A stretch of DNA of 42,421 nt from contig CANGGK010000004.1 of NCBI GenBank assembly GCA_947453475.1, positions 1-42,421 on the forward strand, written 5' to 3'. Shown one piece after another: positions 1 to 42,421 of the stretch (the first letter of the stretch is position 1; every line of letters starts with the position of its first letter). Below the pieces are notes generated by a model. That model ran no database searches. It had not been told where the DNA came from and was given only the letters and a program-made list of their open reading frames with translations. Position numbers and translations under genes: made by a program. The stretch is from Microbacteriaceae bacterium (GTDB lineage Bacteria; Actinomycetota; Actinomycetes; Actinomycetales; Microbacteriaceae).

Positions 1-9
1 AGTAAAGCA

Positions 10-210
10 ATGGCACAAGGTACCGTCAAGTGGTTTAACGCTGAAAAGGGTTTCGGCTTCATCACTCAGGATGGCGGAGCAGATGTATTCGTACACTTCT
101 CAGCAATCCAGTCAGAGGGTTACAAGGAGCTTAAGGAAAACCAGCGCGTTGAGTTCGAAGTTAAGAACGGCGACAAGGGTCCTCAGGCAGACAACGTACA
201 CGTAATCTAA
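10..210 (+). CDS. cspA: Cold-shock protein, CspA family
   Basis: A 66-residue single cold-shock domain, the usual length for CspA-type RNA chaperones that bind single-stranded RNA and DNA in the cytoplasm. RNP1 is visible as KGFGFI near residues 14-19 and RNP2 as VFVHFS near 26-31, so the nucleic-acid-binding face is complete. The ATG lies only nine bases into the window, so the promoter and any long cold-shock leader are outside. A strong intrinsic terminator follows directly, so it appears to be a single-gene unit separate from groEL downstream. Confidence 0.95.
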
Positions 211-230
211 GCGACCGCTCAGATTTCAGA

Positions 231-260
231 AACACCCTCCCTTCGGGGAGGGTGTTTTTC
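231..260 (+). terminator. Intrinsic terminator of the cold-shock gene
   Basis: An 11-bp stem (231-241 with 246-256) closed by a TTCG tetraloop at 242-245 runs into a T tract. It lies 20 bases after the cold-shock stop codon and separates that gene from groEL. Confidence 0.92.
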
Positions 261-306
261 TTTACCCAGGCCACCGAAACGTTCGCTCACAGATGACTAA
301 ATGGAT

Positions 307-336
307 TTGGCAGTCGAGCCTTGAGAGTGCCAAAAT
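307..336 (+). promoter_or_regulatory. Candidate groEL promoter
   Basis: TTGGCA at 307-312 and CAAAAT at 331-336, 18 bases apart, resemble -35 and -10 boxes. The CIRCE operator starts four bases further on, the usual place for HrcA to block transcription. Assigned from consensus only. Confidence 0.45.
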
Positions 337-340
337 AGAG

Positions 341-2009
<1,669 letters not shown>

Positions 2010-2024
2010 AGTCAAAGAATCTAA

Positions 2025-2060
2025 AAAGGGTGGTCACTTCGGTGGCCACCCTTTATCTTT
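2025..2060 (+). terminator. Intrinsic terminator of groEL
   Basis: A 13-bp stem (2025-2037 with 2042-2054, one G-T pair) closed by a TTCG loop and followed by a T-rich stretch. It is built like the cold-shock terminator at 231. Confidence 0.9.
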
Positions 2061-2091
2061 TGCCTAAGCATCAGCCGAGGCTCTGCGCGAA

Positions 2092-2379
2092 TTACAGAAA
2101 TAGCCTCTGATTGGCGAGTTCGATCTCAGAGTATTGGCTGGCCGCAGTTGCCAAAGCGGCGCCAAGTGCACCTAGCTGACCCTCAACGGTCGCTGACGTG
2201 GCTCGCCAATGAGTGGCGAGCTCTTGAAAGCTATTGGCCGCCAGGCCCGTCCAGGTCGATTGAAGGCCAGTAAGCTGCCCATGCAAGAGGTCGACTTCTT
2301 GGTTGATGCGCGTGATAGTGCTCTGGATGGCCGCATTTGCCGCCCATACTTGTTCGCTGTCTACGGTGAATTGGGTCAT
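2092..2379 (-). CDS. WXG100 (ESAT-6-like) protein
   Basis: A 95-residue, almost wholly alpha-helical protein of the size of WXG100 proteins, which form helical-hairpin dimers and are exported by type VII (ESX/Ess) secretion. The turn motif is W43-T44-G45, and a YxxxE element (Y83 to E87) near the C-terminus matches the type VII export signal YxxxD/E. There is no signal peptide. No EccC ATPase, partner WXG protein or LXG toxin is in the window, so it is an orphan here. It follows the kinase gene in the same direction after a 116-base gap. No clear ribosome site precedes the ATG. The family is well supported; the secretion route is inferred. Confidence 0.82.
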   Translation of the reverse strand: MTQFTVDSEQVWAANAAIQSTITRINQEVDLLHGQLTGLQSTWTGLAANSFQELATHWRATSATVEGQLGALGAALATAASQYSEIELANQRLFL

Positions 2380-2495
2380 CGCTATAGTTTCGGGGCTTCG
2401 GCCCGTTGGGCGTAGCGATGTCGGGTTGGTTGTGCAGAACCCAAACTTCGATCGGTCTGTTGAAACCTAACGCGTGATTTGGTCGAGCGAGGATT

Positions 2496-3980
2496 CTAGG
2501 CGATTGGCAAGGTGACGCGGAAAGTAGCGCCGCCACCGGCGGTTTCGTCAGCCAGAATTTCGCCGTCGTGATGTTCGACGATGGTGCTCACGATTGAAAG
2601 ACCCAGACCCGAGCCACCGGTTTCACGGTTTCGCGAGTTGTCGGCGCGATAGAAGCGCTCAAATACCTTGGCTCGCAGTTGCTCTGGAATTCCCTCGCCG
2701 TGATCTCGAACTTCGAAGATAACTTCGTCATTTCGGAGGCTACCGAATGCGATTTCGATCTTCTCGCCGACGGGTGAGAAGCGGCCGGCATTATTCAATA
2801 GGTTGGTGAACACCTGACGAATCGAGTTGGCGTCAACCTTGGCGAAAACCTTGGCATCCTTGTCGAGGGGTTTTCCCTCAAGGTCGACAAGGTTCACTTC
2901 TCGGTGCCCATCGGTCACGGAATAGTCTTTGGCCACATCGGCCGCCAAGGCAACCAAGTCGGACTTGGTGGTTTGTAGTTTTGCGCCATCATCCAAGCGA
3001 GCCAAAGTCAGCAAGCTTTCAACGAGACCGGTCATTCGAATGGCTTCGCTCTCGATGCGCCCCATGGCTTCGGCTACGTCTGACTTCTTCTTGAGTGCAC
3101 CGATGCGATAAAGCTCTGCATAGCCGCGAACCGAAACCAGTGGTGTGCGCAATTCGTGGCTGGCGTCGGCAACGAACCGTCGCATTTGTTCTAGGGTTTT
3201 GTTTCTTGAAGCCATCGCGTTCTCTACGCTGCCAAGCATGGTGTTAAGCGAGTGATTCAGGCGGGCGATTTCGGTTTTGCCAGGGCGTTCAATCAATCGC
3301 TGAGAAATGTCACCATCGGCAACTGCTCGTGCGGTTCTCTCAACCTCGTTTAGTGGTCGAAGTGCCGAGGTAATCGTTAGCCAGATGCTCAAGCCGCTGA
3401 TCAGCAGCAAGAAGAAGCCGAAGCCACCGCCGATTAACCCATACTGGTTCAAAATTGCCCGGTTGCCCGAGGTAGGTAGGGCCACAATCACCGAGCCGGG
3501 AGTGTTCTGAAGGGGTAGGGCAACTATGCGCCAGTCGGCGTGGTTTGGGTCTTGCGAAGGCGTTACCCCGGCAGCCGATGATTCGGTGTCAAAAGGTCGA
3601 CCGAGGGTCGAGAGAACATTGGCAATTGTGAACGAAGACAAGTTCGGAACATTCTTGCTGTCGTTGGTTGATGAAACCAGCCCAATCAGCAGTTTGCCAG
3701 AAACATCGAGGTAGGCGACGTAGAAGTCACTCGGAAGGCGAGGCAGGGTCAGTTGGCGGTTGGCGAGGCGAGCCTCAACCAGTGAAGGGTCTTCGTGGCT
3801 CAAAGTTGCGGCCGTCGAGGTCAACATGGTGTCAACGTTTTGCTGCAGATAGGTTCGAAGCAGCGAAATAGTGCCGAGGCTAGAAACGATCAACAACAAA
3901 CCAATTAGCGCTACCGAAAGGCTAGTCAGTTTGGTGCGGAGTGAAACGCGTTCCCAAACGTGCGAGACTCGGCCGTTCAT
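2496..3980 (-). CDS. Sensor histidine kinase (HAMP/HisKA/HATPase)
   Basis: A 494-residue membrane kinase. Transmembrane segments lie near residues 18-40 and 181-205, flanking an extracytoplasmic sensor of about 140 residues. A HAMP linker (about 205-260) follows, then HisKA with the phospho-acceptor in SHELRTP (His275), an N box (TNLLNNAGRFSP), and G boxes DHGEGIP and GSGLGLSIV. It should autophosphorylate and pass phosphate to the regulator encoded immediately upstream, whose stop codon overlaps this ATG by four bases (ATGA). The architecture matches the PhoR/TrcS/MprB-type kinases of actinobacteria; the stimulus cannot be read from sequence. Confidence 0.95.
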   Translation of the reverse strand: MNGRVSHVWERVSLRTKLTSLSVALIGLLLIVSSLGTISLLRTYLQQNVDTMLTSTAATLSHEDPSLVEARLANRQLTLPRLPSDFYVAYLDVSGKLLIGLVSSTNDSKNVPNLSSFTIANVLSTLGRPFDTESSAAGVTPSQDPNHADWRIVALPLQNTPGSVIVALPTSGNRAILNQYGLIGGGFGFFLLLISGLSIWLTITSALRPLNEVERTARAVADGDISQRLIERPGKTEIARLNHSLNTMLGSVENAMASRNKTLEQMRRFVADASHELRTPLVSVRGYAELYRIGALKKKSDVAEAMGRIESEAIRMTGLVESLLTLARLDDGAKLQTTKSDLVALAADVAKDYSVTDGHREVNLVDLEGKPLDKDAKVFAKVDANSIRQVFTNLLNNAGRFSPVGEKIEIAFGSLRNDEVIFEVRDHGEGIPEQLRAKVFERFYRADNSRNRETGGSGLGLSIVSTIVEHHDGEILADETAGGGATFRVTLPIA

Positions 3981-4672
3981 GAAGTCTTCGTTGACTTGTA
4001 CATGTAGCCGACGCCGCGTTTGGTTTGAATCAAAGGCTCTGAGGTGAGCGGGTCTAGCTTCTTGCGAAGGTAAGACACGTAAGACTCGACGATGCCCATT
4101 TCGCCATTGAAGTCATACTCCCAAACGTGGTCAAGAATCTGCGCCTTGGTTAACACTCGATTCGGGTTAGACATTAGGAATCGAAGCAATTTGTATTCTG
4201 TTGGGCTCAGATCAACCGGGTGCTCGTTGGCAAAAACTTCATGGGCGTCTTGATTGATCTTGATTTCGCCGACTTCAAGGGTTGAATCTTCAGATTCGTG
4301 CTGTTTGGTGCGTCGCAAGATTGCGTTTATGCGAGCGACGATTTCATCCAGGCTAAAAGGCTTGGTCATGTAGTCATCGCCGCCAACGGTTAGGCCGGTG
4401 ACTTTATCGGCTGTCTCATCGCGAGCGGTTAGGAAAAGCACGGGTGCGTTGATGCCCATCGAGCGCAGCTTCTTAGTGACGCTGAAGCCATTCATGTCTG
4501 GCAACATAACGTCTAGCAGGATGATGTCTGGCGCGCCCTTTTCGGCAGCGTTCACCGCATCTGCACCGTTGCCCACAGCGTGAACGCTGAAGCCGGCAAA
4601 GCGCAAGCTGGTTGAGAGCAAATCACGGATGTTTGGCTCGTCATCGACGATTAGTACCTTCACGTTTTCCAT
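3977..4672 (-). CDS. OmpR/PhoB-family response regulator
   Basis: A 231-residue regulator. The receiver domain (about 1-120) keeps the acidic pair D10/D11, phospho-acceptor D54, T82 and K104. The C-terminal winged helix (about 130-228) has the typical LSPTEYKLLRFL and RGVGYMY segments. It overlaps the kinase start by four bases, a standard two-component operon. There is no good ribosome site; CACACT stands six bases before the ATG and could be the -10 of a leaderless promoter. TGTGAA repeats just upstream could be sites for self-regulation. It resembles TrcR/PhoP-like regulators; targets are unknown. Confidence 0.95.
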   Translation of the reverse strand: MENVKVLIVDDEPNIRDLLSTSLRFAGFSVHAVGNGADAVNAAEKGAPDIILLDVMLPDMNGFSVTKKLRSMGINAPVLFLTARDETADKVTGLTVGGDDYMTKPFSLDEIVARINAILRRTKQHESEDSTLEVGEIKINQDAHEVFANEHPVDLSPTEYKLLRFLMSNPNRVLTKAQILDHVWEYDFNGEMGIVESYVSYLRKKLDPLTSEPLIQTKRGVGYMYKSTKTS

Positions 4673-4695
4673 AACGCCAGTGTGGCAGTGGTTCC

Positions 4696-4721
4696 TGTGA
4701 ATCGGCTGAATGTGAACTGAA
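4696..4721 (-). promoter_or_regulatory. Repeated TGTGAA/CTGAA boxes upstream of the response regulator
   Basis: On the plus strand, TGTGAA occurs at 4696-4701 and 4711-4716, with CTGAA at 4706-4710 and 4717-4721. The boxes lie 24-50 bases upstream of the regulator start. OmpR-family regulators bind short direct repeats, so this is a candidate auto-regulatory operator. Pattern-based only. Confidence 0.3.
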
Positions 4722-4749
4722 AGTTTCTTTCGAGGATCCCTGAGATTTA

Positions 4750-4765
4750 CTCAGCCTAGGCTGAG
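4750..4765. other. Perfect 16-bp palindrome between the XPB gene and the regulator
   Basis: CTCAGCCTAGGCTGAG is self-complementary over all 16 bases. It begins one base past the XPB stop codon in the direction of transcription. It could fold as an RNA hairpin, but no T tract follows, or serve as a dimeric operator. Role undecided. Confidence 0.5.
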
Positions 4766-4766
4766 G

Positions 4767-6407
4767 CTAGTCGAGGTCGTGTGCGTCAATAATTTCGTAG
4801 CTGTACCCCTGCTCGGCAAGGAAGCGTTGACGGTTTTGCGCGAAGTCTTGGTCGACGGTGTCTCGGGTGATTAGGGTATAGAAGTTCGCTGCGCGGCCGT
4901 CGGCCTTAGGGCGTAACAAACGGCCGAGTCGCTGTGCCTCTTCTTGGCGTGAACCATAAGAGCCAGAAATTTGCAGTGCGACCGAAGCCTCTGGGAGGTC
5001 AACCGAGAAGTTGGCGACCTTTGAAACAACCAGGGTTGTAATCCCGCCGTTGCGGAACTGTTCAAATAAACGCTCGCGCTCATCAACCGGGGTTTCGCCG
5101 GTGATTTCGGGCACTCGCAACGCACCAGAGATTGCGTGAATCTGGTCTAGGTATTGCCCGATGATGAGAGTCGGTTCGCCAGCGTGCTTCTTCAAAAGTT
5201 TTTGAATGACAGGAATCTTGACGGCCGATGTGGCAGCTAGGCGATACTTTTCATCCTGGTTCGAAATTGCATAGGCAAAACGCTCGTCTTCGCCCATGTC
5301 GATGCGAACCTCATAACAAGCAGCAGGTGCGATGTAACCCTGGGCTTCAATCTCTTTCCAAGGGGCATCGAATCGCTTCGGGCCGATAAGCGAGAACACG
5401 TCGCCTTCTTTGCCGTCTTCGCGAACCAAGGTCGCGGTCAACCCGAGGCGTCGGCGAGCCTGAAGATCTGCACTCATCTTGAAAATTGGCGCTGGCAGCA
5501 GGTGCACCTCGTCGTAGACGATGAGACCCCAGTCGTTGGCGTTGAGCAAAGCCAGGTGCGCGTATTCGTTCTTGCGCTTGGTGGTTAAAATTTGGTAAGT
5601 CGCGATGGTAACCGGCTTGATTTCTTTGACCGAGCCAGAATATTCACCGATTTCATCCTCGGTAAGCGTGGTGCGGCGGAGCAGTTCGTTTTTCCACTGG
5701 CGAGCCGAAACCGTGTTGGTTACCAGGATGAGGGTGTTGGTCTTAGCGGTGGCCATGGCGGCGGCGCCAACGATGGTTTTACCGGCACCGCAAGGCAGAA
5801 CGACAACGCCGGAGCCGCCGGCCCAGAATTTCTCAACGGCTTGGCTCTGGTAATCGCGAATCTTCCAATCATCAGCGGTCGACAATTCGATTGCGTGAGG
5901 GGTGCCTTCGGCATAACCCGCAAAGTCTTCAGCCGGCCATCCTAGTTTTAGAAGTTCTTGCTTGACTTGGCCGCGGGCCCAGTCTTGAATCTTGAACGCC
6001 TCATTGCCAACCGGCCCGTCGAGCAAAAGAGAGATCTTCCGGTTGCGGCTGGCCTCAAGCAATACCGCTCGATCGGTAGAAAAGAGTTCAAGTTGGTTGT
6101 CTGCACCGCGACGAATCGAAAGACGACCATAGCGTGACATGGTTTCTGTGATGTCTTGACGAACGGTAGACGGAATCGGAAACTTGGCGTACTTATCTAG
6201 CACGCCAATTACGAACTCAGAATCGTGGCCGGCCGCGCGAGCATTCCAAAGCCCGAGGCGGGTTATGCGATAGGTGTGAATGTGCTCGGGTGCGCGTTCA
6301 AGTTCGGCAAAAATCGCAAGGTCGTGGCGTGCGTCGGCGGCATCCGGGTGGTCAACCTCAAGCAAGGCGGTCTTGTCGCTCTGAACAATCAACGGTCCCA
6401 TAGTCAT
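4767..6407 (-). CDS. XPB/Ssl2-type DNA repair helicase
   Basis: A 546-residue superfamily 2 helicase of the bacterial XPB (ERCC3-like) family, a 3'-5' DNA translocase linked to repair. An N-terminal damage-recognition-like domain (about 1-175) is followed by Walker A PCGAGKT (205-211), the DEVH box (299-302), the XPB-specific RED motif (R329-E330-D331), and a C-terminal helicase lobe ending in an RLGRLLRPK motif VI. It lies 12 bases downstream of the helicase-associated gene, so the two are probably co-transcribed. ATG codons exist at 6407 and 6401; AAGGA stands well placed for 6401, so the protein may be two residues shorter. Confidence 0.95.
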   Translation of the reverse strand: MTMGPLIVQSDKTALLEVDHPDAADARHDLAIFAELERAPEHIHTYRITRLGLWNARAAGHDSEFVIGVLDKYAKFPIPSTVRQDITETMSRYGRLSIRRGADNQLELFSTDRAVLLEASRNRKISLLLDGPVGNEAFKIQDWARGQVKQELLKLGWPAEDFAGYAEGTPHAIELSTADDWKIRDYQSQAVEKFWAGGSGVVVLPCGAGKTIVGAAAMATAKTNTLILVTNTVSARQWKNELLRRTTLTEDEIGEYSGSVKEIKPVTIATYQILTTKRKNEYAHLALLNANDWGLIVYDEVHLLPAPIFKMSADLQARRRLGLTATLVREDGKEGDVFSLIGPKRFDAPWKEIEAQGYIAPAACYEVRIDMGEDERFAYAISNQDEKYRLAATSAVKIPVIQKLLKKHAGEPTLIIGQYLDQIHAISGALRVPEITGETPVDERERLFEQFRNGGITTLVVSKVANFSVDLPEASVALQISGSYGSRQEEAQRLGRLLRPKADGRAANFYTLITRDTVDQDFAQNRQRFLAEQGYSYEIIDAHDLD

Positions 6408-6419
6408 CCTTATAGCCTA

Positions 6420-8180
6420 TTAGCCCAGCGAAACCCTGGTGATGCTGGTCAACGGCAAGGTTCGCTCGATGTCAGCTTTTTTATCTTTGGCCCTTAGTCG
6501 CCCGTTGGCAAAGCCGATTGGCTCTAATGTGAATTCGAGTTCGACGCCCGTGTTCGAAATCACTCCGATGATGATGATCGACTTGTTCTTGATGGCAAGT
6601 TGAATAGATCGGGCAAGGTCATCGCCATCAGGCTCGCTGCCGAGTTTTTCTTCTTGATCGCGAAGTCTCTGAATGTCAAGGTCAACGGTGCTCGAGACTT
6701 CGATGTGCTCACTAGTCAGCAGGGGAGTACGCGGCGAAATCACTTGGCCGCCGTTGTCCACCCGCACCGCACTGAAGCCAGCATCGCGCAAGCCAAAATA
6801 AACCATTTCGGGCTCGAAACGGCAGCCAATGGTTCCATCAGGCAGGGCATACATTGCGAATGGTTTGAGTTTCGATTCATTCAAGATTTGAGCCAGCAGA
6901 ATCGAGTCGAGTGACTTGATGACGCTTTTTGTTTCTAGCTCGCCCGCACCAACAGTTAAGCGACCAAAACGCTGGGCGGCCTCACGAATCAAGTAGTCAA
7001 CTGGTTGAGGCAACGCCTTATCGGTTAGCTCCAACAGCCAGCCGCGGATTTCGCTTTCGGTCATGCCGGTTTCGAGACCGTGGCTGATGCTCAAAGCCGA
7101 CATGCGATATGTAGAGGCCATGCCGATTTGCTCGGTGTCGGCAAATCTGCGAACCGCAATTTCAAGTTCGGTCGGAAGCGGCCCAGGTGCAATCAAAGAA
7201 AGGTCGGCCTGGCAAATCAGTTTGCGCTGTGGTGCCGGCAAAAAGTTACTTGCCGATTTCGCAGCTTGAGCAACTTCGCCCCTAAGCGTGGCCATCGCCC
7301 AATGGCTTAGCCAACCTTCGTGCGAAAGCCCAATGCGTTCTGCGAACGATGCAACGCGAGCCATCCGAGAACTGACTGCGCTGTCTGCAAACGGATAATT
7401 TTCTTTCAGCTGCCTGGTTAGCGAAATGACGCCCGAGCCGCCTGAGATTGCAATTGACTCAAGAAGGTCATTGGCTGAAGAGGCGCCAAGAAGCTCTAGC
7501 CAGACAGTCATCAAGTGCTGGTGACGGGCTGTTGGCTGCCAGTCGAGCCAGTTGAGGGCTTGCGGGCCAAGCTGCCAGCGGCCAGCGACGAGACCGATGA
7601 GGTCTGCGTGATTGGCAAGTTCATAAATTTCGCGCGCAAAATCGTTTGTTTGACGAAGGTGCTGGGCAAGTCTTTTGATGTCAGGCAAGCCGACGTTCTT
7701 TTTGCCTACTTCACGGATGTAACGCTGCTCGACATCAAAGACCAGTTCGGTCAAAGCCTGCATGGTTTCGAAGGTCGCAATTCCGCAATCGCGGTCGACC
7801 TCGGGTTGCAACGGTGAGCTACCCGCAGCTTCGAGAGCCAAGGTTGCGGGCGTTTCTAGAGTTTGAAGGCAGAGCGCTGTCGATTCAAAAAGTGAAAATG
7901 AACCATCAACCGCTCTGTCGATAAGCAAAAGTCTCACTAGAGCGTCGGCAGCCTTTTCATCAGGGGTTTGACCCTCGAGAATGGCGATCAAGGCGTTGAT
8001 CTGCGCCTTAGGCAGGCCGGCAACTGTGCTGGCCACCGATTTGGGCTGACTCAGGCTTTCGGCCAGGTCGAAGAAGTCGCGTAACCCCGAACTGTTCACC
8101 ATTCGTTGTGAAATGACCGCTCTCAGGTCATCATCGCTTGCTCGGCGAAGGGCCGAGGCAATGCGAAGCAGTTCACTCAT
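6420..8180 (-). CDS. XPB helicase-associated protein
   Basis: A 586-residue protein of the actinobacterial helicase-associated family usually encoded beside bacterial XPB. The N-terminal two thirds are helical without ATPase motifs. The C-terminal part (about 430-586) resembles the Helicase_C_3-like and WYL-like folds, with a segment near residues 535-580 (IIIIGVISNTG, then EPIGFANGRLRA) like the ligand-binding strands of WYL domains. It ends 12 bases before XPB, implying a shared mRNA and probably a physical partnership, which is inference from context. The biochemical role is not established to my knowledge. Confidence 0.8.
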   Translation of the reverse strand: MSELLRIASALRRASDDDLRAVISQRMVNSSGLRDFFDLAESLSQPKSVASTVAGLPKAQINALIAILEGQTPDEKAADALVRLLLIDRAVDGSFSLFESTALCLQTLETPATLALEAAGSSPLQPEVDRDCGIATFETMQALTELVFDVEQRYIREVGKKNVGLPDIKRLAQHLRQTNDFAREIYELANHADLIGLVAGRWQLGPQALNWLDWQPTARHQHLMTVWLELLGASSANDLLESIAISGGSGVISLTRQLKENYPFADSAVSSRMARVASFAERIGLSHEGWLSHWAMATLRGEVAQAAKSASNFLPAPQRKLICQADLSLIAPGPLPTELEIAVRRFADTEQIGMASTYRMSALSISHGLETGMTESEIRGWLLELTDKALPQPVDYLIREAAQRFGRLTVGAGELETKSVIKSLDSILLAQILNESKLKPFAMYALPDGTIGCRFEPEMVYFGLRDAGFSAVRVDNGGQVISPRTPLLTSEHIEVSSTVDLDIQRLRDQEEKLGSEPDGDDLARSIQLAIKNKSIIIIGVISNTGVELEFTLEPIGFANGRLRAKDKKADIERTLPLTSITRVSLG

Positions 8181-8189
8181 TTGAGGGTT

Positions 8190-8441
8190 TTATCTGTTCT
8201 CGCGTGCACGTCGACGTAGGCTAACGATGAGCAGCCCAATGATGCAGCCCGCGCCAGCTATTAGGCCGATTTGTGGATAGAAGACCAAGATCGGCCAGAG
8301 GTTGTGAGTTGAAAGCGATAGCAGCAAGGTGATGACCATCACGATGATAGAAGTGCCAATCAGGCCAACAGCCATGTAAGCAAGGATGTTCTCAAGGCGC
8401 GGTGTCTCGGTTTTGTGCGAAGTTTTAGTCTCTTTAGCCAT
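8190..8441 (-). CDS. Small two-helix membrane protein
   Basis: An 83-residue protein with a charged N-terminus (about 1-18), hydrophobic helices near 21-45 and 53-75, and a basic RRRARENR tail, so both ends are probably cytoplasmic. I do not recognise a named family. It is upstream of, and nine bases from, the helicase-associated gene on the same strand, so it may head that operon. TATCCT at 8448-8453 (minus) is exactly six bases from the ATG, fitting a leaderless promoter. The Csp gene at 8516 diverges from it. Confidence 0.7.
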   Translation of the reverse strand: MAKETKTSHKTETPRLENILAYMAVGLIGTSIIVMVITLLLSLSTHNLWPILVFYPQIGLIAGAGCIIGLLIVSLRRRARENR

Positions 8442-8447
8442 CCTTCT

Positions 8448-8453
8448 AGGATA
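8448..8453 (-). promoter_or_regulatory. -10 box for a leaderless transcript (gene at 8441)
   Basis: On the minus strand TATCCT is followed by six bases (AGAAGG) and then the ATG, putting the expected transcription start on the start codon. See the finding on recurrent TANNNT-N6-start sites. Confidence 0.45.
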
Positions 8454-8493
8454 CCTTGGCTAAAGAAGCATTCTGCCTTGTAAAATAAAGGTT

Positions 8494-8502
8494 TGCTATA
8501 AC
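8494..8502 (+). promoter_or_regulatory. Extended -10 promoter of the second cold-shock gene
   Basis: TGC directly before TATAAC (8497-8502) makes an extended -10 element, 13 bases ahead of the 8516 start codon; AGAGG at 8506-8510 serves as the ribosome site. No good -35 is visible, which extended -10 promoters tolerate. Confidence 0.5.
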
Positions 8503-8515
8503 GAAAGAGGTCCAC

Positions 8516-8899
8516 ATGCCTACCGGCAAAGTCAAGTTCTTCGACGAAGACAAAGGTTTCGGTTTCATCGCATCTGACGATGGCAGCGAAGTCTTCTTGC
8601 ACATCAGCGCGCTTCCGGCTGGAACCACCTCAATTCGCCCAGGCAGCCGTGTAGATTTCGGAATCGTTGATGGCAAGCGTGGGGCCCAGGCGCTATCGGT
8701 TCGCGTGTTAGACGCTCCGCCTAGCCTGGCAAAGTTGAGCCGCAAGCCGGCCGACGAGATGGCACTAATTGTTGAAGACCTAATTCGCTTGCTAGACCAC
8801 CTCGGTGGCGGTTTGAAGCACGGCAAGTACCCAGAGTCATCAAACGGCAAGAAGATTGCGAGCCTACTTCGCAAGTTGGCTGACGAGCTGGATGCCTAA
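8516..8899 (+). CDS. Cold-shock domain protein with C-terminal extension
   Basis: A 127-residue protein. Residues 1-66 form a cold-shock domain with RNP1 KGFGFI and RNP2 VFLHIS. Residues 67-127 are a helical extension of unknown function found in a long class of actinobacterial Csp proteins. It differs from the single-domain copy at 10-210. Its stop codon overlaps the start of the DUF3027 gene by eight bases, so the two are translationally coupled, a pairing common in actinobacteria. An RNA-chaperone role is inferred from the domain. Confidence 0.93.
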   Translation: MPTGKVKFFDEDKGFGFIASDDGSEVFLHISALPAGTTSIRPGSRVDFGIVDGKRGAQALSVRVLDAPPSLAKLSRKPADEMALIVEDLIRLLDHLGGGLKHGKYPESSNGKKIASLLRKLADELDA

Positions 8900-9506
8900 G
8901 ACCGCAGAAAACAAAACTTTCGCTTACAACGCGGCGGTTGAAGCTGCCTCACGTAATGCGGTGGGCTTCTTCATCGACTCGATCGCTGAAGACGAAGGCG
9001 TGGTCACTTACCTCTTTGAAAGCAAACTAAAGGGTTATGTTGGCTGGCGTTGGTCTGTGAGCATTTTTCAAGGCGAAGGCGAAGTTGCCCCAACGGTTTC
9101 AGAGGTTCTGCTGGTTCCAGGCCCAGATTCGCTTATTGCACCAGACTGGGTGCCTTGGTCTGAGCGTCTCGCCGACTACAAGGCTCTTCAGGCCGAACTC
9201 GAAGCTCAGGCCGCTCTCGACGCAGAAGACTCTGAAGATGAATCAGATTCCGAAGATGACATCGAAGACGACGTTGCCGACGAAGTAGATGTCGAAGATG
9301 TCAACGGTTCTGACAACGACGCTATTGACGATGCAGCCGACCTAGAAGAGGATGCTCTCGAGGCAGCCGGCGAAGATGAATCAGCGGCGACGAACGTGGA
9401 AGAGGGCGTAGAGGCCAAGGCCGATGCCGGCAAGACACGTAAGCGTCCAAGATTCTTGCGCCGCAGGAATCGCGGAGCCGGCAAAAAGAAGAACGACGAG
9501 AGCTAA
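8892..9506 (+). CDS. DUF3027 protein with acidic then basic tail
   Basis: About 204 residues starting with the ATG at 8892, which overlaps the end of the Csp gene; an upstream ATG at 8856 would put the start deep inside Csp and is less likely. Residues 1-100 match the conserved actinobacterial DUF3027 core (VGFFIDSIAEDEGVVTYLFE, then GWRWSVSIF). Residues about 105-180 are a very acidic Asp/Glu tract, followed by a basic Arg/Lys tail. The last 42 codons lie antisense to the end of the DUF2530 gene, so the tail is partly shaped by a gene on the other strand. Function unknown; a nucleic-acid or ribosome role is only suggested by the Csp pairing. Confidence 0.85.
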   Translation: MPKTAENKTFAYNAAVEAASRNAVGFFIDSIAEDEGVVTYLFESKLKGYVGWRWSVSIFQGEGEVAPTVSEVLLVPGPDSLIAPDWVPWSERLADYKALQAELEAQAALDAEDSEDESDSEDDIEDDVADEVDVEDVNGSDNDAIDDAADLEEDALEAAGEDESAATNVEEGVEAKADAGKTRKRPRFLRRRNRGAGKKKNDES

Positions 9507-9605
9507 ACCCCACAGCCCAAGGCCGACTGAGATGGCCAACTTTGCGTTGGTCTTCACCGGAGCCGGGTCTGGCTTGCGCTCAGAATCCTTTATGTAGAAC
9601 TTCAT
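9381..9605 (-). CDS. DUF2530 two-helix membrane protein
   Basis: A 74-residue protein with the hallmarks of DUF2530: a polar N-terminus with a PxPVKTNAKLA segment, a helix (about 26-43) containing GLWGLALVVLL, a Trp-containing loop (ESWTLTCLAGIGLG), a second helix, and a terminal VRRR. It looks at first like a shadow of DUF3027, but the family match is specific and in actinobacteria DUF2530 sits next to DUF3027 and serC. Here it follows serC by nine bases on the same strand, so it is probably in the serC transcript. Its last 126 bases overlap DUF3027 antisense. Function unknown. Confidence 0.8.
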   Translation of the reverse strand: MKFYIKDSERKPDPAPVKTNAKLAISVGLGLWGLALVVLLFAGSAIPAAQESWTLTCLAGIGLGLYALFHVRRR

Positions 9606-9614
9606 GTCGCTAGC

Positions 9615-10736
<1,122 letters not shown>

Positions 10737-10739
10737 TCA

Positions 10740-10745
10740 AGTTTA
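10740..10745 (-). promoter_or_regulatory. -10 box for leaderless serC mRNA
   Basis: On the minus strand TAAACT, six bases (TGACCC), then the serC ATG, with no ribosome site between. Fits transcription starting at the start codon. Confidence 0.55.
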
Positions 10746-10773
10746 CCTGACTCAAAACGGCCCATCTCCGCGG

Positions 10774-10779
10774 TAATCT
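10774..10779 (+). promoter_or_regulatory. Candidate -10 box of dtxR
   Basis: TAATCT about 30 bases before the GTG start, leaving room for a short leader that contains a good GGAGGG ribosome site (10799-10804). Opposed to the serC promoter in the same 75-base gap. Confidence 0.4.
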
Positions 10780-10808
10780 TGACTGAAATCAACCGAATGG
10801 AGGGCATT

Positions 10809-11501
10809 GTGGCAGATCTAATCGACACTACTGAGATGTACCTCCGCACCATCCTCGAACTCGAGGAAGAGGGGCAGATTCCGATGCGAGCTCGCATCGC
10901 CGAGCGCCTCGACCAGTCTGGCCCGACCGTTTCGCAAACCGTCGCCCGCATGGAGCGCGACGGACTCGTCATTGTTAGCGGCGACCGACACCTAGAACTG
11001 ACTAACCAAGGCCGCAAAGAAGCTGTTTCGGTTATGCGTAAGCACCGAATTGCAGAGCGCCTGCTTGCCGACATCATTGGTCTTGAGTGGGAGCTGGTTC
11101 ACGAGGAAGCATGCCGCTGGGAGCACGTGATGAGCGAGACAGTGGAACGCAAGATTCTTTCAATGCTTGACACCCCGGATGTCTCGCCTTACGGCAACCC
11201 GATTCCTGGATTAGCCGAACTGGGTTTTGAAACCAATGCCAATTTCAAGGATGGAGTCGTCTCGATTCTCGACCTGCCGCGCGCCATAGCTGAGCAAAGC
11301 ACCTTCATCCTGAAGCGAATTGGCGAACCCGCACAGCTAGACGTGGAGTTTCTTTCAGCCCTCAAAAAGCTAAACCTATTGCCGGGTGCCGCTCTTCGTC
11401 TTGAGTTTCACGACCGTGGCGTTTTGGTTACGCCTGGAGGCGAAGTAGAGGGCTTAGAACTCACCAATGACCTAGCCATGCACCTCTTCGTCGAGGCTTA
11501 G
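10809..11501 (+). CDS. dtxR: Iron-dependent repressor, DtxR/IdeR family
   Basis: A 230-residue metal-dependent repressor: N-terminal winged helix (about 1-73), dimerisation and metal domain (about 74-140), and a C-terminal SH3-like domain. Starting at the GTG preceded by GGAGGG, the metal ligands fall at M10, C102, E105, H106 (primary) and H79, E83, H98 (ancillary), the same numbers as in DtxR and IdeR, which confirms the start and predicts Fe(II) sensing. The longer open frame begins far inside divergent serC and is rejected. It should control iron uptake and storage genes elsewhere; no iron gene is adjacent. Confidence 0.95.
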   Translation: MADLIDTTEMYLRTILELEEEGQIPMRARIAERLDQSGPTVSQTVARMERDGLVIVSGDRHLELTNQGRKEAVSVMRKHRIAERLLADIIGLEWELVHEEACRWEHVMSETVERKILSMLDTPDVSPYGNPIPGLAELGFETNANFKDGVVSILDLPRAIAEQSTFILKRIGEPAQLDVEFLSALKKLNLLPGAALRLEFHDRGVLVTPGGEVEGLELTNDLAMHLFVEA

Positions 11502-11579
11502 CAAGCTCTTCCACAGTGCTTTCTCAGGCAACCTCGGCTAAACTTGAGGTCTGCACAAATAAACCCTGGAGGTTTAGTC

Positions 11580-12491
11580 TTGGCGACCAAAGCCACCGGT
11601 AGACACCGCGCAGATGTTGAAATCAACGTCCTCGAGTCATTCGAGTTGCGCAGCCGTCGATCGATTCGCGAATCGGAGAGGGCACGTTTGTCGCGCCTTG
11701 CTCGAAAGCAGGCCAAGAAACTAGCCAAACTCCAGGCAGCAGAACGCGCGGCAAACCCAACTCGAAGTGAGGCCGTCTCGGCCGGGCGCTATTTGGTGCG
11801 CGCCGAACGGAAAATCAAGTTCTACAACCGCCGGGGCATCCGAAACGTTGTCACTATGACCGTGGCATCCGGGCTGTTTGCAACATTTGCGCTGCCTGCC
11901 TACGCCTACAACCCAGACGTAGCAGCCATGTCTCGATTTGCCACCACCGATGCGCAGGCGCTTGCCTCGGCCTCAGACACTCAAAATTTGACGGTCGCCG
12001 CCGTGAACATCGAGAAGTATGCCCGCGGTAACTATGAGTCTGCCAACGCCAGCGAAATCGCGCGCCAAGAAACCTTGAATGCCTACCGCACCTATGCCGG
12101 CCCTACCGCTGCCGACTTCATACTCAACCCGCCTTACAGCAAGCTCGATGGTTCAACCATTCTGAAAGTCGCATCCAACTACGTGGGCACGCCTTATGTC
12201 TTCGGCGGCGAAACCCCCGGAGGCTTCGACTGTTCGGGCTATGTAGCCTTCGTCTTCTCTCAGTTCGGTGTTGCGCTACCGCACTCGGTGCACGGTCAAA
12301 ACCGACTGGGCATCATGATTAAGCCAGAAGACGCGGTTCCTGGTGACTTGGTGGTCTTTGATGACCTGAGCCACGACGGCATCTATGCCGGAAACGGAAA
12401 CTTCTACCACTCGCCTCGACCTGGAGACTACGTAAAGTTGGCTCCAATCTTCACGAGCAACATTCACTTCGTGCGCCTGGCCACCAAGTAG
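11580..12491 (+). CDS. NlpC/P60 peptidoglycan hydrolase with long basic N-terminus
   Basis: A 303-residue protein with a TTG start, chosen because GGAGG (11568-11572) stands seven bases before it. Residues 1-85 are Arg/Lys-rich and probably cytoplasmic; a hydrophobic stretch (about 88-109) acts as an anchor or late signal ending near AYAYN. Residues about 190-303 form the NlpC/P60 cysteine peptidase: Cys218 in FDCSGY, His265 in SHDGIYAG and His277 in YHSP, the expected catalytic set. It likely cleaves peptide cross-bridges in the cell wall. The 85-residue pre-signal region is unusual. Whether it stays membrane-anchored is uncertain. Confidence 0.9.
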   Translation: MATKATGRHRADVEINVLESFELRSRRSIRESERARLSRLARKQAKKLAKLQAAERAANPTRSEAVSAGRYLVRAERKIKFYNRRGIRNVVTMTVASGLFATFALPAYAYNPDVAAMSRFATTDAQALASASDTQNLTVAAVNIEKYARGNYESANASEIARQETLNAYRTYAGPTAADFILNPPYSKLDGSTILKVASNYVGTPYVFGGETPGGFDCSGYVAFVFSQFGVALPHSVHGQNRLGIMIKPEDAVPGDLVVFDDLSHDGIYAGNGNFYHSPRPGDYVKLAPIFTSNIHFVRLATK

Positions 12492-12618
12492 TTCAACAAT
12501 TAGTCGCAAACGCGTTATCAAATCTTCATAAAACACGCTCAAAATTATCTGCGCTTTTTTGCCTTCGGGCCATAATCTGACAAAAGAAACGAACTTCGCT
12601 TAGTGATCGGAGACACAG

Positions 12619-12678
12619 ATGCGCCTCAAGTGCCCTTGTCAACCGATACGCCCTGAGCAACAACAACTTGATAGCTAA
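12619..12678 (+). CDS. Putative 19-residue leader peptide with a CPC motif
   Basis: ATG at 12619, six bases after a strong GGAG ribosome site, opens a 19-codon frame that encodes Cys-Pro-Cys at residues 5-7, further prolines, and three consecutive Gln codons at 14-16, ending in TAA at 12676-12678. The stop is one base before the stem of the terminator at 12680, so a ribosome finishing or stalled on it would interfere with that hairpin. The run of special residues and its placement favour a regulatory leader peptide over a functional product. Cysteine-containing leader peptides that attenuate genes are known in actinobacteria; what this one senses is unknown. Confidence 0.5.
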   Translation: MRLKCPCQPIRPEQQQLDS

Positions 12679-12679
12679 T

Positions 12680-12714
12680 CGCGTCGCCATTATTGGCGGC
12701 GCGTTTTTTATTTT
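12680..12714 (+). terminator. Intrinsic terminator between leader peptide and HNH gene
   Basis: A 10-bp stem (12680-12689 with 12694-12703, one G-T pair) with loop TTAT, followed by a T-rich tract. It ends just before the HNH ribosome site, too close to be merely the end of the NlpC/P60 transcript nearly 190 bases upstream. Confidence 0.85.
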
Positions 12715-12726
12715 GAGAGGTATTTG

Positions 12727-13221
12727 ATGCGCACCTTGGTTCTGAATGCGGGATACGAACCACTCGCAGTGGTCTCATTCAAACGAGCGATCATCCTGGT
12801 CTTGAACAACAAAGCCACGGTCTTGGCGGGCGCTCCAGAAGCCACCGTGCATTCTGCCAAGGATGAATTCGAGCTACCTTCGGTGATCTTATTGTCGCGT
12901 TACGTTCGCATTCCCGGCAGTAGAAACGTTCCGGTCTCGCGCAGGGGCGTACTTCGCCGAGACGGCCACACCTGCGCCTATTGCTCTAGACCGGCAAACA
13001 CTATTGATCATGTTCAACCGCGATCAAAGGGAGGGCGTGACACTTGGGAGAACCTGGTTGCCTGTTGTTTCGCTTGCAACAACCGAAAGGGCGACAAGAC
13101 TCTGGCCGAGATGGGCTGGAAGCTAAACTTCACGCCACGGATGCCTAGCGGCACAGTTTGGAGCGTTCGTGGAACCGAACGGCTCGAGCCCGACTGGAAC
13201 CCATACCTGCAGGCTGCCTAA
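12727..13221 (+). CDS. HNH endonuclease family protein
   Basis: A 164-residue protein typical of a widespread actinobacterial HNH family. Zinc-binding CxxC pairs are C83/C86 and C114/C117; the beta-beta-alpha metal site carries D94-H95, N109 and N118/N119. The first 70 residues (MRTLVLNAGYEPLAVV onward) are the family's conserved N-terminal region. ATG 12727 is preceded by AGAGG six bases away; the TTG three bases earlier is less likely. HNH proteins nick or cut DNA, but this housekeeping-like family has no established role that I know of. Expression may depend on the upstream terminator. Confidence 0.9.
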   Translation: MRTLVLNAGYEPLAVVSFKRAIILVLNNKATVLAGAPEATVHSAKDEFELPSVILLSRYVRIPGSRNVPVSRRGVLRRDGHTCAYCSRPANTIDHVQPRSKGGRDTWENLVACCFACNNRKGDKTLAEMGWKLNFTPRMPSGTVWSVRGTERLEPDWNPYLQAA

Positions 13222-13263
13222 TCGGTCACATCACCGCGGGTGCCCGATATTGAAGAATGAGAG

Positions 13264-13335
13264 TGCCCCCGAGAAGAATCGAACTTCCGCACATGGTTTA
13301 GGAAACCACTGCTCTATCCACTGAGCTACGAAGGC
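13264..13335 (-). tRNA. tRNA-Arg (anticodon CCU)
   Basis: Read on the minus strand it folds as a 72-nt cloverleaf: acceptor GCCTTCG/CGGGGGC with G-T pairs, D arm GCTC/GAGC, anticodon loop TTCCTAA giving CCU for AGG codons, T loop TTCGATT. CCA is not encoded. Confidence 0.96.
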
Positions 13336-13407
13336 GTGCCTTCCAAATATACGCGCATTCTGCAAGCTCGCGCGGGCAAGCCTAAATCGATTGTGAGTTA
13401 CAAAAGT

Positions 13408-13413
13408 TAGTGT
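13408..13413 (+). promoter_or_regulatory. -10 box for leaderless mRNA of the helicase-like gene
   Basis: TAGTGT, six bases (TAAAAC), then the ATG at 13420; no ribosome site is visible. Confidence 0.4.
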
Positions 13414-13419
13414 TAAAAC

Positions 13420-16400
13420 ATGGTTGATTTTGAAGTTACCGGAGCAAAAATCTCGCGCGCTCAGTGGGATGCCTGGCAAGAGGAAATCACAGCCATCGGA
13501 GTCACCAATCCGCTCACGAACTTTGAGCCAAACACCTTCGGTCAAATCGACCTAGAGCGCAGTCATCCGGGCGGTTTCTCACAATTTGTGACCGGCCGAA
13601 CCACACTTCTTTCGAACTTAGTTCGAGACCCGTTGGCATATTCTCGGGCGCTTGCAGCTGCTCGCCGAATCAATGCAAAGTCAGAGCGCCTTCAGAATCA
13701 CTTCGGAATCGAAACTCTTTTCTTGGTGGGCGGTCTCGCAGACTTTGAGGGTGACGGTTTCGATCTCAAGATGCCGATTCTGCTCTGGCCGCTCTCACTC
13801 GAGAAAAAGGGCGATGACTACGAACTGCAGAAATCAGGTGCGCCGTTTGTAAACCCGGCCTTCGTAGATTCGCTCGAGACTTGCTACGGAATCAAACTCA
13901 ACGAAACCGAGTTGCTTTCCAGACAAAACGAGAGTTCAGATCTTGTGCCGGTTACCGTCTTGAATTATTTGGCAAATCTAACCGCGACGACGGCGACATT
14001 AGATTTCAAGCGAATTCTGGTTATCTCAAACTTCACCATCGCGCCTACCGAAATGCTTAGAGATTTTAAGCGCATCGAAACTCCACTGCTCAGCGAGCTG
14101 GCCGGCGACGCTCGAGAGAGCCTTGAAGACATTCACACTTCTGAGATGTTGTTTGTGGCCGACGCCGACGCTACGCAGGTTCGAATTGCTGCTCGAGCGC
14201 TTGCCGGGCAGAGTTTTGCTATCGAGACATTGCCAGGTTGTGGTTACCTTCAGACCGTGGTCAACACGCTTGGTGTGCTTGTGCAAGCCGGAAAGCGAGT
14301 TGCGGTGGTTGCGCCAAGGAGACAGACCCTCAACGAACTAGCTGATCGCCTATCTGAAACCGGCCTAGCTGGAATGGGTGTTCGCGCCTACAGCACCTGG
14401 GTAGACGTTGTCGCCTCAATTTCTCGAAGTGAAAAGGCGCAAGCGGTTGATCTCTCGGCGGCCCGAGGTAAGAGGCTGGTGGCTGAGCAAGAACTCGACG
14501 CCTATTTCAAAGCTCTCGACCAAAAGGTTGAATCGCTTGGCGTTTCGATTTCAGAAATCTTGACCGAACTTTCGGCTCTTAGCGCCATGCCACATGCTCC
14601 CGTCACGAACGCGCGCATCGAGGCAAAATATCTAACCGACCACCTCGATCGCAAAGTAGCGCTCACCTTGCTTGCCGAAGCGGAAGAGCTGGGTGAGTTC
14701 AAATTCGGTCCGCAAGACACGGCTTGGTATCAAGCGCAGTTCAATTCACCTGGCGAGGTCGGCCAGGCCATTGAGCTAGCCAAAAAACTTCGCGATGATT
14801 CTTTTCCAAACTTGTCTTTACAACTTGCCGATTTCATTGCAGCGGTCAATTTCAAGCCAGCCAACAGCGTAGAAGAGTTCGGAATTTACCTCAAGCTGTT
14901 TATGGGGGTTCGCGAAACGCACGATCGATTCGTGGCAGATGTTTTTGATCGACCACTGACCGAGTTAATCGCTGCTACTGCCCCGCGGCAGGGAGTCGAA
15001 AAGAGCGAGCGCGCGAAGATCTCTGGAGTTAACCGTCGCAGACTCAAGAAACTTGCCAAAGAGTACCTGCGTCCTGGAATGCACGTTGCAGACCTGCATG
15101 TTGCGCTACTGGAAATTCAGCACCAACGCGAGCTGTGGCAGCTTTACTCGCTTTCGCCGGTTACGCCTCAGGTGCCAGCGGGTATCAACGATGCCCAGGT
15201 TGCCTACCAATCTTTCGTCGCAGACCTCGATGCAATTCAGCGGCACCTCGACCCAGAGTCGACCGAAGTGCCGCTTAAGCAACTCAACCTCGAAAAGTTG
15301 AAGTTGAAACTTAACTCTTTGGCTGAAGACACCGAGGCATTAGCAAATCTGGGTGATCGAGCCATGCTCGCCGGCCAACTGCGAGCCACGGGCTTGGGCC
15401 AACTGGCAAGAGACCTTGGGCGGTTACACACTCCTAAAGACCGGCTCGCTGTTGAGCTTGATTTGGCATGGTGGCAGTCTGCACTCGAATTCGCACTCTC
15501 AAAAGATTCGACTTTGCTGGCCTATTCAGCTGAACGAATTGAAGCCAACGAAGAGAACTTCCGCAAGGCATACCAAACGCAAATTCAACTCGGTTCAAAG
15601 CATCTGGCAAAACACCTAGCCGACGCTTGGCACGCTTCTCTTGCCGAAAACCAAGCCGAGGCTCAATCGCTTAAGGTGGCGCTCAAAACTGGCTCAGCCA
15701 GTTTTGGTTCACTTGCCAAGGCAGCGCCACGAATTTGGCCTACCTTATCTGCTGTGAAACTGCTTTCTCCTTATGAAGCTGCTCGAAACCTAGATTCGGA
15801 TGAGACCTTCGACGTGGTTTTCGTCTTGGATGCGGCCGGAAGCACCATTGCCGAGAACCTTGGAGTTCTGTCTCGTGCTCGCCAGATTCTAGCTTTCGGC
15901 GACGATGCAATATCGATGCCAACCGGGTTTGAAATTGAATCTCGAGCGATTCCCCTCGGTCGCGAAATAACGTCACCTTCGGTGTTTGCCGAGGTGCGCA
16001 GAATCTACGGCTCTGAGGTATTGCGATATAGTTACCGAACCACCAGCCAAGCGCTGGCGAGTCTAATTAATCGCGAGTTTTATCAGAACCGCATCGAATT
16101 CGAACCGAGTGCGGGCGAATATCTCGGTGAAAAGTCTTTCAACCTAGATTTGGTGCTGCTAGAAAATCGAGCCACGAGCACAATCGAAGGTTCTACCGAG
16201 AGTCTCGGTGCCGAGGTTGAGCGTGCCGTAGAGCAGGTCTTCCACCATGCAGCCTGGCATCCCGAAGAGTCACTGCTGCTAGCCAGCGCTTCTTCGGTGC
16301 ACGCCGAGAGAGTTCGCGCCGGCATCCGTGAAGGTTTGAAGTCACGACCAGAACTCGCCGAATTCTTCCACAGTCATGGCCGCGAGAAGTTTGAAGTCTT

Positions 16401-17100
16401 GGCAATCTCAGATTTGACCCACCGCCTCGCCGATCGAGTCATTTTCTCAATTGGGTTTGGGCGCACCTCGCATGGGGCAGTGCTTTCAAACTTTGGTCAA
16501 TTGAGTGAGCCCGAGGGTCGGCGTTCGCTTGCCAATCTACTTGTCAGTGCGCGCAGAGAAATCACTGTAATTTCTTGCTTTGCAGCCGAAGACATTCCGG
16601 CAGACCGACTAACCAACGGAGCGCTATTGCTTCGAGATTTGCTTGCCACTGCCGATGCGCTTCCAGAACCAAGCGATGCGTTACCAGACCCGATGTTGAA
16701 CGATCTCAGCCTGCGTCTCAAGAAACTCGGTGCACGCGTCGATGAAACCCTTTCGGCATCGATGCCGCTAGTGGTTAGTTACGCCAAGAAGGCCGCTGTG
16801 ATTGAGCCTGATTGGGCTTTACGTGGCCAGAACCGCAACGAGAAATTCCGCATTCGCCCAGGCTTGTTGAAGGCATTGGGTTGGCAATACATCAGGGTGC
16901 ACAGTTTCGAACTTTTTGCCGACCCACAGACAATCGCACAGCGCATCGCAGAACAGCTCGGGATGCAAATTTCCAAGCGACCGACTCCGCTATTTGATCC
17001 TTCTGATCGCGCCTTCGAAGACTCGGATGCTGCCTGGGGCGACCGTTCTGATTCAAATGACGCGAGACTTCGCGGAGATAAGCCGCCACACTGGGGCTAG
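13420..17100 (+). CDS. Large superfamily-1 helicase-like protein with degenerate ATPase motifs
   Basis: A 1226-residue intact reading frame with the layout of the large Upf1/DNA2-like helicases of actinobacteria. The N-terminal region (1-260) is of DUF4011-like style. A Walker A position near 268-279 reads LPGCGYLQT, with the expected GKT lysine and threonine replaced by Y276 and L277. An inserted helical region spans about 350-780. The Walker B position VVFVLDAAG (799-807) has D804 but Ala805 in place of the catalytic Glu. The QLPP-like motif reads GDDAISMP. An YSYRTTS segment (near 870) and a late YGRTPHG-like GFGRTSHG segment are kept; motif VI lacks one Arg (LLVSARRE, 1041-1047). The C-terminal 100 residues resemble the endonuclease-like end of the family without a clear DxExK. 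ATP hydrolysis is therefore unlikely; a structural or DNA-binding role is inferred. FmdB converges 11 bases away. Confidence 0.75.
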   Translation: MVDFEVTGAKISRAQWDAWQEEITAIGVTNPLTNFEPNTFGQIDLERSHPGGFSQFVTGRTTLLSNLVRDPLAYSRALAAARRINAKSERLQNHFGIETLFLVGGLADFEGDGFDLKMPILLWPLSLEKKGDDYELQKSGAPFVNPAFVDSLETCYGIKLNETELLSRQNESSDLVPVTVLNYLANLTATTATLDFKRILVISNFTIAPTEMLRDFKRIETPLLSELAGDARESLEDIHTSEMLFVADADATQVRIAARALAGQSFAIETLPGCGYLQTVVNTLGVLVQAGKRVAVVAPRRQTLNELADRLSETGLAGMGVRAYSTWVDVVASISRSEKAQAVDLSAARGKRLVAEQELDAYFKALDQKVESLGVSISEILTELSALSAMPHAPVTNARIEAKYLTDHLDRKVALTLLAEAEELGEFKFGPQDTAWYQAQFNSPGEVGQAIELAKKLRDDSFPNLSLQLADFIAAVNFKPANSVEEFGIYLKLFMGVRETHDRFVADVFDRPLTELIAATAPRQGVEKSERAKISGVNRRRLKKLAKEYLRPGMHVADLHVALLEIQHQRELWQLYSLSPVTPQVPAGINDAQVAYQSFVADLDAIQRHLDPESTEVPLKQLNLEKLKLKLNSLAEDTEALANLGDRAMLAGQLRATGLGQLARDLGRLHTPKDRLAVELDLAWWQSALEFALSKDSTLLAYSAERIEANEENFRKAYQTQIQLGSKHLAKHLADAWHASLAENQAEAQSLKVALKTGSASFGSLAKAAPRIWPTLSAVKLLSPYEAARNLDSDETFDVVFVLDAAGSTIAENLGVLSRARQILAFGDDAISMPTGFEIESRAIPLGREITSPSVFAEVRRIYGSEVLRYSYRTTSQALASLINREFYQNRIEFEPSAGEYLGEKSFNLDLVLLENRATSTIEGSTESLGAEVERAVEQVFHHAAWHPEESLLLASASSVHAERVRAGIREGLKSRPELAEFFHSHGREKFEVLAISDLTHRLADRVIFSIGFGRTSHGAVLSNFGQLSEPEGRRSLANLLVSARREITVISCFAAEDIPADRLTNGALLLRDLLATADALPEPSDALPDPMLNDLSLRLKKLGARVDETLSASMPLVVSYAKKAAVIEPDWALRGQNRNEKFRIRPGLLKALGWQYIRVHSFELFADPQTIAQRIAEQLGMQISKRPTPLFDPSDRAFEDSDAAWGDRSDSNDARLRGDKPPHWG

Positions 17101-17111
17101 TCGAGGTTAGG

Positions 17112-17309
17112 TTAGTCGCTCTTCTTGCTGCTCGAGCCAGAGTCGTTTCGGTAGAAGCCGCTGCCCTTGAAGGTTATGCCAACCTTGCCGAACACCTTTC
17201 GAAGCTCGCCTCCGCATTCAGGGCACTTGGTTAGCGCCGCATCGGCAAATGACTGCTGCACATCAAAGGTGTGCTCACAGTTCTTGCAGGCGTATGAGTA
17301 GAGGGGCAT
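17112..17309 (-). CDS. FmdB-family zinc-ribbon protein
   Basis: A 65-residue protein with a zinc ribbon made by YACKNC (Cys8, Cys11) and KCPECGG, followed by the family's GSGFYRND segment and a Ser/Lys-rich tail. FmdB-type proteins are small putative regulators of unresolved function. It follows the 5-formyl-THF cyclo-ligase gene by four bases on the same strand, matching the Rv0991c-Rv0992c pair of M. tuberculosis as I recall it. Confidence 0.93.
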   Translation of the reverse strand: MPLYSYACKNCEHTFDVQQSFADAALTKCPECGGELRKVFGKVGITFKGSGFYRNDSGSSSKKSD

Positions 17310-17313
17310 TTCT

Positions 17314-17886
17314 CTAGTTTAACCGATTGCTGAAGACCAAGGTTTCCGACGGAGTCACCACTGCGTCTACAGGGTGGTCGTGATTTTCTGTTGGAACAGA
17401 CTCGAGAACCTCTTCATCGAAGACGACGGCGATTACCGGAGCAATGGTCTCTAAAGTCGCCAACGCTTTGTCGTAGTATCCCTTGCCCTTACCTAGCCGC
17501 TGCCCGGCCTTATCTACTGCCATTGCCGGGATGAAGATGAGATCTGCGTCTGAAAGGTCTGCAACAGGCCCTGCCGCTTCTTGAAAACCAAATATCCCAG
17601 TTTGCGTTTCGCCATCGAAGCGAACCCAACCGAGGGTGCCATCCGCGTTTGAGATTGGCAGCAAAACCTCGATTGAATTTTCTAGAGCCCAATCAATAAA
17701 TATTTCGGTGTCGGGCTCATCGCCAAATGCAAGGTAGCAGGCCACCTTGGTTGCGCCGTTGCTTAGGCAGAGTTCGGCAAGTTGAACGCAAAGTTGGCCG
17801 GCCAACTCGGGGTCATACTCACGTTGCGCGCGGCGAGACTTTAACTCGGCGCGCAATTCGCGTTTTTGCTGATTCGCTGCATCCAT
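17314..17886 (-). CDS. 5-formyltetrahydrofolate cyclo-ligase
   Basis: About 190 residues starting with ATG 17886 (MDAANQQKRELR), where family similarity begins; the longer frame from 17931 would run into the divergent GNAT gene. The enzyme converts 5-formyl-THF to methenyl-THF using ATP, clearing an inhibitor of one-carbon enzymes. The ATP/Mg segment RLGKGKGYYD is intact near residue 145, and EPDTEIF near 60 is a family landmark. Only 18 bases separate it from the divergent GNAT start, so both mRNAs are probably leaderless or nearly so. Confidence 0.93.
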   Translation of the reverse strand: MDAANQQKRELRAELKSRRAQREYDPELAGQLCVQLAELCLSNGATKVACYLAFGDEPDTEIFIDWALENSIEVLLPISNADGTLGWVRFDGETQTGIFGFQEAAGPVADLSDADLIFIPAMAVDKAGQRLGKGKGYYDKALATLETIAPVIAVVFDEEVLESVPTENHDHPVDAVVTPSETLVFSNRLN

Positions 17887-17891
17887 GGGAC

Positions 17892-17897
17892 TAATCT
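17892..17897 (+). promoter_or_regulatory. -10 box for leaderless GNAT mRNA
   Basis: TAATCT, seven bases, then GTG at 17905 (the ATG at 17911 is two codons later). It lies inside the 18-base gap to the divergent folate gene, which leaves no room for ribosome sites. Confidence 0.4.
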
Positions 17898-17904
17898 TGC
17901 CATC

Positions 17905-18570
17905 GTGGCTATGACTTTTGCTCTCACCCAAGGTGACGTAACCCTAAGGTTGCTGCGCGTTCGCGATGCCAAGGCGTTGGAGCGGCTAATTCTGGGCAAT
18001 CGGGAATGGCTTCGCCCGTGGGAAGCGACAAACCCATTTGGCCCAAACTCTTTTGATATCAAGGCGATGACCAGAGGTTTGGTGCGGCAGCTGGATGACC
18101 AAAGTGGAATGCCTTGCATCATCGAATATCGCGGTGAGGTTGTCGGTCAGCTAAACGTAGCGAATATTCTTTACGGTTCGGTGAGTAGTGCCGTGCTCGG
18201 CTACTGGGTGGTTCCAGAAGTCGCCGGCCAGGGCGTGACTCCGACAGCTGTTGCCTTGATAACCGACTATCTTTTTCGAGTCGTTGGGTTGCACAGAGTC
18301 GAGATCGACATTCGCCCCGAAAATCTTGCATCCTTGCGCGTAATTGAAAAACTCGGATTCCGATATGAGGGTTTGAAAGAGCGTTACATACACATCAATG
18401 GCGCTTGGCGTGATCATTATATTTTTGCGCTGACTCACGAAGAGGTTTCCGAGGGAGTGCTGAGCCGGTGGCTACAGGGCAAAGTGGCAGGTTTGAGCTA
18501 TCCGTGGAGCTTGTCAAAATCAAATCCAATTAAACACACCGAATTAAATGCAGATGAGTTGGGTAGCTAG
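17905..18570 (+). CDS. GNAT N-acetyltransferase (RimJ/RimL type)
   Basis: About 221 residues from GTG 17905 (219 from ATG 17911). The GNAT fold is shown by LRLLRVRDA near the N-terminus, the acetyl-CoA-binding GYWVVPEVAGQGVTPTAV segment (Q/RxxGxG/A-like), and IRPENLASLRVIEKLGFRYEG, the classic Asn-x-x-Ser region of RimJ/RimL enzymes that acetylate N-termini of ribosomal proteins or other substrates. It corresponds in order to the RimJ-like Rv0995. The substrate is not predictable. Confidence 0.92.
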   Translation: MAMTFALTQGDVTLRLLRVRDAKALERLILGNREWLRPWEATNPFGPNSFDIKAMTRGLVRQLDDQSGMPCIIEYRGEVVGQLNVANILYGSVSSAVLGYWVVPEVAGQGVTPTAVALITDYLFRVVGLHRVEIDIRPENLASLRVIEKLGFRYEGLKERYIHINGAWRDHYIFALTHEEVSEGVLSRWLQGKVAGLSYPWSLSKSNPIKHTELNADELGS

Positions 18571-18574
18571 CTCA

Positions 18575-18580
18575 TATCTT
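18575..18580 (+). promoter_or_regulatory. -10 box for leaderless mRNA (gene at 18587)
   Basis: TATCTT, six bases (TGAAGT), then ATG 18587, with no ribosome site. It lies just after the GNAT stop codon, so the next gene can be expressed on its own. Confidence 0.45.
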
Positions 18581-18586
18581 TGAAGT

Positions 18587-19003
18587 ATGAACTTCGATGG
18601 ATTTGGCGGAATGGCCCTGGCAGTGGTTGCCGGACTCTGGCTATTGGTCTTTGTTCCGTCATGGTTCAAACGTTCGCAAGAACGTGAGCGTGGCATCTAC
18701 TCGCCTCGCCCGAAGGCTTCAAAATCAAAGCGCGGGATGCCCGCTCGTCGGCCGTCTACAGACAATTTCTTGAGTTTGGCTCGTGAATACGCTGAGACTC
18801 AAGAGCCAGTCTCAGCAGTCGAAGATGAACGCGCATGGGAGCGCACCGTGCTGCCCGCCCCTCGCACTCTGCAGGGCACTTTAGAGGTTCCAGAGATTGC
18901 CGAAGTGCTGTCATTTGATGACGCACACAAAGCCGTTGCTGCTCGTAAACTCGACCAGCGCGAGTTGGATGAAATTCTTCGCCGACGTCGCGCCAACGGC
19001 TAA
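18587..19003 (+). CDS. Conserved actinobacterial membrane-anchored protein
   Basis: A 138-residue protein with one N-terminal transmembrane helix (about 8-27, ending VFVPSWF), a basic juxtamembrane stretch, and a polar cytoplasmic region ending in a charged RRRRANG tail. It occupies the place of Rv0996, a transmembrane protein next to rimJ in M. tuberculosis. No enzymatic motif is visible and the function is unknown. Confidence 0.8.
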   Translation: MNFDGFGGMALAVVAGLWLLVFVPSWFKRSQERERGIYSPRPKASKSKRGMPARRPSTDNFLSLAREYAETQEPVSAVEDERAWERTVLPAPRTLQGTLEVPEIAEVLSFDDAHKAVAARKLDQRELDEILRRRRANG

Positions 19004-19122
19004 ATCATTCAAGCAAGGTTCGATTAACAGTTCGTAAAACAGAATCTCGCTAGCGCACTAATTAGGCTCACTCGCTACACTTAAAGAGATTTCACAATCC
19101 CACAAATTTAAGGACATAAACC

Positions 19123-19740
19123 ATGGGCATTTTTGACACTGCGAAGAAGCTTTTTGCAAAGAACGCAAAGAGCATTGCAAAAGACGCCGGCAAGCTAGCC
19201 GCAGAGGTAGTAGACGAGGCTGCCAAGGTTACTGCCGACCTCGAGAAGAAGGTTGAAAAGACCGTAGCTTCTGCTGAGAAGAAGGTTGCTGCTGCAGCGA
19301 AGACCGTCGAGAAGAAGGTCAACGCAACCACCAAGACCGTCGAGAAGAAGGTCAACGCAACCACCAAGACTGCGACCAAGGCAACCCAGGCTGCAACCAA
19401 GACTGCGGGCACCGCAGTAAAGAAGGTTGCCAAGACTGCTGCAAAGACCACCGCAAAGGTAGCTGCACCAAAGCCAGCTGCGAAGCCAGCCGCTAAGCCA
19501 GCAGCAAAGAAGCCTGCCGTTAAGAAGCCTGCGGCTAAGCCAGTAGTTAAGGCCGTTGTGAAGGCAGCAGCTAAGCCTGCAGCTAAGCCAGTAGTTAAGG
19601 CCGTTGTGAAGGCAGCAGCTAAGCCTGCAGCTAAGCCAGTTGTGAAGGCGGCCGCAAAGGCCGTTGTGAAGACTGCTGCGAAGCCTGCAGCAAAGCCTGC
19701 AGCAAAGAAGCCTGCTGTCAAGAAGCCAGCAGCCAAGTAA
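19123..19740 (+). CDS. Histone H1-like Lys/Ala/Pro-rich protein
   Basis: A 205-residue very basic protein made almost only of Lys, Ala, Val, Pro and Thr. Residues 1-60 form an amphipathic helix-like head (MGIFDTAKKLFAKNAKS onward) containing Asp/Glu. From about residue 110 it becomes AKPAAKP/KKPAVKKP repeats like eukaryotic H1 tails and bacterial HctB or the mycobacterial Hup tail. AAGGA precedes the ATG. Probably a nucleoid or polyanion-binding protein, inferred from composition. The DNA holds perfect tandem repeats of 33 and 48 bp, so length may vary between strains. The long minus-strand frame over it is a composition artefact. Confidence 0.85.
   Translation: MGIFDTAKKLFAKNAKSIAKDAGKLAAEVVDEAAKVTADLEKKVEKTVASAEKKVAAAAKTVEKKVNATTKTVEKKVNATTKTATKATQAATKTAGTAVKKVAKTAAKTTAKVAAPKPAAKPAAKPAAKKPAVKKPAAKPVVKAVVKAAAKPAAKPVVKAVVKAAAKPAAKPVVKAAAKAVVKTAAKPAAKPAAKKPAVKKPAAK
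19300..19365 (+). repeat. Perfect 33-bp tandem duplication in the H1-like gene
   Basis: Copies at 19300-19332 and 19333-19365 are identical and in frame, each coding 11 residues (KTVEKKVNATT). Confidence 0.95.
19537..19632 (+). repeat. Perfect 48-bp tandem duplication in the H1-like gene
   Basis: Copies at 19537-19584 and 19585-19632 are identical and in frame (16 residues each); a shorter partial copy begins at 19633. Even third codon positions are unchanged, implying recent duplication. Confidence 0.95.
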
Positions 19741-19751
19741 ATCAAGCCAAT

Positions 19752-19790
19752 AAAAAACCCGCCACCGATTGGGTGGCGGGTTTTTTATTT
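19752..19790. terminator. Bidirectional intrinsic terminator
   Basis: A 15-bp perfect stem (19752-19766 with 19772-19786) with A6 on the left and T6 on the right, so it can stop transcription from both sides. It serves the H1-like gene (plus) and the epimerase operon (minus), which converge here. Confidence 0.95.
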
Positions 19791-19795
19791 AATCT

Positions 19796-20689
19796 CTACT
19801 TTTCGGTGACCCAGTCAACGGCTTGTTTGAGCGTTGGGTGCTGAAACTTGAAACCGGTTTGCAATAGGCGATCTGCTGACATGTTTTGGCTGCAGAGAAG
19901 AAGTTCCACGGCCGCCTCGCCGACCAATGCCTTCAGGGCAAAAGCTGGCACAGCAATCAGGCTTGGTCGTCTCAGGTTCTTTGCCAGCGCCTTCACAATC
20001 TGGCCACAGGTGGCTGGCTCGGGTGCTGTCAGGTTGTAAGCACCCTTGGCGCTCGGCGTATTAATTAGGTGAATAATCGCTGCGGCTTCGTCGGGTTGCG
20101 AGATCCAGGCCCACCACTGTTTTCCAGAACCGAGTGGCCCACCGATGCCAAGTTTGATTAGGGGAATTAGTCGCCCTAAGGCACCTAGTTTTCTAGACAT
20201 CACCATCGTGGTGCGAGCCAAAACAACGCGAACCTCGGTTGGGGATTTAAGTGCCTCTTGTTCCCATTCGTTGGCCAGGTCACTCAGAAACCCGGTTCCC
20301 TTTGGCGTCGATTCCCCGAGAACCTTGTCGCCACTATCACCGTAGAAACCAGATGCCGAACCGCTGACCAGAACTGTTGGTCGCTTTTTGGCAGCTTTCA
20401 TTGCATCAACGAGAGTTCGCGTCGAGTTGATTCGCGAGCTAACAATTTCTTCTTTGTACTTTGCGGTCCAGGGAATCTTTCCGGTGGTTGCGCCGGCCAT
20501 GTTGACCACGGCATCAATGGTTTCCATGATGTCTGCCTGCAGGTAACCGCGCGCTGGGTCCCATTCGACTTCATCGGCTGCCACTGCAGCTCGGCGAACG
20601 AGGCGCAGGGGCTCGTGGCCCTGGGCTTTCAGCTGGCGAATTACTTCGCTGCCAACCAGGCCAGTGGCGCCCGACACTAGAACGCGCAT
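19796..20689 (-). CDS. TIGR01777-family NAD(P)-dependent epimerase (YfcH-like)
   Basis: A 297-residue short-chain dehydrogenase-like protein. The Rossmann motif GATGLVG is at residues 7-13, and FYGDSGDKVLGEST near 115-128 and WAWISQPDEAAAIIHL near 198-213 are landmarks of the family. It ends with the DUF1731-type C-terminus. Members are predicted nucleoside-diphosphate-sugar epimerases, but substrates are mostly unknown. Last gene of a five-gene minus operon, two bases after the aldo/keto reductase. Confidence 0.93.
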   Translation of the reverse strand: MRVLVSGATGLVGSEVIRQLKAQGHEPLRLVRRAAVAADEVEWDPARGYLQADIMETIDAVVNMAGATTGKIPWTAKYKEEIVSSRINSTRTLVDAMKAAKKRPTVLVSGSASGFYGDSGDKVLGESTPKGTGFLSDLANEWEQEALKSPTEVRVVLARTTMVMSRKLGALGRLIPLIKLGIGGPLGSGKQWWAWISQPDEAAAIIHLINTPSAKGAYNLTAPEPATCGQIVKALAKNLRRPSLIAVPAFALKALVGEAAVELLLCSQNMSADRLLQTGFKFQHPTLKQAVDWVTEK

Positions 20690-20691
20690 GA

Positions 20692-21528
20692 TTAGTGGAA
20701 CTCTTCTGGGTTCGGGCCGGTTCTGAAACCGGATTCGAGGGTTGATATTGCAGCCATGTCATGGTCATCCAAGGTGAAATCAAACACTGAGATGTTCTCG
20801 ATCAGTCGACTTGCGGTGGCTGTCTTTGGAATCACAAGATTGCCGAGTTCGATGTGCCAGCGAATAATCACCTGGGTCGGAGTCTTGCCATGCTTTTCGG
20901 CAATTTTCACGATGATTGCCTCGTTGTGGAATCGACCGCGAGCTAGAGGTGACCAGGCCTCGGTGGCTATGCCGTGCGAGCTGTTGTAAGCCCTCAGTTC
21001 CGGCTGTTGAAGCGCAGGGTGAAGTTCTACCTGGTTGAGGGCAGGAACGGTGCCGCCCGACGCCAAGAGCTTGTGCAGGTGCATTGGGTGGAAGTTTGAG
21101 ACTCCAATTCCACGAACCTTGTCTGTTTTCAAGACTTCTTCGAATGCGGCCCAAGTCTCGACGAATTTGTCTTGCGCGGGTGCTGGCCAGTGAATGAGCA
21201 ACATGTCGATGTAATCGATGTCGAGGCGCTCGAGGCTTTCATTAACCGCCTCTAGGGTAGACGCATGTCCCTGACGGTCATTCCAAATTTTGGTAGTTAC
21301 AAAAATGTCTTCACGTGCGACTGAGCTATGGCGAATGCCCTGGCCTACTTCAACTTCATTGCCGTAGATGGCAGCGGTGTCAATTCGGCGATACCCGGTT
21401 TCGAGCGCGGCGGTGACAATGTCGGCTGTTGCAATCGGCTCAAGTTTGAAAACTCCAAGCCCCAGCTGAGGAATTTCTTGCCCGTTATTTAGAGTGATGA
21501 GTGGCATGTTCTTTGGGTCAAATGACAT
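20692..21528 (-). CDS. Aldo/keto reductase
   Basis: A 278-residue NADPH-dependent reductase of the 2,5-diketo-D-gluconate reductase type. Landmarks: IDTAAIYGNEVEVG (catalytic Asp and Tyr), TTKIWND (catalytic Lys), IDMLLIHWP (catalytic His), GVSNFHPMHL, and the IPKTATASRL cofactor segment. ATG 21528 is chosen because it overlaps the YciI stop in TAATG and has GGAG upstream inside the YciI gene; the longer frame from 21561 would lie within YciI. The substrate is unknown. Confidence 0.95.
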   Translation of the reverse strand: MSFDPKNMPLITLNNGQEIPQLGLGVFKLEPIATADIVTAALETGYRRIDTAAIYGNEVEVGQGIRHSSVAREDIFVTTKIWNDRQGHASTLEAVNESLERLDIDYIDMLLIHWPAPAQDKFVETWAAFEEVLKTDKVRGIGVSNFHPMHLHKLLASGGTVPALNQVELHPALQQPELRAYNSSHGIATEAWSPLARGRFHNEAIIVKIAEKHGKTPTQVIIRWHIELGNLVIPKTATASRLIENISVFDFTLDDHDMAAISTLESGFRTGPNPEEFH

Positions 21529-21809
21529 TAGTTGCTCCAAGGTCCGAATACAGGGTTCCACTGATTGATCACGCGTTCGCCGATGCAGCCGGCTTGATCA
21601 AATGGGTCTTGGTCAAGTAAACCGGCAAGTGCCTCAACTGATTCCGCTTTGAAGATTAATAGCGCGCCGGGGTTGTCGACCATCGGGCCGCTGGCGAGCA
21701 GGGTTCCCTCGTCTAGTTGTTTGGTGAGCCACGCTCGATGGATAGGGCGCACCTCATCCATGGTCTCACTGTCGGCGACGTAAAAGTAGTTCACTGCGTA
21801 GGTATTCAT
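21528..21809 (-). CDS. YciI-family protein
   Basis: A 93-residue YciI domain with the conserved IHRAWLTKQLDEGTLLASGPM segment (His and Asp that form the putative active site) and the family's GALLIFKAES strand. Its start overlaps the MFS stop by one base and its stop overlaps the reductase start by one base. Related proteins include dehydrochlorinase-like enzymes; the reaction here is unknown. Confidence 0.92.
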   Translation of the reverse strand: MNTYAVNYFYVADSETMDEVRPIHRAWLTKQLDEGTLLASGPMVDNPGALLIFKAESVEALAGLLDQDPFDQAGCIGERVINQWNPVFGPWSN

Positions 21810-22969
21810 TAGCTCTGCTTTCTTGCGGGTGACATGATTTCAACGGCCATGATGGCAACCAGGATGGCGCCCACACCGAAAACGATAGAAACTAAAAATG
21901 CCGAGGTGTTCGAAACTGAGTCGATGGCGATTCCTGAGAGAGCGGCTCCGGCTGAATAGCCCATCAGTTGACCGGTGCTGGCCCAGCCGTTGGCCTCAGC
22001 GGCTTCGCCAGCTTTGAGGTTTGAAGCGATTGCGGTGCCCAGAATGCCGAGCGAAGGAGCAACTCCGACGCCGGCGATGAATAGGCAGATCGAGATCCAA
22101 ATGGCATCGGAGGGTGCCACCCAAATCAGTAGGTAGCCGGCGAGCACCAGGGTAAGCAGCCAGGTGAGTGACCACCGCGATTTGACTCGGTTACCCAGAA
22201 ACAACCCACCGACAATCGAGCCGAGCGACAGTGCTCCGATGACCACGCCGGCAAGTGATTTTGGCACAACCGCAACCGTGCCAACCTCGACGCCGCTGAA
22301 ACCGCCAATAAGCAAGAGACCAAGGATGGCGGTGCTCAGCACAACCTTGTTGGTCAGAACTCCACCCATTTTGCGATTAGAACTTGGGATAACCATTTGG
22401 CTGACTTCTCTGTTTGAGCAGAACCAGATAGCGCCTGAAACCTGAATCAAGGCCATCAGCACAACCACAAACGTTGTATTCACCTGTGCCGCCAAGACCG
22501 TGGCAAGCACCGGCCCTATGACCCAAATAAGTTCTTGCGAAGTTGCATCGAGAGAATAAACCGCCGGCAAATCTTTCTTCTTCACCAGGGTTGGGTAGAT
22601 GGTGCGGGCAGCAGTTTGAATTGGCGGGGAGGTCAACCCGACCACAAGTGCGAGGGCAATCATTCCAACCGGTGGAGCATTCAATAGGCCGATTCCGGCA
22701 ATCGCCGAGGCGCCGATGGATGCTGTGGTTAAAAGCACCCGAGAAGTTCCATACTTGCCGAGCAGTCGGCCAAGAACTGGGCCAGAAATGGCGGCGCCAA
22801 TGGTGTCGGCGCCGAGCGCGAGGCCCGCCACCGCATAGGAGTGGTGCACGAATTGGATGTGCATCACGAACGCCAAAGTCATCATTCCGAATGGGAATCG
22901 GGCAAAAAGTTGCGACGAAATAACCCGGAGGAATCCGGGGGCTCGGAACAAAGCTCCGTAACTACTCAT
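21809..22969 (-). CDS. MFS transporter
   Basis: A 386-residue polytopic membrane protein with about 12 hydrophobic helices and the loop GRLLGKYGTSRVLL between helices 2 and 3, typical of the major facilitator superfamily. It has features of drug or metabolite exporters, but the substrate cannot be predicted. Four bases separate it from the PMT stop, and its own stop overlaps the YciI start (TAATG), so it is within one operon. Confidence 0.92.
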   Translation of the reverse strand: MSSYGALFRAPGFLRVISSQLFARFPFGMMTLAFVMHIQFVHHSYAVAGLALGADTIGAAISGPVLGRLLGKYGTSRVLLTTASIGASAIAGIGLLNAPPVGMIALALVVGLTSPPIQTAARTIYPTLVKKKDLPAVYSLDATSQELIWVIGPVLATVLAAQVNTTFVVVLMALIQVSGAIWFCSNREVSQMVIPSSNRKMGGVLTNKVVLSTAILGLLLIGGFSGVEVGTVAVVPKSLAGVVIGALSLGSIVGGLFLGNRVKSRWSLTWLLTLVLAGYLLIWVAPSDAIWISICLFIAGVGVAPSLGILGTAIASNLKAGEAAEANGWASTGQLMGYSAGAALSGIAIDSVSNTSAFLVSIVFGVGAILVAIMAVEIMSPARKQS

Positions 22970-22972
22970 TTA

Positions 22973-24451
22973 TTAGATCCAACTAGGAAGCCACATGTGT
23001 AAGTGCCAGTACCAATAAGGGGTCCAGGTTCCGATCCAGATTGGCAAGAAGAATAGGCTAACCGCAAAAGCTAGGCCAAAATAACCGCCAACAATTTTCA
23101 CGGCTCGTGGCAGCTCATCTACCTTTCGAGTGTGCAGATACATACGAATGACATAAACCAGGGCCAAGATCATCCAAGGTAAAAATGCGATGGCGTAGAA
23201 CTGGAAAACGGTGCGATTCAAAAATGCCAACCAGGGTAGGTATCCGCCGGCAATTCCAAGAAGAATCAAACCACCGACTTTGCTCTTGCGCGTGATGAAA
23301 AGGTAGGTCAAGAGAAAGACGGCGGCGGCTGCCGGAAACCAGATGAAGGGGTTGCCGAGAGCGGTGATTGCGCTTGAGCAGCCAGAGGATGAGGTGCAGC
23401 CATTCTGGCCAGCTGAAAGGCTTTCGTAGAAGAAACTCGTTGGGCGAATGTCAAATAGCCAGGTCAGCGGGTTTGATGCGTAGGAATGCGGGGTATGCAA
23501 GTTGACGTGGAAGTTGTAGGCGTCTTGGTGGTACTTCCAGAGTGCAACAAATGGGTTCGGGTCTGAGTCGCGATCGTATCCGCCGTCGGAAATTAGCCAC
23601 CCTGTCCAGCTAGCCACATAAGTCAAGACAGCAACCGGCACCATAAGTAAGAAACTAATGATGGCTTGGATGAAACTTGGTGCCAGCCAACTGCCAACGC
23701 TAATCGGCTCGCTTGAGTCGACACTTGCCAAAGCGAGCCTGCGGCGTTCGATGGCGTCGCTAACCACGACGTAGAGACCAAAGGCGGCCAAAAAGTACAG
23801 CCCCGACCACTTCACGGCGGTCGCCGCGCCAAGTGTTACTCCCACGGCAATCAACCGCGGCTGTCGCCAAGTGGGTTCGCCGAGTTTGCGGGTTTGCAGG
23901 TGCCGAAGCAAGAAATAGAAGGCAAGGAGTGCGAAAAACATCAGCATGCTGTCGAGAAGCCCGGTGCGACCCAGAACGATTGCGTGACCGTCGATGGCAA
24001 ATAAGAAACCAGAAGCCAATGCCCAAACCTGGGTTTGAAAGAGAATCTTTGCCACCATCATGATGAGCCCGACCGCGGCAATGCTCAAGAGTGCAACGCT
24101 GATGCGCCATGAAAAACTGTTGGTTGGGCCGAATGCCCACATGCCAAGACCCATGATCCATTTACCGAGAGGTGGGTGAACTACAAAACTAGGATCACTG
24201 AGGTAGGTGTTGACCTGACCGGCCTCGAAGGCGCCGTTAGCGTTTTGCGGCCAAGCCTTTTCGGCTCCGGTGTTCCAGAGTGTCCAGGCATCCTTGACGT
24301 AATAGGTTTCGTCAAAAACCAGTTTCTTCGGGTAACCGAGGTTCCATAGGCGAAGAAAAGCGGCCAGACCGATGATTAGCCATGGCGAGAGCAAGTTGAA
24401 CCGGCGGCGACTTTTTTCGCTGCCCAAGATTCGATTAAGTAATGCAATCAC
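22973..24451 (-). CDS. Dolichyl-phosphate-mannose--protein mannosyltransferase (PMT)
   Basis: A 492-residue multi-spanning glycosyltransferase of family 39. The acidic catalytic pair is in FDETYYVKDA (D47/E48) in the first extracytoplasmic loop; VHPPLGKW (about 92-99), a GRTGLLDSM segment and the C-terminal PYWYWHLHMWLPSWI end match actinobacterial PMT (Rv1002c type). It transfers mannose from polyprenyl-phosphate-mannose to Ser/Thr of exported proteins. GTG start with TAGCAT six bases upstream, probably leaderless, 23 bases from divergent rsmI. First gene of the operon running to the epimerase. Confidence 0.95.
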   Translation of the reverse strand: MIALLNRILGSEKSRRRFNLLSPWLIIGLAAFLRLWNLGYPKKLVFDETYYVKDAWTLWNTGAEKAWPQNANGAFEAGQVNTYLSDPSFVVHPPLGKWIMGLGMWAFGPTNSFSWRISVALLSIAAVGLIMMVAKILFQTQVWALASGFLFAIDGHAIVLGRTGLLDSMLMFFALLAFYFLLRHLQTRKLGEPTWRQPRLIAVGVTLGAATAVKWSGLYFLAAFGLYVVVSDAIERRRLALASVDSSEPISVGSWLAPSFIQAIISFLLMVPVAVLTYVASWTGWLISDGGYDRDSDPNPFVALWKYHQDAYNFHVNLHTPHSYASNPLTWLFDIRPTSFFYESLSAGQNGCTSSSGCSSAITALGNPFIWFPAAAAVFLLTYLFITRKSKVGGLILLGIAGGYLPWLAFLNRTVFQFYAIAFLPWMILALVYVIRMYLHTRKVDELPRAVKIVGGYFGLAFAVSLFFLPIWIGTWTPYWYWHLHMWLPSWI

Positions 24452-24457
24452 GCCCTA

Positions 24458-24463
24458 ATGCTA
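24458..24463 (-). promoter_or_regulatory. -10 box for leaderless PMT mRNA
   Basis: On the minus strand TAGCAT, six bases (TAGGGC), then GTG 24451. It sits in the 23-base gap to rsmI, whose own promoter (TAGACAAT, 24462-24469, plus) partly overlaps it. Confidence 0.5.
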
Positions 24464-24474
24464 GACAATAGAGC

Positions 24475-25302
24475 GTGCTCATCCTTGCTGCGACTCCCAT
24501 CGGAAACCTTTCCGACGCTTCACCACGCCTGGTCGAACATCTGGTTTCATCGAAGTTCATCGCGGCAGAAGACACTCGAAGCCTGCTGAAACTGGCTAAT
24601 GGTCTGGGCGTGAAGCTAAATGCTCGACTATTCAGCCTGCACGAACACAACGAGAGCGATCGAATCGAGCAGATTCTTGAAATAGCCGGCGAGGATGACG
24701 TTCTCGTGGTGAGCGATGCTGGAATGCCAACCGTTAGCGACCCGGGCTTCTTGCTGGTGCGTGCGGCGGTAAAGGCAAATGTACCGGTGACAATCATTCC
24801 GGGGCCCTCGGCTGTGCTTTCGGCGCTCGCCGTATCGGGTTTACCAACCGACCGTTTTACCTTTGAAGGTTTCTTGCCGCGCAAGAGCGGCGACCGCAAA
24901 AAGACCTTTGAATCGCTGACTCGCGAACCACGAACCATGGTGTTTTTTGAATCGCCGCACCGCATTCTGGAATCTCTCGAAGATGCAGCAACGGTGTTCG
25001 GTGAACTTCGCCAGGCCAGTGTCTCTCGCGAATTAACCAAGAAGTTTGAGCACACGCAACGAGGCACCTTCCCCGAGTTAATCGAGTGGGCGAAGAGTGA
25101 ACCAAAGGGCGAAATGGTGCTGGTCATCGCTGGAGCCGAGGCAATCGAGGCCAAGAGCGAAGACCTAGTCGAGCAGGTGTTAGCGCTTATCGAAGACGGA
25201 ATCGGCCTTAAGCAAGCTGTTGCCGAGATAGCCGGCGCTGCCGGTGCCGGTAAAAGTGAGCTCTACCAGTCGGTTCTAGAAGCCCGCAAAGCTTTAAGAT
25301 AG
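24475..25302 (+). CDS. rsmI: 16S rRNA (cytidine-1402 2'-O) methyltransferase
   Basis: A 275-residue SAM enzyme that methylates C1402 in the ribosomal decoding centre. Family landmarks: ATPIGNLSDASPR at the N-terminus, AAEDTRSLLKL, VSDAGMPTVSDPG, and IPGPSAVLSALAVSGLPTDRFTFEGFLPRK. GTG start, no ribosome site, only 23 bases from the divergent PMT gene. metG follows after four bases, so this heads the long plus-strand block. Confidence 0.97.
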   Translation: MLILAATPIGNLSDASPRLVEHLVSSKFIAAEDTRSLLKLANGLGVKLNARLFSLHEHNESDRIEQILEIAGEDDVLVVSDAGMPTVSDPGFLLVRAAVKANVPVTIIPGPSAVLSALAVSGLPTDRFTFEGFLPRKSGDRKKTFESLTREPRTMVFFESPHRILESLEDAATVFGELRQASVSRELTKKFEHTQRGTFPELIEWAKSEPKGEMVLVIAGAEAIEAKSEDLVEQVLALIEDGIGLKQAVAEIAGAAGAGKSELYQSVLEARKALR

Positions 25303-25306
25303 AAGA

Positions 25307-26920
25307 ATGCCAAACACCAAAGGTCAGTCGTTCTATGTAACGACCCCTATCTTTTACGTCAACGACGCTCCTCACATCGGTCACGCCTATACCGAGGTAG
25401 CTTCTGACGTCTTGGCTCGCTGGCACCGACAGCGCGGAGAGCAGAGTTTCTTACTCACCGGCACCGACGAGCACGGCGAAAAGATTCTGCGTACCGCATC
25501 TGCCAACTCTGTTTCACCGCAGGCTTGGGCCGACAAATTGGTCGAAGAAGCCTGGCTTCCATTGCTTGAAACTATCGATATCGATAACCAAGATTTCATT
25601 CGTACCACCGAGCCGCGTCACGAAAAGAACGTTCAAAAGTTCTTGCAGAAGCTATATGACACCGGCTTCATCTATCGCGGTGAATTCGAAGGCAACTACT
25701 GTGTTGGTTGCGAAGAGTACAAAACCGAGGCCGACCTTATGCCAGGCGACGGCGCATTCGCCGGCCAGCCAGTTTGCGCCATTCACTCGAAGCCGGTTGA
25801 GAAGCTTGCCGAAACCAACTACTTCTTCAAGTTGAGCGAGTTCGAGCAGCCATTGCTCGACTTCTATGCCGCCAACCCAAAGTTCATTCAGCCTGATTCA
25901 GCTCGCAACGAGGTTGTTTCTTTCGTGCGCCGAGGTTTGACTGACCTTTCGATTTCGCGTTCGAAAGAAAAGTTCGACTGGGGAATCGACATTCCCTGGG
26001 ATGACAGTCACATCACCTACGTGTGGTTCGACGCACTCCTGAACTACATCACCGCCATCGGTTACGGCGAAGACTCGGCCGAGGCGATGGCCAAGTTTGA
26101 ATCACTCTGGCCAGCCACCGTTCAGGTAGTCGGTAAAGACATTCTTCGCTTCCACGCCGTTATTTGGCCGGCCATGCTCATGGCTGCCGACCTGCCTCCG
26201 GCTAAGCAGATTTTCGGCCACGGATGGTTGCTAGTTGGTGGCGAGAAGATGTCGAAGTCAAAGTTGACCGGTATCGCTCCGAGCCAGATCACCGACACTT
26301 TTGGCTCTGACGCCTTCCGTTATTACTTCATGAAGGCAATCGCATTCGGCCAAGATGGTTCATTCTCTTGGGAAGACCTCTCAGCCCGATACCAGGCTGA
26401 ACTTGCCAATGGTTTCGGAAACCTCGCGTCGCGCGTAGTTGCCATGATTCACCGCTACTTTGACGGCGTTCTTCCGGCAGCCGGCGCTGCCACCGAAGAT
26501 GACCTAAAGGTTCAGGCGGTTGCGGCGGCGGCGGTGGCAAATGCCGATGCCGCTATTGATGACATCGCTATCCAAGATGCGCTAATCGCCGTGTGGACTC
26601 TCGTCGACGAGCTAAACAACTACATCACCGTGCAAGAGCCTTGGGTTCTTGCCAAGGATGAAGCCAAGCGCGAGCGCCTCGGCACCGTGCTTTACACGGC
26701 AGCCGAAGGTCTTCGAGTGCTAGCAACGTTGATGGCTCCGGTTACGCCAAAGGTTGCCGCCAAGCTCTGGTCGACCGTCGGCCAAGCATCGCTGGGCAAC
26801 CTAGTTGCGCAACCGCTTTCGTCGGCCGCAAACTGGGGGCAGCTAAAGGCTGGCATCGCCATCGGTGAACTTGAGCCGTTGTTCCCGCGCATCGAAACCG
26901 ACGCAACCGAAGCGAAGTAA
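25307..26920 (+). CDS. metG: Methionyl-tRNA synthetase
   Basis: A 537-residue class I aminoacyl-tRNA synthetase charging tRNA-Met for initiation and elongation. HIGH is at residues 23-26 and KMSKS at 314-318. The connective domain carries a YCVGC...C zinc-knuckle-like region near 125-150. It ends at the anticodon-binding helical domain without the C-terminal dimerisation domain, the normal short form. Four bases after rsmI and four before tatD. Confidence 0.98.
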   Translation: MPNTKGQSFYVTTPIFYVNDAPHIGHAYTEVASDVLARWHRQRGEQSFLLTGTDEHGEKILRTASANSVSPQAWADKLVEEAWLPLLETIDIDNQDFIRTTEPRHEKNVQKFLQKLYDTGFIYRGEFEGNYCVGCEEYKTEADLMPGDGAFAGQPVCAIHSKPVEKLAETNYFFKLSEFEQPLLDFYAANPKFIQPDSARNEVVSFVRRGLTDLSISRSKEKFDWGIDIPWDDSHITYVWFDALLNYITAIGYGEDSAEAMAKFESLWPATVQVVGKDILRFHAVIWPAMLMAADLPPAKQIFGHGWLLVGGEKMSKSKLTGIAPSQITDTFGSDAFRYYFMKAIAFGQDGSFSWEDLSARYQAELANGFGNLASRVVAMIHRYFDGVLPAAGAATEDDLKVQAVAAAAVANADAAIDDIAIQDALIAVWTLVDELNNYITVQEPWVLAKDEAKRERLGTVLYTAAEGLRVLATLMAPVTPKVAAKLWSTVGQASLGNLVAQPLSSAANWGQLKAGIAIGELEPLFPRIETDATEAK

Positions 26921-26924
26921 TCAA

Positions 26925-27854
26925 ATGACTGCAGAACAGTTCGTTCGCAGTTCTAAGGCTGGCGAGCCTTCGGCGGCGGCACAGAAACCCGCCAAAGAGA
27001 AGAAGGCACCGAGTTTTCCGCCCGCACCCGAGCCGCTTGAAGTAGCCGTTTACGACAACCACTGCCACCTCGAATTTGAATTTGATGAGCAACTTGGCGT
27101 GATGCCTTGGCAAGACAATTTGGACTTGGCCGCGAGCGTTGGCATCAAGGGTGTTGTTCAGGTGGGCGTGACCCTCGAGTCTTCTAAGTGGTGCGCCGAG
27201 CTTGCAACTAAAGACCAGCGCGTTCTTGCAGCCGTTGCGCTTCACCCAAACGAGGCTCCGCTTTACAAGACTCTTGAAAACTTGGATGCCGCAATCGCCG
27301 AAATCGAAGCCCTTGCCAAGCAGCCTCGCGTTCGTGCGATTGGTGAAACTGGTCTCGATTTTTTCAGAACCGAAGGCGACAACGACCTAGAGCTTCAGCA
27401 GCACTCTTTCGAAGAGCACATTCGCATTGCAAAAGAAAACGACATCGCCCTAATGATTCACGACCGCGATGCTCACGACCAGGTGGTCGAGACCTTGCTT
27501 CGCTTGGGTGCTCCGGAGAAGGTCGTTTTTCACTGCTATTCAGGCGAGACCGACCTTGCCCAGACCTGCATCGACAACGGTTGGTACATGTCTTTCGCTG
27601 GCAACATCACGATTAAGCGCAATCAGCATCTGCGCGACTCACTAATCATGGCTCCGAAGGAGCTCATCCTGGTTGAAACCGATGCGCCTTTCCTGGCCCC
27701 AGAGCCATTCCGAGGTCGACCAAATGCGCCTTATTTGGTGCCGATCACGGTTCGATTTATGGCCGAACAGCGCGGCGAGGATGTCAATGTATTAGCTACC
27801 CAGCTAGCCGAAAATACTGAGCGTGTATACGGTTCTTGGGCGGAGGGGTTCTAA
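26925..27854 (+). CDS. TatD-family metal-dependent hydrolase/DNase
   Basis: A 309-residue TIM-barrel hydrolase. Metal ligands are in DNHCHLE (H46, H48), GETGLDF, MIHDRDAHD, FHCYSG and VETDAPFLAPEPFRG. TatD proteins act as 3'-5' exonucleases or deoxyribonucleases. ATG 26925 follows the metG stop by four bases. A 38-residue polar Ala/Lys/Pro N-terminal extension precedes the catalytic domain. Its stop overlaps the ksgA ATG (TAATG). In M. tuberculosis rpfB lies between tatD and ksgA; here it is missing. Confidence 0.96.
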   Translation: MTAEQFVRSSKAGEPSAAAQKPAKEKKAPSFPPAPEPLEVAVYDNHCHLEFEFDEQLGVMPWQDNLDLAASVGIKGVVQVGVTLESSKWCAELATKDQRVLAAVALHPNEAPLYKTLENLDAAIAEIEALAKQPRVRAIGETGLDFFRTEGDNDLELQQHSFEEHIRIAKENDIALMIHDRDAHDQVVETLLRLGAPEKVVFHCYSGETDLAQTCIDNGWYMSFAGNITIKRNQHLRDSLIMAPKELILVETDAPFLAPEPFRGRPNAPYLVPITVRFMAEQRGEDVNVLATQLAENTERVYGSWAEGF

Positions 27855-28693
27855 TGCCTGAAGTTCAACTACTCGGCGGCGTAGACATCCGTGAATTGGC
27901 TGCTCGGCTCGACGTCACACCCACTAAAAAACTTGGGCAAAACTTTGTGACCGACCCAAACACTATTCGCCGCATCGTCAACGCTGCCAAACTAAGCGGT
28001 GCCGAAACCGTAGTCGAAATCGGCCCCGGCCTGGGCTCGCTGACTCTCGGTTTGCTCGAGGTTGCTAAGAAAGTTATTGCCGTCGAGATCGACCCAAAGA
28101 TGGCCGCCGAGCTTGAGGCCACGATTGCAAAGCGTGCGCCGGGCACCGATTTCACCTTGGTACGCAATGATGCACTCAAGGTCACCGAACTGCCGTCAGC
28201 GCCGGACGCCTTGGTGGCTAACCTGCCTTACAACATTTCGGTGCCGGTACTTTTGCATTTCTTGGAGCACTTCTCGAGCCTGCAGACCGGTTTGGTGTTG
28301 GTTCAAGCCGAGGTAGCGCACCGACTGGCAGCGACACCCGGTTCAAAAATCTACGGTGTGCCTAGTGTGAAGCTAGCCTGGTATGCCGACTCGGCGCTAG
28401 CCGGCAATGTGGGTCGAAACGTTTTCTGGCCGGTTCCCAACGTTGATTCGGCATTGGTTTACTTCTCGAAGCGTGCCGTTCCACTTGGCGATGAAACTCT
28501 TCGCCTGGCTACCTTCGAAGTTGCCGATGCGGCTTTCGGCCAGCGACGCAAAACCCTTCGACAGGCTCTAGCGGTTTGGGCTGGTTCACCAGCCGAGGCA
28601 GAACGCATTCTGATTTCTGCCGGGGTTAGCCCCCAGGCTCGTGGTGAAGAACTTGACGTTCACCAATTCGTCGCGATTGCAAAGGCAAAATAA
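27854..28693 (+). CDS. ksgA: 16S rRNA dimethyladenosine transferase
   Basis: A 279-residue SAM methyltransferase that dimethylates the two adjacent adenosines in helix 45 of 16S rRNA. KKLGQNF opens the fold, motif I is EIGPGLGS (about 55-62), and the catalytic motif IV is NLPY (from N123). ATG 27854 is chosen because GGAGGGG (27843-27848) precedes it and it overlaps the tatD stop; the earlier ATG in frame lacks such a site. Its stop overlaps the next gene by one base. Confidence 0.97.
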   Translation: MPEVQLLGGVDIRELAARLDVTPTKKLGQNFVTDPNTIRRIVNAAKLSGAETVVEIGPGLGSLTLGLLEVAKKVIAVEIDPKMAAELEATIAKRAPGTDFTLVRNDALKVTELPSAPDALVANLPYNISVPVLLHFLEHFSSLQTGLVLVQAEVAHRLAATPGSKIYGVPSVKLAWYADSALAGNVGRNVFWPVPNVDSALVYFSKRAVPLGDETLRLATFEVADAAFGQRRKTLRQALAVWAGSPAEAERILISAGVSPQARGEELDVHQFVAIAKAK

Positions 28694-29250
28694 TGGCACT
28701 TTTTAAACGTGACTTACCTCCAATTGACCCGAACATCGAGGCCGATAAGGTCGTGAAAGAAACCGGGCACCAACGTGAAGAGTGGTTTGCTCTGCTCGAC
28801 GAACAACAGGCTTTTATTTGGACGCCAAAGCAGATCTCTGTCTGGTTGAAGAAACGAACAAAGCTTGGCGAATGGTGGGCCGAATCAATCGGGCTTGCCT
28901 ATGTTGAAGCCCGCGGTTTGGCTAAGACTTCTCAGCAGGCAACCGGGCGATTTACTTTCACCATGAAGCGCGAATTTCAAGTTGAAATGTCTCGCCTCTA
29001 CACGGTTATCAATGATGTTCAGTCATGGGTGGTTTTCGACCGACCGCGCGTCTTGACCGCAAAGGGCGGCAAGATTTCATTCGCCTTCGACGATAAGACT
29101 CGTGCCCACATTCATTTTGTGGTCAAGGATGGCGGTGCCATCGTGCTTCAGATTCAACACGAACTGATTCCTACCGAAGCCGGCATCAAGCCACGTGATC
29201 TTTATTGGCGTGAAGTGCTAGCTGGCGTTCAACGCAGACTCGAGATCTAG
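28693..29250 (+). CDS. DUF4287-like plus SRPBCC-like protein
   Basis: A 185-residue cytoplasmic protein. Residues about 22-85 (HQREEWFALLDEQ, then GEWWAESIGLAYVEARG) resemble the DUF4287-type helical module, and residues about 90-185 (FTMKREFQVEMSRLYTVIND, then IQHELIP and YWREVL) look like an SRPBCC/AHSA1 lipid- or hydrophobe-binding fold. It overlaps ksgA and ispE by one base on each side, so it is tightly co-expressed with rRNA methylation and isoprenoid genes. A ligand-binding role is likely, but nothing names the ligand. A stand-alone DUF4287 gene occurs at 40622. Confidence 0.7.
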   Translation: MALFKRDLPPIDPNIEADKVVKETGHQREEWFALLDEQQAFIWTPKQISVWLKKRTKLGEWWAESIGLAYVEARGLAKTSQQATGRFTFTMKREFQVEMSRLYTVINDVQSWVVFDRPRVLTAKGGKISFAFDDKTRAHIHFVVKDGGAIVLQIQHELIPTEAGIKPRDLYWREVLAGVQRRLEI

Positions 29251-30182
29251 TGTCTGTATCTCGTTCGGTAACCGCATCGGCTCCAGGCAAAACCAACCTA
29301 TTTTTTACCGTCGGCCCACTTCAGGCAGATGGCTTTCACGATGTAGCAAGCGTTTATCTAGCCCTTGATCTTCGCGAAGAAGTGACGGTCAGCGCGGCCG
29401 ACGATTGGTCGGTAGTTGTCTCGGGCAACGTTTCGGTCGAGCAACTGGAATCTGTGCCAACCGGCCCAGAAAACCTAGTCGTAAAAGGCGCCCATCGGGT
29501 AGCCGAGCTAGCCGAAATCTCGGCTCAACCGCTGGCATTTGAAATTGACAAACATGTGCCAGTAGCCGGTGGAATGGGTGGGGGTTCGGCCGACGCAGCA
29601 GCGGCGCTAGTTGCCGTCAACTCGCTCTGGAATGCCGGTGTCGAGGGCAAGCTATTTGATTCGGTATCTCTAGGGGCCGACGTTCCATTTGCACTGGCTG
29701 GCGGGGTAGCCGTTGGCCTCGGCCGAGGCGAAAAACTCACCCAGATTTCAGATGTAAAACCTCTGCACCTGGTGCTGGTTATCAGCGCCGAGGGGCTAAG
29801 CACCCCGGCTGTCTATAAGCGCTTGGATGAACTGCGTGCTGCCCGTGGAATCGACCCAACTGAAGCCGAAAACGCGATGATTTCTAAGGCGCTCATACTT
29901 GCTTTGCAATCAGGTGTTCCAGAGCGCATCGCACCACTGCTCAAGAATGACTTGCAAGAGGCAGCGCTCGATCTGCGCCCTGATTTGCAGGCGACTATCG
30001 ATGCGGGCCTGGCCGGTGGCGCCCTTTCTGGTTTCGTGTCAGGTTCTGGCCCAACAGTCGCGTTTCTAGTCGCCGACGCGAACGAGGCCGAAGAGCTAGC
30101 TCAAAAACTTCACGCGAGTGGCCACAACGCCATCGCAACCTCCGGCCCTTCAGCCGGCGCATTCATCCGAGAAGAGGACTAA
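29250..30182 (+). CDS. ispE: 4-diphosphocytidyl-2-C-methyl-D-erythritol kinase
   Basis: A 310-residue GHMP kinase of the MEP pathway for isoprenoid precursors. APGKTNLFF at residues 11-19 includes the substrate-binding Lys; the glycine-rich ATP loop PVAGGMGGGSADAA is near 104-117, and GSGPTVAFL near the C-terminus is motif 3. GTG start in a TAGTG overlap with the previous gene; stop in a TAATG overlap with the ABC-F gene. Its products feed polyprenyl-phosphate carriers used by the PMT enzyme. Confidence 0.97.
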   Translation: MSVSRSVTASAPGKTNLFFTVGPLQADGFHDVASVYLALDLREEVTVSAADDWSVVVSGNVSVEQLESVPTGPENLVVKGAHRVAELAEISAQPLAFEIDKHVPVAGGMGGGSADAAAALVAVNSLWNAGVEGKLFDSVSLGADVPFALAGGVAVGLGRGEKLTQISDVKPLHLVLVISAEGLSTPAVYKRLDELRAARGIDPTEAENAMISKALILALQSGVPERIAPLLKNDLQEAALDLRPDLQATIDAGLAGGALSGFVSGSGPTVAFLVADANEAEELAQKLHASGHNAIATSGPSAGAFIREED

Positions 30183-32032
30183 TGGCTCACCTACTCGGCG
30201 CAGAATCGCTGACCCTGGAGTTTCCGACTAAAAAGGTTTTCGACAACATCACCATTGGCGTTAACGAGGGTGATCGCATTGGCATCGTCGGCCGCAATGG
30301 TGACGGCAAGTCGACACTGCTAAAGCTTCTTAACCGCCGCCTCGAACCGGATGCTGGGCGAATTACACACCGCAACGGTCTAACCATCGGGCTTCTAGAT
30401 CAGGCTGATGTAATCGACCCTGGGCAGACCATCGGTCAGGCGGTAGTCGGAGATATGCCAGAGCACGAGTGGGCTGGAAACGCCAAAATTCGCGACGTTA
30501 TCGGTGGCCTCCTAAACGACCTCGACTGGCAACAGCAGGTTGGGGCGCTATCTGGTGGCCAGCGTCGCCGTGTGGCACTCGCAAAACTTTTGGTTCAAGA
30601 CCTAGACATCGTGATGCTCGATGAGCCGACCAACCACCTCGACATCGAGGGTGTGGCCTGGCTTGCCCGGCACCTAAAGAGTCGCTGGTCAAACACTTCT
30701 GGTGGCCTGATTGTGGTTACTCACGACCGCTGGTTCCTCGATGAGGTTTGCAACCTCACCTGGGAGGTTCACGATGGCGTGATCGAGCCTTTCGAGGGTG
30801 GCTACGCCGCCTACATTTTGCAGCGCAACGAGCGCGACCGCAGTGCCGCTGCCTCGGAGGCTCGTCGTCAGAACCTAATGCGCAAAGAGTTGGCTTGGCT
30901 GCGCCGAGGTGCGCCGGCCCGAACTACAAAACCTAAATTCCGCATGGATGCCGCTGCCGAGCTAATCGCCAACGAGCCAGAGCCGCGTGACCGCGTGGCG
31001 CTCTCGAAGTTGGCAACTCAGCGCCTGGGCAAAGACGTTGTCGATGTCGAAGACATGAGCTATTCAATCGACGGCAAAGAACTACTTCACGACGTAACCT
31101 GGCGCCTCGGCCCCGGTGACCGCGTCGGTCTCGTTGGTGTGAACGGTGCGGGTAAGACCACCCTGCTGAAGCTCATTCAGGGAACCCTCGAACCCACCGA
31201 GGGTCGAATCAAGCGCGGCAAGACCGTGAACATCGCCATCTTGAGCCAAGAGGTTCGTGAGCTCGATGAATTCCACGGCGAGCGCATCTTTAGCCTCATC
31301 GCCCGCGAGAAGTCGTTCTTTGTTGTCGACAAGAAAGAAGTTGGCATCGGCCAGCTCGTTGAGCAGCTTGGATTCACGCAGGCTCAGTTGCAAACCCCGA
31401 TTGAAGACCTCTCTGGCGGTCAGCGTCGCAGGCTTCAGTTCTTGCGTCTTCTTTTTGGTGAGCCAAACGTGCTCATCCTTGACGAGCCAACCAACGACCT
31501 AGATACCGACATCCTGGCTGCCATGGAAGACCTCTTGGATGGCTGGCCGGGCACGCTCATTGTGGTCAGTCACGACCGTTACCTCCTTGAGCGAGTAACC
31601 GATCAGCAATACGCATTGCTTGGCGATGGAAACCTGCGTCACCTAACCGGCGGCGTTGACCAGTATCTAGAACTTCGCAAGCATTCGCTAAGTGGCAAGG
31701 CGGCGCAGGCCGAAACCAGTCGCTACGGAATCGACACTAGTACCGGTGGAGAATCGGGCGCAGACCCAGCTGTCGCAAGTTCCGCCGCTACTAAGCCCTC
31801 GCTTACTGGCGCAGCACTTCGCGATGCCGAGAAGAACTTGGCTCGCCTAGAGCGGGGTCTCGAGAAGATTTCGGTTGACGAGGCCAAGCTGCACCTAGAC
31901 ATGGCGGCTCACGACCCGGGTGATTACGAGGGGCTTGCCAAGTTTGTGGCGAAGCAAACCGAGCTGAATGACAAGCGCGACCAAATGGAACTTGAGTGGC
32001 TCGAGACTTCAGAGCTTTTAGGGCAGAAATAG
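30182..32032 (+). CDS. ABC-F family ATPase (Uup-like)
   Basis: A 616-residue soluble protein with two ABC cassettes and no membrane domain. First cassette: Walker A GRNGDGKST (37-45), LSGGQ near 123, DEPTNHLD near 147. Second: GVNGAGKTT near 319, LSGGQ near 411, DEPTNDLD. A charged linker joins them, and a coiled-coil tail (about 540-616) resembles the Uup C-terminal domain. ABC-F proteins work on ribosomes or, for Uup, on DNA intermediates; drug resistance is less likely in this housekeeping operon. Last gene of the TAATG-linked chain. Confidence 0.94.
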   Translation: MAHLLGAESLTLEFPTKKVFDNITIGVNEGDRIGIVGRNGDGKSTLLKLLNRRLEPDAGRITHRNGLTIGLLDQADVIDPGQTIGQAVVGDMPEHEWAGNAKIRDVIGGLLNDLDWQQQVGALSGGQRRRVALAKLLVQDLDIVMLDEPTNHLDIEGVAWLARHLKSRWSNTSGGLIVVTHDRWFLDEVCNLTWEVHDGVIEPFEGGYAAYILQRNERDRSAAASEARRQNLMRKELAWLRRGAPARTTKPKFRMDAAAELIANEPEPRDRVALSKLATQRLGKDVVDVEDMSYSIDGKELLHDVTWRLGPGDRVGLVGVNGAGKTTLLKLIQGTLEPTEGRIKRGKTVNIAILSQEVRELDEFHGERIFSLIAREKSFFVVDKKEVGIGQLVEQLGFTQAQLQTPIEDLSGGQRRRLQFLRLLFGEPNVLILDEPTNDLDTDILAAMEDLLDGWPGTLIVVSHDRYLLERVTDQQYALLGDGNLRHLTGGVDQYLELRKHSLSGKAAQAETSRYGIDTSTGGESGADPAVASSAATKPSLTGAALRDAEKNLARLERGLEKISVDEAKLHLDMAAHDPGDYEGLAKFVAKQTELNDKRDQMELEWLETSELLGQK

Positions 32033-32076
32033 CGCCATTTATCTGGCAGACTTGAGGGGTGGGCGAAAGCTCACGT

Positions 32077-32147
32077 TCCCCTATGGTGTAATGGCAACAC
32101 TCCGCCCTTTGGAGGCGGCTTTCTAGGTTCGAGTCCTGGTGGGGGAG
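32077..32147 (+). tRNA. tRNA-Gln (anticodon UUG)
   Basis: A 71-nt cloverleaf: acceptor TCCCCTA/TGGGGGA, D arm GTGT/ACAC, anticodon stem CCGCC/GGCGG with loop CTTTGGA giving UUG, T arm CTAGG/CCTGG. CCA is not encoded. It lies between the ABC-F gene and glmU. Confidence 0.96.
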
Positions 32148-32167
32148 CAGTTCAACTGAGGAGCAAA

Positions 32168-33592
32168 ATGGGCGAACAGCACCTAGCAGTGGTTGTCTTG
32201 GCAGCTGGCGCTGGCACTCGCATGAAGTCTTCGACGCCGAAGGTAATGCATGAGATCGCCGGTCTACCACTTCTCGGCCACGCCCTGGCCACCGCAAGCT
32301 CTCTTGGTGCCGCTCACGTGGTTCCGGTTATTCGCCACCAGCGCGACCTAATCGCTAACTACATCGAAACTTACTTTCCACACGCAGTCATTGCCGACCA
32401 GGATGAAGTGCCAGGTACTGGCCGAGCCGTCGAGTGTGCACTGAACGCACTTCCAGAAGACTTCACCGGTGCCGTAGTTGTTACTAGCGGCGACGTACCC
32501 CTGCTTGACGTTGCCACCCTCGAATCGCTTATCGACGCCCACCTAGCCGGTGGCTTCTCGGCAACCATCCTCACCTCGATTGTCGAAGACCCAGCCGGTT
32601 ACGGTCGCATCATTCGCTCGAACGACGGCAAGTTCATCCAGATCATCGAAGATCGCGATGCCGATGCCGAACAGCTCGAAATCACCGAGGTAAACGCGGG
32701 CGTTTACGTTTTTGACGCGGCCTTGCTTCGTAACGCTCTGACTAAGGTTGGTTCGCACAACGCTCAGGGCGAAAAATACCTAACCGATGCTGCTGCCGAG
32801 TTGATCCACGAAGGTTTCAAGGTGCAGGCGCTCGCCGTAGCCGACAACTGGTTGGTCGCTGGCATCAACGACCGCGTGCAGCTAGGTGAAGTTGCTGCCG
32901 AACTCAACTACCGCATTTGCGAGGCTTGGCAGGTGGCCGGCGTAACCATCCAAGACCCTTCTTCGACCTGGATTGACGTCACCGTTCAGCTCGCCCAAGA
33001 TGTCACAATTTTGCCTGGCACCTACCTGCAGGGTTTCACCAAGATTGAAACCGGTGCCGTGGTTGGCCCAGAGGTTGTTTTGGTCGACGTCGAGGTTGGC
33101 GAGGGCGCCAAGGTCGTAAAGACTCACGCGACCGGTTCAAAGATTGGCGCTGGCGCAAGTGTCGGCCCGTTCTCTTACCTTCGCCCTGGCACCGAGCTTG
33201 GTGCCGATGGCAAAATCGGAACCTTCGTAGAAACCAAGAACGCCAAGATCGGCGCCGGAAGCAAGGTTCCGCACCTGAGCTATGTAGGCGATGCAACCAT
33301 TGGTGAAAATTCAAACATTGGCGCCGGCACCATTTTTGCCAACTACGACGGTGTTAAGAAGCACGCTAGTTCGATCGGTTCGCACGTTCGCACCGGCTCG
33401 CACAACGTGTTCGTAGCACCTATTACGATTGGAGATGGAGCCTACACGGCTGCCGGAACCGTCGTTCGCAAGGATGTCGAAGCAGGCGACCTTGCAATGA
33501 ATGTTGCTCCACAGCGAAATCTGGCCGATTGGGTAATTGCCAAGCGACCAGGCACCGCAGCAGCAGAAGCCGCCCACAAGGCAAAGAACTAA
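32168..33592 (+). CDS. glmU: Bifunctional GlmU (UDP-GlcNAc synthesis)
   Basis: A 474-residue enzyme that acetylates glucosamine-1-phosphate (C-terminal domain) and uridylylates it (N-terminal domain) to UDP-GlcNAc for peptidoglycan. The nucleotidyltransferase signature LAAGAGTRMKSSTPK is at 11-25. The left-handed beta-helix covers about 265-455, with hexapeptide repeats and the SYVGDATIGENSNIGAG segment. A GAGGAG ribosome site precedes the ATG, 20 bases after tRNA-Gln. Confidence 0.98.
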   Translation: MGEQHLAVVVLAAGAGTRMKSSTPKVMHEIAGLPLLGHALATASSLGAAHVVPVIRHQRDLIANYIETYFPHAVIADQDEVPGTGRAVECALNALPEDFTGAVVVTSGDVPLLDVATLESLIDAHLAGGFSATILTSIVEDPAGYGRIIRSNDGKFIQIIEDRDADAEQLEITEVNAGVYVFDAALLRNALTKVGSHNAQGEKYLTDAAAELIHEGFKVQALAVADNWLVAGINDRVQLGEVAAELNYRICEAWQVAGVTIQDPSSTWIDVTVQLAQDVTILPGTYLQGFTKIETGAVVGPEVVLVDVEVGEGAKVVKTHATGSKIGAGASVGPFSYLRPGTELGADGKIGTFVETKNAKIGAGSKVPHLSYVGDATIGENSNIGAGTIFANYDGVKKHASSIGSHVRTGSHNVFVAPITIGDGAYTAAGTVVRKDVEAGDLAMNVAPQRNLADWVIAKRPGTAAAEAAHKAKN

Positions 33593-33620
33593 AGAACCTC
33601 AATTGAGACTGGAGAACCCA

Positions 33621-34595
33621 TTGGAAGTTACGACGAACAACTCGAAACGTCTGGTTCTGGTCAGCGGTCGCGCTCATCAAGAGCTCGCCCAAGAGGTTGC
33701 CGACATCCTTGGCACCAAACTTCTGCCAACCACCGCCTATGACTTTGCCAATGGCGAGACCTTCGTTCGCTACGAAGAATCGGTTCGTGGTGTTGACGCA
33801 TTCGTAATCCAGGCTCACCCAGCCCCAATCAACCACTGGATCATGGAGCAGCTGCTCATGGTTGACGCTTTGAAGCGCGCTAGCGCAAAGCGAATCACCG
33901 TGGTTGCCCCATTCTTCCCTTACGCCCGTCAAGACAAGAAGCACAAGGGTCGCGAGCCAATCTCGGCTCGTCTGATGACCGACCTGTTCAAGGCCTCTGG
34001 CGCAAACCGACTAATGTCGGTTGACCTTCACACCCCACAGATTCAGGGCTTCTTCGATGGCCCGGTTGACCACCTTTGGGCGCTTCCGATGCTTGCCGAT
34101 CACGTTGCAGAGCGTTTCGGCCACGAGGCAATCACAGTTGTTTCACCAGACTCGGGCCGCGTTCGCGTCGCCGACATCTGGGCAGACCGCCTTGGTGCAC
34201 CGCTAGCCATCATCCACAAGCGCCGCGACCCAGACCGCCCAAACCAGGTCGAAGCTCACGAGCTCGTTGGTGACGTCAAGGGGCGCACCTGTTTGCTTGT
34301 CGACGACATGATTGACACCGCAGGCACCATCGTTGCGGCCGCCGAAGCGTTGAAGGCAAACGGAGCTGCTCGCGTTATCGTCGCAGCTACCCACGCGGTC
34401 TTCTCGCCACCTGCCGTAGAGCGTCTTTCGAGCGGTGCGGTCGACGAGGTTATCGTCACCAACACCTTGCCGATTACCCCAGACAAGCAGTTCTCGAACC
34501 TAACCGTGCTGTCGATTGCTCCGCTAATCGCGGCGGCAATCAGTGCAGTGTTCGGCGACGACTCGGTGAACTCGTTGTTCCCAGGCCACGCCTAG
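33621..34595 (+). CDS. prs: Ribose-phosphate pyrophosphokinase
   Basis: A 324-residue enzyme making PRPP from ribose-5-phosphate and ATP for nucleotides, His and Trp. Landmarks: PYARQDKKHKGREPISARL, VDLHTPQIQGFFDGPVDHL, PDSGRVRVADIWADRLG and the PRPP loop VDDMIDTAGT. The start is TTG 33621, six bases after GGAG; no ATG or GTG lies at the family's usual start, and the longer frame runs into glmU. Co-transcribed with glmU. Confidence 0.96.
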   Translation: MEVTTNNSKRLVLVSGRAHQELAQEVADILGTKLLPTTAYDFANGETFVRYEESVRGVDAFVIQAHPAPINHWIMEQLLMVDALKRASAKRITVVAPFFPYARQDKKHKGREPISARLMTDLFKASGANRLMSVDLHTPQIQGFFDGPVDHLWALPMLADHVAERFGHEAITVVSPDSGRVRVADIWADRLGAPLAIIHKRRDPDRPNQVEAHELVGDVKGRTCLLVDDMIDTAGTIVAAAEALKANGAARVIVAATHAVFSPPAVERLSSGAVDEVIVTNTLPITPDKQFSNLTVLSIAPLIAAAISAVFGDDSVNSLFPGHA

Positions 34596-34619
34596 ACACA
34601 AATCGCTTCGTCTCTCGGG

Positions 34620-34648
34620 TTGCCCAATAGCGGGCAGCCCGTTAGACT
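34620..34648 (+). promoter_or_regulatory. rplY promoter
   Basis: TTGCCC at 34620-34625 and TAGACT at 34643-34648 with 17 bases between. Start expected near 34655, giving a leader of about 124 bases. It overlaps a hairpin-forming GC repeat at 34616-34641. Confidence 0.5.
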
Positions 34649-34654
34649 TTAACC

Positions 34655-34778
34655 AGACAACGGCGAGGGCTCCATCAGGAGCCGTTATCGACGGGGCATT
34701 TAGCCGGTAATGCGGCAGGTATCCTCGCGTTTTAGCTTGAGTTGAGACCAAAACAAAAATCCGATTGGAAATATTCTT
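34655..34778 (+). promoter_or_regulatory. Foldable 5' leader of rplY
   Basis: This stretch could fold as a three-way junction: outer stem GCGAGG (34663-34668) with CCTCGC (34723-34728), enclosing GGCTCC/GGAGCC (34668-34683, ATCA loop) and GCATT/AATGC (34696-34713). A weak GGAAA ribosome site stands at 34767-34771. Ribosomal proteins often control their own mRNA through such leaders. Fold and role are inferred by eye. Confidence 0.4.
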
Positions 34779-35351
34779 ATGAACACTGCTGCAAAGCTAG
34801 ACGCAACTATCCGCACCGCATTCGGCAAGGGCGCTTCACGTCGCGACCGCGCTGCTGGCCGCACCCCAGCCGTAATCTACGGTCACGGCGCAGAGGCTCG
34901 TCACATCACCGTTGACGCCAAGGAAGTTGCACGTATCCTTCGTCACAAGAACGCTGTTATCGACCTAAACCTTGATGGCAAGGTTGAGTCAGTTCTAGTA
35001 AAGAGCGCCAGCAAGGATGCAGTTACCCAGATCATCGAGAACATCGACCTTGTTGGCCTAGTTGTCGGCGAGCGCGTTCACGTTGAGGTTCCTGTTCACG
35101 TTGTAGGCGAGTCGCTTTCAGGCACCGTTATCGACCTTGAGCACAAGACCGTGAAGCTAGAAGTTGCTGCAACCAGCATCCCTGACTTCGTAGAGGCAAT
35201 CTTCGACAAGCAGGGCGCTGGCTTCCACGTTCTTGCAAAGGACCTAATCGTTCCTGCAGGCGCAAAGCTAGAGCTTGCTGCTGACGAGCTAATCGCTTCG
35301 GTTGTTGCAACCGCAGCTGGCCACGCAGCAGACCTAGCCTCAGCAGAGTAA
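34779..35351 (+). CDS. rplY: 50S ribosomal protein bL25 (Ctc/TL5 form)
   Basis: A 190-residue protein. Residues 1-93 form the L25 domain that binds 5S rRNA (FGKGASRRDRAAGRTPAVIYG), and about 95-185 the TL5/Ctc-type beta domain of the long form. The Ala-rich tail is normal. A separate promoter and a long leader precede it. Its stop is four bases before the presumed pth start, so the two are coupled. Confidence 0.96.
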   Translation: MNTAAKLDATIRTAFGKGASRRDRAAGRTPAVIYGHGAEARHITVDAKEVARILRHKNAVIDLNLDGKVESVLVKSASKDAVTQIIENIDLVGLVVGERVHVEVPVHVVGESLSGTVIDLEHKTVKLEVAATSIPDFVEAIFDKQGAGFHVLAKDLIVPAGAKLELAADELIASVVATAAGHAADLASAE

Positions 35352-35355
35352 TCAG

Positions 35356-35940
35356 CTGTCTAACTCGGCTTATCTAATAGTCGGGCTCGGTAACCCCGGG
35401 CCCGACTATTCTGCTAACCGGCACAATGTTGGCCAGATGGCGCTTTCGGTTTTGGCCGATCGTCTGGGCGCAACATTCAAGAGCCACAAATCACACGCAT
35501 CGGTAGCCGAAGCTCGAATCGGTGCCGGTGGGCCGAAGGTCATCCTGGCCAAGCCTGGCTCTTACATGAACACCAGCGGTGGCCCGGTGACTTCGCTTAT
35601 GAAGTTTTACGACATCGACATCGCGCACGTGATCGTGCTGCACGATGAGCTAGACATTCCGGCCGAAGACGTGCGCATCAAACTCGGTGGCGGCCACGGC
35701 GGTCACAACGGCCTGCGCGACATCATCGCAGCCTCGGGTTCAAACGAGTTTTCTAGGGTTCGCATCGGCATTGGCCGCCCTCCCGGCCGCATGGATACCG
35801 CCGACTTCGTGCTCAAAGATTTTTCATCTACCGAGCGCAAGGGTTTACCTGTCACTCTCGAAATCGCTGCCGATGCGGTTGAGGCAATCGTTGTCGATGG
35901 CGTGCTAGCCGCCCAGAATAAGTTCAATACCGCCAGCTAA
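35356..35940 (+). CDS. pth: Peptidyl-tRNA hydrolase with apparent CTG start
   Basis: About 194 residues, releasing tRNA from peptidyl-tRNAs that fall off the ribosome; essential in bacteria. The active-site residues are at the very N-terminus: N13 in GLGNPG and catalytic H23 in RHNVG, then HDELDIP and GGGHGGHNGLRDI. These lie upstream of the first ATG (35437), in an open frame that contains no ATG, GTG or TTG back to the stop at 35335-35337. CTG at 35356 puts the start exactly where family members begin and has AGAG seven bases before it, four bases after rplY. An ATG-started product would lack the catalytic His and be inactive. Confidence 0.88.
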   Translation: MSNSAYLIVGLGNPGPDYSANRHNVGQMALSVLADRLGATFKSHKSHASVAEARIGAGGPKVILAKPGSYMNTSGGPVTSLMKFYDIDIAHVIVLHDELDIPAEDVRIKLGGGHGGHNGLRDIIAASGSNEFSRVRIGIGRPPGRMDTADFVLKDFSSTERKGLPVTLEIAADAVEAIVVDGVLAAQNKFNTAS

Positions 35941-35968
35941 CGCGGAATACCTAGCCAATAAACGAACT

Positions 35969-35974
35969 TAGACT
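35969..35974 (+). promoter_or_regulatory. -10 box for leaderless mfd mRNA
   Basis: TAGACT, six bases (TACCTT), then GTG 35981; no ribosome site. Same hexamer as the rplY -10. Confidence 0.5.
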
Positions 35975-35980
35975 TACCTT

Positions 35981-38900
35981 GTGAGTGAAGAAAATCTCAA
36001 GGCCCTTTCGCGCCTTGGCGCGCTCATTTCAGAGGGATATCCCTTCGCCGCACTCCAAGCAAAAATCAAGGCTCAACGCGTTGATCTGATTGCACCGCAA
36101 GGTGCGATGGCCCCCGTGGTTGACGTAATTTCCAGGTTCCGCTCTGCTGCAAAGCTCTCGCCGGTTCAGTTGCTTGTGGTGTCTACCGGTCGCGAGGCCG
36201 AGGATGTTGCCGCAACTTTACGTTCGCTTGATGCACATGCTGAGATTCTTGAGTTTCCATCATGGGAGACCCTGCCGCACGAACGATTGAGCCCAAGCCC
36301 CGAGACCGTTGGTCGCCGACTCAAGGTGCTGCACCGTCTCAACGAACTGTCTAAACCAAAGTCACACCCAGATCACCCGGTTTACGTGCTCGCCTCGGTG
36401 CGCGCGGTGTTGCAGCCGGTGGTTGCCGGGCTAGCGAACCACCCGCCGTTGAATCTCGAACAGGGCAAGGATTACCTGCTCTTCGAACTTTCGCTGAAGC
36501 TTGTCGAAATGGCTTACCACCGCGTTGACATGGTTACCAAACGCGGCGAGTTCGCTGTTCGTGGTGGAATTCTCGACATTTTCCCAACTACCTCAGAGCA
36601 CGCACTTCGTCTCGAATTCTTTGGTGATGAACTCGAAGACATCCGTGAATTTTCGGTTGCCGACCAGCGCTCAATTCATAACCAGGATGGCACCATCGCC
36701 AACATCAAGTCGATTGAAATCTACCCGGCTCGTGAAATCATCATTACGCCGCTGGTGGCTAGCCGAGCCCGCGAGATGCTTCACGAGTTTCCGAATATTT
36801 CGACAATGCTCGCCAAGATTGCCGAAGGCATCCCGGTTGACGGTATGGAATCTCTCGCACCGGTTTTGGTCGACGCGATGGTTCCGTTCACCGATTACCT
36901 GCCAGCCGACGCCTTGGCCACTTTGCTATCGCCCGAAAAGTCTGCGGCCCGAGCTCACAGCCTGGTCGAGACCAACGATGAGTTCTTGCACGCCGCGTGG
37001 GATGCCGCTACCGAGGGTGCGCAGGCTCCGATAGACCTGAGCTCGGGTGGTTTCGTTGAGATGTCGCAGTTCAAAGACGCGCTAGACGGTCGTCAGCTTT
37101 TCACCATTTCTCAATTCGGTGCAGATGATGACACCCTGATAAACCTCGGTCTGTTTGAGATTCCAAACTTCAAGGGTCTCGAGACCACCTCTATTGAGTG
37201 GCTCGAAGATCAAGCCAAGAACGGCCAGCACATCATCCTGGTTGCCGAGGGTCATGGCACCGTCGAGCGCCTAAACGAACAACTGACCGCAGCAGGCATC
37301 AAGGGCGAAATCGCTCAAGGCAGCATGCGCAAGGGCTTCACCGTGCCGGATGCCAAACTCATCGTGCTTACCGAGGGTGAGTTCTATGGCAAGAGCACCG
37401 CTTATGTGAGCCCGCAGGTGCGCAAGCTCGCAGCAAAACGAGGCCAGGCGGTTGACCCGCTGAGCCTCAAGGCTGGCGACTACGTTGTTCACGAAACCCA
37501 CGGCATCGGCCGTTTCGTAGAGCTCGTTCAACGTGCCAGCGGCATCGGGCGTCAACAACACCAGCGCGAATACCTGCTCATTGAATACGCGCCATCCAAG
37601 CGCGGTTATCCGGGCGACACACTCTTTGTGCCAACCGACCAGCTCGACCTGCTGACTCGTTACGTTGGTGGCGAGGCGCCCGTGCTTTCGAAGATGGGTG
37701 GCGGTGACTGGGCTCGAGTTAAGGGCAACGCCCGAAAGGCGATTCGCAAGATTGCCATCGACTTGGTCAAGCTCTATTCGGCTCGCATGAAGTCGCGCGG
37801 CCATGCTTTCGGCCCAGATACGCCTTGGCAACACGAACTCGAAGAGGCTTTCGCATTCGTTGAAACTCCTGATCAGTTGACCACCATCGATGAGGTCAAG
37901 CGCGACATGGAGCGTGAGATTCCGATGGACCGCCTACTCGCCGGCGATGTTGGCTATGGCAAGACCGAGGTGGCTATGCGTGCTGCTTTCAAGGCTATCC
38001 AGGATGGCAAGCAGGTGGCGATGCTCGTGCCAACCACTTTGCTGGCCCGTCAGCACACCGACACCATCGAAGCTCGTTTTGCCGGTTTTCCGGTGGTCGT
38101 GCGCTCACTCTCACGTTTTCAAACCGCGAAAGAAGTCAAGGAAACCTTGGCTGGCCTCGCCGATGGTTCGGTCGACATGGTCATCGGAACCCACCGCTTG
38201 CTTGCCGAGTCTGTCAAGTTCCGCCAGCTCGGGCTAATCATCATCGATGAAGAACAGCGTTTCGGTGTTGAGCACAAAGAGAAGCTCAAAGAGATGAAGA
38301 CCAACGTCGACATTCTTTCGATGTCGGCCACTCCGATTCCTCGAACCCTTGAAATGGCCATCACGGGTATCCGTGAAATGTCCACGCTGGCTACACCGCC
38401 AGAGGAGCGCCACCCGATTCTTACCTACATTGGCGCCTATAGCGAGAAGCAGGTGGCGGCAGCGATTCGCCGTGAACTCATCCGTGAAGGTCAGGTTTTC
38501 TTTGTTCATAACCGCGTGAGCACCATCGAGGCGGTGGCCCATCAACTTGCCGAGCTCGTGCCTGAGGCGCGCATTGCGGTGGCTCACGGCCAAATGTCTG
38601 AAGCGGCTCTCGAGCAGGTTGTCGTTGATTTCTGGGAGAAGAAATTCGACGTCTTGGTTTCGACCACGATCATCGAGACCGGCATCGACATACCAAATGC
38701 CAACACATTGATTATCGACCGAGCCGAGAACTTCGGGCTCAGCCAGCTGCACCAGATTCGTGGGCGAGTCGGGCGAAGCCGCGAACGTGCCTACGCCTAC
38801 TTCTTCTATGCCCCAGATAAGCCGCTTACCGAAACCGCTCACGACCGACTGGCTACCATTGCTCAGAACAACGAACTCGGTGGCGGAATGCAGATTGCGA

Positions 38901-39541
38901 TGAAAGACCTCGAGATTCGCGGTGCCGGAAACCTCCTCGGCGGCGAGCAATCTGGACACATCGCCGGTGTCGGCTTCGACCTTTATCTCCGAATGATCGG
39001 CGAGGCGGTTTCTGACTTCAAGGGCGAAAAAATTGAAGCCCCGGCAGAGCTCAAACTCGAGCTGCCGGTCGACGCCCACATTCCGAGTACCTATGTCGAT
39101 TCAGAGCGTTTGCGACTCGAGGCATATCACAAGCTATCGGCGGCTTCGGGGGAGAAGGGCTCGCGTGCGCAGCTCGACGCTATCCTTGCCGAGCTCGAAG
39201 ACCGTTATGGAACGGCTCCGGAGCCGGTGCGAAACCTAATCGAGGTGACCGAACTTCGTCAGCAGGCCAACCGGCTCGGGCTCAAAGACTTCAATGTTCT
39301 TGGCCTGCAGGTTAAGTTGCAGCCGGTAGACCTAACCGAATCGCAACAAGTTCAGCTAACGCATCTCTTCCCGGGCACAAAATACCTGCAATCGGCTCAG
39401 ACCTTGATGGTGCCGGCGCCGCGAGATGCTAACTTCGAACCATTGCGAGATAAACCAATCATCGATTGGGCTTGGGCCTTCTTGGCTCGAGTTTTCCCGC
39501 CGGCCCCACCGACCACAACAAACGACAAGGCAGCAAAATGA
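35981..39541 (+). CDS. mfd: Transcription-repair coupling factor Mfd
   Basis: A 1186-residue ATPase that removes stalled RNA polymerase and recruits UvrA. Domains in order: UvrB-like N-terminal module (1-340), RNA-polymerase interaction domain of the CarD type near 495-570 (GDYVVHETHGIGRF), helicase motor with Walker A GDVGYGKT (655-662) and DEEQ (756-759), the GRVGRSRE motif VI, and the TRCF C-terminal domain. GTG start, probably leaderless. Overlaps mazG by four bases (ATGA). Confidence 0.98.
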   Translation: MSEENLKALSRLGALISEGYPFAALQAKIKAQRVDLIAPQGAMAPVVDVISRFRSAAKLSPVQLLVVSTGREAEDVAATLRSLDAHAEILEFPSWETLPHERLSPSPETVGRRLKVLHRLNELSKPKSHPDHPVYVLASVRAVLQPVVAGLANHPPLNLEQGKDYLLFELSLKLVEMAYHRVDMVTKRGEFAVRGGILDIFPTTSEHALRLEFFGDELEDIREFSVADQRSIHNQDGTIANIKSIEIYPAREIIITPLVASRAREMLHEFPNISTMLAKIAEGIPVDGMESLAPVLVDAMVPFTDYLPADALATLLSPEKSAARAHSLVETNDEFLHAAWDAATEGAQAPIDLSSGGFVEMSQFKDALDGRQLFTISQFGADDDTLINLGLFEIPNFKGLETTSIEWLEDQAKNGQHIILVAEGHGTVERLNEQLTAAGIKGEIAQGSMRKGFTVPDAKLIVLTEGEFYGKSTAYVSPQVRKLAAKRGQAVDPLSLKAGDYVVHETHGIGRFVELVQRASGIGRQQHQREYLLIEYAPSKRGYPGDTLFVPTDQLDLLTRYVGGEAPVLSKMGGGDWARVKGNARKAIRKIAIDLVKLYSARMKSRGHAFGPDTPWQHELEEAFAFVETPDQLTTIDEVKRDMEREIPMDRLLAGDVGYGKTEVAMRAAFKAIQDGKQVAMLVPTTLLARQHTDTIEARFAGFPVVVRSLSRFQTAKEVKETLAGLADGSVDMVIGTHRLLAESVKFRQLGLIIIDEEQRFGVEHKEKLKEMKTNVDILSMSATPIPRTLEMAITGIREMSTLATPPEERHPILTYIGAYSEKQVAAAIRRELIREGQVFFVHNRVSTIEAVAHQLAELVPEARIAVAHGQMSEAALEQVVVDFWEKKFDVLVSTTIIETGIDIPNANTLIIDRAENFGLSQLHQIRGRVGRSRERAYAYFFYAPDKPLTETAHDRLATIAQNNELGGGMQIAMKDLEIRGAGNLLGGEQSGHIAGVGFDLYLRMIGEAVSDFKGEKIEAPAELKLELPVDAHIPSTYVDSERLRLEAYHKLSAASGEKGSRAQLDAILAELEDRYGTAPEPVRNLIEVTELRQQANRLGLKDFNVLGLQVKLQPVDLTESQQVQLTHLFPGTKYLQSAQTLMVPAPRDANFEPLRDKPIIDWAWAFLARVFPPAPPTTTNDKAAK

Positions 39542-40239
39542 CCCAGCTAGATGACCTGATTGCCGTTGCTCACCAGTTGCGCGCCCCGGGCGGTTGCCCT
39601 TGGGATGCCGAGCAGACCCACAACTCGCTGACAAAGTATCTACTCGAAGAGACCTACGAGCTGATTGACGCTATCGAATCGGGTGACCGGGATGAGGTTA
39701 TCGAAGAACTCGGCGATGTGCTTTACCAGGTAATTTTTCACAGCGACCTTGGCTCAACCGGCACACTCGGTGAGCCTTTCGACATCGAAGATGTTGCTCG
39801 AGTTTCGGCCGCCAAGATGAAGGGGCGCCATCCACACGTTTTCGGCAATGCCGAAGAGCTCGAGAAGTATGCCGCCAAGACCGGCGACGACGTGATGGTC
39901 AACTGGGATGACCACAAAAAGAAGGAAAAGCCTCACCGTCAGTCCATCCTGGATGGCATTCCACAAGCTATGCCGGCCCTTGCGCTTGCCGACAAGATCA
40001 TCGGTAAAGCCGAGAAGATCGGTTTGCTCGATGCGGATGCTCCAGGGCCATTCACAGTCACCAGTGAGGCAGAACTCGGCGCAATCCTTCTCGCAATCGT
40101 TTCATCGGGCCGCGCTGCCGGCTTTGATTCGGAACGCGCGCTTCGCGAGGCGGTTCGCGAACTTCAGGTTGAAATTCGTGAAGTTGAACTCGAGGGCGAG
40201 AGCGATGCCGGAGTCATCGCCTTGCCATCGGATGACTAA
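39538..40239 (+). CDS. mazG: Nucleoside triphosphate pyrophosphohydrolase MazG
   Basis: A 233-residue house-cleaning enzyme that hydrolyses (d)NTPs, notably oxidised or aberrant ones. The metal-binding helix pair is visible as LLEETYELIDAIESGD and EVIEELGDVLYQVIFH near residues 37-70; GRHPHVFG is a family landmark. ATG 39538 overlaps the mfd stop, the conserved mfd-mazG order of actinobacteria. The C-terminal region lacks a complete second MazG motif. Confidence 0.96.
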   Translation: MTQLDDLIAVAHQLRAPGGCPWDAEQTHNSLTKYLLEETYELIDAIESGDRDEVIEELGDVLYQVIFHSDLGSTGTLGEPFDIEDVARVSAAKMKGRHPHVFGNAEELEKYAAKTGDDVMVNWDDHKKKEKPHRQSILDGIPQAMPALALADKIIGKAEKIGLLDADAPGPFTVTSEAELGAILLAIVSSGRAAGFDSERALREAVRELQVEIREVELEGESDAGVIALPSDD

Positions 40240-40611
40240 ATGACAAATGTCTTGATTTTCGATGGTGACTGCGGTTTCTGCACGACCACTGCCAACTTCA
40301 TTGAGAAGAACTCCGCAACGAAAATCGAGATCAAGCCCTACCAGTGGACGAAACTCGAGGAATTCGGGCTGACCGAAGTCGAAGCGGCGGCCAAGGTTCA
40401 GTTGGTCTCCGGGGGAAAAATCTATGCCGGTCACCATTGCATGGCAAAACTACTGCTGATTCAAACCAACCCGCTACTGAAATTGATTGGCGCCGTCATG
40501 GTTATGCCGGGAGTCGACCCGATAAGCGCCAAGGTCTATGACTGGGTCGCAGCAAATCGCCAGAGTCTTCCGGGCGGAACGCCCGCTTGCAAGATGCCGA
40601 AAAAAGACTAG
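40240..40611 (+). CDS. DCC-family thiol-disulfide oxidoreductase-like protein (DUF393)
   Basis: A 123-residue protein starting with the family's DxxCxxC site, FDGDCGFC (C11, C14), in a thioredoxin-like strand-turn. An HHCMAKLL segment follows near 66-73, then a hydrophobic stretch near 80-95. Directly abuts the mazG stop. Redox activity is predicted from the motif; the partner is unknown. Confidence 0.9.
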   Translation: MTNVLIFDGDCGFCTTTANFIEKNSATKIEIKPYQWTKLEEFGLTEVEAAAKVQLVSGGKIYAGHHCMAKLLLIQTNPLLKLIGAVMVMPGVDPISAKVYDWVAANRQSLPGGTPACKMPKKD

Positions 40612-40621
40612 ATTTTCTGCC

Positions 40622-40831
40622 ATGGATGAAAAGGTAAAAGGCCCAGCTTCGTATTTTCCTTCGATTGAGAAGAAATACGGCAAGCCGATTGATTTTTGGA
40701 TGACCGAACTTCAGAAAGTTTTGGGGCAGAAACACATGGAGCAGGTTAAGTTTTTGCAGACCGAGCACGAGATGGGGCAAGGGCATGCAAATGCCTTGGT
40801 TCACGTCTTTCGTGCCAATAACCCGCACTAG
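40622..40831 (+). CDS. DUF4287 domain protein
   Basis: A 69-residue protein that is almost entirely one DUF4287 module: ASYFPSIEKKYGKPIDFW, then KHMEQVKFLQTEHEMGQGHANALVHVF. Helical, cytoplasmic, function unknown. ATG 40622 is used; the longer frame would run back inside the DCC gene. Ten bases after the DCC stop. Confidence 0.88.
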   Translation: MDEKVKGPASYFPSIEKKYGKPIDFWMTELQKVLGQKHMEQVKFLQTEHEMGQGHANALVHVFRANNPH

Positions 40832-40872
40832 AACCTCCATTGCGGCCACCGCACATGTGGCAAACTTGATGC

Positions 40873-42102
40873 ATGGCTAAAGACGTGCACCCACCTCGCG
40901 GAATGCGCGATTTTCTTCCACTTGAGAAGACTCGTCGCGACCAGGTTTTGAACACCATTCGCGAAACCTACCTTGGCCATGGCTTTCAAGAGATCGAGAC
41001 CCCAGCTCTAGAAGACCTAGAGCGTCTGACCTCTGGTCAAGGTGGCGACAACGAGAAACTAGCCTTCCGCGTGATGAAGCGCGGTGCCGAACTTGAATCT
41101 TCATTGGCGGCCGGCAACGGCGAAGATAACCTCGCCGACCTCGGTCTTCGCTACGACCTAACCGTGCCACTTACCCGCTACTACGCGACCAACCGCGCCA
41201 AGCTTCCAAACGTTTTCAAGGCACTTCAGACCGGCCCAGTATGGCGTGCAGAGCGCCCGCAAAAGGGTCGTTACCGCCAGTTCGTGCAGTGCGACATCGA
41301 CATCATTGGTGATGCAAGCATCCTTGCCGAGATTGAACTCTTGAATGCATCGCTCGATGCCCTAACCGCGATTGGTCTAACAGATGCAACCATCCGGGTG
41401 AACCACCGCGTCTTGCTTGCCAACTTGCTTGAACAGCTCGGTGTGCCTGAGGCTGGCAAGGGCTCCGCGATGATCACCATCGACAAACTCGACAAGATTG
41501 CTGCCGAAGGCGTGGTTGCCGAACTGGCCGAAAAGTTTGATGCTGGCGTTGCAGAGCGCGCTGCCACCTGGTTGAACGCAATCGCAGGCGAATTGCCGAT
41601 TCCCGTCGAACTTGCAGAAATTTTTGACGCCATCGAGGCTCGTTTTGGTGCTGGGCGCCTGCGCTTTGACCCGACGTTGGTTCGCGGCATGGGTTACTAC
41701 ACCGGAACCATCTTTGAAATTGAACACCCAGAGTCTGGCTCATCAATTGGCGGTGGCGGTCGCTACGACGGCATGGTCGGTCGTTGGTTGGGCACCGATG
41801 CGCCAGCCGTTGGAATCTCGATTGGTTTTGAACGTGCAGTAGATCTTGTCGAAGCCGATTTCGACAACAGCAAGTCGCTCGTAATTGTTCTCGACAGTGC
41901 AACCCCAACTGTTATTGGCAACGCTCTAAAAGTTCAAGAGCAGGCAATTGCCGCCGGCTACCGAGTTCGTCTCGAGCAGCGCCCAAAGAAGCTCAATAAC
42001 TTGCTCGACAGCATGGCTGAGCAGGGCTTTGGCTCATTTGCATCCGTGGGTGAAGAGTTTGTGAATTTCGGCGACTTGTCGCTTCGCAACATCGCCAACT
42101 AA
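40873..42102 (+). CDS. hisS: Histidyl-tRNA synthetase
   Basis: A 409-residue class II synthetase. Motif 1 lies near RGMRDFLP; motif 2 is in WRAERPQKGRYRQFVQCD; histidine-binding segments include LRYDLTVPLTRY and GMGYYTGTIFEI; the C-terminal anticodon domain starts near 325. No ribosome site precedes the ATG; CAAACT stands six bases upstream and may drive a leaderless mRNA. Confidence 0.97.
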   Translation: MAKDVHPPRGMRDFLPLEKTRRDQVLNTIRETYLGHGFQEIETPALEDLERLTSGQGGDNEKLAFRVMKRGAELESSLAAGNGEDNLADLGLRYDLTVPLTRYYATNRAKLPNVFKALQTGPVWRAERPQKGRYRQFVQCDIDIIGDASILAEIELLNASLDALTAIGLTDATIRVNHRVLLANLLEQLGVPEAGKGSAMITIDKLDKIAAEGVVAELAEKFDAGVAERAATWLNAIAGELPIPVELAEIFDAIEARFGAGRLRFDPTLVRGMGYYTGTIFEIEHPESGSSIGGGGRYDGMVGRWLGTDAPAVGISIGFERAVDLVEADFDNSKSLVIVLDSATPTVIGNALKVQEQAIAAGYRVRLEQRPKKLNNLLDSMAEQGFGSFASVGEEFVNFGDLSLRNIAN

Positions 42103-42125
42103 GCCGTAACTCGGTAAACTAATAA

Positions 42126-42421
<296 letters not shown>

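Follow-up and report, generated by a model that had tools for sequence, protein, structure and literature searches.

An ancient Upf1-like pseudohelicase of Microbacteriaceae with a fused PPHW microprotein tail is probably a structural subunit

The window, a stretch of 42,421 nucleotides of contig CANGGK010000004.1 from a Microbacteriaceae bacterium, has at 13420-17100 on the forward strand a reading frame of 1226 residues that is uninterrupted, as the original prediction of an intact frame over 3.7 kb had it, and the family segments YSYRTTS and GFGRTSHG, said there to survive, were both read in its translation. The features of this gene and of its conserved neighbours are as follows.

13420-17100, + strand: pseudohelicase open reading frame with fused PPHW tail, 1226 aa
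14233-14256, + strand: degenerate Walker A, residues 272-279, PGCGYLQT, Tyr276 for Lys
15826-15837, + strand: degenerate Walker B, residues 803-806, LDAA where active relatives have DEAS
15898-15921, + strand: motif III-like, residues 827-834, GDDAISMP, GD kept and Gln lost
16417-16434, + strand: motif V remnant, residues 1000-1005, Gln-Gly lost (1000-1001), Asp1005 kept
16534-16563, + strand: motif VI-like, residues 1039-1048, Ser1043 for Arg, Arg1045 kept
16717-16959, + strand: degenerate MTES_1575/Vsr-like nuclease domain, residues 1100-1180
17014-17097, + strand: C-terminal tail, residues 1199-1226, FEDSDAAWGD...NDARLRGDKPPHWG, counterpart of the PPHW microprotein that relatives make separately
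17112-17309, - strand: FmdB-like zinc-ribbon gene, conserved neighbour
17314-17931, - strand: 5-formyltetrahydrofolate cyclo-ligase, conserved neighbour
17866-18570, + strand: RimJ-like GNAT acetyltransferase, conserved neighbour

The SF1 RecA-like core fold is present in the predicted structure of the protein, a model that ends at residue 1197 and leaves out the tail, and judged by its motifs the core is Upf1-like SF1 with the ATPase motifs lost. Better-preserved relatives have, by profile, a DUF4011-like N-terminus, a split SF1 core and an MTES_1575/Vsr-like C-terminus. What marks an active Upf1-like enzyme is missing at Walker A (GK[ST]), Walker B (DE), motif V (Gln-Gly) and motif VI (the Arg pair). 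When the protein was aligned with active relatives, in which Walker A reads PGTGKSQT, Tyr276 was at the place of the Lys and Leu277 at that of the Ser/Thr, which agrees with the earlier reading that Y276 and L277 stand where K-T is expected. Walker B had been read as LDAAG with Ala805 for Glu; the loss of DE stands, but the position was one residue off. If the alignment is anchored at the invariant Asp798 and no gap is allowed, the FDxxxxDEAS of active relatives falls on FDVVFVLDAA: Leu803 then stands for the Asp, Asp804 for the catalytic Glu and Ala805 for the Ala next after DE. The reason to prefer this register is the Ala itself, which is identical in 13 of 13 active relatives and mostly kept elsewhere (93% of larger-genome rows and 81% of Luna-type rows); inserting a one-residue gap would yield the Ala805-for-Glu version. 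Motif VI, held to be without an Arg, has lost only the first one, with Ser1043 in 21 of 21 Luna-type rows, while the second is kept as Arg1045 in 20 of the 21. From these motif losses we infer that the window protein no longer hydrolyses ATP. The nuclease-like domain scored 20.6 against the Pfam family REase_MTES_1575, under the gathering cut-off of 38.2, compared to 24.2 in a Leifsonia relative (L103) and 71.2 in an active-type relative (L035). The Asp at 1116, invariant in 13 active relatives, is gone from it, and residual nuclease activity may be possible because Glu1129 (12 of 21 Luna rows) and Asp1131 (21 of 21) are kept.

When the relatives were examined, Tyr276 was found in all 31 rows of the 36-row genus alignment that were readable at Walker A, and the motif losses are not due to chance since they are fixed across the genus. 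Orthologues that keep GKT and DE, which would have left the window copy an outlier, were not what the family gave: GK[ST] occurs in none of the 79 family loci readable at Walker A, and DE in none of 80, all of them clean when Walker B was read with a stricter anchor, and in these 80 the register carried Val, Leu, Met and Ile before the Asp in 48, 25, 5 and 2, respectively. In the order, a homologue was found in 146 of 149 genomes and in 140 of the 142 near-complete ones. Walker A and Walker B were both absent in 132 of 140 readable order genomes, a set in which Walker B misreads remain in 5 of 10 genomes of family f1, 3 of 10 of f7 and one each of f8, f18 and f3, with one of f5 unreadable. The lesions are family-specific: some families have lost the Asp and others the Glu, and f10, f15 and most of f8 have lost both. 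The other 8 genomes, from two families (f5 and f18), keep both motifs and carry the same tail; a dead ATPase is therefore no precondition of the module.

The dN/dS that had been proposed as a check was about 0.01-0.16 in ten close pairs, which is strong purifying selection. No internal stops were seen among the matches listed in the genus homologue search. Near-complete genomes of the genus, 1.2-1.6 Mb in size, retain the gene, as does one order genome of 0.8 Mb. Fixed genus-wide lesions, open frames and low dN/dS rule out a recent pseudogene or an assembly error. For the history of the dead state both trees require 3 changes, 2 of them forced by starred branches, and a FastTree warning pointed to long branches that join; a single dead clade was not rejected by the AU test (p 0.088), so that drift following one loss may account for the lesions. 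The dead helicase is ancient and under purifying selection.

The last 28 residues (FEDSDAAWGD...PPHWG; consensus EDxDxAWGD...NDxRLxxDKPPHWG), passed over in the original prediction along with their separate form, are the counterpart of a stand-alone microprotein in relatives. The peptide is a separate microprotein directly 3' of the helicase in 99 of 142 order genomes, one of which (G054) has unresolved letters, and is fused to it in 28 of 142, fusion being found in the window genus and several other lineages. A first tail pattern was too narrow (90 of 142) and was widened after inspection of the misses (127 of 142); with the widened pattern the controls gave 1 of 108, 1 of 102 and 9 of 1080. 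The microprotein start codon is often at, or overlaps, the helicase stop, starts having been taken as the codon nearest that stop leaving at least 45 codons, a choice that favours close starts. No tail adjoins the helicase in 9 of the 142 genomes, five of them from family f20, and some f20 genomes of this kind have a microprotein profile match elsewhere in the genome; in G095 the tail lies 1.4 kb from the helicase and in G041 it was found by profile. A first, narrower microprotein profile matched 74 of 149 order genomes at E 0.01. At the class level the profile matches 121 of 148 genomes, most without a helicase match (the matches in the 28 class genomes that have one include some ProA/Hhe-like paralogues); the microprotein occurs also without the helicase. 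MscL, FmdB or cyclo-ligase genes lie downstream at 13 of 20 class loci hand-picked for diversity from these 121 genomes. Four microprotein versions matched 0 families of Pfam and NCBIfam at E 1; of further versions, 3 of 3 were without a Pfam match at E 0.001, and 3 of 4 had no NCBIfam match at E 10, the other having a weak one only (best E 0.13). By these searches the PPHW microprotein appears to be new. Docking of the tail into the dead ATP pocket was considered with a full-length model of an Aquiluna relative (L085); the tail had a pLDDT of about 55 and therefore no such docking is predicted.

Ighmbp2, Upf1, Sen1 and Dna2 are active SF1B ATPases, and the motifs of these enzymes are missing in the window protein. 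RecC belongs to the UvrD/RecB branch of helicases, whereas the window protein is of the Upf1-like branch, has the microprotein tail and is not known to have RecB and RecD partners. The likeness lies in RecC of RecBCD being a helicase-complex protein whose PD-(D/E)xK-type domain is inactivated and now helps structurally to guide DNA (PMC1185551); in the window chain the core is dead by its motifs and the nuclease-like domain is only partly degenerate. The yeast pseudohelicase Utp25 likewise retains a helicase fold for which the catalytic motifs are dispensable, but it is a eukaryotic DEAD-box-like ribosome-assembly factor (PMC9539457). REase_MTES_1575 (PF18741) is a Vsr-like domain on an SF-I helicase, and MTES_1575 itself is another and larger protein that has HEPN, transglutaminase and wHTH domains (PMC3710099). 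Literature searches on MTES_1575, DUF4011, ProA, Hhe, RecC, the mscL neighbourhood and Rhodoluna gave no description of the module in titles and abstract openings, and one on catalytically inactive bacterial helicases with Walker lesions found none.

Since the protein is intact, its ATPase motifs are dead and purifying selection is strong, a scaffold is the best reading, and the earlier suggestion that long preservation without catalysis means a new, non-catalytic job is supported by these data. A decaying relic without function is hardly conceivable: it would explain the lost motifs, but it predicts dN/dS near 1 and accumulating stops, the opposite of what the close pairs gave, and the gene is retained in small genomes. 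A defence protein or decoy descended from ProA/Hhe-type anti-phage helicases is improbable on profile and locus grounds. ProA and Hhe in NCBIfam (NF058533, NF042953) and PDC-S37 and Hhe in PADLOC are indeed the closest profiles and have the architecture of the better-preserved relatives; however, the window protein scores 192.9 of 1500 and 98.9 of 2000 bits, far below the curated NCBIfam cut-offs, lacks the catalytic motifs, bears the PPHW tail and is near-universal in the order. It sits among conserved housekeeping genes, whereas defence genes are patchy and mobile, and this also speaks against the decoy first proposed. A plasmid or phage origin was rejected, as 260 plasmid records (220 from Klebsiella) match weakly, the best at 26% identity and none over 80% of the query, along with one phage record.

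A rather unlikely alternative, though the least so of these, is that a nucleotide, ATP or other, is still bound and not hydrolysed and the protein is a sensor or switch. In Microbacteriaceae, Pro272, Gly273 and Gly275 of the P-loop skeleton and Tyr872-Arg873 are invariant and Gln278 is at least 90% conserved, which speaks for it; against it, neither the phosphate-binding Lys nor the Asp of Walker B is left, and other families retain the gene with a loop that has diverged much further (in f4, for example, TGRHSADD and QDTDTAEQ). Catalysis through other residues, a displaced Lys with an Asp at the Glu position, is very improbable: Asp804, at the catalytic Glu position, is shared by all 64 Microbacteriaceae rows and Lys292-Arg293 is at least 90% conserved, but because the lesions differ by family a common substitute chemistry across the order is implausible. 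The conserved core columns could also serve folding only. The partnership with an active helicase that had been put forward does not hold for an active paralogue, since at E 0.001 the genus genomes give one gene, cases of two or three matches being one gene split over contigs; a different active partner may exist.

We therefore return to the scaffold. Near-universal retention with, or fused to, a more widespread microprotein points to a structural job and not to decay. The motif loss, the predicted fold, the age, the purifying selection, the equivalence and linkage of tail and microprotein and the conserved locus are directly supported, and by analogy with RecC the protein is probably a pseudohelicase/pseudonuclease scaffold docked by its tail to a conserved putative partner. 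An ancient Upf1-like SF1 helicase, catalytically dead and joined to a degenerate Vsr-like nuclease domain, would then be a structural subunit whose core may still contact nucleic acid while using no ATP, and the flexible C-terminal tail would be a docking peptide for a partner presumably conserved across Actinomycetes. Most relatives in the order have the same peptide as a separate microprotein from the next gene, and the window genus and several other lineages carry helicase and peptide in one polypeptide. More tentatively, and with somewhat less than even chances, the two could form a hitherto undescribed two-part Actinomycete machine in which the PPHW microprotein, found class-wide and mostly in single copy, binds a conserved central complex of transcription, translation, replication or division; a helicase-nuclease would have been recruited beside it in the order and lost catalysis to become a structural subunit, and the repeated gene fusion would betray the partnership.

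It is unusual for a very large pseudoenzyme to be carried by nearly all genomes of an order, streamlined ones included. Its many natural versions with different lesions, together with the few relatives with intact motifs, open the step from motor to scaffold to study. The PPHW peptide is the hallmark of an actinobacterial microprotein that is widespread and unannotated, and the 28-residue tail could be used as bait to fish the partner. If that partner is central, it would be a new part of actinobacterial cell biology that, going by the class-level sample, reaches well beyond freshwater Microbacteriaceae.

When the window protein was aligned with 13 active relatives, in which the Walker A GK[ST] and the Walker B DE are kept, Tyr276 was found at the position of the Walker A Lys, as the original prediction had it. 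The Walker B motif is lost as well, but the changed Glu had been placed one residue too late, at Ala805. In the gap-free register counted from the invariant Asp798, Leu803 is at the Asp and Asp804 is at the Glu, and Ala805 corresponds to the Ala following DE, a residue shared by all 13 active sequences. The window protein also lacks the motif III Gln, the motif V Gln-Gly and the first Arg of motif VI. In the larger-genome Microbacteriaceae (43 rows), Gly is at the Walker A Lys position in 36 rows and Walker B is mostly VDAGA where the active sequences have DEAS, and the motif III Gln is retained in 41 rows and both motif VI Arg in all 43. Out of 80 columns invariant in the 13 active sequences, these larger-genome rows retain 52 and the Luna rows, the lineage of the window, retain 39 (in at least 90% of rows). 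In these alignments, degeneration is milder in the larger-genome Microbacteriaceae and further advanced in the Luna-type lineage (21 rows).

The gene was found in 57 of 59 related genomes, including 34 of 34 near-complete ones, and the two genomes of the genus that lack it in the search have completeness values of 62% and 70%. Tyr is at the Walker A Lys position in all 31 readable genus rows (36 aligned). A survey of orthologues for the Walker residues, proposed along with the original prediction, found GK[ST] in 0/79 readable loci and DE in 0/80 among the best 80 of 432 family matches, which are mostly from Microbacteriaceae and include Rhodoluna, Aquiluna, Leifsonia, Clavibacter, Leucobacter, Cryobacterium and Agromyces, among others. 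In the order sample, 146 of 149 genomes (140 of 142 near-complete) gave a homologue with an E-value of 1e-20 or lower. An open frame was read in 142 of these 146, and both motifs were readable in 140, of which 132 have neither motif and 8, all in families f5 and f18, have both; two partly readable homologues are without the one motif visible. The Walker B lesions differ between families: the Asp is lost and the Glu is changed to Asp in f1, f6, f7 and f12; the Asp is kept in f4, f9, f14, f20 and most of f3, where the Glu is changed to Ala, Gly, Ser, Asn or others, and in f16 and f19, where the Glu is changed to Asp; in f10 and f15, and in most f8 copies, neither residue is kept. Two trees built with the motif columns removed place three dead f18 copies within an otherwise active clade. 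On either tree, three switches between the active and the dead state are required, and starred branches force two of these. At least two motif losses are therefore likely but not proven, a single dead clade not being rejected by the AU test (p 0.088).

The dN/dS ratios, another check proposed at the outset, are low: 0.110 and 0.094 in the two pairs from the genus whose dS was finite (the second with a dS of 2.8, the remaining pairs being saturated), and about 0.01 to 0.16 in ten Microbacteriaceae pairs with dS of 0.16-0.79. By this measure a protein without its ATPase motifs is under strong constraint.

The C-terminal 28 residues of the window protein, ending in NDARLRGDKPPHWG, are among its best conserved blocks in the genus, with a mean major-residue fraction of 0.80 vs 0.60-0.74 elsewhere in the protein. 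This tail is inside the helicase frame in 22 of 77 full-length family loci, and 51 of the remaining 55 have it just downstream as an ORF of its own, the PPHW microprotein, which shares this ending. Taking as its start the start codon nearest to the helicase stop, our own rule, the microprotein begins within 8 nt of that stop in 36 of the 51 loci and overlaps it by ATGA or GTGA in 13. Of 142 order genomes, 28 have the tail fused, 99 have it as a separate adjacent ORF and 9 gave no tail, with no data for 6; a candidate tail is present even in G088, a genome of 0.8 Mb. Where the tail was not fused and 250 nt or more of downstream sequence was available, the search found it downstream in 98/108 genomes, on the opposite strand in 1/108, upstream in 1/102 and in 9/1080 shuffles. 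The exact pattern [KR]PPHWG-stop occurs in 31 of the 59 related genomes, once per genome, and its backward control gave one match. All 8 active f5 and f18 copies have the tail, fused in two and separate in six, and therefore the partnership of helicase and tail is independent of the loss of catalysis. The pooled dN/dS of the microprotein was 0.23 over ten pairs, which suggests moderate constraint.

In a sample spread over the class, the helicase profile matches 28 of 148 genomes, some of the matches being ProA/Hhe-like paralogues. The tail profile matches 121 of 148 at E 0.05 or better, a cut-off at which about 7 chance matches are expected, and 105 of 126 near-complete genomes, mostly once per genome. 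Searches with several microprotein versions placed none of them in a Pfam or NCBIfam family. Among 20 loci that we picked for diversity, a gene for MscL, a SAF-like protein, FmdB or 5-FTHF cyclo-ligase lies within 6 kb downstream on the opposite strand in 13 (Pfam), starting within 350 nt in 10 of them, and these genes are absent from the downstream stretch examined in 7. Family f38, which is not part of the order, also has a dead helicase (GRTQ at Walker A; VEDAG or similar at DEAS), encoded 0.3 to 5 kb upstream of the microprotein gene and on its strand in 10/10 genomes. In two class-level genomes of family f22 (L372 and L373) the microprotein gene is preceded on its strand by a response regulator and a histidine kinase (Pfam, L372 only). 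In genome G226, an intact-motif homologue of family f45 (L320) has no tail found within 1202 nt downstream, and a microprotein match is on another contig.

The genes of the window that bear on the locus are as follows.

393-2009, cpn60
12724-13221, plus strand, HNH endonuclease gene, just upstream of the pseudohelicase
17112-17309, minus strand, FmdB, following the tail
17314-17931, minus strand, 5-FTHF cyclo-ligase, after FmdB
25307-26920, methionyl-tRNA synthetase
35981-39541, plus strand, Mfd-type transcription-repair coupling factor (domains)

The window shares its gene order, tail, FmdB, cyclo-ligase and then a RimJ-like gene, with class microprotein loci, and in Microbacteriaceae loci the cyclo-ligase recurs in 72/81 and a GNAT gene in 71/81. 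The presence of Mfd, cpn60 and methionyl-tRNA synthetase marks the region as housekeeping. The HNH gene has NCBIfam matches to IscB and PtuB far below cut-off, and homologues in 27/81 loci compared, query included. The product of 18587-19003 (plus), two genes downstream of the cyclo-ligase, has no Pfam match; it weakly resembles the divisome protein SepX/GlpR, with a below-cut-off match at E 7.5e-05. A 586-aa protein with Helicase_C_3 as its only match adjoins a large minus-strand ORF (6420-8180 and 4767-6407, minus) and is possibly a second motor-less helicase-like protein.

The observation in the original prediction thus stands except for one residue of the Walker B register, and its interpretation only in part. 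The closest kin of the window protein by profile are the DUF4011-type anti-phage helicases, but membership among them was rejected on score and motifs, and nothing at the locus points to the defence link that had been suggested. No description of the helicase and tail module was found in literature searches on DUF4011/ProA/Hhe/MTES_1575, RecC, the mscL neighbourhood, pseudohelicases and Rhodoluna. Order-wide retention, constraint and an intact fold argue that the pseudohelicase functions, and the scattered lesions that it does so without an ATPase cycle. Because the tail is poorly ordered in the model of a relative, L085 (pLDDT about 55, a short helix), is C-terminal, belongs to the best conserved blocks in the genus and also exists as a free microprotein, it is most plausibly a docking peptide, which would dock the pseudohelicase to a conserved partner protein. 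Since such a partner must occur where the helicase is absent, it is probably a class-wide protein. The pseudohelicase may then act as a scaffold in contact with nucleic acid and this partner, a logic for which there are precedents in RecC, whose inactivated nuclease-like domain guides DNA (PMC1185551), and in the pseudohelicase Utp25 (PMC9539457).
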